Below are positions 1-40,535 of a stretch of DNA of 40,535 nucleotides, one piece after another (position 1 is the first letter of the stretch; the number at the start of each line of letters is the position of its first letter). Source of the stretch: a virus; the IMG/VR virus record IMGVR_UViG_3300045950_000084, positions 1 through 40,535 of that record; one strand, 5' to 3'. The notes under the pieces are model-generated. The model was given only the letters and a program-made list of their open reading frames with translations. It made no database searches and was not told the DNA's origin. The translations under genes and the position numbers were made by a program.

Positions 1-330
1 ATGCACTGAAAAGTTGAAACTCGGCGCAGCGCCACCGAGCTCGTAGATCGCCTTGATGTAACGCGGGCACTGTTCGACCACGATGGTTTCTTTCCCCGCC
101 GCAGACTTCGCCGCGAATGCGGGCGAAAGGTCGAAATGAAGCCCCGCTACGACCCCGACAAGCTTCACATCAAGTCGGGGGGCGACCCCTGAAACGTCCG
201 ACACATCAAGGTAAAACCGCGCACGGTCGGGTCGGTAACCCCCACTAATGTCCCCGTCAAGCGTGTCAATGAGCGGGCTTTCGCCGCTCAGGGTCTTTAC
301 GCCTGCTGTAAGCGTTTTCTCTAGATACAC
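1..330 (-). CDS. Hypothetical phage protein, C-terminus cut by window edge
   Basis: The frame stays open from a GTG at 330 to the left edge, so about 110 residues are visible and the C-terminus is missing. The GTG is chosen because AAAGGA lies 8 bases upstream and the same frame has no ATG between it and the preceding stop. The sequence is mixed hydrophilic and beta-rich, with no motif I recognise. It is the first gene after terL in the direction of transcription, where head or portal-associated genes usually lie, but that is only positional inference. Confidence 0.6.
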   Translation of the reverse strand, partial: MYLEKTLTAGVKTLSGESPLIDTLDGDISGGYRPDRARFYLDVSDVSGVAPRLDVKLVGVVAGLHFDLSPAFAAKSAAGKETIVVEQCPRYIKAIYELGGAAPSFNFSVH

Positions 331-358
331 GCAAGGGGTCCTTTGGGCGATCTCGGGA

Positions 359-388
359 AGTATGTCATGACTGACTTATAGTTGTCAA
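359..388 (-). promoter_or_regulatory. Sigma70-type promoter after terL
   Basis: Minus strand: a perfect TTGACA (388-383), an 18-base spacer and CATACT (364-359, 4 of 6 matches). It lies between the terL stop and the GTG of the left-edge gene, giving a leader of roughly 20 bases. The operator-like palindrome at 363-376 occupies the spacer, so a bound repressor would block it. Confidence 0.5.
363..376. promoter_or_regulatory. Operator-like palindrome TGTCA-N4-TGACT
   Basis: TGTCATGACTGACT, one mismatch from the family consensus AGTCA-N4-TGACT. It lies inside the spacer of the promoter that follows terL. Confidence 0.5.
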
Positions 389-389
389 C

Positions 390-1703
390 CTATAAAGACC
401 TGCCGACCAGCACGATCTTCTTGACGGGGAACTGATATTCCATCGGATACCCGACCGCATCGGTGATGTGCTCGATGTCCGCGTCCTTGTCAATTTCCCG
501 CGTGTTTGCCTTGTAAATGACCTGTTCAAACGACTCGATCAAGTTCTCGCACTTTTGGTTGATATAAAGATGAACTGTCCCGTTCGCCGAGCGAAGCATT
601 CGGTTCACCGAATTCACTCGGTCTGCGACAAGCGGGTGTTTTCTTCGATATTTCAGACGCTTAAAGCCCTTTTGTCTGAAGATGTCCAGATCCGACTCGC
701 CTCGAGCGTGCTGACGATACTGGCCGGCAGGGTCGGGAAAGATCGTCACCTGCTTCATCCAGCGGTAATACCGCTTCTCGATTTCGTTGCAGACCTCCTC
801 GGTGTTCGAACCCTTCAGCACGATCTCATCGACCACCCATACAGTCTTCCCGTCCTCCTGAGGTTGGAGCACGACCGAACACATCGGGTCGAGGTTGAAG
901 TCCTGACCGATCCAGATCGGCAAGCGCGGGTTGAACGGATAGTGCCCGACATGCACTCGGCGGTTGAAGGGGTAGTAGACCCGGCCGCTCATCGTCTCGA
1001 ACGAGGCGTTGAACTCCTGGTTGAAGCTCTTCTCGTCCATGTCGGCGCGCGCGGCTTCAATTTCTTCTGCGCTAATGAAGGGCGAGCTCAGGGTCGGAAA
1101 CTGCCAAGACCGCCAGACGTTTCGGCGCATCACGCCGCTCGAGTCGACGTAGGTCTCACCTCTCTTCCCGAGGGTGTATATCTCGTAAAGGAAGTTGTAA
1201 GACTTCGGGGTTCCGATGAAGAGCGCCTTGCCGCGGGTGCTGGCAAGGGTCGGGCGCAGAACCCTATACCATGCATCGGGGTCGATGTCCTGGACCTCAT
1301 CAAGCACCAGGAAGTTGATCCCGACGCCTCGCAGGGAATCGGGATTGTCAGCGCCCTTAAGCTCGATTCGGGTCTTGTTCTTGAGCCAGATCGTCATGAG
1401 GGTCTCGTTGATGCGTTCGATCCACATCTTCGGGATCGACTCCATCAACTCGGGCCACATGATCTGCTTCGCCATGCGGTAAGACGGCGCGACATACCAG
1501 ATCAACTGCCGCGGGGTCACCGAGGCGCTGATGATCGCGATCTTCGCGAGTTGCGTCTTGCCCCAGCGACGCCCCGCGACCACCACCTTGAAACGATGGG
1601 GGTCGCGATAGACCTCCATCTGCTTTGGATGCAGAAAGAGACTCGGCCGGTGTCTGTGCCCTACACCGGCCGTCAAACTCGTCGCGTGAGCGGATGCTGT
1701 CAC
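390..1703 (-). CDS. terL: Terminase large subunit
   Basis: ATP-driven DNA packaging motor with a C-terminal headful or cos nuclease. Visible motifs: Walker A GRRWGKT at residues 44-50, Walker B FLVLDE with D135/E136, and a coupling motif GTP at 164-166. The nuclease half holds the acidic positions GQDF (D268), FPDP (D324) and a late ITDAVGYP segment. The 437 residues are normal for the family. The start is GTG, overlapping the terS stop as GTGA, so translation is probably coupled. It is followed by a promoter of its own for the next gene. Confidence 0.95.
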   Translation of the reverse strand: MTASAHATSLTAGVGHRHRPSLFLHPKQMEVYRDPHRFKVVVAGRRWGKTQLAKIAIISASVTPRQLIWYVAPSYRMAKQIMWPELMESIPKMWIERINETLMTIWLKNKTRIELKGADNPDSLRGVGINFLVLDEVQDIDPDAWYRVLRPTLASTRGKALFIGTPKSYNFLYEIYTLGKRGETYVDSSGVMRRNVWRSWQFPTLSSPFISAEEIEAARADMDEKSFNQEFNASFETMSGRVYYPFNRRVHVGHYPFNPRLPIWIGQDFNLDPMCSVVLQPQEDGKTVWVVDEIVLKGSNTEEVCNEIEKRYYRWMKQVTIFPDPAGQYRQHARGESDLDIFRQKGFKRLKYRRKHPLVADRVNSVNRMLRSANGTVHLYINQKCENLIESFEQVIYKANTREIDKDADIEHITDAVGYPMEYQFPVKKIVLVGRSL

Positions 1704-2401
1704 TTTGCAGGTGTCTGAACGGGTGGCGAATCGTCGTCATCACCCTCCGCCACCTTGTCGTTGCTGGCTGGTTCCCCGCCCTCCCCCGTAGCGACAAGAT
1801 CCTCAAGCGCCCCGACCGATTCGGTATCCTCCTCGGCAAGTCGCGCGCGCTCGAGGGCGATGTCTTCTGCGGTCATTTCCTGAATGCCGAGCACTGGCAT
1901 TTCTTCCTTCTCTCCGTTGCTGTCGTCCTTCACGCCGAGGGCCTTCAGACGCCCCTCGTGGGCCATACGAACCGCCCGTATGTGTAGCTCGAGCGCCTTC
2001 GCGTCATTGATGGTCGTGCCGATCCTCGCGCCCGAATGTCTCGCCTCGGTCACCGACTGCGCCGAAAGTTTCTGGTAGGCCGAGAGCATGCGGTAGGTCT
2101 CGTCATTGGTTTCGCGAACCTTCTTCGCGATCTCGGTGGCCTGCGCTTCGGCCTCTTTCTTCAGTTGGTCGGCCACCTGGGCGTCGACGATCGCTCGCTG
2201 CGACCCCTTCTCGACGCCCATCTTTTTCAGGGCGCGTTGAATCGCGAGCTCGGACTTACCGAACCTCTTCGCGAGATCCTTGATCGTTACGGTGCCCAGC
2301 GCCCAGGCGGTAGACGCCTCGATTCTCTGGGCGTAGGTGAGCTGACGGCGAGACTTCTTCGGCGTCTTAACCGGCTTCGGGGTGACGGGTGTCTCGCTCA
2401 T
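1700..2401 (-). CDS. terS: Terminase small subunit (probable)
   Basis: Called as the DNA-recognition subunit of the packaging complex because it immediately precedes and overlaps terL and carries an N-terminal helix-turn-helix-like region (TYAQRIEASTAWALGTVTIK then DLAKRFGKSELAIQRALKK). A helical middle and an acidic tail follow. I start it at the ATG at 2401 (MSETPV, 233 residues). An upstream in-frame ATG at 2446 lies inside an intrinsic-terminator hairpin and lacks a ribosome binding site. The family is very divergent, so the call rests on position plus the helix-turn-helix. Confidence 0.75.
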   Translation of the reverse strand: MSETPVTPKPVKTPKKSRRQLTYAQRIEASTAWALGTVTIKDLAKRFGKSELAIQRALKKMGVEKGSQRAIVDAQVADQLKKEAEAQATEIAKKVRETNDETYRMLSAYQKLSAQSVTEARHSGARIGTTINDAKALELHIRAVRMAHEGRLKALGVKDDSNGEKEEMPVLGIQEMTAEDIALERARLAEEDTESVGALEDLVATGEGGEPASNDKVAEGDDDDSPPVQTPAK

Positions 2402-2413
2402 CACGACACCCAG

Positions 2414-2444
2414 AAAAAAGCGGGGCCGGGGAGACAACGGCCCC
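2414..2444 (-). terminator. Intrinsic terminator in the terS leader
   Basis: Minus strand: GGGGCCG, loop TTGTCTCCC, CGGCCCC, then GC and six T. A 7-bp all-GC stem plus U-tract is canonical. It ends transcripts from the eight-gene operon, but it also lies downstream of the terS promoter at 2468-2496, so terS-terL expression would need read-through or antitermination. Confidence 0.75.
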
Positions 2445-2467
2445 ATTCGGAGGAGAGATGCAGGATC

Positions 2468-2496
2468 ATCGTATCACTTTCCGCAGGTTGGTTCAA
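2468..2496 (-). promoter_or_regulatory. Sigma70 promoter for terS-terL
   Basis: TTGAAC (2496-2491), exactly 17 bases, TACGAT (2473-2468) on the minus strand. Predicted start near 2461, leaving a leader of about 60 bases that contains the terminator at 2414-2444. The palindrome at 2495-2508 touches the -35 box. Confidence 0.6.
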
Positions 2497-2508
2497 TCAG
2501 TGCTGACT
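2495..2508. promoter_or_regulatory. Operator-like palindrome at terS promoter
   Basis: AATCAGTGCTGACT, one mismatch to AGTCA-N4-TGACT. It abuts the -35 box of the terS promoter. Confidence 0.55.
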
Positions 2509-2532
2509 GCTATTACCCGACTAATTTACTCA

Positions 2533-2633
2533 ACTTGGCGGTTTCTTATACTTCCCTTAGTCTTTTAGACTTAAGTCAGTTCTTATTTAAGACAAGGGGT
2601 ATATATAGAGGGAAGTATAAGAAACCGCCAAGT
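2533..2633. repeat. Perfect 25-bp inverted repeat with 51-base AT-rich loop
   Basis: Arms 2533-2557 and 2609-2633 are exact reverse complements, beginning ACTTGGCGG and ending in CCGCCAAGT. The loop is AT-rich and holds smaller palindromes (GTCTTTTAGAC, CTTAAG). It sits in the gap between the winged-helix gene and the terS promoter, so it would be transcribed as a long hairpin or act as a cruciform. AT content here is far above the surrounding genes. Confidence 0.85.
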
Positions 2634-2645
2634 AGACTAAATTAC

Positions 2646-3008
2646 TCAGGTATCCGTAGAAACGATCGACCCCTCGGAAGCGAAGCGATCGGGCTGTAGA
2701 AGTTCCAAAGCTTCATCTTTTTCGGTTTCGATGAAACTTGGCGAACTGCCAAGTTTGACCATCGCCCTTCCGAGGTCGGTCGGGAAATAGGTCACGCGCT
2801 TTCGTCCGCGTCGGTGTTGGTAGTCGCCCTTATACATGATGCCGTTCGCGATCAGCGCGCGGATCGAGAACTGCATACTCATCTTTGTGGTCTTGTAGGG
2901 CAGGCGTTCGAGAAGCTGGTCCATGTCGATCGGTATCAGGTTACCGTTCGCGTCCCTTCCATCGCCATCGCAGATCACCAACATGATCTGCATTTGTTTG
3001 TCGGTCAT
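2646..3008 (-). CDS. Small winged-helix-like protein, last gene of the modification operon
   Basis: 120 residues starting MTDKQMQ at 3008, chosen because it gives the ATGA overlap used throughout this operon. The layout fits a winged helix: a helical N-terminus, a recognition-like segment (KTTKMSMQFSIRALIANGIM), then a wing-like YQHRRGRKRVTYFPTDLGR. This resembles MarR/DUF-type phage regulators. It may regulate the operon or read its sites; neither is shown. The coding sequence contains a 9-bp inverted repeat at 2734-2756. Confidence 0.7.
   Translation of the reverse strand: MTDKQMQIMLVICDGDGRDANGNLIPIDMDQLLERLPYKTTKMSMQFSIRALIANGIMYKGDYQHRRGRKRVTYFPTDLGRAMVKLGSSPSFIETEKDEALELLQPDRFASEGSIVSTDT
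2734..2756. repeat. Palindrome AAACTTGGC-N5-GCCAAGTTT
   Basis: Perfect 9-bp arms, loop GAACT, inside the 3' part of the winged-helix gene. The ACTTGGC/GCCAAGT core recurs at 12511-12529 and as the outer ends of the arms at 2533 and 2633. Confidence 0.6.
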
Positions 3009-3958
3009 GTGCATTTGCGATACTCCTCGGGCAACAGATCGAGTCTCAGTGGCTCGGTCACGCCCTGGTTGTCGAACGCAGTCAGGGGCAGTCGTGCTGG
3101 CAGTTTCCGCATCGCGTTCGTCTTGGGGTCCCAATCGGGGTTAGTCCATACCGCGTATACGGTCGCCCCGAAAACGAGCTGCTGCGTTTGCTTGAGCAGA
3201 TAGCCGATTTCCATCTGCTCGACGCGGCTAGTTCCGTTAAGACGGTTGTCGCCCGACTTCTCCATGCTCGAGTGTTCGTAGTAGAACGCGCGGAGCTCGG
3301 TCAGCACCCGCTCCCGAACGTGTTCGGGCATCACTTTGAGCTCCGCCAGGATCGCAACGTAGTCGTAGGCGGGGCTGACGAAGTGACGGCGAAAGAACCG
3401 CAGGCCCGACTCGAGTGCAGTCGCCGCTTTGGGCGCCACGAACCTCATTCCGGCCTTGATCGAGAAGGGGTTGTAGCGGCTCATCGAGCTACGGCTTTCG
3501 ACGTAGCGATACCCCATCATGCGGTAACCGAGGCCTTTGAAGCGGTAGGCGATGCCGGCGCCGCGATACATGGTGTCGAGCACCGTGCGGCTAGACAGAA
3601 TCAGGTTCTTGTTCAACCACATCATTCGCATCTTGTTGATGAGGGTGTTGTCCTTCCCGTTTTGGTTCGGCTTCAGGTGCGGAAACACGAGGTTCCGCCC
3701 CGAGTCGAGTGGCTTCGGAACGGTGAACACCATGACGCCAATCGTGAGTCCCCGTTCGGACCCATCTTTCAGCGCACAGCGCATGTAGCGCGGCCCGATC
3801 CCCAGGTTCGAGCTCTTGTAGTGCAGCTCGTGAAGCATCTTCCAATCCTCGAGCGCGCCTCTCTCCACGAAGATGTCCTTCAGGATCGACAGCGGCCGGC
3901 GACCCGCGGTCGGATCGCGTCTCACGAGAATGTCGTGAGTGTCGAGAATGATGGTCAT
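3005..3958 (-). CDS. Mom-like GNAT acyltransferase, candidate DNA-base modifier
   Basis: 317 residues with the look of the GNAT half of COG2401 and of phage Mu Mom. There is an early aromatic/His segment LHYKSSN (45-51), a strand GVMVFTVPKP near 74-83, and SRTVLDTMYRGAGIAYRF (123-140) resembling the acetyl-CoA loop. YVESRSSMSRYNPF (152-165) then leads into KAGM. Mom converts adenine to N6-carbamoylmethyladenine; the product here is unknown. It overlaps the ABC ATPase stop by ATGA, and in COG2401 these two domains are one protein. The C-terminal 100 residues are unassigned. GNAT membership is fairly sure, DNA as substrate is inference. Confidence 0.75.
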   Translation of the reverse strand: MTIILDTHDILVRRDPTAGRRPLSILKDIFVERGALEDWKMLHELHYKSSNLGIGPRYMRCALKDGSERGLTIGVMVFTVPKPLDSGRNLVFPHLKPNQNGKDNTLINKMRMMWLNKNLILSSRTVLDTMYRGAGIAYRFKGLGYRMMGYRYVESRSSMSRYNPFSIKAGMRFVAPKAATALESGLRFFRRHFVSPAYDYVAILAELKVMPEHVRERVLTELRAFYYEHSSMEKSGDNRLNGTSRVEQMEIGYLLKQTQQLVFGATVYAVWTNPDWDPKTNAMRKLPARLPLTAFDNQGVTEPLRLDLLPEEYRKCT

Positions 3959-4668
3959 AGAATCCCTAGCAAGTGCTTGTAAATGTCGTCGGACGACATT
4001 TCGCCCAGTCGTTCCTTGATCTTGTCCGCGGTGTCGATTCTCAGCTTCTCGCGGTAACGCTTCTCGATGTAGAGCGAGGGCTGTAGGTCGGGCACCATGT
4101 CGGTGTGGGTCGTCGCCACGATCACGGTCGCACCCACCTTGCGGGCGGTCTTCTGGACGCTGTAAGCAATGACTTTGGCCGCGGTGCGATCGAGCACCGC
4201 CATGAACTCGTCGGCGACCCAGACTTCTGCCCCCGTTTCTATCGCTTTCGCGAGTCGAAAGCGGTAACGCTGCCCGTCGGAAAGCTCGTCTGGCTTGCGG
4301 ATGTAGAGGTATGCGTCGTTTAGGCCGGCGATCGACAGAATTCGAAGGGCGTCGTTGGTGGACGTGCCGATCTGGTCGATCAGGGTTTTGTCGCGATCGA
4401 GCCCGACCCGATCAAGATTGACGACCCGCTTGCCGCGCTCGGTCATCTGGTGCTCGAGATCCTTGAGAAGTAGCGACTTCCCCGAACCTGACTGGCCGGT
4501 AATGTAGACGACCGACCCCTGCGGCACTTCGAGCTGAAGGTTGTCGAAGATGACGAATTCCTTATCGTCGAGCCCCAGACCGAAGGCTTCAGCGATTTCG
4601 AGCACCCGTTGGCTGCGATAGACGCGGGTTTCGAACCGCTTGTTGATGGTGTAGGTGTCGCGGTTCAT
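3955..4668 (-). CDS. ABC-type ATPase, COG2401-like ATPase half
   Basis: 237 residues with a complete ABC nucleotide-binding domain: Walker A GQSGSGKS (58-65), signature ELSDGQRYR (128-136), Walker B VWVADEF (149-155), D-loop-like AVLDRTAA and switch histidine TTHTD (H188). No membrane segments and no permease neighbour, so it is a soluble ATPase rather than a transporter. The N-terminal extension and the DLQPSLYIEK tail match the ATPase fused to a predicted acetyltransferase in COG2401; here the acetyltransferase is the next gene, overlapping by 4 bases. It may drive DNA loading or remodelling for the modifier. Confidence 0.85.
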   Translation of the reverse strand: MNRDTYTINKRFETRVYRSQRVLEIAEAFGLGLDDKEFVIFDNLQLEVPQGSVVYITGQSGSGKSLLLKDLEHQMTERGKRVVNLDRVGLDRDKTLIDQIGTSTNDALRILSIAGLNDAYLYIRKPDELSDGQRYRFRLAKAIETGAEVWVADEFMAVLDRTAAKVIAYSVQKTARKVGATVIVATTHTDMVPDLQPSLYIEKRYREKLRIDTADKIKERLGEMSSDDIYKHLLGIL

Positions 4669-5012
4669 TTTGCTCTCACGGTGTTTTCGATCCAGGCGAA
4701 CAGGCCGGGGTTGTCAAGCATCACCGCGGCAAGCCCATTCGCAATCCCGGTGACGTATTCCTCTTCCTGTGCCTTGTGTTCGTCGATGTTCTGGTGCCAG
4801 CAGATACAATGCAGGATCTCGTGAAGCAGCACGTTTGCCATTTTCGAGGGTTGTAGTTCGGGGAGTATCCCGATGACGTTACGCAGAAGGCGCGCCTCGC
4901 CGGCAACACGCCTTTCGTGCGCGTCGATCGAATTGATCGAAACAACCTTGTAAATGATGTAGCCGACCTTTACTGATTTCGGCATCGACTTCCAGGCTTG
5001 TTCGGGGGTCAT
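4665..5012 (-). CDS. Zincin-like metallopeptidase domain protein (copy 1)
   Basis: 115 residues with VLLHEILHCI, the HExxH zinc-binding motif, followed 15-20 residues later by QEEEYVTGIANGL, where a third zinc ligand usually lies. It starts at the ATGA overlap with the preceding gene. Overall pattern (LPxxVKVG-like start, HExxH, Glu-rich helix, DNPGLFAWI end) parallels the neighbouring copy, so the two arose by duplication. Either a small protease or an inactive zinc fold used in a complex; the substrate is unknown. Confidence 0.75.
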   Translation of the reverse strand: MTPEQAWKSMPKSVKVGYIIYKVVSINSIDAHERRVAGEARLLRNVIGILPELQPSKMANVLLHEILHCICWHQNIDEHKAQEEEYVTGIANGLAAVMLDNPGLFAWIENTVRAK

Positions 5013-5389
5013 TCCTTCGTCCTTTCCTTGCGAAGTTCACGCCAGGCCCGGGTGAGCCATGACCACAGTCTGGGGTTGTCTTTCCAGACCTGCGACCAGC
5101 CATTGCCCGACTGCTCGGCAACGTGCTCTTCTTGCGCGCCGTCGGTGATGGCGTAGACGTTGTTGATCGCGTGTTGGAGCTCGTGGATTAGCGTGTTCAC
5201 GAGGACCTGAAGCGACAGCGTTTCGTCGAACTTCATGTGGCACTGTTCGAAGTTCACACTGCCGCGTTCGTCATCTTCGAAATCGTCTTCCCCGGGTTTC
5301 ACCCGCGTCAGACGAAATGTGTAACCGCCGACCTTCACCTGGCGCGGCAGAAGCTCGCGCAGGTCTTTCGTCGCGTGCATGTTCGTCAC
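5009..5389 (-). CDS. Zincin-like metallopeptidase domain protein (copy 2)
   Basis: 126 residues with TLIHELQHAI (HExxH) and a downstream QEEHVAEQSGNGW segment, ending DNPRLWSWL. It is the paralogue of the following gene, sharing LPRQVKVGGY versus MPKSVKVGYI near the N-terminus. Start is taken as the GTG at 5389, which gives the GTGA overlap; an ATG three codons on (5380) with GGGG upstream is an alternative. Position between ParB and ABC ATPase genes implies a role in the same complex. Confidence 0.75.
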   Translation of the reverse strand: MTNMHATKDLRELLPRQVKVGGYTFRLTRVKPGEDDFEDDERGSVNFEQCHMKFDETLSLQVLVNTLIHELQHAINNVYAITDGAQEEHVAEQSGNGWSQVWKDNPRLWSWLTRAWRELRKERTKE

Positions 5390-6045
5390 CCCTGACTGAT
5401 TGGTCCGACCAGCTCTTTGATGTAGGAGGTCACCGCCTGCTCGCCCTTGTGCCCGGTCTTTGCTTCGGCTAGGGCGATGAAGCGGGAATAGTAAATCTCG
5501 TCGGCGCCCTGCACGTCTTTAAAACCGAACGCTTTAATCAGAGGCACGCGATCTTTCGCGAGCGCGTCGACCCGAGCTCTTGTCTCTGCATCTTGCGCTT
5601 CGACTGCGGCATCCACGTCGCTGATATAGGCGCCGTTGTTCTGCTCGCCCATGTCGACGGTGCTGAAGTTGAGCTCCTTCTCATCGAAGGTGCCGGCGAG
5701 AAGCGACAGATCGTTGACCGCCTGCATTGCCTTTCGCAAGACTTCGGTATCGAAGTCGCCGACCGCCGCCCGGTTGTCTGCGAGACGAGCGGCATTCGCC
5801 TGGTCATCGGTCAGGTCTGCCCGCTTCAGCACCGGGACCTTCTTCATCCCGAGCTTGATTGCAGCGAGTCTACGTCCGTGTCCTTTGATGATTACGTCAT
5901 TGCGATCGACGACGATCGGTTGATCCCAGCCGAAGGTCTTGATCGAATGCGCGATGCCGCCGACCTGTGCTTCGTCGTGCTTCTTTGCGTTCAGATCGTA
6001 GGGCTTGACGCGCTCTACGTCCCACAGCTCGATGTGAAGGTTCAT
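5386..6045 (-). CDS. ParB/Srx-fold protein (second copy)
   Basis: 219 residues. The N-terminal half is a ParB-like domain: VERVKPYDLNAKKHD, then SIKTFGWDQPIVVDRND and the signature GHGRRLAA, followed by LTDDQANAARLADNRAA. The C-terminal half is helical and unassigned. In plasmid segregation ParB binds centromere-like DNA and CTP; in phages single ParB-like domains accompany DNA-modification genes. It overlaps both neighbours by 4 bases and shares only the domain, not close identity, with the ParB-like gene at 6209. Confidence 0.85.
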   Translation of the reverse strand: MNLHIELWDVERVKPYDLNAKKHDEAQVGGIAHSIKTFGWDQPIVVDRNDVIIKGHGRRLAAIKLGMKKVPVLKRADLTDDQANAARLADNRAAVGDFDTEVLRKAMQAVNDLSLLAGTFDEKELNFSTVDMGEQNNGAYISDVDAAVEAQDAETRARVDALAKDRVPLIKAFGFKDVQGADEIYYSRFIALAEAKTGHKGEQAVTSYIKELVGPISQG

Positions 6046-6212
6046 GCGAAGTCCTTGGGTTTCTTGACGATCTTGATGGGTTTCGTTGCTGACCGTGTGC
6101 CCATGTCGCTTTCTTCTTTCGCGTCGAACTCGCTACCGTTGTGGCATTCCTCGCAGATCGCCGGCTCACGGTGGTTGTAGTAGCAGTCGGGGCAGAACGA
6201 ATACTTACTCAC
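6042..6212 (-). CDS. Small zinc-ribbon protein
   Basis: 56 residues from a GTG at 6212 that overlaps the preceding stop as GTGA; the stop overlaps the next ATG, so it fits the operon exactly. CPDC and CEEC pairs form a compact zinc ribbon near residues 7-22, followed by a basic tail (KPIKIVKKPK). Such proteins often bind nucleic acid or serve as assembly factors; here, sandwiched between two ParB-like genes, it is probably a subunit of the same machinery. Confidence 0.7.
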   Translation of the reverse strand: MSKYSFCPDCYYNHREPAICEECHNGSEFDAKEESDMGTRSATKPIKIVKKPKDFA

Positions 6213-6880
6213 GATGCGTTTCTTTCCTTGTTGAGAAGATAGACCAGCGCGTTGCCCGCGTTCGTCATCGAGTCGTCGGACGTGAAGTTCTGCTCGCGCA
6301 TAATTTTTTCGAGGACCGCGGTGCCCCAAGCGGCGTCTTCTACGGGCACCTTGAAACGCATGATCTGGTGTGTCGGCGCGGGCTTCGAGGGAATCTCTGG
6401 GGTGGGACCACCCGCGGGCATGTCGAGGTCTTGCATCGCTATACTCGATGCAGACAGAAGATGATTCAGCTCGCTATCGCTGTAAGGCAGGAACTTCCCC
6501 AGTTCTTCGGGCGTGCCGAGTTCTTTGAGGAGGTCGGCGAGCTGAAGCGCGTCATCCTCCCCATAGCGGCCGTTGTCGGCGAGCCCGATCTCTTTTGCCT
6601 TCGAGTCGGGAACGGTGCCGAGGTTGAAGATGGGAACGAGCTCCATTCCTCGTTTCTTGGCGATCTGCCAGCGGTGCTCGCCCCCCAGGATCTCGAGCGA
6701 CCCGTCTTCGAGGGTGCGAACGATGATTGGCTTGAAGAACCCGAGGCGCTTCATCGACTCTTCGATGCGGGCCTCGTTTTCGGGGGAAACGACGTTGGTG
6801 TTCCAGGTGTTCGGCTGCAGGCGATCGGGGTGAACCATGTCGGTCAGGTCGACCTTCACGGTCAGGTTACTCGAGGGCAT
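6209..6880 (-). CDS. ParB/Srx-fold protein (first copy), first gene of the operon
   Basis: 223 residues from ATG 6880, chosen because AAGGA lies 6 bases upstream; a longer frame exists but runs into the divergent promoter region. ParB-like features: MVHPDRLQPNTWNTNVV, ESMKRLGFFKPIIVR, GGEHRWQIAKKRG, IGLADNGRYGEDD. A C-terminal domain of about 90 residues ends in a helical segment (NAGNALVYLL). It heads the eight-gene block and is divergently arranged with the helicase operon. Confidence 0.85.
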   Translation of the reverse strand: MPSSNLTVKVDLTDMVHPDRLQPNTWNTNVVSPENEARIEESMKRLGFFKPIIVRTLEDGSLEILGGEHRWQIAKKRGMELVPIFNLGTVPDSKAKEIGLADNGRYGEDDALQLADLLKELGTPEELGKFLPYSDSELNHLLSASSIAMQDLDMPAGGPTPEIPSKPAPTHQIMRFKVPVEDAAWGTAVLEKIMREQNFTSDDSMTNAGNALVYLLNKERNAS

Positions 6881-6907
6881 TCCGTGTCCTTGTTCGCTAC
6901 AATAGTA

Positions 6908-6921
6908 AGTCAGCGATGACT
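6908..6921. promoter_or_regulatory. Operator-like palindrome in the divergent control region
   Basis: AGTCAGCGATGACT, a perfect AGTCA-N4-TGACT, between divergently read operons. The identical 14-mer occurs at 11743-11756 on the other strand. Its right half coincides with the -35 region of the plus-strand promoter. Confidence 0.65.
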
Positions 6922-6943
6922 GTATCCTATTTGGCGATATAAG
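6916..6943 (+). promoter_or_regulatory. Candidate promoter for helicase operon
   Basis: ATGACT (6916-6921), 16 bases, TATAAG (6938-6943). The predicted start lies only about 6 bases before the ATG at 6956, so the helicase mRNA would be nearly leaderless; an alternative -10 TATCCT at 6923 would leave a longer leader. The -35 box is part of the palindrome. Confidence 0.35.
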
Positions 6944-6955
6944 GCAAGTCCTTAC

Positions 6956-8686
6956 ATGAAGGAGCCCGTTCGCATTGTTGCCGGCCCTGTGCTGGCAAAG
7001 GTTGTAAGCGCCGATCGGGATGCGAAGCTTCTTATAAACAAGGAGTTGTCGTATCTCGTCGAGGGGGCGGCGTTTCAATCAGGGGGATGGCATGGGCGCA
7101 TGAGCTTCTACGACTTCGCCCAGGACACCTTCCCCGCGGGCTTCTACTACCGGGTGCTCAAGTCGCTCACGAACGCCGGCTACCGGCCGCTTGCGAACCG
7201 GGTGCCGGCACCCGCACCCCTGGGCCCCGAGCGGCCGAAGGTCGATAGTTTCCCCGACGACCCCCGCTACGAATACCAATACGAGACTGCCGGTAAGCTG
7301 GTGCGCCACCTTCAGGTGGTCGCGAAGGTCGCAACGGGCGGCGGAAAGTCCCGCATCGCCCGGATCTGCTACCGTCGCATCGGGCGCCCGACCCTGTTTC
7401 TGACAACCCGCGGCATTCTGATGCACCAGATGAAGGATTCGTTCATCGCGATGGGCGAGCGGGTCGGGGTAATCGGCGACGGCACGATCAAGCCCAACTT
7501 CGGCGGCATGAACGTGGGCATGGTGCAGACGCTTTCCCAGGCGATCGAGCTGCAAGACCCCGTGACCGAATTCGAACGCTACGAGAAGAACCGCGGCGCT
7601 GCCGAGCTGCGGGAGATCGACGAGCTTCGCACTCGACTCGAGCAAGAGGGGGTAGACGAGGCCGAGGTCAATGCCCAGTGCGCGGCTCTCGCCGGGCGTC
7701 TGACCGTGCTTCGAAAGAACCCGACCGAGCTCGCCAAGTTGATCGTCGCTAGGGTCGAAAAGCACAACGCCAAGCGGCGTTGGTGGCTCGATCTGCTCGC
7801 CAAGTTCGAATTTCTGATACTTGAAGAAGCGCACGAAGCATCGGGCAATGGCTTCTTCGAGGTCGCGAATGCGTGCACCCGGGCGTTCTATCGACTCGCA
7901 CTTACCGCCACCCCGAACATGAAAGACAGCCAAGAGGCAAACCTTCGTCTCGAGGCGTGCGCCGGCCCGGTCGCGATCACGGTGTCAGAGAAGCAGCTCA
8001 TCGACTGCGGCATTCTCGCGAAGCCCTACTTTAAGTTCATTCACACCGCGGGCACTCCCGAGTATCGCGAGGTTCGCAAGGTCAAATCGCCCACCGGGCA
8101 GAAAACCGAGCGTGAATTCACGGTGAAGCTCTATCGGTCAACGCCCTGGCCCGACGCCTACGAAATCGGGGTGACTAAGAATCCGCTTCGCAACCACTCG
8201 ATCGTTCAAGAGGCGGCTCGAGCGGCCGCCCATGGGCTTTCAGTCATGGTGCTCGTTCAACAGAAGGCGCACGGGGCGATTCTCAACACCATGTTCGCAG
8301 AGCGCGGGGTCAAGTCAGCCTACATCTTCGGTGAGCACAACCAGCCCGAGCGCCAGGCGGCGATCAACGCCCTCAAAGATGGGCGCATTCAGGTTTTGAT
8401 CGGGTCGACGATTCTCGACGTGGGCGTCGACGTGCCCGCGGTCGGAATGGTCATCATCGCATCAGCAGGCAAAGCCGAGGTCGCCCTTCGGCAGCGCATC
8501 GGGAGGGGGCTGCGTGCAAAGAAGGCCGGCCCAAACGTCGCTTTCGTGGTCGACTTCACCGATCACTTGAATAATCACCTGCGCGACCATGCCCGGGAGC
8601 GTCGTCAGATCATCGAGACTACCCCCGGATTCGCAGAGGGCATCGTCCCCGATTTCGATTACTCGATCTTCGCGAAAGGGGGTTAA
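6956..8686 (+). CDS. Superfamily 2 DNA helicase, UvsW-like
   Basis: 576 residues. Motif I ATGGGKS (126-132), DEAH-box variant LEEAHE near 291, motif III LALTATP near 316 and motif VI RQRIGRGLR near 511 define an SF2 helicase/ATPase. The N-terminal 70 residues (ELSYLVEGAAF, FPAGFYYRVL) resemble the DNA-binding entry domain of T4 UvsW, which remodels branched intermediates and starts recombination-dependent replication. Starting at 6956 keeps this domain. First gene of the only plus-strand operon, divergent from the ParB-led operon. Confidence 0.85.
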   Translation: MKEPVRIVAGPVLAKVVSADRDAKLLINKELSYLVEGAAFQSGGWHGRMSFYDFAQDTFPAGFYYRVLKSLTNAGYRPLANRVPAPAPLGPERPKVDSFPDDPRYEYQYETAGKLVRHLQVVAKVATGGGKSRIARICYRRIGRPTLFLTTRGILMHQMKDSFIAMGERVGVIGDGTIKPNFGGMNVGMVQTLSQAIELQDPVTEFERYEKNRGAAELREIDELRTRLEQEGVDEAEVNAQCAALAGRLTVLRKNPTELAKLIVARVEKHNAKRRWWLDLLAKFEFLILEEAHEASGNGFFEVANACTRAFYRLALTATPNMKDSQEANLRLEACAGPVAITVSEKQLIDCGILAKPYFKFIHTAGTPEYREVRKVKSPTGQKTEREFTVKLYRSTPWPDAYEIGVTKNPLRNHSIVQEAARAAAHGLSVMVLVQQKAHGAILNTMFAERGVKSAYIFGEHNQPERQAAINALKDGRIQVLIGSTILDVGVDVPAVGMVIIASAGKAEVALRQRIGRGLRAKKAGPNVAFVVDFTDHLNNHLRDHARERRQIIETTPGFAEGIVPDFDYSIFAKGG

Positions 8687-8711
8687 TTTGACCTGCGCGT
8701 TGGGCTATAAT
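8683..8711 (+). promoter_or_regulatory. Candidate promoter before ribbon-helix-helix gene
   Basis: A perfect TATAAT at 8706-8711 with TTAATT 17 bases upstream (8683-8688, weak). It overlaps the end of the helicase gene and would give the regulator gene its own transcript with a leader of about 35 bases. Confidence 0.45.
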
Positions 8712-8752
8712 ACACTTACATACGCGCAGAACATATTTCGGAGACCGCCCAC

Positions 8753-9013
8753 ATGGCATCAGAGCTCACCCGCATCGGAGTTTCACTTTCGAAAGAGGGA
8801 TACCGTCGCTTGAGCGCCCTTGCAACCGAGCTCGAGTCGTCTCAGTCGGCGCTCATCGAATCGCTCGTGTGGCTCATCTCAGACAATGCCGAGACGAAGC
8901 GCACGCTGAACTTGTTCATCAAAGACCGGGCGAAAGTCGAAGAAGACCTCATCGCTCTTGCTCGATCGAACCCCGCCGAGGCAAAGAAGCTGCTCGCGAA
9001 AGTCTCGAAGTAA
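8753..9013 (+). CDS. Ribbon-helix-helix (CopG-like) DNA-binding protein
   Basis: 86 residues; the ribosome binding site CGGAGA lies 8 bases before the ATG. Residues 6-45 show the ribbon-helix-helix pattern: a short strand RIGVSLS, helix one YRRLSALATEL, a turn SSQ, helix two SALIESLVWLI. The second half is a charged helix (KDRAKVEEDLIALAR). Such dimers bind palindromic operators, which makes this the leading candidate for the protein reading the AGTCA-N4-TGACT sites, though that link is only inference. Confidence 0.7.
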   Translation: MASELTRIGVSLSKEGYRRLSALATELESSQSALIESLVWLISDNAETKRTLNLFIKDRAKVEEDLIALARSNPAEAKKLLAKVSK

Positions 9014-9448
9014 ATGTCGTTGACTCAGACCCAGGCTTTTCTCGACTGGCTGCACGGGTCGGCGCCTGAGGTTGCTGCGGCGATCGACAAGAGGTTTCCC
9101 GATTGGGCAAAGAAGCGTGAAATTGCCGATCGGGCAATTATTCTTCTCGCTGTTTGGGTGTTCGACTACAAGCCGAACCCGATGGACTACCCTGACGATC
9201 GACGACACCACTTTATTCTCCCTGACATGGAGAAGAACCGTCATAACCTTTCGACGTTTGGCTTCACAGAGAAGTCGCTGTGTGCGTTTCAAGAGCACAT
9301 TCGCGCGTCACCTATTCTCAAGGACAAGACCGCTCTCAGAGGCGCTTTGCTCGCGGCAGGGCTTGACCCCGATGCGCTGAAATTTTGTGCGCTCAAAGAC
9401 GTTCCCTCAGCAGAGACCCGCGCAACCCCCGAATTCGGAAGCTGGTGA
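9014..9448 (+). CDS. Hypothetical protein
   Basis: 144 residues; the ATG follows directly on the stop of the ribbon-helix-helix gene, so translation is coupled. No motif recognised. Helical throughout, with a hydrophobic stretch ADRAIILLAVWVF near 38-50 and a His pair in DDRRHHFI. Membership in a helicase-regulator operon suggests a replication or control role, nothing more. Confidence 0.65.
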   Translation: MSLTQTQAFLDWLHGSAPEVAAAIDKRFPDWAKKREIADRAIILLAVWVFDYKPNPMDYPDDRRHHFILPDMEKNRHNLSTFGFTEKSLCAFQEHIRASPILKDKTALRGALLAAGLDPDALKFCALKDVPSAETRATPEFGSW

Positions 9449-9466
9449 GTAGGTAAACGCCCGATC

Positions 9467-9850
9467 ATGGCTAATTCGACTTTCGATCTCAAGAAGATGA
9501 AACTCCCCTCTCTTGACGAGCTCGTTACCCCTGACGGGGTGCTGATCGCAAAAGCGAAGCCTCGCCCGCCTCGCCGGTTCAAGAAAAAGAACAGCGTTCT
9601 CATCCCAACCGCTGCATCGAACCACGAATGGGACGAAGACCCCGAATACGACGCAATCAGTGAACTGCTCGAGCCGAAAGCCCCCTTGTCTACGACCGCC
9701 GCTACAACCAATACAACCAATGCCCCGGTCTCAACGGGTGCTGAAACCAAGGGAAAGACTAAAACCCTTGCCCATGACGGTCGCTCTGAGAAAGGTCACA
9801 CTGACAAAGACAAACCCTCTCCCGACAACGACGACGTGGGGACGTGGTAA
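9467..9850 (+). CDS. Hypothetical protein, disordered C-terminus
   Basis: 127 residues. A basic patch (KAKPRPPRRFKKKN) follows a short helical N-terminus; the last 60 residues are Thr/Asn/Asp/Lys-rich low-complexity (TTAATTNTTNA and the like) and probably disordered. No known domain. The tail's lower GC third positions fit low-complexity coding rather than a non-coding stretch. Confidence 0.6.
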   Translation: MANSTFDLKKMKLPSLDELVTPDGVLIAKAKPRPPRRFKKKNSVLIPTAASNHEWDEDPEYDAISELLEPKAPLSTTAATTNTTNAPVSTGAETKGKTKTLAHDGRSEKGHTDKDKPSPDNDDVGTW

Positions 9851-9856
9851 TCATCC

Positions 9857-10078
9857 ATGAGTGCGAAAGTCTACGAGCTAGCGGCTTACAGGGAGGATCC
9901 GCATTTGGTGTTCCCGACGATCGACGGAAACGTGCATGTTCTCCCAGTCGAGCTGATCGACCGCTGGATCTCGGGCGAGGTCAAGCTCGACATCGCCCAG
10001 GACGAGATTCTTCTTCGCTCGATCATCAGGGATTGGAAGGTTCGCGCCCTGCACCTCCCCCACCCCGAGAAGAAATGA
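9857..10078 (+). CDS. Hypothetical small protein
   Basis: 73 residues beginning MSAKVYELAAYREDP, with a compact alpha/beta look (VHVLPVELIDRWISGEVKLD). Its stop overlaps the next ATG as ATGA. No family recognised. Confidence 0.65.
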   Translation: MSAKVYELAAYREDPHLVFPTIDGNVHVLPVELIDRWISGEVKLDIAQDEILLRSIIRDWKVRALHLPHPEKK

Positions 10079-10473
10079 GAGTTCTCGTCTGCGGCGGTCG
10101 CACCTTCACTGACTTCGCGCTTCTCTGCTTGATACTTGATCGCGTTCTCGGCTTCCCTAACAGAGATCCGCTCTCGGTCACTCTTATACATGGCGCAGCT
10201 CCCGGCGCCGACTCCCTCGCTGACGACTACGCCCGTCTCAGAGGTATCCCGGTCGATAAATACCCCGCCGAGTGGAGCACCTTCGGTCGAGGCGCTGGCC
10301 CGCTAAGAAACCGTAAGATGCTCATCGAGGGTAAGCCTGATCTCGTGGTCGCATTCCCCGGTGGTCGCGGCACTGCGAACATGATTCTTCAGGCGAAAAT
10401 TCGCGGGGTGAGGGTCTATGAGCCAACAACTATGTTCGCTTGGGACAAGAGGGCGGCTGCATCAAAGTCTTGA
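10075..10473 (+). CDS. SLOG-fold protein, DUF2493/YspA type
   Basis: 132 residues from the ATG overlapping the previous stop. Motifs: CGGRTFTD at the N-terminus, then IHGAAPGADSLADDYARLRG, KYPAEW, GPLRNRKML and DLVVAFPGGRGT. These are the conserved positions of the DUF2493 branch of the SLOG nucleotide-binding superfamily, predicted to sense or process ADP-ribose or similar nucleotides. Often found in phages and near defence or conflict genes. Last gene of the plus-strand operon. Confidence 0.85.
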   Translation: MRVLVCGGRTFTDFALLCLILDRVLGFPNRDPLSVTLIHGAAPGADSLADDYARLRGIPVDKYPAEWSTFGRGAGPLRNRKMLIEGKPDLVVAFPGGRGTANMILQAKIRGVRVYEPTTMFAWDKRAAASKS

Positions 10474-10776
10474 GTTCGTAAACACTCAACTCTTGTAACG
10501 GCTGTATAAGGACCTATCACTAAGACCAGGCTACAGCCTGGCAGAACTTCATGAAAACCAGGCTGTGACCTGGCTGTAGAGCCCGGCCCTATAAGGATGG
10601 TCTGAGGGTGGCAGGATTTTGGCCGTATAAGGGGTATGTAGGAGGGGAGGATTTTTTCAAGGAGGCCCTTCCCGAAGCGTGCCCAGTTCTAAGACTGGGC
10701 ACCCTCCCTTAGTGGGTGTTCTTCGCGTTGCGCGGTGGTAAGAACCGCGCCCTTACGGGGGCGCAGTCCCGTTGCC
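10474..10776. other. Convergent intergenic region with hairpins and TATAAGG copies
   Basis: No gene found. Two related hairpins, CCAGGC-TACA-GCCTGG (10526-10541) and CCAGG-N6-CCTGG (10558-10573). Three copies of a GGCnnTATAAGG element (10505, 10590, 10626). Two more hairpins at 10679-10702 and 10730-10750. Both flanking genes read into this stretch, so the hairpins probably stop or protect transcripts. Confidence 0.6.
10679..10702. terminator. Hairpin between convergent genes
   Basis: GTGCCCAGT, loop TCTAAG, ACTGGGCAC: a perfect 9-bp stem. No U-tract on either side, so it is a weak or factor-assisted terminator at best, placed between convergent operons. Confidence 0.4.
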
Positions 10777-11643
10777 CTACTTCTTCCCGCCCTTCTTGAA
10801 TCCCTTGTTCTTTTTGCCCTTGACCGCGGGCACTTGCGCTTCGGGTTGCGCTTCGGGGGTCGCGGGCACTTCGGGGGTCGCGGGCGAAGCGTTCGCGTTC
10901 ATGCTCGTGCTGATCGCGTTCGCTTCGCGCATTTCGCCCGCGCTGATCGCGTCGCCCTTTTTCTCTTCGGTCAGGGCGAAAAGCGCGCTTTCGCTGAGCT
11001 TGTTGATCCCCGCGAGCATTGCCCGCAGAACCGGGCTGTTCTCGTCGATCACGGGATGCGATTTGCGCGTGTCTTTCTTCGCGATGCCCAGCGTTTGCGC
11101 GAGTCCCCCCGCGCTGAACGCAACGCTGTTCTGCGTTTGCTCGGTCGAGGGTTTGACCGCACCACCCGCGAGCACCCGCAACTTGCGCGCGAGGGACACA
11201 TCCCGCAGCGTGCTTTCCCCGCCCTCCCGCGTGGTCCCGGTCGCAGCGAAGATCAGGGAATCCCTGTTCTTCGCCCCGTTCACGAGAGCACAGACTTCGA
11301 GATAGCCCGTTTTCGCGCTGCCCTGCAGGTAATCCCTGAAGCCCTGATCGTCGCCCGCAAGGGCACGCTGAATCGCGCCCAGCAGCATGGGCAAGCGCAA
11401 CGCTTTCTTCGTGTTCGTCGCGTTCGCGATGCTGCCCAGAATATCGAGTCCCGCGCACAGCGCGACCACTGCGCTGAAGGTCGCGTCGCTCATCTTCGAC
11501 CAGACCCGCGCACCCTTCGCGATATCGGGATTGACGCCCGATTTGTTCAGATTCGCGCGCGCACCCTTGCGCGCGACGTAAAGCGCGTTCGCTTTCGCGT
11601 ATGCGTTTGCGACCGCTTCCCGCGTGATGATGTTGTCTTGCAT
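10777..11643 (-). CDS. Hypothetical protein, possibly abundant
   Basis: 288 residues starting MQDNIITREA at 11643; an in-frame TTG at 11649 would stand too close to the ribosome binding site GGGAG. An Ala-rich helical body of about 220 residues is followed by a Pro/Ala/Glu linker and a basic end KGKKNKGFKKGGKK. It stands alone with a strong promoter, an operator-like site, a long structured leader region and the AACGGGAGA ribosome binding site, as expected for a highly expressed early or structural product. No family recognised. Confidence 0.8.
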   Translation of the reverse strand: MQDNIITREAVANAYAKANALYVARKGARANLNKSGVNPDIAKGARVWSKMSDATFSAVVALCAGLDILGSIANATNTKKALRLPMLLGAIQRALAGDDQGFRDYLQGSAKTGYLEVCALVNGAKNRDSLIFAATGTTREGGESTLRDVSLARKLRVLAGGAVKPSTEQTQNSVAFSAGGLAQTLGIAKKDTRKSHPVIDENSPVLRAMLAGINKLSESALFALTEEKKGDAISAGEMREANAISTSMNANASPATPEVPATPEAQPEAQVPAVKGKKNKGFKKGGKK

Positions 11644-11701
11644 GGTCAAATCTCCCGTTATGTCAGTGGTTTACGGTAGCGTAATTGCATACCGTAGTAG
11701 C

Positions 11702-11731
11702 ATAATGAGGGTGCATACTAGGGGATGTCAA
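11702..11731 (-). promoter_or_regulatory. Sigma70 promoter for the 288-residue protein
   Basis: A perfect TTGACA (11731-11726), 18 bases, CATTAT (11707-11702). Leader of about 50 bases ending in AACGGGAGA. The palindrome at 11743-11756 lies just upstream. Confidence 0.6.
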
Positions 11732-11742
11732 GAGTTTTCTTC

Positions 11743-11756
11743 AGTCATCGCTGACT
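11743..11756. promoter_or_regulatory. Operator-like palindrome
   Basis: Minus strand AGTCAGCGATGACT, identical to the site at 6908-6921. It lies about 11 bases upstream of the -35 box of the promoter at 11702-11731. A degenerate second site, TGTCAGTGGTTTAC, lies in the leader at 11661-11674. Confidence 0.6.
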
Positions 11757-11758
11757 GA

Positions 11759-11877
11759 TTCGCTATGCGAAACTGACTGTTTCGGGCGCTCTGAGAGGGT
11801 TAATCGGGCACAGGTTTTTCAGTGGGAAAAGACTGTGCCCGCGACGAGCTTGGGGCTTTACCAAGTCGCATAGCGAA
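11759..11877. repeat. Nested inverted repeats (cruciform-like)
   Basis: Outer arms TTCGCTATGCGA (11759-11770) and its exact complement (11866-11877) enclose a hairpin with stem GGGCACAG/CTGTGCCC (11806-11813, 11833-11840), whose loop has further TTTTC/GAAAA pairing. Each outer arm is also a mini-palindrome (TTCGC-TAT-GCGAA). Non-coding; function unknown. Confidence 0.65.
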
Positions 11878-11904
11878 ATGACCCTATGCGGCACTCGGGT
11901 ATTC

Positions 11905-11918
11905 GGTCAGTGCTGACT
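11905..11918. promoter_or_regulatory. Operator-like palindrome
   Basis: GGTCAGTGCTGACT, one mismatch to consensus, 160 bases upstream of the site at 11743 and next to the GCCGAATA repeat tract. No good promoter boxes seen next to it. Confidence 0.45.
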
Positions 11919-11961
11919 TTGGGGCTTGGGCTTTGGCGGGGCGCCCGCTACCAGCGCCCGG

Positions 11962-12122
11962 GCCGTATATACCTCCCGGGCCGAACATCCTTGCCAACTT
12001 GTTCACCAGCCGTATATCCGCACCAAGTAGCACACGCCCAGCCGAACAGCCAAATGGTTGACGAGCCGAATATCGTCGGGGTAATGGCCGGGCAGCCGAA
12101 TACCTTCCGTGCCGAACAGCCG
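11962..12122. repeat. Cluster of GCCGAATA-type short repeats
   Basis: Seven plus-strand copies of GCCG(A/T)A(T/C)A or close variants start at 11962, 11980, 12009, 12041, 12065, 12095 and 12111, often preceded by CA. Spacing is irregular (16-32 bases). Related copies occur at 14941, 16785-17078 and 26903-26972. Iteron, centromere, regulatory or mobile-repeat roles are all possible. Confidence 0.6.
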
Positions 12123-12145
12123 TCGTCCTTGGATGACGGGTAATG

Positions 12146-12174
12146 AAAAAAGAGCCGAACACACAGTTCGGCTC
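12146..12174 (-). terminator. Intrinsic terminator
   Basis: Minus strand GAGCCGAAC, loop TGTGT, GTTCGGCTC, then six T: a perfect 9-bp stem with U-tract. It ends the minus-strand operon whose last gene stops at 12219. The stem contains the same GCCGAAC core as the neighbouring repeat cluster. Confidence 0.85.
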
Positions 12175-12218
12175 AAGGCACTGCTACGGGAGATACTCTG
12201 GCGAAATCGGTGTTGCGC

Positions 12219-12422
12219 CTAGTTCCACTCCTTTGCGTTCTTCGGCGGGCGACGGTGTTTCATCCCGATCCTCCCACCCATGTCGTCGATGTCCTCTTCG
12301 TCAGCGATCAGCAGCACGCCGATGTAGTCGTCGGGCGGGGAGCCGTCAGCGCGAGCCTCCTCGAGCTCGAACTCGACCGCCTGGGACAATTCTGCGCCCC
12401 CGCATTGCCGATCGCGGTTCAT
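12219..12422 (-). CDS. Hypothetical small acidic protein
   Basis: 67 residues starting MNRDRQCGGAEL at 12422 behind GAGAGG. An acidic middle (ADEEDIDDMGG) and a basic end (KHRRPPKNAKEW). No family. Followed by an intrinsic terminator. Confidence 0.6.
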   Translation of the reverse strand: MNRDRQCGGAELSQAVEFELEEARADGSPPDDYIGVLLIADEEDIDDMGGRIGMKHRRPPKNAKEWN

Positions 12423-12510
12423 GGTCCTCTCTATTCGCTGCCCTGTTGAGGGAATGCTGCCCTCTGGTATTCGGCGCGGGAAGCAGGGCAGGATCCCCGG
12501 CGTGCCCGGC

Positions 12511-12529
12511 ACTTGGCAAATCGCCAAGT
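12511..12529. repeat. Palindrome ACTTGGC-N5-GCCAAGT
   Basis: A perfect 7-bp inverted repeat in the 222-base gap 12423-12644. Same core as the palindrome at 2734-2756 and the arm ends at 2533 and 2633. Nothing gene-like was seen in the gap. Confidence 0.5.
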
Positions 12530-12567
12530 TTCCCGAGGAAGGCAGCCAGCCGGGCCTCGCCACGTCG

Positions 12568-12601
12568 CCAGCCTGGGCCAGCCTGGGCCAGCCTGAGCCA
12601 G
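12568..12601. repeat. Tandem 10-bp repeat
   Basis: CCAGCCTGGG repeated three times (last copy CCAGCCTGAG) plus a partial fourth CCAG. In the non-coding gap 12423-12644, which otherwise holds a palindrome at 12511. Confidence 0.7.
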
Positions 12602-12644
12602 CAAAACCCGTTTCAGCCGAGAACAGATCGACCAGCAGCCTGCC

Positions 12645-12821
12645 CTACACATACCCGCGTCGCAGACGCCTGATGCGTTTGGGCATGCGCCTGAGCCTGC
12701 GCTCTTCCCACGCCTCGAACGCAGAAACCAGTCTCACGAACAGCCGAAACAGCCCGATCAGGGCTGTTCCGATCGCGAGACACGCCAGGGTGAAGATCGC
12801 GACTGCGACGACGAAGGTCAC
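12645..12821 (-). CDS. Small membrane protein
   Basis: 58 residues from a GTG at 12821 (GAGGAG five bases upstream, GTGA overlap with the previous gene). One transmembrane helix (VTFVVAVAIFTLACLAIG through ALIGLFRLF), then a strongly basic cytoplasmic tail (RRLRRMPKRIRRLRRGYV). Function unknown. Confidence 0.7.
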   Translation of the reverse strand: MTFVVAVAIFTLACLAIGTALIGLFRLFVRLVSAFEAWEERRLRRMPKRIRRLRRGYV

Positions 12822-12973
12822 GCGCCCTCCTCGTCCCGAACCGTGACCACGCGGGCCTTCGGGTTCGCCTCCAGGTCGATCGGGTCGCCCGTGAGCAACC
12901 CGATCATGACCGCCCACGGTGCCGAGGGTGCGTTGACCCCTGCCTTTGCTTGCCAGAACTCGATTGCGTTCAT
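12818..12973 (-). CDS. Hypothetical small protein
   Basis: 51 residues from MNAIEFWQAKAG at 12973, preceded by a G-rich stretch (GGGGG). Stop overlaps the next start as GTGA. No family recognised. Confidence 0.6.
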   Translation of the reverse strand: MNAIEFWQAKAGVNAPSAPWAVMIGLLTGDPIDLEANPKARVVTVRDEEGA

Positions 12974-12975
12974 GG

Positions 12976-13209
12976 TTACCCCCGAACCGGGATCAACTTG
13001 ACCGGGATGCCCGGGTAGTCCAGCTCGAACGTCATACCGACGAACGCATAGGGTTCGCCCCAATGCCCGGTAAGCGATGGGATCAGAATCGCGGGAATCG
13101 TGAAGGGCGCGTATTCGTAGCTCGGGTCCTCGATGCGACAGGTGAACGTGTCGCTTCCTTCGTCGTAGCTCTCGACGACCATGCGGGTGTTGACTTGTGT
13201 GTTTTCCAT
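12976..13209 (-). CDS. Hypothetical protein
   Basis: 77 residues, MENTQVNTRMVVESY, beta-rich with a SPSY-like acidic middle. Starts behind AACGGGAGA with an operator-like palindrome in the leader. No recognised domain. Confidence 0.7.
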   Translation of the reverse strand: MENTQVNTRMVVESYDEGSDTFTCRIEDPSYEYAPFTIPAILIPSLTGHWGEPYAFVGMTFELDYPGIPVKLIPVRG

Positions 13210-13225
13210 CTTGGTTCTCCCGTTA

Positions 13226-13239
13226 TGTCAGCGGTGACT
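13226..13239. promoter_or_regulatory. Operator-like palindrome in leader
   Basis: TGTCAGCGGTGACT, one mismatch to consensus, directly upstream of the AACGGGAGA ribosome binding site of the gene starting at 13209. The shared leader CTGACATAACGGGAGA also precedes the gene starting at 11643. Confidence 0.5.
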
Positions 13240-13260
13240 ATCACCGCAGGGCAGAGTCTA

Positions 13261-13282
13261 GGGCGGGCTTGAAGGCCCGCCC
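13261..13282 (-). terminator. GC-rich intercistronic hairpin
   Basis: GGGCGGGC, loop TTGAAG, GCCCGCCC: a perfect 8-bp stem extended by flanking TCTA/TAGA. No U-tract, so it is probably a stability or partial termination element after the gene ending at 13292. Confidence 0.5.
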
Positions 13283-13291
13283 ATAGACCCG

Positions 13292-13810
13292 TTACTCGTA
13301 ACCGACCACCTTGAACTTCTTGTGGAACCCGAAGTGCTCGAACACCTTGATGGCGGTGGGCATGTATTCGAGCATGACATGGGGGCTGGCCCAGTCCCCG
13401 TTCCCGATATACAGGTCGCAGTCGTGACTGCCCTCGTCGTCCCAGATGTGTTGGAGCTCGAAAATGAACTCGATGGCGCTGCTGTCCCCACCGAGCTCGA
13501 TGGCGACACACGTCACTTCGGGGTTCTTGCTGGAGGGGAACACGTCTATCGACCTGAGACACGGATCGAGATCAGCAAGCTCGGGAGCGTAGTCCCGATC
13601 TGCGACGATGGCATCGTGCGGGATCATGATGCGGTTCTCTGCGTTGTGCTCGAGAATGGCGACCAGGCCCCCCGCATGTTCGGGTTTCCCGCGGTCGGCC
13701 CAAATCATCTGGTTGCTTCCCGTGGCAAACACCCCTGGAAACCCGTTGCAAAGCAGGGTCAGCCCGCGAACCCTGCGCCCGTTGATGATGGAACCGATGA
13801 TGTTGTTCAT
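13292..13810 (-). CDS. Hypothetical protein
   Basis: 172 residues from MNNIIGSIINGRRVRG at 13810, five bases after GGGAG in an AACGGGAGA element. Alpha/beta composition with several Trp and acidic segments (IWDDEGSHDCDLY). No family recognised. Flanked by hairpin 13261-13282 downstream. Confidence 0.75.
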   Translation of the reverse strand: MNNIIGSIINGRRVRGLTLLCNGFPGVFATGSNQMIWADRGKPEHAGGLVAILEHNAENRIMIPHDAIVADRDYAPELADLDPCLRSIDVFPSSKNPEVTCVAIELGGDSSAIEFIFELQHIWDDEGSHDCDLYIGNGDWASPHVMLEYMPTAIKVFEHFGFHKKFKVVGYE

Positions 13811-13829
13811 TTGTTCTCCCGTTGGTTGA

Positions 13830-14327
13830 CTACCGGGAGAATTCTTGCTCGTCGTCTTCGGACCACCAACCGAGCTCTTTGAGGAGCTGACGGTCCCGCT
13901 CGCTCGGCCCGTCACCGTGAGGGTCGCGCAGCACCACACTGAGGCCCTGTTCGAGATCGTAGTCTTCGGAGTCGATGCCCCCGGGCAGACCGTCATCGAG
14001 ATAACGGAAGCCCTCCCCGAACACCGTATTCCCGAATTTGAGGAACTCGACGCATTCGTCCCCGCTCTTCGCGTGAATGCGAATCAGGAACAAGAAGGGA
14101 TAGAACGCGCTGGAACGCAAAAACCGCAAGGGCGACCACTCGAGGCGGTCACGGTCGGTGCCCTCGGCCCACGCTTCGTCACGGGGCACATACAGATCGC
14201 CCATGACTCCCTCTTTGAAGGCGAGCTCGATGATCTTGTTCAGGTTGCTGACGATATTGCAGGGCGAACGGTCGACCCGCAGCAGATCGTGGAACGTTCG
14301 CGCTTCCCAGACGAAAATCTTTGACAT
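13830..14327 (-). CDS. Hypothetical protein
   Basis: 165 residues, MSKIFVWEARTFHDLL, with an aromatic segment SSAFYPFLFLIRIHA and an acidic C-terminus (GWWSEDDEQEF). Ribosome binding site CCGGGAGAACC. No family recognised. Confidence 0.75.
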   Translation of the reverse strand: MSKIFVWEARTFHDLLRVDRSPCNIVSNLNKIIELAFKEGVMGDLYVPRDEAWAEGTDRDRLEWSPLRFLRSSAFYPFLFLIRIHAKSGDECVEFLKFGNTVFGEGFRYLDDGLPGGIDSEDYDLEQGLSVVLRDPHGDGPSERDRQLLKELGWWSEDDEQEFSR

Positions 14328-14352
14328 TTACGGTTCTCCCGGTTGGTTTGAA

Positions 14353-14547
14353 CTACAGGGAGAATTCTCCCGCCCGATTCTCGGATGAGCACCCCGAACC
14401 CGCGTTGGCCCGAAGCTCGGCGTGGATGCGTAGGCGATCGGCGATCACCCGCTCGACCTCGCTTGGATCGACCCCCAGGCCCAGGAGATAAGCACGCAGC
14501 TTCCGCTCCCTGGCTTGCGCCAAGGACACCACTTTCCCGTTTGACAT
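14353..14547 (-). CDS. Hypothetical small protein
   Basis: 64 residues, MSNGKVVSLAQARERKLRAY, helical and basic at the N-terminus like small phage regulators, with GAGG upstream. Its 3' end contains the 14-base palindrome GGGAGAATTCTCCC (14358-14371), which mirrors the ribosome binding site sequence used by the following gene. Confidence 0.65.
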   Translation of the reverse strand: MSNGKVVSLAQARERKLRAYLLGLGVDPSEVERVIADRLRIHAELRANAGSGCSSENRAGEFSL

Positions 14548-14557
14548 GCCAACCTCG

Positions 14558-14809
14558 TTATGCTGCGCGAAGCGGTGGCTTGGCGGGCTGGAGTAGGACC
14601 TCCCCTACCGGCTTGCGGAGCTCTACCTGGAGCTCGGTGACCTGTCGAACGCTGTCAAGCTCGTAGCCCGCATACGCCAAGGCTGATTCGACCATCAACT
14701 GAATTTTTGCATCCCAGATTTGGCGGGGCAACTCGCTGATGATGAGGATCTCGTAGCTGCCGCCTTCGCTGTCTGACACGGTGAGCCGTGTTCTCGTCTT
14801 CCCCTGCAT
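14558..14809 (-). CDS. Hypothetical protein
   Basis: 83 residues, MQGKTRTRLTVSDSEGGSYE, beta-rich then helical (IWDAKIQLMVESALAYAGYEL). GGAGG lies nine bases upstream of the ATG. No family recognised. An operator-like palindrome lies 54 bases upstream. Confidence 0.7.
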   Translation of the reverse strand: MQGKTRTRLTVSDSEGGSYEILIISELPRQIWDAKIQLMVESALAYAGYELDSVRQVTELQVELRKPVGEVLLQPAKPPLRAA

Positions 14810-14862
14810 CCTTACCTACCTCCGATGATATAGATCAAGACAAAGGGCCAAGGCTACCGCAA

Positions 14863-14876
14863 TGTCAGTCGTGACT
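14863..14876. promoter_or_regulatory. Operator-like palindrome
   Basis: TGTCAGTCGTGACT, one mismatch to consensus. On the minus strand TTGGCC and TATCAT follow at a short 15-base spacing, a weak promoter candidate for the gene starting at 14809. Confidence 0.5.
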
Positions 14877-14946
14877 GCAACTTCAAGTTCTCCTTGGATA
14901 ACAACCGCTGACGCCGATCACACTTCTTTACAGCCCCGCAGCCGAA

Positions 14947-15081
14947 TTACAACTCCCGGGCCGGGTGCTTCGGGCGCCGACGATAGTCGTTCTTACGGTC
15001 GCGGTGCCGCATCCCGGGCGGGATGGGCGCACGACGCCTTTTCGCGCTCGGGTGGGCTGCCTTGAGCCAAAGGTAGGTCAT
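14947..15081 (-). CDS. Hypothetical basic micro-protein
   Basis: 44 residues from the ATG at 15081 that overlaps the preceding stop as ATGA. Extremely basic (AKRRRAPIPPGMRHRDRKNDY). Supported only by the overlap and composition; it could be chance. Confidence 0.45.
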   Translation of the reverse strand: MTYLWLKAAHPSAKRRRAPIPPGMRHRDRKNDYRRRPKHPAREL

Positions 15082-15263
15082 TCGTGCTTTTCCACCATGT
15101 CGAACACCTGGCGCACGGTTTTGGTCTCGCCCGTGTCCTGGTTGGTGAGGGTCTCTTTGTCCCCGCACGGGCCGCAGAACTCGAACCACTGATCGCCAAG
15201 CACCAGATGGTTCGTCCCGCCCGCGGGCCTTCGCGTGTCGCAGAAGCAGCAGTGGTCAGCCAT
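15078..15263 (-). CDS. Small zinc-binding protein
   Basis: 61 residues from MADHCCFCDTRRPAGG at 15263 behind AACGGGAGA. Two cysteine pairs, CCFC and CGPC (residues 5-8 and 30-33), form a likely zinc ribbon around a short beta segment. Function unknown. Confidence 0.7.
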   Translation of the reverse strand: MADHCCFCDTRRPAGGTNHLVLGDQWFEFCGPCGDKETLTNQDTGETKTVRQVFDMVEKHE

Positions 15264-15296
15264 GTTTCTTCTCCCGTTGAACGCGGGGGCAACCCC

Positions 15297-15326
15297 CCCG
15301 CCCGCATCGTTATGATCGCGGGCGGG
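15297..15326. repeat. Intercistronic hairpin
   Basis: CCCGCCCGC, 12-base loop, GCGGGCGGG: a perfect 9-bp GC stem just upstream of the ribosome binding site of the gene starting at 15263. No U-tract. Confidence 0.55.
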
Positions 15327-15337
15327 ATGTGGACGCG

Positions 15338-15583
15338 CTACCGATCCCTGTGCGGAAGCACTTCGAGACTGATCCCGCGTTGGTTCCAGGTCTCCCCACG
15401 GGCGATGTAGTGCCCGAATGTGGCTCCCCAGCGAACCTTGCAGCCGAGTTCCTCGAGTCGCTTCTTCGTAGACTCGAGGAGCTCCTGAGCCACCTTCCAG
15501 CGTTCGGGGTCGGTGAGCCGGTGTCCCTCGATCTGGTCGATCGGGGGAAGACGGCTCAGATCGAGCGTCGAGGGCGCCGACAC
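15338..15583 (-). CDS. Hypothetical protein
   Basis: 81 residues from a GTG at 15583, just after the stop of the preceding gene, with GGGGA seven bases upstream. Helical middle (WKVAQELLESTKKRLEELG) then GATFGHYIARGETW. No family recognised. Confidence 0.65.
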   Translation of the reverse strand: MSAPSTLDLSRLPPIDQIEGHRLTDPERWKVAQELLESTKKRLEELGCKVRWGATFGHYIARGETWNQRGISLEVLPHRDR

Positions 15584-15585
15584 GA

Positions 15586-15777
15586 CTACTTCCCCGCCGA
15601 CTCGATCGAGACCTGGATCGACTGGGGATACTTCCCGTCGGGGAACGCGCTCTTCCGCAGGTAGATGTTGCCGACCGCGGGGTCCTGGTCACGGGTCATC
15701 AGGTTGCCCTTGTTGTCGACCTGCTCGAAGCGCAGCGCGCCCGGGGTCGTCTTGACCAGCATCATGTTGACTTTCAT
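15586..15777 (-). CDS. Hypothetical small protein
   Basis: 63 residues from MKVNMMLVKTTPGALRFEQV at 15777, with AATGGGAG upstream. The sequence is beta-rich (LRFEQVD, IYLRKSAFPDGKYP) and resembles the small DUF-type beta-barrel proteins common in phages and mobile elements, but I cannot assign a family. Confidence 0.7.
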   Translation of the reverse strand: MKVNMMLVKTTPGALRFEQVDNKGNLMTRDQDPAVGNIYLRKSAFPDGKYPQSIQVSIESAGK

Positions 15778-16142
15778 TCTGGTGCTCCCATTGTAGTTGA
15801 AGGGTTGACTTGCCCGCTCGCGCCCTAGCGCGAACCCGTTACAGTCACCGCGACCGCTCGTAAGCGCGTAATCGCGCGATTGGTGGGAACGGGGGTGCTG
15901 ACGGTGCGCTAGGGTTGAGAACGTCATTGCAAGACCGATGATGAACCCTCAAACCCGGAGCGTGTAGCTTCCCAAACATCAGGATCTCGGCGAACTGATG
16001 CGTATAGGCATCACCTAGGCTGCGGACCCCCACCCCCAAATTCCAAGGCTGGTGCCAAGGCGTTAGGACTAGGGCCAAGGACTACGCCTTGGACTTATAC
16101 GAGTAGACCAGCCAAGTGTTGCGTGCTGATCTAGTGTCGGAT
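15778..16142. other. Non-coding region with repeats
   Basis: No gene supported. It contains a CGGAGCGTGTAGC...CAGGATCT block (15956-15988) shared with 26652-26685, the 23-base repeat at 16026-16048, and several CCAAGG/CCTTGG inverted pairs (16044-16093). These features match the other long gaps of the window. Confidence 0.55.
16026..16048. repeat. 23-bp direct repeat, copy 1
   Basis: Starts ACCCCCACCCCC and ends TTCCAAGG; identical over 23 bases to 16448-16470. On the minus strand it holds GGGGGTGGGGG. Confidence 0.85.
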
Positions 16143-16388
16143 TTACCCAGTCGTCATTGCTTGGAACTTCGCGAACGCTTCGTCGAAGGAGTCGAACTCG
16201 ATCGGCCATACTTCGTCGTCCCACGCTTCGGACCAGACCGAGAAGTAAGACTCGTTGAGCGGGATGCGGAGCTCATGGTTCAGGGTCACGCCCCCCTTAC
16301 GGAACAGTTCGACCGTCATGGACAGACACGCGACCTTGATCTTGATTGGCTTCCCGCTTGCGGTTTGCGGCTGAATCACGATTGGCAT
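16143..16388 (-). CDS. Hypothetical protein
   Basis: 81 residues from MPIVIQPQTASGKPIKIK at 16388 behind AACGGGAGAA. Beta-rich N-terminus, then an acidic/aromatic part (YFSVWSEAWDDEVWP). It stands alone between two long non-coding gaps. No family recognised. Confidence 0.7.
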   Translation of the reverse strand: MPIVIQPQTASGKPIKIKVACLSMTVELFRKGGVTLNHELRIPLNESYFSVWSEAWDDEVWPIEFDSFDEAFAKFQAMTTG

Positions 16389-16447
16389 CGTTTTCTCCCG
16401 TTGGGTGCAGCAAACAAAAATACTCTCACCCGACATGCGGAACGTTA

Positions 16448-16470
16448 ACCCCCACCCCCAAATTCCAAGG
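16448..16470. repeat. 23-bp direct repeat, copy 2
   Basis: Identical to 16026-16048. It lies 60 bases upstream of the gene starting at 16388. Confidence 0.85.
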
Positions 16471-16784
16471 ACCAAGCCTTGGACAATTTCCCCTAGTGCA
16501 GCGCCGCTCCCTATCTCACCTGCCCGTCATGAGCCTGGGACTACGGGGTTGACCCGCCTAGCGGGTTCGTCGGGTCCTAACCGACGCTAGGGACAATCCA
16601 CGAACTCTCCCTTATGGGTGAGCGAGCGCGCTACGCAGCCTGCTTGCCATTCATCTTCTCCCCGGCGGGACATCGCCCGCACAACAACATCATCCCGCCC
16701 GATATACGGATGTGCTCGCCCTTATACATTGGCACACGGCCGCGCTCTTGCTCCTATAGCCAAGGCATGCCAACCAGCCTTACA

Positions 16785-17078
16785 GCCGTAGACCCGGAAT
16801 CTCTGCCAAGGCTAGGCAAATGGCTCTACAGCCGAATATGGAGCTCGAGCCGTAGATGGCAGGTCAGCCGAATATGGCTGGGTAGCCGAATACCCGGGCT
16901 GGGTAGCCAAGGCTAGGTCAGGGCTGAACTAGGCTGGGGTAACCGGGTTCGGGGCAACCTTATATGGCGAATGTGGAGTAGGGAGGGCAGGGGGTGAGAG
17001 GTGCGCGCCAAACAGGTCTTACCCACTCCCACCCAAAGAGTTCCTTAGGTCAAACTCCAACCCCTGTTCAGCCGAATA
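16785..17078. repeat. GCCGAATA-type repeat tract
   Basis: Copies of GCCGAATA at 16831, 16867, 16885 and 17071 and of GCCGTAGA at 16785 and 16849, mixed with GCCAAGGCTAGG copies (16805, 16906). The copy at 16831 is embedded in GCAAATGGCTCTACA, matching the element pair at 26889 and 26949. Confidence 0.65.
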
Positions 17079-17098
17079 GTCTGGGGGGTTAGGGGGTT

Positions 17099-17112
17099 AG
17101 TCAGTCCTGATG
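17099..17112. promoter_or_regulatory. Operator-like palindrome
   Basis: AGTCAGTCCTGATG, one mismatch, just downstream of the gene ending at 17126. No promoter boxes recognised; the next gene is over 600 bases away. Confidence 0.4.
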
Positions 17113-17125
17113 GCTCTCTCCCTGA

Positions 17126-17590
17126 TTACCGTTTCAATCCTTCACAGAACGTGCAGATGTTGGCACACCCGCAATTGGGATAACCCGTTGTTGTGCCTGG
17201 ACTTGGGTTGCCTTTGATGAAGGGGGCGGTTGCCTTGGTTCTGTTGATCCCTACCGTGTCGGTGCTGGGTTGAGAGGTGCGATTTTGTTCCAGCCCTTGT
17301 CTGAGCAGGTTGCCGAGGTTGGTGTAGTTGACGGGCCACCTGTCGTATCGGTTTGTCTCTTCGGGTGAGGCGTTGTTCTGGGTGATTTCGATGGCTTGTT
17401 TGCCGGGTTGAAGTGTTCTGATCTCGGCATCGACGAAGCAGTAGGTGGCTTGTTTGTCGTCGAGGTAGGCTTCTGTGAGCGCGGAAGCCTGCGCCTTGAA
17501 CTCGTCAGGTGCCGAAACGAGGTAAACGTGTTTCTCCAGTTGCCAGGTGCGCTTGTTACGCACGAAAAGGCTGACGAGGTATGTTGGCAT
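17126..17590 (-). CDS. Hypothetical protein with C-terminal Cys cluster
   Basis: 154 residues, MPTYLVSLFVRNKRTWQLEK. An alpha/beta N-terminal domain of about 65 residues (YLVSAPDEFKAQASALTEAY) is followed by a polar linker and a C-terminal NCGCANICTFCEGLKR with four Cys that could bind a metal. Ribosome binding site weak. Its codon third positions are less GC-rich than its neighbours. Confidence 0.65.
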   Translation of the reverse strand: MPTYLVSLFVRNKRTWQLEKHVYLVSAPDEFKAQASALTEAYLDDKQATYCFVDAEIRTLQPGKQAIEITQNNASPEETNRYDRWPVNYTNLGNLLRQGLEQNRTSQPSTDTVGINRTKATAPFIKGNPSPGTTTGYPNCGCANICTFCEGLKR

Positions 17591-17684
17591 GTTCTGAGGG
17601 TTGGTTATGTCGGCGGTTTCGACCTATCGTTTATGTATCGTTTGCCATACGTTTTGGGCGGATTGACCTTATACATCAACGACT

Positions 17685-17714
17685 TGTATAAGGGCCGACC
17701 TTACGGGTAGGCAA
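17685..17714 (-). promoter_or_regulatory. Candidate promoter
   Basis: TTGCCT (17714-17709), 18 bases, TATACA (17690-17685), upstream of the gene starting at 17590. The -10 is one arm of a 9-bp inverted repeat CCTTATACA/TGTATAAGG (17667-17693), whose other arm gives a second TATAAG. Confidence 0.45.
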
Positions 17715-17728
17715 CCTGTCGTTTCGCC

Positions 17729-18076
17729 TTATAGAAGGGTCTTGATTGCCTTTTCGGTGGTCATGCCCTCGCACATCGCGGCGAGAAACAGCAGCATCAG
17801 AATGCGGCACTGGCTGATTGTCCGAATGCCCTTCGGGGCTACCTGGAATGGTGGGATTGTCCATTCGTCGGGGTCGGCGAACGCGACTGCCCAGTAGGGG
17901 TTGTCGGTGCGCTCCATCGCGCTGTAGCCGTAGAGCGTGCGAAGGATCTGAAGGCACGCCAGGTAAGCGTCGCGGTCGGTTGTTACCCTTCGAATTGCGT
18001 GACACGCGCCGAGACCGGGCTCGCGGCGCGTGGCGATCAGAGAGGCGGCTTTCCTAAAAACGCGAGAGGGGGTCAT
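17729..18076 (-). CDS. Member of a three-copy small protein family (copy A)
   Basis: 115 residues starting MTPSRVFRKAASLIATR. Shares with the next gene upstream an N-terminal (T/S)PS-x-VF-x2-AA helix, a central segment ending in an aromatic W, and a C-terminal R-x-LMLLFLAAMCEGM helix followed by a short tail. The family recurs at 34583. No known domain; all-helical appearance. The gene upstream ends 8 bases before. Confidence 0.7.
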   Translation of the reverse strand: MTPSRVFRKAASLIATRREPGLGACHAIRRVTTDRDAYLACLQILRTLYGYSAMERTDNPYWAVAFADPDEWTIPPFQVAPKGIRTISQCRILMLLFLAAMCEGMTTEKAIKTLL

Positions 18077-18084
18077 GACAGGCC

Positions 18085-18456
18085 CTATTCGGGGTAGTAG
18101 GCGTCGATTACATCTTGCGTCGACATGCCGCGGGCGATCTCTGCGAGAAAGCCGAGCATCAGCAGCCGACCCTGACGAATGAGCTTCAGGCGATGGTGTT
18201 CCTGGGCGGGGGTTTCAGCAGTCTCGGGGTAGTCGGCGAAATTCTTTCCCCAAAAGAGACGAAAGCCGGGCGAGGTTTTGCGGGCGTTGATGCCGAAGAG
18301 CCTGTCCATCATGTTCTGACACGAAAGGCGAAGTCGAGTGTCGGTCTCGGGGTTGTTCAACACCGACCAAATGGCCCAACAGCAGCCATTGGGTTTGTTC
18401 ATTGGTTGTCTTTCGAGTATCCGAGCGGCGTTGCGAAAAACTTCGGAGGGGGTCAT
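18085..18456 (-). CDS. Member of a three-copy small protein family (copy B)
   Basis: 123 residues starting MTPSEVFRNAARILER. CCWAIW and FRLFWGKNF match CCSAIN and GIFWFGEPTSF in the copy at 34583, and the end RLLMLGFLAEIARGM matches copy A. AAGGACAGGA precedes the ATG, which overlaps the previous stop as ATGA. Function unknown. Confidence 0.7.
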   Translation of the reverse strand: MTPSEVFRNAARILERQPMNKPNGCCWAIWSVLNNPETDTRLRLSCQNMMDRLFGINARKTSPGFRLFWGKNFADYPETAETPAQEHHRLKLIRQGRLLMLGFLAEIARGMSTQDVIDAYYPE

Positions 18457-18725
18457 CGGGTCCTGTCCTTATAGGAAGAATCAGCTTGTGCGATCTTGCG
18501 GATACCCTCGATCATCGCTTCGCGGTAGAAGCGCCTGCGATCGTCGATCATCCAGGGGTCGAGCGGGTCGATCAGCCCGTTGTCGAAGGCGAGGCGGTCG
18601 AGCTCCTCGATCGCCCGGGCGAGGGTCATGTTGGCGGTTGTCTCGTCGACCAGGCTATCGTCGATCAGCGACCAGCGCAGCTTGGCGTATTCCCGGACGA
18701 GAAGGGTTTGAAGGGGCGGGGTCAT
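18453..18725 (-). CDS. Hypothetical protein
   Basis: 90 residues from MTPPLQTLLVREYAKLRW at 18725, helical, with a DPWMIDDRRRFYREAM segment. Overlaps the next gene by ATGA. No family recognised. Confidence 0.65.
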   Translation of the reverse strand: MTPPLQTLLVREYAKLRWSLIDDSLVDETTANMTLARAIEELDRLAFDNGLIDPLDPWMIDDRRRFYREAMIEGIRKIAQADSSYKDRTR

Positions 18726-18730
18726 ACCCG

Positions 18731-18898
18731 CTATCGTCCCACCCGGTTCTTGGCGCGTGATGCGCGCGCAGTCTCGAACAGTGCCACCGACACTGCCGCG
18801 AGAACGTGATACCACCTGATTTCGCCGAAAAAGACGGTGCACATCAGCAGCGCAACGAGCGCGGCTATCGCCCCGACGAACAGGTGGGTCCAGTTCAT
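18731..18898 (-). CDS. Small membrane protein
   Basis: 55 residues from MNWTHLFVGAIAALVAL at 18898 (AAGGAG upstream, ATGA overlap). Two hydrophobic helices (FVGAIAALVALLMCTVFF and YHVLAAVSVALF) and a basic tail, so a two-pass inner-membrane protein. Function unknown. Confidence 0.7.
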   Translation of the reverse strand: MNWTHLFVGAIAALVALLMCTVFFGEIRWYHVLAAVSVALFETARASRAKNRVGR

Positions 18899-19242
18899 AC
18901 TTCGTTCTCCTTGACCCATCTGCTTTGCTCGAAGTCCTCGTCTCCCACCACATCCACGAGGAACGCCTTGATCTCGCCCGCGTGCTCGGTGTAGGCGGGC
19001 TGGCCCCCGCAGGGGAGACGGTCGAAGTGGCCGATGTTCGTCTCGGGGAAGATGTCCGCGATCGGTAGCTGCTGCGAGACGAGAGAGGCAGCCTCCCTGT
19101 GCGAGTTCGCCTTGACGCCCTCGACCTTGACCCGCACCAGCACGAAAGCATGGACATCGAACATGCCCTTACAGGGCTGCTTGCCTTCGACGCCAACTTT
19201 GGGTGAAGGGGTGGGTGCAGTCTCGGGATTCGTGTTCGGCAT
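18895..19242 (-). CDS. Hypothetical protein
   Basis: 115 residues from MPNTNPETAPTPSPKVG at 19242. A Pro/Thr-rich flexible start, then a beta-rich body (MFDVHAFVLVRVKVEGVKA) and an acidic tail. Possibly related to small phage proteins with repeated beta strands; no family assigned. Confidence 0.65.
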   Translation of the reverse strand: MPNTNPETAPTPSPKVGVEGKQPCKGMFDVHAFVLVRVKVEGVKANSHREAASLVSQQLPIADIFPETNIGHFDRLPCGGQPAYTEHAGEIKAFLVDVVGDEDFEQSRWVKENEV

Positions 19243-19247
19243 CGCGC

Positions 19248-19430
19248 TCACCGCGACTTCAGGAGGGTTCTGAGGGCGGCGCGGGCGTCTTTCCTGATCG
19301 CGTAGAGCGTTTCCCACGCTGCGTCCAGGTCGGTGCGTTCGGCTTGCTTGCTGTCGCGGTCGATTTTGGTGACACGCCCGGCGATACAGGCGATCAGTGC
19401 CACCAGCTTTTCGCGTTCGCGTTGCGTCAT
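19248..19430 (-). CDS. Small helical protein
   Basis: 60 residues, MTQREREKLVALIACIAG, amphipathic helices with heptad-like spacing. Start overlaps the preceding short frame by ATGA. Function unknown. Confidence 0.6.
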   Translation of the reverse strand: MTQREREKLVALIACIAGRVTKIDRDSKQAERTDLDAAWETLYAIRKDARAALRTLLKSR

Positions 19431-19501
19431 TGGGCCATCCCCTTCACGACCTCCTTGTGGATCAGGTCGAGTCGCTCTCTGCGAGCGGCGAGCAGCTTCA
19501 C
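19427..19501 (-). CDS. Possible 24-residue peptide
   Basis: GTG at 19501 with a good GGGGAG four bases upstream, reading VKLLAARRERLDLIHKEV and ending at a TGA that overlaps the next ATG. Small, but the overlap and ribosome binding site suggest a real leader or coupling peptide. Confidence 0.4.
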   Translation of the reverse strand: MKLLAARRERLDLIHKEVVKGMAQ

Positions 19502-19502
19502 T

Positions 19503-19847
19503 TCACTCCCCTTTCGGGTCGTTGGGAACGGGCTGCCAGTGGGTCACGGTGTCCCCGAAATTGGCCCATTGTTTTGTCTCGGCGTCGTATTGATCGACGC
19601 CGATGCCGAAGTCCCTTACGAAGACAAGAACCTGACAGGGCAAGACCGGGAGGGTTTCCTTGACCGAGAGCCAGGGATCGGGAAAGCACAGCGCCCCGCA
19701 CTCGGGACATTCGCGGTCGCTGAAGGCGTCGCCGATGCTCATGTAGCCCACCATTCGTTCCAACGCTTGCAAATCCCGCTCTTCGGTGGCGGATTCGGGT
19801 CCGCACCAGTCGCAGTTTTGGCAATACAGCGTTCGTTCGGTCGTCAT
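19503..19847 (-). CDS. Zinc-ribbon plus DUF551-like protein
   Basis: 114 residues from MTTERTLYCQNCDWCG at 19847. Cys pairs CQNCDWC and CPECGALC suggest a zinc-binding N-terminus. The end (WLSVKETLPVLPCQVLVFV, THWQPVPNDP) has the DUF551 pattern W-x-SV-x-E-x-LP ... VLV ... THW-x-P-x-P, a phage domain of unknown function. Ribosome binding site GGGGGAG. Confidence 0.75.
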   Translation of the reverse strand: MTTERTLYCQNCDWCGPESATEERDLQALERMVGYMSIGDAFSDRECPECGALCFPDPWLSVKETLPVLPCQVLVFVRDFGIGVDQYDAETKQWANFGDTVTHWQPVPNDPKGE

Positions 19848-19887
19848 GGTTGCAAGTCTCCCCCGGGGTGTTTGGCGTGTCAGTGGT

Positions 19888-20085
19888 TCAGTGCTGGAGA
19901 AGCTGAAGGAGTCGCATGTAGCGGGCTGCGCCTCCATGAGCATCGCGCGCGAGAACGGCGCCCAAGTCCCGAGGATCGGGCGCGGGCTTGCCGTTGGTGA
20001 TTGCCTCGTTCAGCTTGAGCACGGTGCCCGGCGGTGCCGCCCACCATTGCCCCTGCCACGCGAAGTATTCGCGAACGAGGTTCAT
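19888..20085 (-). CDS. Hypothetical small protein
   Basis: 65 residues from MNLVREYFAWQGQWWAAPPG at 20085, overlapping the upstream stop as ATGA. Contains three Trp and a helical end. No family recognised. Confidence 0.6.
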   Translation of the reverse strand: MNLVREYFAWQGQWWAAPPGTVLKLNEAITNGKPAPDPRDLGAVLARDAHGGAARYMRLLQLLQH

Positions 20086-20327
20086 GCGGCGAGTGGCAGA
20101 GCTTCCCGCTTCGGTTTGCCGAAGAGAGCGTTGCGGGGGTCCACACGCGAACCGATCTGGTAGTGGCGTGCGGTGACCAGAATCAGACAGCCGTAGACAA
20201 CCTGCACGCGAGGCGTATTCGGAAGACCGCCCCCTGCGGAAAACCCGCGGACCCGCCATACCCCCTTCCCGCTTGCGCGGGCAGGGTTTGCCTGATTCGG
20301 GTGAAAGGTGAGCAGGACGAGGTTCAT
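20082..20327 (-). CDS. Hypothetical protein
   Basis: 81 residues from MNLVLLTFHPNQANPARASG at 20327, overlapping neighbours by ATGA at both ends. Beta-rich N-terminus then basic. No family recognised. Confidence 0.6.
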   Translation of the reverse strand: MNLVLLTFHPNQANPARASGKGVWRVRGFSAGGGLPNTPRVQVVYGCLILVTARHYQIGSRVDPRNALFGKPKREALPLAA

Positions 20328-20662
20328 GCGGCGATCCTCCCGTATTTCACGAGCCGCGCGCGCACGCCGCTTATCGTGCGCTTGTGTGCGGAGGCGAGCT
20401 CCTGAAGACCGCACCCCCGGTCAAACGCGGCGAGAAGCATACGATCCTCGTCCTCGGGCCAGGATTCCCCGACTCTCTCGGGGAGATTGTCCTGCCTGCG
20501 AGCGAACTTCATCGCGCGTTCGAGCGTCTCGCACGCCTGGTAAAGCGCGCGAACGGTCTGCGGACGCTGGATGGGGGAGTCGGGCGGGAAAATTGCCCCG
20601 GTGTCCGGGTCGATCCCGTTGGCAAGCGATCGGACGATCGCATGGGCTTGCGTGTAGTCCAT
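20324..20662 (-). CDS. Helix-turn-helix-like protein
   Basis: 112 residues starting MDYTQAHAIVRSLANGIDPD at 20662 behind AGGAGA. The C-terminus (SWPEDEDRMLLAAFDRGC, then LASAHKRTISGVRARLVKYG) has the Myb/HTH-like layout of small phage DNA-binding proteins: W-x2-ED-x2-LL, then R-x-I-x-G-x-R-x-RL-x-K-x-G. First gene of a three-gene set. Confidence 0.7.
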   Translation of the reverse strand: MDYTQAHAIVRSLANGIDPDTGAIFPPDSPIQRPQTVRALYQACETLERAMKFARRQDNLPERVGESWPEDEDRMLLAAFDRGCGLQELASAHKRTISGVRARLVKYGRIAA

Positions 20663-20673
20663 CTACGTCTCCT

Positions 20674-20712
20674 CTCTAACCGTTGCGCTCGAATCGAACG
20701 CAAGGGTTAGAG
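20674..20712 (-). repeat. Hairpin next to ribosome binding site
   Basis: Minus strand CTCTAACC plus TTGCG pairing (CTCTAACC 20674-20681 with GGTTAGAG 20705-20712; TTGCG with CGCAA), ending directly before AGGAGA of the gene starting at 20662. It may help or hinder ribosome access. Confidence 0.55.
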
Positions 20713-20755
20713 TGCCCACCTATTCGTGGCGGGCACAGTTGGCTTTTGTCGCGGG

Positions 20756-21133
20756 CTAGGTGCCCGCTTCGCCAGGGTCGAGTGGCATACACCCGAGAAC
20801 GGCCATGAGTTCCTCGGTGGGGTGTAGAACGATGAAGCACTTGTGCCCGCGGGCCTTGAGCACGATCACCCGCCCGCCATCGGGCATGTTGTCGCCGGTG
20901 TCCTCGATCTTCACTTCGTCACCGTTCGCGACCACGCTCGCCATGATTTTCTTCATCATGGCGACATCGTGTTCGCTCGCGCCCTCTTTCACGCTCACGG
21001 ACGACGCCGGCACCATCTGGACCTGCGTTTGCGCGACCGCCAGGTTCGTGAACCCGAGCAGCGCCCCGGCCACGATCAGAATGAGGAATTCGGGACTGAT
21101 GATGCGGAACATCTTGTCGAACAGGCGCTTCAT
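20756..21133 (-). CDS. Exported or membrane-anchored small protein
   Basis: 125 residues with a strong TAGGAGG. N-terminal basic run then a hydrophobic segment (FLILIVAGALLGFTNLAVA, about 15-33) with an AQ-type signal peptidase site, so probably exported or anchored. The mature part has acidic EDTGDNMPDG, GHKCFIVLHP and two Cys. Function unknown. It has its own good promoter. Confidence 0.75.
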   Translation of the reverse strand: MKRLFDKMFRIISPEFLILIVAGALLGFTNLAVAQTQVQMVPASSVSVKEGASEHDVAMMKKIMASVVANGDEVKIEDTGDNMPDGGRVIVLKARGHKCFIVLHPTEELMAVLGCMPLDPGEAGT

Positions 21134-21171
21134 GGTGCCCTCCTATGGGCGGTTGTCAGCGTGTAAGTCAC

Positions 21172-21200
21172 CTTATACTGAGGTTTTCGGCCCGCGTCAA
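21172..21200 (-). promoter_or_regulatory. Sigma70 promoter for the exported protein
   Basis: TTGACG (21200-21195), 17 bases, TATAAG (21177-21172); the strongest promoter in the window after the TTGACA sites. It overlaps the end of the radical SAM gene and abuts a perfect operator-like palindrome. Confidence 0.65.
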
Positions 21201-21838
21201 GTCAGGGCTGACTGAGCTTCGACATTTTGTTCGGCGGTGTAGCAGGCGCCATATTCGTGGTTGTCAGGTATCTCGGGGGCGAATACGGTTCCGAACTGTC
21301 GGTGCTCGCATCCGCAGCCAAAGATTCGACCGTCGGGCTTCACGAACAGGTCCTCGCAGCAGCAGCGGCCCTCCTCGGTCCATACCCCGTTCTTGTCCGC
21401 AAACCCGACACGTTGGACTTGGTGAATGGTCCTGATTGAGCGAAGGTCGTTATCCCCGAGAGGGTCCCTTATGAACGCCTTGACGACCTCGGGGGCGATC
21501 TCCTCGTGAAACTCGTCCCGGCTCAAGTCGACCGAAAGGACGCCCCGCTTCGCGAGGTTGGCAAGACGCAGCGCGTGTCCGGTGCGCTTCCCGTTGGTCA
21601 CGAGTCCGACATACTCATCGCCGTTGCCAAGCGCCCACCCGATCATGGCCCAAAACTCGGGATGCACGGTCGGTTCACCCCCGCCGATGAAGATGTGCTC
21701 GCCACGCTTTTTCGCGAGCGCACACGCGACCTTGAAGGTCCGCATGTCCATGTTCATGCCCCGAATATGCTTGGAGCTCGACACGCAGCAGTGCGCGCAT
21801 GCCATGTTGCAGTTCGTGGTGATCTGGAGATACATCAC
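21197..21838 (-). CDS. Radical SAM protein
   Basis: 213 residues. CNMACAHC (C10, C14, C17) is the CxxxCxxC cluster that binds the [4Fe-4S]/SAM centre; GGGEPTVHPEF (52-62) is the typical GGEP-like SAM motif. A Cys-rich end (CCCEDLF, FGCGCEH) suggests auxiliary iron-sulfur clusters or a SPASM-like domain. Substrate unknown: radical SAM proteins of this shape act in peptide or nucleoside modification. Its start overlaps the upstream stop. Confidence 0.85.
   Translation of the reverse strand: MMYLQITTNCNMACAHCCVSSSKHIRGMNMDMRTFKVACALAKKRGEHIFIGGGEPTVHPEFWAMIGWALGNGDEYVGLVTNGKRTGHALRLANLAKRGVLSVDLSRDEFHEEIAPEVVKAFIRDPLGDNDLRSIRTIHQVQRVGFADKNGVWTEEGRCCCEDLFVKPDGRIFGCGCEHRQFGTVFAPEIPDNHEYGACYTAEQNVEAQSALT
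21200..21213. promoter_or_regulatory. Operator-like palindrome
   Basis: AGTCAGGGCTGACT, a perfect AGTCA-N4-TGACT, overlapping the -35 box by one base. It lies inside the last codons of the radical SAM gene. Confidence 0.65.
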
Positions 21839-22365
21839 CAGCTCCTTGCTTCGGGATACAGATCGGGGTCCCGGTTCACATGCTCGACGCTCACCTTCCC
21901 GCCTGTGCAGCAGTGCAGTTTCTTGGAGGGGCAGGTAACGCCCGGTTCGCCATCACCCCATTCGCAGGTGCAAAGGCGCACCCCCTTGACCTCGGTCGGT
22001 GCCTCGCTCGCCAGGGCGGGTGCGATGTTGACCTCGGGGGCGATTGCAGGCGTCGAAGGCTGCGCTTCGGCGATCTCGATCAATTGCCGCCAGTAATGCT
22101 TGATGCGCTTGCGCGCGAAGTTGAGGAACTTCGGGCTGATGCGCCACCCGTTGTTCACGAACTGGACAAACCGGGTCATGGGTTCGGCGTCGAACTTCGA
22201 GAACCCGACCCCGTTCTGGCGATCGGTGTAGCCGCCCGCTTGCTCGGCTGCGGTCTGTCGAGCGTAGATCGCGAGCGCGGCCCGCACCACCGCGGCATCG
22301 CTGCGGTCGAGGAGCGCGTGCATGCGCTCCTTGGTCCAGGGTTGGGTTCGCACTTCCGTTGTCAT
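21835..22365 (-). CDS. Hypothetical Cys-rich protein paired with radical SAM gene
   Basis: 176 residues from MTTEVRTQPW at 22365. A helical N-terminal domain (ERMHALLDRSDAAVVRAALA), a central Ala/Pro linker, then a Cys-rich C-terminus (LCTCEWG, GVTCPSKKLHCCTGG). Overlaps the next gene (radical SAM) as ATGATG, so they are likely co-translated and could act together. Confidence 0.65.
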   Translation of the reverse strand: MTTEVRTQPWTKERMHALLDRSDAAVVRAALAIYARQTAAEQAGGYTDRQNGVGFSKFDAEPMTRFVQFVNNGWRISPKFLNFARKRIKHYWRQLIEIAEAQPSTPAIAPEVNIAPALASEAPTEVKGVRLCTCEWGDGEPGVTCPSKKLHCCTGGKVSVEHVNRDPDLYPEARSW

Positions 22366-22550
22366 TGGTTTTTCTTTTCGCGCGCGAGGGAGGCTTCGGA
22401 GTGCGGACAGGTGAAACCCGGAAACAACAAGTTCGGATCGCTCGGTTTGGAGCACTTCACACCCGGCCCGACCTCGTGTTCGAGGGGTAATTGCGGAAAC
22501 CGCTCCCAAACATCGAGTTCGGCGTCATAGACGTAGATCGCGTCGGACAT
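22362..22550 (-). CDS. Hypothetical small protein
   Basis: 62 residues from MSDAIYVYDAELDVWERFPQ at 22550, chosen because GGGAG lies 5 bases upstream. An upstream ATG at 22580 sits one base from a second GGGAG that is held in a hairpin, so it is less likely. Two Cys (VKCSKP, FTCPHS) may bind metal. Confidence 0.6.
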   Translation of the reverse strand: MSDAIYVYDAELDVWERFPQLPLEHEVGPGVKCSKPSDPNLLFPGFTCPHSEASLAREKKNQ

Positions 22551-22581
22551 TGGCTCTCCCATCGTTTGTAAAGTTGTCATG

Positions 22582-22614
22582 CTCCCGTTACGGTTCTAAT
22601 GCTCGCAACGGGAG
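22582..22614 (-). repeat. Hairpin that masks a ribosome binding site
   Basis: CTCCCGTT (22582-22589) pairs with AACGGGAG (22607-22614). The AACGGGAG element used as ribosome binding site elsewhere is here part of a stem of 8 bp. A regulatory hairpin is possible. Confidence 0.5.
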
Positions 22615-22717
22615 TTAGGAGCGACTACGCTGCGCTTGGTTGGTTGAATACCAAATCATTGGCCGGCTCCGGGCGGTCGAGAAGGCACACGATCAGCCCT
22701 TGGCTAGCGATAGACGT

Positions 22718-22978
22718 TCACGCGAGCCTCTTCACGCCATTCGTGACATCGCCGAAGAGGGTTGGCGTTCCGTTGACGGGCGGATAGACGTAGGGATCGG
22801 CGGGGGCGCCTTCGTCTTTCCCTCGCCATACGATGCGCTCGCCCCTGATCTTGTAGCGGGGGCAGCCCTCCAACATAATGCCGACCTCTTCCACGACCCC
22901 CTCGATGTAGCAGTCGTCCCGACTCCCGGGGAAGTCGTAGGACCGAACTCGGTCGCCGACCTTGATTTCGTTCGTCAC
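22718..22978 (-). CDS. KOW-like small protein
   Basis: 86 residues if started at the GTG at 22978 (GTGA overlap; gives MTNEIKVGDRVRSYDF). The VGDRV core near the start and the beta pattern (CYIEGVVEEVGIM, RYKIRGERIVWRG) match KOW or SH3-like small barrels often found in phages. Nucleic-acid or protein binding is the usual role. Confidence 0.6.
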   Translation of the reverse strand: MTNEIKVGDRVRSYDFPGSRDDCYIEGVVEEVGIMLEGCPRYKIRGERIVWRGKDEGAPADPYVYPPVNGTPTLFGDVTNGVKRLA

Positions 22979-23241
22979 ATCGCCCCCCATCCGATGACCC
23001 GCCACGAGAAGCTGGCCCAGCGCATATCGGTTGGTGCCCAGTCCGGTCGCACCGAAACCGCAACGAGCTCCACCAGCACGGGGCCGTCGTTTTCTCTCTT
23101 GATTGTCGAAAAAATCTTGTAGGACTCGCCCTCGCTCGCCGGGAAGCAGCGGTCGTAGCGCAGCATGTCCATCGGGAAGGGCACGCGACCCTGAACCCGA
23201 ACGCGGAAAAAGTAAACCTTCTGTGCGGTTGCGCGTGGCAT
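22975..23241 (-). CDS. Hypothetical small protein
   Basis: 88 residues from MPRATAQKVYFFRVRVQG at 23241 behind AGAGG. Beta-rich (KVYFFRVRVQGRVPFPMDML). No family recognised. Overlaps the next gene as GTGA. Confidence 0.65.
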   Translation of the reverse strand: MPRATAQKVYFFRVRVQGRVPFPMDMLRYDRCFPASEGESYKIFSTIKRENDGPVLVELVAVSVRPDWAPTDMRWASFSWRVIGWGAM

Positions 23242-23263
23242 CGTTAGCCTCTCTTGTCGTCGT

Positions 23264-23470
23264 TCATGCGCCCATGATCGGGGTCGAAAGAAGGCGCGTC
23301 GTGTGCTTCCCCAAATAGGTAAGCGGGAGGTGCCCGCCTGTGTCCCACCCATGGAATGCCCTCGGGGGCGTATAGATCGTTAACCACAGATGCGGGCCTT
23401 GGTGGTCCCAAGGCCAGCGGATCACGCGCAACATTCTGACGGCCCGAGAAAACGTCACAGCGCTCTTCAC
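23264..23470 (-). CDS. Hypothetical small protein
   Basis: 68 residues from a GTG at 23470 that overlaps the upstream stop as GTGA. High GC third positions and Trp-rich beta-like composition support coding. A competing frame (23244-23501) lacks a good start. No family recognised. Confidence 0.5.
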   Translation of the reverse strand: MKSAVTFSRAVRMLRVIRWPWDHQGPHLWLTIYTPPRAFHGWDTGGHLPLTYLGKHTTRLLSTPIMGA

Positions 23471-23574
23471 CTTGCGATTGCGTCCTCTCCGTGATTGGCA
23501 AGCGCGACGAACAGGAGCTTCGCGGGTCTGCCCGTAAAGTGGGCTGCCTTGACCGTGACTAGGTAGGTGTTCAT
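23467..23574 (-). CDS. Small 35-residue protein
   Basis: From the ATG at 23574 that overlaps the previous stop as ATGA, reading MNTYLVTVKAAHFTGRPA. Its own stop overlaps the following GTG. The double overlap argues for translation; otherwise too short to classify. Confidence 0.55.
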   Translation of the reverse strand: MNTYLVTVKAAHFTGRPAKLLFVALANHGEDAIAR

Positions 23575-23804
23575 GCCTTTCGCTCCCGTATCTTCGGCTG
23601 GGGCAGCAGCCCGACAATGACTGCCGATTTATTGTCGGCCTTAATCGCCTCGATCGTGCGATGCAGACCCACGATGTCCACCGAACCCCCGCATCCGTCG
23701 CCGCGGTAGGTATAGAGCACGTTGTAAAACCCGCGCTCGTCCATGTCCGCCTCTATTGAGACGACCTCCAGCAGCACGCGCCCCCTGCAATTGACTAGAC
23801 GCAT
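23571..23804 (-). CDS. Hypothetical small protein
   Basis: 77 residues, MRLVNCRGRVLLEVVSIEAD, beta-rich with YTYRGDGCGGSVD. Overlaps the end of the phosphoribosyltransferase gene by 10 bases; AGAGG precedes the ATG. No family. Confidence 0.65.
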   Translation of the reverse strand: MRLVNCRGRVLLEVVSIEADMDERGFYNVLYTYRGDGCGGSVDIVGLHRTIEAIKADNKSAVIVGLLPQPKIRERKA

Positions 23805-24280
23805 TTGGACCTCTTGCGAAGAGCCTTGACAATTTCGCGGGCGGGGTCATCGGTGGTGAACACCGGGATGCCGTCGAACCTGCCATGAGAAACGTATTTG
23901 CTGTTCCAGAGCAGAATCGCCGCACAGTCGTCTCTCGTCAGAGAAAACCTGTCCACCTGATCGAAGATGGCTCGTATCGTGCTGCCGGAGTCGATCAGGT
24001 CGTCGAGGATGACGAACCGCTTGAGGGTGTCCGGCCCCTCCACCGACCGGCCGTGACTCTTCTCGTCATCCTTGCGAATCGCGAGAACGGGGATGCCGAG
24101 TTTGTAGCTGGCGATATAGCCAAACGCCGCCCCGCTCTGCCCCCGAATCGCGATGGCTTGGAACGGGTCATTGCGAAGAATGAGGCGAAGCACCGCACAG
24201 ACCTCTCGCGCGGTATCCTTGAACCACGCCGGGGAAAAGACTCGCGCCAGATAGGCTGAATGACCGATATACTCCGCCAT
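23795..24280 (-). CDS. Phosphoribosyltransferase
   Basis: 161 residues with the 13-residue PRPP motif FVILDDLIDSGST near 89-101, in which two acidic residues flank DLID. Also IAIRGQSGAAFGY and GIPVLAIRKDD, typical of type I phosphoribosyltransferases of the APRT/OPRT/HGPRT class. The enzyme would salvage or process a base with PRPP, possibly in phage nucleotide metabolism or a modified-base pathway; the base is not readable from sequence. Confidence 0.85.
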   Translation of the reverse strand: MAEYIGHSAYLARVFSPAWFKDTAREVCAVLRLILRNDPFQAIAIRGQSGAAFGYIASYKLGIPVLAIRKDDEKSHGRSVEGPDTLKRFVILDDLIDSGSTIRAIFDQVDRFSLTRDDCAAILLWNSKYVSHGRFDGIPVFTTDDPAREIVKALRKRSKCV

Positions 24281-24281
24281 G

Positions 24282-24566
24282 TCAGTGATCCCCCGCCGGC
24301 CCTGCGCGATACCCGATGGAGAGCAAGCGCACGAATCCCGGTTTCACATCGTTGGCGTAGACGGGTTCCGTCGCGGTCATGAACCGAATGCACTCCGCGA
24401 AGAAGTCGGCGGTGATGCGCGGGACCACGGCGTTGATCGGGCCTTTCCAGTCTTTCGGGTTATGAAGCAGCGCGAACCCTGCGCGAAAGAGCTCGGCGCA
24501 GGTGTCGTCGAGGTTTTCGAGCTTGCGCTCGACGGCGTTCGCAGTGATCCATTCGATCGTTGGCAT
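24282..24566 (-). CDS. Hypothetical protein
   Basis: 94 residues, MPTIEWITANAVERKLENLD, with AACGGGAG eight bases upstream of the ATG. Mixed alpha/beta; no family. It precedes the phosphoribosyltransferase by one base, so the two are co-expressed. Confidence 0.7.
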   Translation of the reverse strand: MPTIEWITANAVERKLENLDDTCAELFRAGFALLHNPKDWKGPINAVVPRITADFFAECIRFMTATEPVYANDVKPGFVRLLSIGYRAGPAGDH

Positions 24567-24595
24567 GTGTCAAACTCCCGTTGTGGTGACAGTCA

Positions 24596-24609
24596 CATCA
24601 TTACTGACT
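24596..24609. promoter_or_regulatory. Operator-like palindrome
   Basis: CATCATTACTGACT, two mismatches, in the 60-base gap before the gene starting at 24566. The same gap holds AGCGTGTAACTAGG, which resembles the AGCGTGTAGC block at 15957 and 26653. Confidence 0.4.
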
Positions 24610-24626
24610 GATGTAGGAGCGTGTAA

Positions 24627-24884
24627 CTAGGGAATTGAATACCCCCAGCGTCGCGGGTCGGCTTGGTTCCACTGCAGCACCAGGCGCGCGAGCAGTCGCC
24701 TTGCGGTCGCGGGGGCATACGGCATCACGACGTAGGACTCCCCCTCGGTTTCGCTCGGGAAGTGAGTCCACTTGTAGAAGTGGACCGACTCCCCCGGCTG
24801 CACCCGGTTGAGGCGCGGGTCTCTACGGTAGAGCACCCCTGCCTCCTCGAGATAACGTGGCTGTGTTGCTGTCGCGGTTGTCAT
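24627..24884 (-). CDS. Hypothetical protein
   Basis: 85 residues, MTTATATQPRYLEEAG, with basic and Trp-rich ends (WNQADPRRWGYSIP). Ribosome binding site not obvious. No family. Confidence 0.6.
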   Translation of the reverse strand: MTTATATQPRYLEEAGVLYRRDPRLNRVQPGESVHFYKWTHFPSETEGESYVVMPYAPATARRLLARLVLQWNQADPRRWGYSIP

Positions 24885-25213
24885 GCTTGAAGTGTCCCAC
24901 CCCGCTCTTGGCGCGTATACTCACCCCTGATTGATCCTAGTATAGCGTTCAGAGCCGCGTATGCCCGTTCCCCTGCCCGGTCAGTGACTTTGGCTGAAAA
25001 TCGGGCTTGCGAAAACGCTCGGCATTCGATTCGGAGCACCGGGCAAGTATCCCGGTATTGCCCCGGTTTGCCCGCAAGGCAGTGCGGTTGGCTAGCAAAG
25101 CGCCCTGCGGGACTTGGGGCCTCGCCAAGAGACATATGCTGTATGCATATAGCATACGGTCCTTGGCTGTATACGGGCGCAGCAAAGAGCGCACATGGCG
25201 CCCTAGCCGTTCC
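24885..25213. other. Non-coding gap with hairpins
   Basis: No convincing gene. One frame (24881-25135) ends in an ATGA overlap but has no supported start and lacks a domain. The stretch holds ATATGC-N5-GCATAT near 25134-25150, repeated CCGGG/CCCGG arms near 25040-25080, and a TATACT box at 24940 on the minus strand. Function not seen. Confidence 0.45.
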
Positions 25214-25510
25214 CTACGCGGCGTGAAGAAGCGAGGGATGCACTCGCCAGGTCACGAACCCGCGCTCACCGTCGGGCAGGATCTCCCGGCCGCTCACTGT
25301 CTTTTCGTTGATGCGGTCGATTTCCATCGTGATCTTGCGACCCCGCTTGTCGTAAAACCACACCTTCTGGCCCGTCGACAGATTGACCAGGAGACTGCGA
25401 GCCTTGCGTCGTTGCGCCTCCCTGATCTGATCGACCACCATGCGGTTGACCAGCCGAAGCTGGTCTTCCGTCATGGTTTGCAGCACTTTCCTCATACCCT
25501 CGATGTTCAT
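25214..25510 (-). CDS. Hypothetical protein
   Basis: 98 residues, MNIEGMRKVLQTMTEDQLRL. A helical start then beta-rich (VWFYDKRGRKITMEIDRINE) of the KOW or Tudor-like kind. Strong AAGGAG behind a 23-bp hairpin. No family assigned. Confidence 0.75.
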   Translation of the reverse strand: MNIEGMRKVLQTMTEDQLRLVNRMVVDQIREAQRRKARSLLVNLSTGQKVWFYDKRGRKITMEIDRINEKTVSGREILPDGERGFVTWRVHPSLLHAA

Positions 25511-25527
25511 GCGCGCGTCTCCTTATG

Positions 25528-25585
25528 CCCGTTGTTACAAAGCGTCGGCACTTACGAATATCTGCCGACGCTTTGTAACAACGGG
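25528..25585 (-). repeat. Perfect 23-bp hairpin before ribosome binding site
   Basis: Arm 25528-25550 (CCCGTTGTTACAAAGC...) is exactly complementary to 25563-25585 with a 12-base loop. It is transcribed between the gene ending at 25612 and the gene starting at 25510, ending 9 bases before AAGGAG. No U-tract, so more likely a stability or processing element than a terminator. Confidence 0.85.
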
Positions 25586-25611
25586 GGCGGACATCGCCCC
25601 CGCTGGCGCTG

Positions 25612-26565
25612 CTAGATGCCGAGCTTCGACTTCGCTGCCGCGAGCAGCAGCGAATCGGGGTTGGCGACGTAGGTCTGCTTGTCGCCGTTGCCCACGATCA
25701 GCTTGAGCAGGCGGAACATCGCCACCGTGTTGTTCCCCATCGCCCGGGCAGCCGAGGGCGCGTAGGGCTTCGCGAGCAGGGCGGTGTGGAAATTGCCCTT
25801 GTCGCCGGTGACGATCTTGCCGTCGGTGCTCAGGGTGCGGAGCCCGATCTCGAGGACGTTGTTCAGCTTCGAGGTCTTACCGGAGACGAAATCGAGCAGG
25901 AAGGTCGCGCGGTTCTTGACCTTGACCCCCATCTTCTCGATGATCTCCACGGTCTCCTGCTGCTTCGCCGCCAGCTCGTCGCCCGTGAGGGTCGCGTCCG
26001 CGGTGGTGAGCACCATGTAGTCGCCGAACTTCTCGCCCATCGAGTGCTTCAGGCGGCTCACCTTGTCGGCCCCGAAGAACACGCGCTTCGGCTTCGCGAG
26101 CTTCGCAGCTTCCCGCTCGGCCTTCTTCGCGGCGCGCTCATCCGCCTTGCGCTGCTTCTCGGTTTCCCGGGCGGCTTTCTTCTCGCTCGCCTCCTGCTCG
26201 CGCTTCGCTTTCGCGTCGGCCTTCTGCGCTTCCCTGGCCGCTTTCTTCTCGGCCTTCTCGCGCTCGCGCTGCGCTTTCGCTTCGGCCTTCGCACGCTCGT
26301 TGGCGGCTTTCTTCTCCGCCTCGATCTGCTCGGCGGTCTTGTCGCCCGGCTGCTGCGCGTAGGTCTCGGCGAGCTCGGCGCCCGCGACCGCGGCTTCGAG
26401 GTCGCTCTCGGAAACCGGGGCCGGCGCGGTGGGCTCGGCGGGGGTGGGGTTGCTCATCTCGGCGATCAGCGCGTCGATCGCGCTGTCCTGCGACTGCACG
26501 GGCAGCGTAGCGGCCATCGCGACTGCGGTGACCGCGTTGCCCTTCTTGCGGCTGAAGAATCCCAT
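25612..26565 (-). CDS. Lys/Ala/Glu-rich coiled-coil protein
   Basis: 317 residues with ribosome binding site AGGAGA. Three parts: an Ala/Pro N-terminus, a central 90-residue strongly charged coiled coil made of repeating AKAQREREKAEKKAAREAQ-like units, and a folded C-terminal domain (about 165-317, with GADKVSRLKHSMGEKFGDYM). Such long charged helices occur in scaffolding, tail or DNA-organising proteins; no family recognised. Confidence 0.75.
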   Translation of the reverse strand: MGFFSRKKGNAVTAVAMAATLPVQSQDSAIDALIAEMSNPTPAEPTAPAPVSESDLEAAVAGAELAETYAQQPGDKTAEQIEAEKKAANERAKAEAKAQREREKAEKKAAREAQKADAKAKREQEASEKKAARETEKQRKADERAAKKAEREAAKLAKPKRVFFGADKVSRLKHSMGEKFGDYMVLTTADATLTGDELAAKQQETVEIIEKMGVKVKNRATFLLDFVSGKTSKLNNVLEIGLRTLSTDGKIVTGDKGNFHTALLAKPYAPSAARAMGNNTVAMFRLLKLIVGNGDKQTYVANPDSLLLAAAKSKLGI

Positions 26566-26890
26566 TGCGTCTCTCCTGTAAAGTGGTTCGGGTGAACTGC
26601 GCCGCGGGCATGTCCCGCTGCGTCAGACTGCATCTTGAAGCTAGGTTCTCGGAGCGTGTAGCCCGGGGTCAGGATCTTTGCGTCTCCCCTGGAAATCATC
26701 GCGACCGATCCCGCATCATCTAGAGCCCGGCTTGGCGTGTCAGCATGACGATTTGGAGGGCGAACCATAAAACAAATCGCGCGCCCGCACGCGCGTAGAT
26801 TGTCTGATGTGGACAGTCAAGCTACCCTAGCCCCTTCTCCAAGGACGGGAGGCGAATCGCCGAAGGTCGAAAATCCGCCCGAAATCCCGC

Positions 26891-26909
26891 AAATGGCTAT
26901 ACAGCCGAA
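26891..26909. repeat. ATGGCTATACAGCCGAATA element, copy 1
   Basis: A 19-base element; identical copy starts near 26953. It contains the hairpin GGCT-ATAC-AGCC followed by GAATA. A close relative, with GGCTCTACAGCC, lies at 16820-16838. Confidence 0.75.
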
Positions 26910-26952
26910 TACCGCGGAGTCCGCAGGTCGAGAAACGCAGGAAAAATTGCCA

Positions 26953-26971
26953 GATGGCTATACAGCCGAAT
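26953..26971. repeat. ATGGCTATACAGCCGAATA element, copy 2
   Basis: Identical over 19 bases to the copy at 26891, about 62 bases further on, at the 3' end of the gene ending at 26976. Confidence 0.75.
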
Positions 26972-26975
26972 ATCG

Positions 26976-27461
26976 CTACCAGGAATTGATTTCGTTCGCG
27001 GTGTCGGGGTCAGCGTCTTTGTTAACCGAAGGCACATCGGGGGACAGGGGCGCTAGCAGGTTTCCGCGTTCGATGAAGATCATCTTTGGATTCCCATTCT
27101 CGTCGGTCCCGCTTCCCGGGAGCCATTCGCACAACGAGTAGCGCACGAGAAAGTCCTCGTAGGCTTGAATCGCCTCGCGGGCTGTGCGGTAGTTATTAGT
27201 CGCGTCGGGGTCGATCGTTTCCTTGCGGGGGATCGGATTCCCTTCGCCGTCCTTGATTCTGATGTTGAACACTGCAAGCTCGAAAGGCTTGTAGTGTTCT
27301 GGGGGTGTGTCGGGGTCGTCGATCATCCCATGCCACAGAACGATGACCCTCAAGGTATCGCTCAGATAATTTCGGATCAGAACGTAGTCCTGATCTGCGC
27401 GCAGTGCCTTCCATTGCTCGTGCGTGATGCGTGAGCCGTCTTTGTCGACGAAGATGGGCAT
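26976..27461 (-). CDS. Hypothetical protein
   Basis: 161 residues, MPIFVDKDGSRITHEQWKAL. Beta-rich with a central YKPFELAVFNIRIKDGEG segment, then helical. It follows the HD-domain gene directly (ATG adjacent to its TAA). Function unknown. Confidence 0.75.
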   Translation of the reverse strand: MPIFVDKDGSRITHEQWKALRADQDYVLIRNYLSDTLRVIVLWHGMIDDPDTPPEHYKPFELAVFNIRIKDGEGNPIPRKETIDPDATNNYRTAREAIQAYEDFLVRYSLCEWLPGSGTDENGNPKMIFIERGNLLAPLSPDVPSVNKDADPDTANEINSW

Positions 27462-28076
27462 TTACTCGCCGAATGCCCTGAGCTTGATCGCCGTCTCGAG
27501 CCTTATCGTCATCGCAAGATCGGGCGTAGCCGATGTTCGAGAAACGTAGGGCGGATAGAAGTCTGCGCCATGCGAGCCGTGCGCGGGATCGCCTGCGATG
27601 GGGAAACCCACTCGCCACTTTTGAAGCACGTCCTCGAGCCGCTTGATGGCCGGCAGATACCGCTTCTGCACCATGTTGGCAAGGCCGGGATCGGTCAGAG
27701 GTTGACGCAGGGGTGCCGAGTTGTCGTAGAGGTCGGCGAGTTTCACCCGTATCGCCCACACGTTGCCTGACTCAGCTATGTCGTCGATGTAGCTCCTGTA
27801 GGCCCCGGCACTCGGGAAGCCCCCCGTCATGAGGCCGACGACATAAAGCACCGCCGCATCATAGCCTCGCTTCGCGAGAAACAAGGGCAAAATGCCGCAG
27901 TCCTCGATCGTGTCGTGAAGCAGGGCCGCATGTCGCTCGACCGGGTGCGCGTCCTGACCCAGCCGTAGCATGACGCGAAGCGGGTGCGTCCAGTAGGGGG
28001 CACCCGCCTTGTCCTTCTGATCGCCGTGAAGATCGCGCATCAAGGCGATCGTGTCGTAAATGGTCGGGGTCTTCAT
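27462..28076 (-). CDS. MESH1/SpoT-like HD hydrolase
   Basis: 204 residues. The signature of (p)ppGpp hydrolases is visible: HGDQKDKAGAPYWTHPLRV (with His31), AALLHDTIED (HD at 54-55 plus ED), then VKLADLYDN with the late Asp. This fits the small alarmone hydrolase or MESH1 branch. It would lower host ppGpp, or hydrolyse a related nucleotide such as NADPH, during infection. No synthetase domain is present. Confidence 0.85.
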   Translation of the reverse strand: MKTPTIYDTIALMRDLHGDQKDKAGAPYWTHPLRVMLRLGQDAHPVERHAALLHDTIEDCGILPLFLAKRGYDAAVLYVVGLMTGGFPSAGAYRSYIDDIAESGNVWAIRVKLADLYDNSAPLRQPLTDPGLANMVQKRYLPAIKRLEDVLQKWRVGFPIAGDPAHGSHGADFYPPYVSRTSATPDLAMTIRLETAIKLRAFGE

Positions 28077-28098
28077 TTGCCGCTTAGTCTATTTCGAG

Positions 28099-28227
28099 CT
28101 ACTTAAGCGTTGGGCGGGTTTTCAGCAGAAGAACAAGCCCACGCCAAAACCCGCGGTGTCTGAAATGACACAACCAATCTTCCAGGTTGTAGTTCACCTG
28201 CCCGCATCCGCATCGAAAGCGAATCAT
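28099..28227 (-). CDS. Small Cys-containing protein
   Basis: 42 residues from MIRFRCGCGQVNYNLEDW at 28227 behind AAGGGG. A CGCG pair and a Trp/Cys segment, then FWRGLVLLLKTRP. Too short to assign. Confidence 0.6.
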   Translation of the reverse strand: MIRFRCGCGQVNYNLEDWLCHFRHRGFWRGLVLLLKTRPTLK

Positions 28228-28237
28228 GGATGACCCC

Positions 28238-28984
28238 TTAGTAGTTGCTCCGCGGGTTGTCCGGGTGCCCGGGTTCGCTCGCGTCGCCCTTCCCTGCATT
28301 GTCGTTCCCTATGTTCGGCAGCGCGATCGGCGCGTCTTCTGATCGTAAGACATCCAGCCCCGCCCGCTGCACTGCATTGGTGAGGTAGGCGTTGACCTCG
28401 ACCTTGGCGTGCTCGGTGACGCGCTCCATGTGTTCGACGAACTGCTTTGCCACGAACTTTACGTTCGAGCCAAGGTTGTTGTTGATCTGATTGACTGTAT
28501 CGCGAAGCTCCTTCTTCGCCTTTTCGCTGATCTTGAGAGCGTCGATCTGTCGCACGAGCTCGGCGACTCCCTCCCTTGCCTCGTTGAGCACAGCCGACGC
28601 CTCATCCCCGAATTGGTCGTGACGCCTGGCTGCGCGGGCGATCGGCGGGATCATTTCCCCGTTGCGCCGTGTCAGGGTGCATTGAACCCCGCCCCCTTGG
28701 TTCGGCGACGACACGAAGGTTGCCCATTGCGCTTCGGACAGATGGACCTGAATGTATTCTTCCCTCGCGAACGGCCAGTCCCGCGACAGGCTGCGGTAGA
28801 GTTCGCTTGCCCTGATCGAAATCGTCATGGAGTGTTGATGGTCGAAGTCCGACCCATAAAGGGCCGTCTGACCCTGCACGCGGGATACGCCGATTTGCGC
28901 GTAGGCAGGGTGACGTTCGACCGTCTCATGGTGCTGATGCGGGCTTGACTCGATGGTCGGGGCTTGTGCTGTGGGTCTGTTCAT
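28238..28984 (-). CDS. Hypothetical protein with helical repeats
   Basis: 248 residues from MNRPTAQAPTIESSPHQHH at 28984, overlapping the upstream stop as ATGA. A disordered Pro/His N-terminus, then a mixed domain and a long helical stretch (NEAREGVAELVRQIDALKIS and VAKQFVEHMERVTEHAKVEV). No family recognised. Confidence 0.75.
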   Translation of the reverse strand: MNRPTAQAPTIESSPHQHHETVERHPAYAQIGVSRVQGQTALYGSDFDHQHSMTISIRASELYRSLSRDWPFAREEYIQVHLSEAQWATFVSSPNQGGGVQCTLTRRNGEMIPPIARAARRHDQFGDEASAVLNEAREGVAELVRQIDALKISEKAKKELRDTVNQINNNLGSNVKFVAKQFVEHMERVTEHAKVEVNAYLTNAVQRAGLDVLRSEDAPIALPNIGNDNAGKGDASEPGHPDNPRSNY

Positions 28985-29241
28985 TTGGTCGTTTCCATCG
29001 TTTGACCCGCTAATTCTGCGGGTTGGTTCTCGGCAGGTGCATCTGCGACAGACGTAGCGGAGTGTTCTGCCGGCTTGATGATCTTTGCTTCGAGCTTGTC
29101 GGCGAGTCGTCCGAGCGCCTCGAGGATCTTCTTGCAGTCGCCTTCCGAGAAGCCCTTCTTCCGAACGCGCGCCTCCGAATAATCGCGAAGTGAATTCACG
29201 GTCAGGTTGAGAACCCACTGCATTGCCTCGCCCTTGGTCAT
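28981..29241 (-). CDS. Small helical protein
   Basis: 86 residues from MTKGEAMQWVLNLTVNSLRD at 29241, overlapping the upstream stop. Charged helices (KKILEALGRLADKLEAKI). No family. Confidence 0.65.
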   Translation of the reverse strand: MTKGEAMQWVLNLTVNSLRDYSEARVRKKGFSEGDCKKILEALGRLADKLEAKIIKPAEHSATSVADAPAENQPAELAGQTMETTK

Positions 29242-29534
29242 GCGGGCCTCCAGCACTTCTCGGACGGCCCGATTCCGCCCGCTGCGGTCATGTAGTCGCC
29301 ATGCGAGTGCCAGGTTTCGTAGATTCCGCGACCGTGGTCACGAACGCGCGCAAACGGGGTCTGCGCCATGTGGCGACAGTCAACCGCGTCGCCCGCGACA
29401 AACTTGGTCGCGCCGCAGTCGATCGAGTTGGCTGCCCGCGCGAGCGGGTATGAGTGCGCCGTCTTGAACGGGCGGAAGATGTATCCGCCCGTTCTTACGA
29501 ACAGCCCGTAACGATCCTTGTGAACCTTGGTCAT
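29238..29534 (-). CDS. Hypothetical protein
   Basis: 98 residues from MTKVHKDRYGLFVRTGGYIF at 29534, with an aromatic and His-rich middle (GIYETWHSHGDYM). No family recognised. Confidence 0.65.
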   Translation of the reverse strand: MTKVHKDRYGLFVRTGGYIFRPFKTAHSYPLARAANSIDCGATKFVAGDAVDCRHMAQTPFARVRDHGRGIYETWHSHGDYMTAAGGIGPSEKCWRPA

Positions 29535-29713
29535 GGCACCCATGCCCTCGGGGGGTTTGTGGAGACGCAGAATGGCGTCAGTTCCAAACGAACTGAATGA
29601 GGGACCTTGCGAACCCTTCCCGAAGGGCCCTTACAGGGATCGCCTGCCGGCGCCTTGCAGCGCGGGCACTGCACTGTTCGCACGGAGCCGGCATGAAATT
29701 CCTCGTCGGTCAT
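29531..29713 (-). CDS. Zinc-finger phage protein, CPxC type
   Basis: 60 residues, MTDEEFHAGSVRTVQCPRC. CPRCKAPAGDPCKGPSG matches a small zinc finger common in phage proteins of unknown function (CPxC-x-A-x-G-x-PC). It sits one base after the previous stop. Confidence 0.75.
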   Translation of the reverse strand: MTDEEFHAGSVRTVQCPRCKAPAGDPCKGPSGRVRKVPHSVRLELTPFCVSTNPPRAWVP

Positions 29714-29714
29714 T

Positions 29715-29951
29715 TCAGCCCCCGATCACCGTCACGAGCTCCGCAACCGTCTCGGGCATCACATCGACCTTCGCCTCCCACGCGCAGGCGTCTTCGGTCC
29801 ACCCCTCGTCCTGGGGAATCGCGGTTAGCTCCTCGGGGGTGCTGCCGTCGATGTCGTAGTCGATGATGAAGGCCCGCACGGGCTGGTCGGCGAATATCCC
29901 CTGAACGACGCCGCCCTCGATGCGAATCATGACGATGGGTTGTTTGTCCAT
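29715..29951 (-). CDS. Hypothetical small protein
   Basis: 78 residues, MDKQPIVMIRIEGGVVQGIF, beta-rich with an acidic centre (DYDIDGSTPEELTAIPQDEG). Resembles small phage recombination or anti-restriction proteins only in size. No family assigned. Confidence 0.65.
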   Translation of the reverse strand: MDKQPIVMIRIEGGVVQGIFADQPVRAFIIDYDIDGSTPEELTAIPQDEGWTEDACAWEAKVDVMPETVAELVTVIGG

Positions 29952-29954
29952 TGC

Positions 29955-30389
29955 TCAGTCCTCGTGCGGAAGCATCACGGTAATCACCGGCTCGCGATCG
30001 TCCCCGGGACCGCAGACAGCCTTCAACTTCACGGTCCACTTCGGGCTTTCGATGTTGTCGCCCCGGCAGAACTCTCGTTGAACGACCTGGAGCTGGTAGT
30101 CGACTTGCGGCCCTGTCGCAAACGGTGAACGAATTGCAACCCTGAGCATCCAGAGCACATCCCACAGGCGCCCCGCCTCGTCCTGGGGCATCCCGGTGAG
30201 CTTGGCGAGTTTGTCGTCCCATGCGACACACTTCTCCCACGCCTCGCGGGTCAACGCAACGGGCCACTTAATACCTGCCTCGCGAGCGACCTCAGATACA
30301 TCTACGAGCACCCCATCCTCGATGGCCTGGGCGCGCGTGTAGCTGTAGATCACTTCGCTAAACGGGTTGTCGGTTTGCTTGTCGGTCAT
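29955..30389 (-). CDS. DUF6573-type protein
   Basis: 144 residues. The N-terminal pattern ISYTRAQAIEDGVLVDVSEV is close to a conserved domain seen in mobile elements (Y-x-R-x-QA-x2-DGVLVDVSE-x-A), followed by KWPVALTREAW. Function of that domain is unknown. Start at 30389 with reasonable context. Confidence 0.75.
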   Translation of the reverse strand: MTDKQTDNPFSEVIYSYTRAQAIEDGVLVDVSEVAREAGIKWPVALTREAWEKCVAWDDKLAKLTGMPQDEAGRLWDVLWMLRVAIRSPFATGPQVDYQLQVVQREFCRGDNIESPKWTVKLKAVCGPGDDREPVITVMLPHED

Positions 30390-30409
30390 GGTTTCGACTA
30401 TAGCGGGCG

Positions 30410-31129
30410 TTACTCGGACCCGCTCTCGGAGAGCTCCCGATCGCTGTAGGACTCATGAATGCGGCGATCGAGAACCGGATCGGAAAACACAAGCTCGCCC
30501 ATTTCCCCTCGACGCATGAAGTTTTCCCGATGAAAATCGACCCCAGCGCCGACATTCGAGCCATGATGGGATCGGTAGTCCCACACGAACCTGGACAAAT
30601 CGAGCAGCGCCGCCCGAATTGGGGCAGGAATCAGGGGGTCTTCCTCCTGAGCGACCTCGCGCAAAATCGCGGTGACCACCTGCGGAGTGCGGTTGTCCAT
30701 ATTCAGGTAATCGACGCTTCCGAGAATTCTTTCTCCGCAGTTATGAAATGACTCAACGATGTGGTCTGCCAATTCGCTTTGGGGTGAACCCACCTCGGGA
30801 GCGTAAGGGTCAAGAAATATCCAATTGAGCCGCTCGAGCTCCATCAGGTAAACAGACTCTCTGCTCACCGGGTCGAGCTGGATCTCCCCTACGATGCCAT
30901 GATCGCGAATCAGCTTCGGGAAGTGCTTGCTTCGTTTCCAGGGCCGATGCTTTGTGCAAAGCGTGTAGCTCGCCTTGTCGATGGTGAACTTGAGCACGCT
31001 GTTGTCGTAGGCGAATACAGCAGAGAAGTGTCCCCTGCCGACGAGACGGCGAGCCCCACGCCCATGACACCGATACTCGGCAAGAATCGCCCTTACATCG
31101 GGCGCGAGCGTGTTGAAAAGCGAGGCCAT
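30410..31129 (-). CDS. Protein-kinase-fold phage protein
   Basis: 239 residues. Glycine-rich loop LVGRGHFSAVFAYDNSVLKF with a candidate Lys47, then LMELERLNW, and a catalytic-loop-like VDFHRENFM (D198, N203) followed by VFSDPVLD (D217). This is the D-x4-N / DP arrangement of kinase-fold proteins in phages and aminoglycoside kinases. It may phosphorylate host proteins or small molecules. Strong AAGGGGAGAG ribosome binding site. Confidence 0.7.
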   Translation of the reverse strand: MASLFNTLAPDVRAILAEYRCHGRGARRLVGRGHFSAVFAYDNSVLKFTIDKASYTLCTKHRPWKRSKHFPKLIRDHGIVGEIQLDPVSRESVYLMELERLNWIFLDPYAPEVGSPQSELADHIVESFHNCGERILGSVDYLNMDNRTPQVVTAILREVAQEEDPLIPAPIRAALLDLSRFVWDYRSHHGSNVGAGVDFHRENFMRRGEMGELVFSDPVLDRRIHESYSDRELSESGSE

Positions 31130-31187
31130 TCTCTCCCCTTGGTTCGTTGCGCGTTATCGTAGTCTGACTACGACAACATGGCGCGTC

Positions 31188-31586
31188 TTAGTCCCGCTGG
31201 TGCATTCCGGGCTGCTTGGGGCCCGCGTCAGGCCCCGGCGGGACAAGATCCTCTGCCCGGACAACGTGCGCGACGTTCAGATAGCCGAAGAGCCCATAAA
31301 GGAACGTCTTCGCGATGCGAAGCACGCAGTTCACCGTGACCGTGAATATCGTCCGAAGCAGCGACCCCAGAATCACGAAGATACCCTCGAGCGCCTGCAC
31401 GAGCGCGTCGAGGATCGGCACAATGAACTGGAACACGATCATGTAGGGAAGCAAACACAGCAACCCGACCGTGCCCAGCCACAGACTGTGGAGGTAGTTG
31501 TCGTTGGCGATCGAAAACAGGTTGTGCGGGCTCGGAAGCCAGATGCGCGGGGGTCGTCGATCTTTCACCTTGGGTTCCTTCACCAT
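31188..31586 (-). CDS. Multi-pass membrane protein
   Basis: 132 residues from the ATG at 31586 (a GTG at 31583 is an alternative). Two to three hydrophobic segments (SLWLGTVGLLCLLPYMIVF, then GIFVILGSLLRTIFTVTVNC) flanked by charged ends. Function unknown. Confidence 0.7.
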   Translation of the reverse strand: MVKEPKVKDRRPPRIWLPSPHNLFSIANDNYLHSLWLGTVGLLCLLPYMIVFQFIVPILDALVQALEGIFVILGSLLRTIFTVTVNCVLRIAKTFLYGLFGYLNVAHVVRAEDLVPPGPDAGPKQPGMHQRD

Positions 31587-32083
31587 GTTTGCCAATCCGT
31601 TGTGAGTCGTTCTTCCTGGATGGCCTTTTCTCTAGCGGCCAGCTTCTCTGCCTGGTTGTCCGGCATTGCGTCGGGGCAAAAGTTGGCAACAAAACTTGGG
31701 TAGTAGTCATCACTGTTGTTTGTGCCAACCTCAAGCACTACCTTGCCTGTAAGTTGATCTTTGAAAGCGATGGTGCCGTTGTGGCCATCTTGAATCTCCC
31801 CGACTACGCGACATGGCGGGAATGTGTTCTTCACCAACGCGGGATCGAATTCGTAAAGACCCTCCATCGCACTTCGATACCCGTCATTCGGGTCCTCGAT
31901 CGCCATGTAACCCTTGCCATCAAGAACAAACGAGATTGCGCTCGCGTCTTCGCAACCCTCAATGCCACAGTGATCTACATAATCGACACCTGTTAGCACG
32001 TGCTCCCCGGTTAGCCTGTCAAACGTGACTGCTCGGGTGGGTCTTGACTTCAAAGGCGCCCGAATTTTCTTTACCCCCGCCAT
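31580..32083 (-). CDS. Hypothetical protein
   Basis: 167 residues, MAGVKKIRAPLKSRPTRAVT. A domain of mixed strands and helices with a HCGIEGCEDASA segment (two Cys and a His). No family. Its stop overlaps the start of the membrane protein gene. Confidence 0.75.
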   Translation of the reverse strand: MAGVKKIRAPLKSRPTRAVTFDRLTGEHVLTGVDYVDHCGIEGCEDASAISFVLDGKGYMAIEDPNDGYRSAMEGLYEFDPALVKNTFPPCRVVGEIQDGHNGTIAFKDQLTGKVVLEVGTNNSDDYYPSFVANFCPDAMPDNQAEKLAAREKAIQEERLTTDWQTW

Positions 32084-32086
32084 TGT

Positions 32087-32653
32087 CTACGCCCCCGCCT
32101 TCATGGTTTCGGGCGTCGGAAAGAACCCCCACCGACGCGCTGCAAAGAACGCCTTCATCATCACATCTACGTCGTAGTCGGCGGCATGTGCCTTGGTCGG
32201 GTCATACTCGACCCCTGTTGCAAAACAGAGCTCGGCGAGATTCGGGAGCTTGCCGAAGGGGGTTGCCCATCGAGCATCCTCGCAGGTGTCGATCAGCGTC
32301 GGTTGAGGTGCAGTCTGACCGATCCTGGTGAGTTCGGCCCGAATGAAGGGCAGATCGAACGAGCGGCCGTTATGGGCGACCACGAGGTTGATCGTTGACA
32401 GAATCCTCGAGAGCTTCGGGGCGATAGCCTCCAGGGTAGGCTCTTTCGAGAGCTCCTCGAACGTAATTCCGTGAACCGCTTGGGCCTTCGGGTCGATGCT
32501 GCGTTGAGGGTTGACCCTCTGCACCCATTCGGCAAGCAGGGCCTCGCTCGTAAGATCGTAGAGCTTCACCGCCACTTCGATGATGCGGTGCCCCTTCTCT
32601 TGTTCGAGGCCCGTTGTCTCGATGTCCAGACCCGCTACAACAATACGGCTCAC
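32087..32653 (-). CDS. DEDDh 3'-5' exonuclease, DnaQ-like
   Basis: 188 residues from a GTG at 32653 (GTGA overlap). Exo I GLDIETTG (D10, E12), Exo II VVAHNGRSFDLPF, Exo III HAADYDVDVM: the DEDDh set of proofreading and RNA-trimming exonucleases. Could be a polymerase proofreader, a DnaQ-type repair nuclease or RNase T-like. Confidence 0.85.
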   Translation of the reverse strand: MSRIVVAGLDIETTGLEQEKGHRIIEVAVKLYDLTSEALLAEWVQRVNPQRSIDPKAQAVHGITFEELSKEPTLEAIAPKLSRILSTINLVVAHNGRSFDLPFIRAELTRIGQTAPQPTLIDTCEDARWATPFGKLPNLAELCFATGVEYDPTKAHAADYDVDVMMKAFFAARRWGFFPTPETMKAGA

Positions 32654-32820
32654 CGGGTCTGCACTCCTTTGCAGTTCTCGACAGGGGCGGGGCCGTCGCC
32701 TTTCTTGGGGGCAATCACCGCGACGATGCTGACGATGATTGCGAGAACGATCATGATCTCGATCAGGGATGAGAAGAACTCGACGAACACTTCTCCGAAC
32801 GCCTGCAACCACACTTTCAT
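32650..32820 (-). CDS. Small membrane protein
   Basis: 56 residues from ATG 32820 behind a strong TAGGAGG: MKVWLQAFGEVFVEFFSS, then a hydrophobic helix (IEIMIVLAIIVSIVAVIA) and a short polar end. Overlaps the exonuclease start as GTGA. Function unknown; a single-pass anchor. Confidence 0.75.
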   Translation of the reverse strand: MKVWLQAFGEVFVEFFSSLIEIMIVLAIIVSIVAVIAPKKGDGPAPVENCKGVQTR

Positions 32821-32864
32821 AGCTGACCTCCTATTGGGTTTCCGAAAGGGCCCTTAGACCCCTT

Positions 32865-32892
32865 GGGAAACCCCGCTCGATCATGAGCGGGG
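32865..32892 (-). terminator. Terminator-like hairpin with alternative fold
   Basis: CCCCGCTC, loop ATGATC, GAGCGGGG, then TTTCCC, between the SPFH gene and the next gene. A second, mutually exclusive pairing GGAAACCC/GGGTTTCC (32866-32873 with 32836-32843) uses part of the same arm, so an attenuator-like switch is possible. Confidence 0.5.
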
Positions 32893-32936
32893 GTAAAGCA
32901 TCGCAACAAGCTTTTGGCTTGTCGCGACCGAAAGAC

Positions 32937-33758
32937 CTACTTCACCTGAAGTAGCGGCAGCGCATTGCCGGCGCCGACCAGAATCGTGCAGCCCGAACCC
33001 TTCTCGGCGCACTTCATAAGCGCCTGGTTGTATTCGTGCTGAAGATAGGCCGGCGTCAGGGTGCGATTCAGCATTTCGTTCGCCGCCGCCTTGCCCTTGG
33101 CGGCTTCGATCGCGACCTGTGCCTCCTTCTTCGTGACTTCGACCTGCTTGGTCATCGCCTCGAGCTCCTTGTCGCGCTGAACCGCGGTCCTGATCGACTG
33201 CTCGATCGACGGATCGGTAGTGAGGGCACGAATCACGATTCGAGTAATCTTGAACGTGCCCTTCACCTTGGGGTCCTCGTCCAACTCGGCTTGCAGGGCT
33301 TTCATGACCCCCTGCTCGATTGCCGATCGGTTCGTGTGCATGGTCAGCGAGTCGAACTTGGAGACCTGATCGTAGAAGGCGCCGCGAGCGAGGTTGTGAA
33401 TGAGAACCGACCCGGGGTAGCCGACGCCATCGAAGCCCGATTGACCCTTCTTCTCGATGAGGAAATCGGCGACCCGATCACCGTTGGTCGTGTAGTAGAC
33501 GGTCGCATCGAGGTCCTTGAGAAACAGGTTGTCGTGCGCCTTCGGGGTCATGTCGTTGATGTTGATCGCGACCTCCTTGGTTGTGAATTCGTCCATCGAC
33601 GCGAAGAGGTAGAAGTAGAAGCCGGGTTTCTCCTCCTCGAGCGAGACCTGGCCCCACCGGGTCTTGACCCCGACGTTGCCCGTTTCGATGGTGCCGGCGG
33701 TGCAGCCACCCAGAACGATTCCGATTGCAGCGAGACCGATTGCCAACAGCTTTTTCAT
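32937..33758 (-). CDS. SPFH/Band 7 lipoprotein, prohibitin-like
   Basis: 273 residues with a strong AAAGGAG. Signal peptide with lipobox GIVLGGC (Cys 19), so it is probably anchored in the membrane. The body is prohibitin/Band 7-like: GNVGVKTRWGQV near 28-39, KPGFYFYLF, later helical coiled coil (EAQVAIEAAKGKAAANEML). Phage SPFH proteins have been linked to membrane microdomains or anti-phage exclusion; here its role is inference. Confidence 0.8.
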   Translation of the reverse strand: MKKLLAIGLAAIGIVLGGCTAGTIETGNVGVKTRWGQVSLEEEKPGFYFYLFASMDEFTTKEVAININDMTPKAHDNLFLKDLDATVYYTTNGDRVADFLIEKKGQSGFDGVGYPGSVLIHNLARGAFYDQVSKFDSLTMHTNRSAIEQGVMKALQAELDEDPKVKGTFKITRIVIRALTTDPSIEQSIRTAVQRDKELEAMTKQVEVTKKEAQVAIEAAKGKAAANEMLNRTLTPAYLQHEYNQALMKCAEKGSGCTILVGAGNALPLLQVK

Positions 33759-33786
33759 GCGTGCTCCTTTACTTGGTTGGAGGGGG

Positions 33787-33978
33787 TTAAACGATTACCG
33801 CCATGACCACGAACGTCACGAGCAGCGCCACCGCCACCCGCAGTGACCAGCGGGTGAGAAATCGGAGAAGCACGCCGAGACGACCCTCGCGCTTCGCCTC
33901 TTCGATCTGGAACTGCGCGATCATGGTGGTCGTGAACACGAATCCAGCGATGCAGAACGCGATGATGATGAAGCGCAT
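33787..33978 (-). CDS. Small membrane protein
   Basis: 63 residues from ATG 33978, sharing one base with the upstream stop (TGATG). Two hydrophobic segments (FIIIAFCIAGFVFTTTMI and LRVAVALLVTFVVMAVIV) around a charged loop. Possibly a partner of the SPFH protein next to it. Confidence 0.7.
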   Translation of the reverse strand: MRFIIIAFCIAGFVFTTTMIAQFQIEEAKREGRLGVLLRFLTRWSLRVAVALLVTFVVMAVIV

Positions 33979-34586
33979 CAGAGGGCCTCCAGGTCTTTTT
34001 TGGTGACGAAGCCGACTTTGCCGACTTGTGCTGCGTGCTCCATATCGGCTTCCGCCTGGAGCTCGGCTGCGATCTCGGGATCGGGCTGCGGTGCTGGGGG
34101 TTTTGATGCACCCCTCACGGCAGCAGCGGGGACCAAGTGAGTCTGCCCCATCGTCTTCGCGAGCAGCACCAGCATTTCGACGGTCAGGAGTTCCCCGGTC
34201 CACACCGGACGACCCTTGCCCCGATGCATCATCAGAAGCCCCTCGACGCGGGACAGGTCGGCGCCCCTCACCTTGAGGAAAGCCCGCACAAGCTCCTCAC
34301 GGGCCTCCAGGTGCGCTTGCTTGGTGTTGAAGATCCAGTGCCGCCTGTAGAGGACCATCGAGAGCTTGTCGTCGAGCTGGCCCACCACTTCAAGCACCTT
34401 GTCGGGATGCTCGGGATGCTGCCACATGAAGAACTTGCCGGCGACCGGATCACTAACGTATGCCGCTTCGTGACTGAGGCGAGATAGATTCGAGAACGCC
34501 CCCGCGATGAACGCGGTCAGGTCGGGGTCCTGAATCTCCTCGAGCGTCCGATACTTCGTGAGGATGTCGGTCGGGATGATGTTCAT
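33978..34586 (-). CDS. Hypothetical protein
   Basis: 202 residues from MNIIPTDILTKYRTLEEIQD at 34586 (ATGA overlap). Two short domains: a mixed N-terminal one with HPEHPDKVLEVVG, then a helical one (REELVRAFLKVRGADLS). No recognised family. Confidence 0.75.
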   Translation of the reverse strand: MNIIPTDILTKYRTLEEIQDPDLTAFIAGAFSNLSRLSHEAAYVSDPVAGKFFMWQHPEHPDKVLEVVGQLDDKLSMVLYRRHWIFNTKQAHLEAREELVRAFLKVRGADLSRVEGLLMMHRGKGRPVWTGELLTVEMLVLLAKTMGQTHLVPAAAVRGASKPPAPQPDPEIAAELQAEADMEHAAQVGKVGFVTKKDLEAL

Positions 34587-34864
34587 TCTCCCAGACTCCT
34601 CGCGATGGCAGCGGCGAAGCAGAGGGCGACCACCCGAACGTCGCTGTTGAAAGAGGTAGGCTCCCCAAACCAAAAAATGCCGGGGTTTCGCGGCCTGATA
34701 TACTCTTTGAACAGATAGAAGGCACGATCTTTCGCGTTTCGGTATTTCCGAAACCCGCACGCCAAGTTAATGGCGCTGCAACACACCGTATTTCGCGACC
34801 TTTCGATTCGACGCGCCGCTTCCTCGAAAATGTCGCTTGGTTTCACTAACCTTTTGATCTTCAT
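34583..34864 (-). CDS. Member of a three-copy small protein family (copy C)
   Basis: 93 residues starting MKIKRLVKPSDIFEEAARRI at 34864 behind AGGAG. It shares with the genes at 18085 and 17729 the VKPSDIFEEAA-type helix, a CCSAI patch, FWFGEPTSF and a C-terminal LCFAAAIARS helix. Function unknown; helical. Confidence 0.7.
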   Translation of the reverse strand: MKIKRLVKPSDIFEEAARRIERSRNTVCCSAINLACGFRKYRNAKDRAFYLFKEYIRPRNPGIFWFGEPTSFNSDVRVVALCFAAAIARSLGE

Positions 34865-34879
34865 TCGCTCACTCCTGAC

Positions 34880-36133
34880 TTAGTTGAATTCGGTGACCTC
34901 ACCCTTCCGAAGCAGATAGGCTTCGGAAACGCTCTTCGCGATCTTGCGACCATGCCGTGGGTGCTGCGCTTCGACCCCGCCCTCCAAAAGCAGGGTGCGA
35001 ATAACGACGCCTTCCCGAATATGGGAATTCGCCCCCGACACCGTTTCGAGGCCGTTGGTGTGCGTCTCGAGCGCCGCCCTACTAAACGGCCCTCTGTAGA
35101 GAATAGGGACATGGGGAACGTCGAGTCTTCGGGCGAGCGCCGGAATCGAGTCCGCATAGCCCCACTTTTCGTTCCCGCGTGTTCCGAGCACTTCCTCGAA
35201 GAGTCGAAACTGTAGATCGCCCGCCCCGTAGGTAAGGTCCTGAACACCCTTGCCGCCCGGCATGACCCCGAACACTTCGCCCAGGATAAAGTAGGGCTGG
35301 TCGAACTCGTCCGCGACCCAAGCGAATTCGCACATCTTGTCCAGAAGCCCGTATTTCTTCGCCGCCTGAACGTAAAGGTTAGTGTCGTCGCTCGCGTCGA
35401 GGATGTATCCCTGCTTCGCCAGCCCCTTCGAGGAGAGCACGATTCGCCCCTTGTAATACTTCTCTTTGGCAAGGCGCTCGGGAACGACCCCGACCATCAT
35501 GAAGGTTCCGTGAATCTTCTCGGTCATGACGACCGGCTCGCCCTCGTCGAAGAGGTCGGGCATCTTCTTAATGTTGTCGAGGTCGTAATGAATCGTCGCC
35601 TCGAGATCCGCCCCGGCGATGCGACCAGCCATGTGCGAAGGAATGGGCGGTTCGTATTTGACGATGCCGAGAATCTCTGCGACGTTCTGCCCTTCGGTCA
35701 CGTCCACGAAGTCGTAAACGTCGGGGCCGAGCTCGGGATGAACGTCCGCGATGCCAACAGCGTGCGTCGTCTCGATGGAAAAGGTCTTGACGCTCTGCCC
35801 GTAAGCGCCCGAGAGAACGCCCTTATCGAGCGATACCACGGGCCACAGAAGGCCCTGCGACAGCACCCCGCGCAGCTTGATTGCCTTGACCCGGTTTCCC
35901 GCGGCGCCCGAAAGCTTGCCCTTCTCCTTTACGTCGTCCCACATGCCCATCACTTCGAGCATGGCCCGCGGAACGACCGCGGACTCGGGGATGTAAACCG
36001 CGAGGTCACCATCCTTGAACTGCCCCTTTTGGACGATCGACTTGAAATCCCCGACGCAGGCGATCTCGATACGATCGGCGTTGGGATGGGGTTCGATGCG
36101 AACCCGTTCGACGGTGCAGGCGAAGTTGCTCAT
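34880..36133 (-). CDS. RNA ligase, Rnl5/DraRnl-like
   Basis: 417 residues. An N-terminal OB-like domain (RVRIEPHPNADRIEI) is followed by a nucleotidyltransferase with motif I TEKIHGT (K206), motif IIIa-like FILGEVFG, IV EGVVIRT and V KIAKSVSEAYL. An OB domain placed before the adenylation domain is the arrangement of the Deinococcus-type RNA ligase. It would seal RNA nicks using ATP. RtcB is two genes upstream in the same direction. Confidence 0.85.
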   Translation of the reverse strand: MSNFACTVERVRIEPHPNADRIEIACVGDFKSIVQKGQFKDGDLAVYIPESAVVPRAMLEVMGMWDDVKEKGKLSGAAGNRVKAIKLRGVLSQGLLWPVVSLDKGVLSGAYGQSVKTFSIETTHAVGIADVHPELGPDVYDFVDVTEGQNVAEILGIVKYEPPIPSHMAGRIAGADLEATIHYDLDNIKKMPDLFDEGEPVVMTEKIHGTFMMVGVVPERLAKEKYYKGRIVLSSKGLAKQGYILDASDDTNLYVQAAKKYGLLDKMCEFAWVADEFDQPYFILGEVFGVMPGGKGVQDLTYGAGDLQFRLFEEVLGTRGNEKWGYADSIPALARRLDVPHVPILYRGPFSRAALETHTNGLETVSGANSHIREGVVIRTLLLEGGVEAQHPRHGRKIAKSVSEAYLLRKGEVTEFN

Positions 36134-36142
36134 GTGGTGGCC

Positions 36143-36652
36143 CTAGTGAGTTGCCTTCGACAGTGCCGTAAGGGGCACCATCATCTGTGACATAAAACCG
36201 CCCTTGGTTCGCACCATGAGCGCGTAAAGAAGAAAGTCCTCGGTGCTGATGTTCCAGACCCCCGCGAGACGGTAACCCGAGGCGTAGACGAAGAACCTGA
36301 TGTTCTTGATCCTCGGGTCGTTCATGACCCGGTTGTAGGGCTCCTGGTCGAGCCCGACAGCGGGGCAAGCAAACATGCTCGAGGGCGGATTGAAGAAGAT
36401 GTGACCCTGGCTCTCGGGAAGGGCGTTCGCGGGCTTTTTGCAGTGCAGGGCGCACAGAAGAACGTCCTGCCCGCTTCGCGCCCAGATTTCCGAAAGCCAC
36501 GATGGAAGCTCGACCCGACGGGCAAGAACATCGCCCCGCGCCGAAAGTTCGTAAATCCCGCCCTTACGGGCGGTGCCGATTGTGATCGCGAGGTCGCGCC
36601 CCCCGTTCAACATTTGCGGTTTCGCCCCGCCCCGGTTCAGTGCCAAGGTCAT
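36143..36652 (-). CDS. Hypothetical protein
   Basis: 169 residues from MTLALNRGGAKPQMLNGGRD at 36652. Alpha/beta with GHIFFNPPSSMFACPAVG and YASGYRLAGVWNIS. The ribosome binding site is weak, but TATAAT lies 35 bases upstream. No family recognised. Confidence 0.75.
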   Translation of the reverse strand: MTLALNRGGAKPQMLNGGRDLAITIGTARKGGIYELSARGDVLARRVELPSWLSEIWARSGQDVLLCALHCKKPANALPESQGHIFFNPPSSMFACPAVGLDQEPYNRVMNDPRIKNIRFFVYASGYRLAGVWNISTEDFLLYALMVRTKGGFMSQMMVPLTALSKATH

Positions 36653-36667
36653 GTCGCAGTCGTTCTT

Positions 36668-36681
36668 GGTCAGTGGTGACT
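36668..36681. promoter_or_regulatory. Operator-like palindrome at transcription start
   Basis: GGTCAGTGGTGACT (one mismatch), just downstream of a TATAAT at 36687-36692 on the minus strand, so a bound protein would block initiation. It is flanked by two copies of CCAAGAACG. Confidence 0.55.
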
Positions 36682-36686
36682 TAGCT

Positions 36687-36692
36687 ATTATA
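36687..36692 (-). promoter_or_regulatory. Promoter -10 TATAAT
   Basis: Perfect TATAAT on the minus strand; 17 bases upstream the -35 region reads TGCCCA, a weak match. Drives the gene starting at 36652; overlapped downstream by the operator-like palindrome. Confidence 0.5.
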
Positions 36693-36745
36693 GCGACCGT
36701 TCTTGGCGATGGGCAGGCGAAGCACAATCTCACGACGCGCGGGGG

Positions 36746-38047
36746 TCACTGATGCCCCTTCTTCTTGCCCCACTTCTTCCCCTCCTTCGGACCCTTCACG
36801 CACATAACTTGTTTGAGCGTATGCACGACCTCGACCAGATCCGCCTGGTTTGCCATCACTTGGTCGATGTCCTTGTAAGCTGCCGGAATCTCGTCGAGCA
36901 CCGAGTCGTCCTTCGCGCACTCGATCCCCTTGGTCTGTTCGACCACATCGGCGACCGAGAACATCTTCTCCGCCGCGGTGCGGGTCATCTTGCGCCCGGC
37001 ACCATGCGAGCAAGAGCAGTAGCTCTCCGGGTTGCCCTTCCCGCGCACGATGTAGCTCTTGGCGCCCATGCTGCCGGGGATGATTCCGAAGTCGCCTTCT
37101 CGCGCCCTGATCGCCCCCTTGCGGGTGACGTAAACGTTGCGTCCGAAGTGGTTCTCCTGGGCGACATAGTTGTGGTGACAGTTGATCGCCTCCTGGGTAA
37201 CCTCGAATGGTTTCTTGATGTGGCGTCGCAGGTTTCGCAGAACCTCGTTCATCATCATCTGGCGATTGAGAAAGGCGTAGTTCTGCGCCCACCCCACCGC
37301 GGCCATGTAGTCGTCGAAGTCCTTTGTCCCCTCGGCGAGATACGCGAGGTCCTCGTCGGGAAGGTTGATGAACCACTTGTCGGCGAACTCTTGAGCGCGC
37401 TCGATGAACGCCCGCCCGATCATGTTGCCGATTCCCCGAGACCCCGAATGCAGCATCACCCACACGTCCTGGTCTTGATCGAGGCAGATTTCGATGAAGT
37501 GGTTGCCGCCGCCCAGGCTACCGAGTTGCGACACAGCCTTATCGCGCCAGCGTTCGCCGATGACCTCCTTGATGATCCCAAAACCACCGCCCGGGTTGAG
37601 AAGTGCAGCTTCGACCATGTGATCGAGGTTCTCCGCTTGCTTCTCGGGCCGGTTGTGTTGGGCCATACCAAGCGGCACGCCCCGCTCGATGCTGTGGCGA
37701 ATCTCGCCCAGGCTGTCGGGAAGGTCACCCGCCCTCAACGAAAGTCGCAAGGCGATCATCCCGCAGCCGATGTCTACACCCACCGCGGCTGGGATGATCG
37801 CCTTATAGGTGGGAATCACGGACCCGACCGTGGCGCCGATGCCAGCATGAACGTCAGGCATGACTGCAATCCCCTTCGGATGAATGAAGGGCAGCTTGGA
37901 GACGTTGATGAGCTGATTCATCGCGGTCTCCTCGATGTCGGGTCCAAACCATCGCGTTGCGCCGGGCGAAATCTCGCCCTCGGGCATTAGCTTGTCGCCT
38001 ACCCATGCCCGAATCGGTTTGCCGCCGTGATTGTGAATGGTGTGCAT
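36746..38047 (-). CDS. rtcB: RNA-splicing ligase RtcB
   Basis: 433 residues, close to the 408 of E. coli RtcB. Metal and catalytic motifs: PDVHAGIG (D65, H67), GVDIGCG (D92, C95), GGGNHFIE (H183), MLHSGSRG (H200) and CSHGAGR (His348, the guanylylated histidine in known enzymes). RtcB joins 2',3'-cyclic phosphate or 3'-phosphate ends to 5'-OH ends using GTP, for example after toxin cleavage of tRNA. Its upstream neighbour ends four bases before the start. Confidence 0.95.
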   Translation of the reverse strand: MHTIHNHGGKPIRAWVGDKLMPEGEISPGATRWFGPDIEETAMNQLINVSKLPFIHPKGIAVMPDVHAGIGATVGSVIPTYKAIIPAAVGVDIGCGMIALRLSLRAGDLPDSLGEIRHSIERGVPLGMAQHNRPEKQAENLDHMVEAALLNPGGGFGIIKEVIGERWRDKAVSQLGSLGGGNHFIEICLDQDQDVWVMLHSGSRGIGNMIGRAFIERAQEFADKWFINLPDEDLAYLAEGTKDFDDYMAAVGWAQNYAFLNRQMMMNEVLRNLRRHIKKPFEVTQEAINCHHNYVAQENHFGRNVYVTRKGAIRAREGDFGIIPGSMGAKSYIVRGKGNPESYCSCSHGAGRKMTRTAAEKMFSVADVVEQTKGIECAKDDSVLDEIPAAYKDIDQVMANQADLVEVVHTLKQVMCVKGPKEGKKWGKKKGHQ

Positions 38048-38050
38048 GGT

Positions 38051-38524
38051 TCAGCAAGACCCCCCGTTTGCGCGACCCCCGGTATCATTGATGAGTATGT
38101 GGACGAGAGTGCGGGTCAGTAGGTCGGATAAACACGACATTCCGCCGCGCACCACATCGTTCACGGCCATTTGAGGGTATGTCGCCGCGCCGTTGACTTC
38201 ATTGATCGCCTCGATCAGCGAGGCGCGATACTGAATCAAACTGTCGGCGGTTGCGAAAGGCTCGGTGTCTCGATACACCGCCTCGATGTGGTCATATCCG
38301 ACCGACTCGATCACATAGCCATCGTGCTTATAGAGCAGGAAAGTGCCCGCTCTTTGCATTTCCTCGTGAGACTTGGGCACATGCGCGAATATTGTTTTGC
38401 CGAGAGCCTTCTCGAAGGCGCGATTCGGGCGGTAGTGTTGAATGATCTCATGGAAGATGCGGCGGGCCTCTTTTTCGTCGCAAACAGGTTGGATCTGCGT
38501 TAAATCGAGCGCCTTCACTTTCAT
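38051..38524 (-). CDS. Hypothetical protein
   Basis: 157 residues, MKVKALDLTQIQPVCDEKEA, with AAGGAG upstream. Helical with a HEIIQHYRPNRAFEKAL segment and a C-terminal helix. Directly upstream of rtcB, so possibly an RtcB partner; no family recognised. Confidence 0.75.
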   Translation of the reverse strand: MKVKALDLTQIQPVCDEKEARRIFHEIIQHYRPNRAFEKALGKTIFAHVPKSHEEMQRAGTFLLYKHDGYVIESVGYDHIEAVYRDTEPFATADSLIQYRASLIEAINEVNGAATYPQMAVNDVVRGGMSCLSDLLTRTLVHILINDTGGRANGGSC

Positions 38525-38536
38525 TTGGTGTTCTCC

Positions 38537-38995
38537 TTAAATGCTCCTGAAGCCCCTGTCGAGAAGGGCCTTGAATGTTGACATGAAGTATTCTTTGGCA
38601 GTCTCGCTCGGGCGATAGCTGTCTGTGAATCTCTTGGTGACGATGTTGCCCTCACCCGCTTGGCGGGTCAGTATCATCCTCACGATGTCCGACCCGACCC
38701 ACCATTCAAGAAACGCGAGCTTTCCATCGGGACTAGAGAGAAGCGCGCGTTGAATGTGCGGCGAATCGCCTCGATGCAGCTTGCGGGTCTCAGCGATCAC
38801 GTCCATGACGCCCCTACTGCACAGTCCCGATACTGCGTTGAACAGTGTCAACATGGACGACCCGAACTGAGCGTTGCTGATCTTGCCTTGTTGAAGCCCA
38901 AGCACGAGACGTTCGATCTCCTCGAACGCTTTGCGGTCGATTTCCTCCTGAACGGTGGGAGCGCGACCGTCGAGCGCGTGGGCTTGAAGGGTCAT
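38537..38995 (-). CDS. Hypothetical protein
   Basis: 152 residues, MTLQAHALDGRAPTVQEEID, mostly helical (KAFEEIERLVLGLQQGKISN). Overlaps the upstream gene as ATGA. No family. Confidence 0.75.
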   Translation of the reverse strand: MTLQAHALDGRAPTVQEEIDRKAFEEIERLVLGLQQGKISNAQFGSSMLTLFNAVSGLCSRGVMDVIAETRKLHRGDSPHIQRALLSSPDGKLAFLEWWVGSDIVRMILTRQAGEGNIVTKRFTDSYRPSETAKEYFMSTFKALLDRGFRSI

Positions 38996-39375
38996 CGTTT
39001 GGACATTGGGGGGTTGCCTACCACCCGATCTGCCTTACGCGCAAGAGCCTCCCACGAGGCGTCATAGCGAAATGGCTCCATCGGATCGTTGCTACCCGAT
39101 TCCTCGCGTAACTTCGCCATCACCCGGCGCAGCAAATCTACGGCAGGTGTTTCGCGGGTCTCCTTCCTCGACGAGAGTTCAACCGGCGGTGAACTATCGT
39201 AATACCGACGCTGAATGTGTCGACACGCCCCCTCGCAGCTTTTCAGGGCCGACCGAACGCGGGTGACCGTCCGAACAGCGCCGGCACCTTTGAGCATTCG
39301 AAGGGCCTGCTTGAGCAGTGCATAGGCGATGTCAACGTCTACCACCTGCGCTTCCGTTGCGGGACGCAACTTCAC
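38992..39375 (-). CDS. Hypothetical helical protein
   Basis: 127 residues from a GTG at 39375 behind GGGGAG (VKLRPATEAQVVDVD). Helical with many Arg and a basic end (NPPMSKR). An upstream ATG at 39435 exists but has no ribosome binding site. No family recognised. Confidence 0.65.
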   Translation of the reverse strand: MKLRPATEAQVVDVDIAYALLKQALRMLKGAGAVRTVTRVRSALKSCEGACRHIQRRYYDSSPPVELSSRKETRETPAVDLLRRVMAKLREESGSNDPMEPFRYDASWEALARKADRVVGNPPMSKR

Positions 39376-39433
39376 TATCGTCTCCCCGAAAAAAGTGTCA
39401 TTCCCGAATGTAGCGCGCCCCCGTTGGATGGGC

Positions 39434-39455
39434 ACTCAGGACTGACTGAAGTATA
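39434..39455 (-). promoter_or_regulatory. Operator-like palindrome with -10 box
   Basis: ACTCAGGACTGACT (39434-39447, one mismatch) directly downstream of a minus-strand TATACT (39455-39450). It would control the genes starting at 39375; the -35 region is not recognisable. Confidence 0.5.
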
Positions 39456-39461
39456 GCAGGA

Positions 39462-40097
39462 TCATGAAAGACGCGGGGGGCGATTCCCCTCAACCACTTC
39501 CCTTTCGACCATCGCCTTGTATCGCTCTGCGGAACGATTCACCGCATACTGAACCGCTTCGACCCTTGGCTCGAGCCCTGTCATATTCAGGGGAATGTAG
39601 TAATGGTAAGGGCGCACCCGCTCGTCCACCGTCAGCCCGAGAATGAGCGCGTTCAGATGCCGCATGTAGCCTGGGCTCGGGGGTGCCTTTCCAGGCTCGT
39701 CCTTGATGGGGATCGCCGGCTGCAGCACAATCAGCGATGTGTAGTGCCGATTGCAGACCTCGATACAGGCCGCAATGTAGGCGGCGAGCTCCCTTTCGCT
39801 GTCTGGGGTCAGGGTCGTCCGAGACACATCGGCGAGCGTATAGGCGAGCATACAAATCGGCGTGCGGTCGGTGATGAACCACACCCCGCCCTTCTCATAA
39901 AGGGCCTCGGCATCCTTCAGAATCTCGCCCTGAATTTTCAGGCGCACATCAAACGGGTATTCCACCCGCGGGTCGACGCCCAGACGCTCAAAAGTGCCCT
40001 TGGCGTTTGTCTCGACGAACCTGATACCCGCGCGCTGCGAGTATGCCTTCGCAAGCGTTGACTTGCCGGTGCGGTGGGGGCCGGTAAGACCGATCAT
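39462..40097 (-). CDS. P-loop kinase-like protein
   Basis: 211 residues. Walker A GPHRTGKST at 6-14, a Walker B-like WFITDRTPICMLA near 73-85 with the DR/DE-type motif of AAA_28 and nucleoside or polynucleotide kinases, and a C-terminal YHYYIP segment. It could phosphorylate nucleosides, NMN or RNA 5' ends; in a block with RtcB and an RNA ligase a polynucleotide kinase role is attractive but unproven. Confidence 0.7.
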   Translation of the reverse strand: MIGLTGPHRTGKSTLAKAYSQRAGIRFVETNAKGTFERLGVDPRVEYPFDVRLKIQGEILKDAEALYEKGGVWFITDRTPICMLAYTLADVSRTTLTPDSERELAAYIAACIEVCNRHYTSLIVLQPAIPIKDEPGKAPPSPGYMRHLNALILGLTVDERVRPYHYYIPLNMTGLEPRVEAVQYAVNRSAERYKAMVEREVVEGNRPPRLS

Positions 40098-40535
40098 GCG
40101 ACCCTCCGAGTGTCGATGTTCGCTGTCACCGCACGAAGCTGCTTAATTCTCATGCGGTCTATCGACTCCTGATCCTGCCGCCACAGAACGTCGAACATTT
40201 CGAGAAGGGGTCTCGACGAGACCCCGAGTAGCTCCGCATGTCGACGCAGCCACGCCTCGGTCGCTGCTCGCGGTTCGAGACAGCGGATGAAAATGTTCTC
40301 CGGCATCGAAAAGGGGAGGTCCCACTCCTGCGACCGGGGATGAAGGGTCGCTTTCTCGAGGACGCAAATTTGCGTGTCCGCGATGATGACCGGCGCGGGC
40401 AGCTTGACCGGCAGGTTCAGCGCGGGGCAGAGGGCCTTCTCCCACACCCGCCTTTCGATATTGAACCACGAACAGTCCTTGCCCACGTTGCGCTTCATCG
40501 GGCGACTCATGTCGCCGATGTAGGGCTCTACGTCG
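40094..40535 (-). CDS. Hypothetical protein, N-terminus probably beyond window
   Basis: The frame is open to the right edge. An ATG at 40510 (MSRPMKRNVGKDCSW) could start a 138-residue protein, but it lacks a ribosome binding site and the upstream codons have coding-like GC third positions, so it may be a partial gene. Sequence: VIIADTQICVLEKATLHP and a helical C-terminus. No family recognised. Its stop overlaps the kinase-like gene start as ATGA. Confidence 0.6.
   Translation of the reverse strand, partial: DVEPYIGDMSRPMKRNVGKDCSWFNIERRVWEKALCPALNLPVKLPAPVIIADTQICVLEKATLHPRSQEWDLPFSMPENIFIRCLEPRAATEAWLRRHAELLGVSSRPLLEMFDVLWRQDQESIDRMRIKQLRAVTANIDTRRVA

Follow-up and report, generated by a model that had tools for sequence, protein, structure and literature searches.

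What is the function of an eight-gene operon that a phage carries directly before its terminase genes? We addressed this question in a 40.5-kb fragment from IMG/VR, the whole of which we call the window. An earlier note on this DNA described eight genes that overlap end to end on one strand, and proposed that they encode a directed DNA-modification machine and a candidate new system.

Organization and conservation of the operon

The described gene arrangement was confirmed. All eight minus-strand ORFs are uninterrupted, and every one of the seven junctions is a 4-nt overlap, either GTGA or ATGA. The genes run in the order ParB1, four-Cys protein, ParB2, zincin 1, zincin 2, ABC ATPase, GNAT and wHTH-like protein (Table 1). 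A promoter and terminator scan of positions 1600-7100 returned signals no commoner than in shuffled sequences. TerS and TerL, which were absent from the earlier note, follow in the same orientation 244 bp past the operon and overlap each other by GTGA.

Table 1. Features of the operon and the adjoining terminase region in the window
Feature	Position	Strand	Start codon	Evidence or remark
ParB1, 223 aa, ParB/Srx N-terminal domain, P-motif GGEHR	6209..6880	-	ATG 6880	PF02195, phrog_723
Small four-Cys protein, possible zinc-ribbon, 56 aa, optional	6042..6212	-	GTG 6212	four invariant Cys
ParB2, 219 aa, P-motif GHGRR as in ParB-DNA-methylase fusions	5386..6045	-	ATG 6045	phrog_930, phrog_498, PADLOC MTase_II
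Zincin 1, 126 aa, HELQH, optional	5009..5389	-	GTG 5389	phrog_1233, HExxH + E88
Zincin 2, 115 aa, HEILH, tandem relative of zincin 1, optional	4665..5012	-	ATG 5012	sub-threshold PF06114/PF10263, AlphaFold
Soluble ABC ATPase, N-terminal half of ABC-GNAT family	3955..4668	-	ATG 4668	PF00005, hhalign
GNAT acyltransferase (predicted), C-terminal half of ABC-GNAT family + extra helical C-terminal region	3005..3958	-	ATG 3958	AlphaFold, Foldseek, hhalign
wHTH-like small protein, 120 aa, putative fold	2646..3008	-	ATG 3008	phrog_900, ATGA overlap with GNAT
Terminase small subunit TerS (probable), directly after operon	1700..2401	-		phrog_867 DNA-binding domain, 1.4e-28
Terminase large subunit TerL	390..1703	-		55-87% identity to same-place terminases in relatives
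Inverted repeat, wHTH-TerS gap, 25-bp perfect arms 2533-2557 + 2609-2633	2533..2633	.		candidate packaging/terminus site

Gene order is unbroken in 112 homologous loci selected by GNAT, and the same order is found in all relatives selected by TerL whose upstream DNA is long enough. Because so many homologous loci keep it, the arrangement is not due to chance; this was the co-occurrence check that the earlier note had called for. In all loci reaching far enough, the ABC gene adjoins the GNAT gene and the wHTH-like protein is present; the latter matches phrog_900, a family of unknown function, at 1.8e-21. GNAT relatives were also found in 905 plasmid records. Most of these are SSU5-like phage-plasmids of 100-120 kb, a type of element reported to spread resistance genes (PMC9600943, PMC12217456). 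Escherichia phages PhiR41_1 and Cyrano and Salmonella phage SSU5 are among the carriers of the operon. We conclude that the operon is core, not cargo, in the SSU5-like phage and phage-plasmid lineage.

The ABC ATPase and GNAT correspond to two halves of a fused phage protein

The ABC ATPase recognized earlier matches PF00005 (Pfam, 4e-13), and at least 90% of the 108 sequences aligned keep its Walker A, signature, Walker B and H-loop residues. Databases mislabel the core operon as an ABC transporter. For the operon, PADLOC gave nothing beyond generic ATPase matches (mad3/mad8) and matches of ParB within MTase_II.

The GNAT matched no Pfam family, and a sequence search found no homologs of solved structure. 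Its AlphaFold model (pLDDT 85.8, pTM 0.78) has GNAT enzymes as its top PDB Foldseek matches, mainly small-molecule and protein acetyltransferases, and a Foldseek search of BFVD matched the LE4 ABC-GNAT. R132 is invariant, and G133 and G135 are conserved in at least 90% of sequences. The window protein shows a GNAT fold with an acyl-CoA P-loop.

We compared both proteins with a phage family in which ABC and GNAT domains are fused. With hhalign, the ABC ATPase aligned to this family at a probability of 99.8% (E 1.3e-28), and the GNAT aligned to the family's GNAT part at 96-97% (E 1.7e-10 to 3e-9), one alignment giving 96.9% with E 1.7e-10. Judged by these profile alignments, the split ABC and GNAT proteins are homologs of the two halves of the fused phage protein. 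The fused proteins were used as a stand-in for COG2401, and the matches are to them, not to COG2401 itself; the Cyrano record names its protein in COG2401 style.

The GNAT had been described as Mom-like. The fold assignment is supported, but a likeness to Mom beyond the fold is not: membership of the Mom family (PF25680) was rejected, with no Pfam match and an hhalign probability of 0.3% (E 0.22) against a Mom alignment. Alignment to one single Mom gave no significant relationship, and the fused LE4 protein reached just E 0.059. Mom of phage Mu is likewise a member of the GNAT superfamily, but no ABC partner adjoins it, and neither sequence nor profile comparison relates it significantly to the window protein, which belongs to a separate family of GNATs. 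The ParB gene of Microbacterium phage Appa overlaps Mom, and in Porphyromonas phage012a Mom occupies the place of the ABC-GNAT and formyltransferase of 006a; both cases count in favor of DNA modification. This Porphyromonas slot lies at the end of a prophage, however, a place that unrelated cargo can enter. ParB adjoined Mom in 0/6 control loci, a control that is too narrow (only 7 representatives, mostly Mu-close copies).

The ParB proteins and the optional zincins

Both ParB-fold assignments of the earlier note are borne out by Pfam and PHROG. ParB1 matches PF02195 with 39.9 bits, and ParB2 falls just under the cut-off of 26.3 with 25.6 bits; phrog_723 matches ParB1 at 1e-58 and phrog_930 matches ParB2 at 1e-73. 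The ParB part of ParB2 also matches phrog_498, a DNA methyltransferase family (4e-34), and PADLOC MTase_II (1.8e-17). In the GGxHR P-motif of ParB1, G66, G67, H69 and R70 are invariant across 93 aligned sequences, and the GHGR motif of ParB2 is conserved in at least 90%. By their alignments, both proteins have the conserved P-motif arginine expected of the ParB/Srx nucleotide-binding fold. Assignment as ParABS-type ParB is not supported: the N-terminal domain alone was matched, not the central HTH or the C-terminal dimerization domain, and no parA is annotated inside the operon in annotated relatives.

The small protein between the ParB genes, previously read as a zinc ribbon, keeps C7, C10, C20 and C23 in all 63 aligned sequences but matches no Pfam or PHROG family. 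The two HExxH proteins are well founded: all 41 aligned zincins, the window pair included, have H69, E70, H73 and E88. HExxH with a distal Glu is the pattern of M78/IrrE or SprT metallopeptidases. Zincin 1 matches phrog_1233 at 1.6e-13. The PF06114 and PF10263 matches of zincin 2 are below the Pfam cut-off, and its AlphaFold model (pLDDT 96) gave weak, non-significant Foldseek matches, the best to selecase (E 0.43) and another to PprI (E 1.2). These family and fold matches are all too weak to assign a protease role. Since both zincins and the four-Cys protein are optional among homologous loci, they probably do not serve as catalytic subunits of the core machine.

The place before the terminase holds DNA methylases or ABC-GNAT proteins

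The fused ABC-GNAT genes occupy a similar neighborhood. ParB adjoins them in 48/55 and 42/53 loci (two dereplicated sets), and TerL, where a TerL model matched, is often 336-475 bp distant. Fusions of ParB to a DNA methylase have TerL downstream in 50/64 loci, mostly at 315-370 bp. The Streptococcus phages Javan492 and Javan523 have ParB domains ~97% identical over ~119 aa, TerS proteins 70% identical and TerL proteins 98% identical (aa), and yet the ParB domain is accompanied by an N6/N4 DNA methylase in one (Javan492, a ParB-DNA methyltransferase example) and by an ABC-GNAT in the other. The GNAT half of the Javan523 copy is broken, so this swap shows homology of place, not activity. Four SSU5-like TerL loci (L469, L489, L502, L503) have two ParBs followed by a fused ABC-GNAT of 364-377 aa that replaces the split pair. 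The ParB and ABC-GNAT pair also occurs in Gordonia phages and in LE3/LE4, which are lytic (PMC6078989). We regard slot-swapping as new support for the DNA-modification reading.

Genes downstream of the fused ABC-GNAT differ by clade. A formyltransferase is found in 30/42 loci of one clade and PanD, with an adjoining CoA-transferase, in 4/57 of another. Gordonia phage Axumite is an example with a formyltransferase, and Rhodococcus phage Jace one with PanD and a CoA-transferase. The window lineage has no constant donor-making enzyme partner.

A variant of a predicted DNA-acylation class

In 2013, Iyer, Zhang, Burroughs and Aravind predicted that systems of a GNAT and an ABC ATPase acylate a base in DNA, as cited in PMC7824862, where Tenacibaculum phage pT24 is a named example. 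The pT24 protein belongs to the fused ABC-GNAT family (2e-35). Two features of the class, a homologous GNAT domain and a coupled ABC ATPase, are found in the window by hhalign. Calling the operon a candidate new system was an overstatement, since this chemistry had already been predicted; the operon is probably a variant of the class in which ABC and GNAT are split. The class is a prediction, itself unproven, and our literature search found no experimental test of it.

Like the fused examples (LE4, Axumite, Jace, pT24), the window has homologous halves, ParB directly upstream and terminase downstream, as is often the case in the class. It differs in having separate ABC and GNAT genes, ~140 extra aa at the GNAT C-terminus, two ParBs where the fused examples have one, zincin and four-Cys proteins that are optional, and no constant donor-making enzyme. 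Phage ParB-DNA methyltransferase fusions (phrog_498; Javan492) share the type of ParB domain and the place before TerS/TerL, but their modifier is a SAM-dependent methylase instead of an ABC ATPase and acyltransferase.

Pairing of ParB-like proteins with DNA modifiers is established for DpdB and DndB (PMC12839542, PMC10853773). Fusions of phage ParB folds with DNA methylases are also known, as is a GTP-binding bacterial protein that joins ParB to an acetyltransferase (PMC12704722). Dnd and Dpd resemble the operon in joining DndB or DpdB to a modification enzyme, and Dnd also has an ABC ATPase, DndD. Unlike the operon, they are host systems that perform backbone sulfur modification or TGT deazaguanine exchange, and Pfam, PHROG and PADLOC found no DndA/C/E or TGT enzyme among the operon proteins.

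A directed DNA-modification machine, as the earlier note proposed, remains probable by inference from ABC-GNAT homology, general ParB adjacency and the slot shared with methylases. Protection of phage DNA from restriction, which the note also proposed, may be one role of such a machine. Our main reading, to which we give a probability of about 0.62, is that the eight genes specify a nucleotide-driven machine for DNA-base acylation, a core component of the SSU5-like lineage. Both ParB proteins would bind NTP as well as DNA, and would load the machine or direct it. The ABC ATPase, which is soluble, would engage DNA and couple ATP turnover to base access, and the GNAT would transfer an acyl group from acyl-CoA to a base amino group. 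Acylation may occur before or during packaging, because the terminase genes directly follow. In fused relatives, the formyltransferase, or the aspartate decarboxylase and CoA-transferase, could be the source of a special acyl group or could trim it. The window lineage lacks a constant donor partner and so probably relies on an acyl-CoA of the host, for instance acetyl-CoA.

A more specific proposal is tentative. Throughout this very large lineage of phage-plasmids, an ATP/NTP-driven ParB-ABC-GNAT machine might install an undescribed acylated base, coupled to packaging and interchangeable with methylases, with fused relatives making, for example, beta-alanyl or N-formyl derivatives via PanD/CoA-transferase or formyltransferase; jointly, tailed phages might hold interchangeable DNA modifiers in a general ParB-modifier-terminase slot.

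GNATs often use proteins or small molecules as substrates, which counts against a DNA substrate. A further point against it is that the window GNAT has no significant sequence relationship to Mom, a family proven to modify bases. Synteny within the SSU5-like lineage could also come from plain co-inheritance. No modified base is reported in the searched literature for any phage carrying the module, and the search turned up neither modified-base data nor restriction digests for SSU5, nickie, RHEph10 or LE4 relatives; Nican01 and Nickievirus go unmentioned in a nanopore paper on wheat phages (PMC11780129).

Alternative functions of the operon

The foremost alternative, which we consider unlikely, is a packaging-accessory complex in which ParB, ABC and wHTH proteins organize the genome end or packaging site for terminase while the GNAT acetylates a packaging protein. 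The core status of the operon favors it, as does the position directly upstream of TerS/TerL in every locus reaching far enough. Long inverted repeats recur in the wHTH-TerS gap of relatives, and the SSU5 and Cyrano records end inside this gap. However, ParB-DNA methylases share the pre-terminase slot, so terminase linkage cannot separate packaging from modification. The module also lies away from TerL in Jace and the Porphyromonas phages, and formyltransferase or PanD/CoA-transferase partners better suit small-group chemistry.

Less probable still is host takeover by acetylation of a host protein, such as RNA polymerase. The phage protein Rac is a precedent (PMC7824862), and the Foldseek matches lean toward small-molecule and protein acetyltransferases. 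However, protein acetyltransferases do not typically show a conserved coupling to ParB and an ABC ATPase, and the exchange with a DNA methylase points to DNA. We think it improbable to a further degree that the GNAT is an ATP-driven RNA acetyltransferase like NAT10/TmcA, perhaps acting with phage RNA-repair genes. NAT10 is among its Foldseek matches (E 7e-4) and the window also encodes RtcB and an RNA ligase, but these lie ~28 kb away and outside the module in the other phages examined, and the GNAT is associated with ParB and terminase rather than with RNA proteins. It is very improbable that the ParBs are phage-plasmid centromere binders among unrelated neighbors: the lineage consists largely of phage-plasmids and B1VFA has parA, parB and repC (PMC12509600), but the finding of the ParB N-terminal domain alone, the lack of an annotated ParA gene in the operon, the strict gene order and the occurrence of the pair in the lytic LE3/LE4 and in Gordonia phages all argue against it.

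If the DNA-base acylation reading is correct, most SSU5-like phage-plasmids would encode an undescribed base modification, and a core operon would gain a function. The 2013 prediction would become testable in laboratory E. coli phages. With no constant donor enzyme, the window lineage may represent the simplest version, an acetyl-CoA-dependent one that is easy to test. More broadly, tailed phages would have a general pre-terminase slot for interchangeable DNA modifiers.

An operon conserved ahead of the terminase genes

The eight genes of interest in this 40,535-base IMG/VR virus fragment are intact, and the end-to-end overlaps described in the earlier note (GTGA or ATGA) were confirmed at all seven junctions. 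A 244-bp gap separates the operon from the terminase small subunit gene (TerS), which is followed by the large subunit gene (TerL). Elsewhere, the window encodes a phage RNA-repair set and a radical-SAM-like protein.

Features of the window and of related loci
Feature	Source	Coordinates	Strand	Details
Operon	Window	6880-2646	-	ParB1, four-Cys protein (56 aa), ParB2, two HExxH proteins (zincins), ABC ATPase, GNAT, small wHTH-like protein
GNAT	Window	3005-3958	-	PHROG 886
TerS	Window	2401-1700	-	
TerL	Window	1703-390	-	
UvsW-like helicase	Window	6956-8686		Divergent from ParB1
Inverted repeat	Window	2533-2557, 2609-2633		Perfect 25-bp arms, 51 bp apart
RNA ligase near RtcB tRNA-splicing ligase	Window	34880-38047		phrog_968, phrog_1075
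Radical-SAM-like protein	Window	21197-21838		phrog_13987, 8e-8
ABC-GNAT, GNAT half broken	Streptococcus phage Javan523 (L377)	4998-6067		
ParB, ABC-GNAT, decarboxylase, CoA-transferase	Rhodococcus phage Jace (L031)	5426-8191		Consecutive
Formyltransferase-like gene	Gordonia phage Axumite (L030)	1805-2452		PF00551, 1e-8
Glutaredoxin or thioredoxin-like gene	L024, L025, L026	8577-8852, 6595-6948, 6531-6953		Between ABC and GNAT

Among phage records, 30 have a relative of the window GNAT, and among plasmid records 905 do; most are elements of 100-120 kb, including SSU5, nickie, RHEph10, BUCTxx99, and Acinetobacter plasmids. The nearest annotated relative (66% identity) is on a Cupriavidus metallidurans plasmid. 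The 112 loci fetched with GNAT, from IMG/VR and alpha-, beta-, and gammaproteobacterial contigs, share the order helicase (divergent), ParB1, four-Cys protein, ParB2, zincin, ABC, GNAT, wHTH, TerS, TerL, with the four-Cys protein and zincins variably present. Contig ends apart, no clear exceptions to this order were found among them. A second set, fetched independently with TerL, agrees: wherever an SSU5-like locus extends 1.5 kb or more upstream, it encodes ABC and GNAT either as separate genes (the split pair) or as a single fused ABC-GNAT protein. The operon is a core of this lineage. Elements from Cupriavidus and Acinetobacter carry the glutaredoxin or thioredoxin-like insert; the small genes found at that place in other relatives are different.

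The zincin HExxH motif and Glu are invariant, and the predicted model is compact and confident; Foldseek returned no significant fold match for it. Because the zincins are optional, they are accessory components; their protease role is putative.

The split pair is equivalent to fused ABC-GNAT proteins

Profile comparison by hhalign matched the window ABC to the N-terminal half of fused phage ABC-GNAT proteins (99.8%, E 1.3e-28) and the GNAT to the C-terminal half (96-97%, E 1.7e-10 to 3e-9). The AlphaFold model of GNAT (pLDDT 85.8) matched GNAT enzymes in the PDB and LE4 ABC-GNAT in a viral library (Foldseek), and its R-G-x-G acyl-CoA loop is conserved. Four loci of the SSU5-like TerL lineage (L469, L489, L502, L503) encode two ParBs and then, at the split-pair position, a genuine ABC-GNAT fusion of 364-377 aa. 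Together with the homology of the halves, this placement makes the split pair the equivalent of the fused protein, which belongs to a large family with at least 584 matches. The description of the GNAT as Mom-like did not hold: Pfam and hhalign profile comparisons with Mom were negative. PHROG 886 is labeled "ABC transporter ATP-binding subunit" but is a GNAT family, and this mislabel is now in many phage records.

A proposed slot for DNA modifiers

ParB lies directly upstream of fused ABC-GNAT, often overlapping it, in 48/55 and 42/53 dereplicated loci, and TerS and TerL lie downstream in many. The Streptococcus phages Javan492 and Javan523 share a ParB domain (~97% identity over ~119 residues) and terminase (98%). 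In Javan492 the common domain continues into a DNA N6/N4 methylase (PF01555; the ORF is split), and in Javan523 an ABC-GNAT replaces this ParB-fused methylase. This cassette swap is the strongest single observation linking the module to DNA modification. Of 64 loci with ParB-DNA-methylase fusions, 50 have TerL downstream, usually at a distance of 315-370 bp; for fused ABC-GNAT, distances of 336-475 bp are common where the TerL model matched. Together these observations point to a standard ParB-modifier-terminase slot. Porphyromonas phage012a, with Mom in the equivalent end slot, and Microbacterium phage Appa, where ParB is paired with Mom, lend weaker support to the DNA-modification link.

Products of neighboring genes may synthesize or trim an amino-acyl donor: one fused clade has a formyltransferase downstream (30/42 loci), and another has PanD (4/57), adjoined by a family III CoA-transferase. 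In Jace, the aspartate decarboxylase (PF02261, 2e-33) and CoA-transferase (PF02515) complete a row begun by ParB and the fused ABC-GNAT; this row, which recurs in L073, L074, L081, and L093, possibly supplies beta-alanyl-CoA to the acyltransferase. The Axumite gene, between ABC-GNAT and terminase, is annotated as a tRNA-methyltransferase but matches formyltransferase. The window lineage lacks a constant donor-enzyme partner, so host acetyl-CoA is the simplest guess for its donor.

The gap between wHTH and TerS contains the inverted repeat. Arms of at least 14 bp occurred in 29/86 distinct gaps of relatives versus 0/430 shuffles; many start ACTTGGC, ACTTGTCAC or ACTTATC, and the remainder differs. 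The linear records of SSU5 and Cyrano end inside this gap, which may therefore be a packaging or terminus site.

Prior predictions and a proposed mechanism

Iyer et al. (2013), as restated in PMC7824862, predicted that an ABC ATPase-coupled GNAT adds an unknown acyl modification to a DNA base. Tenacibaculum phage pT24 is the example given there, and its protein belongs to the fused family we compared, so the class is already known as a prediction. As far as could be checked, four elements are new, though they may partly be in Iyer et al.: the split form as universal core of SSU5-like phage-plasmids, the DNA methylase swap on the same ParB, split/fused exchange inside one lineage, and the common slot ahead of terminase.

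ParB folds bind NTPs and occur in phages fused to DNA methylases, and a bacterial ParB-acetyltransferase fusion binds GTP (PMC12704722). DndB and DpdB are ParB-like partners of DNA-modification enzymes, and the Dnd system includes an ABC ATPase (PMC12839542, PMC10853773). By analogy with these systems, ParB would load or aim the machine, the ABC protein would engage DNA using ATP, and GNAT would acylate an amino group of a base prior to packaging. A putative anti-restriction role for the module is plausible.
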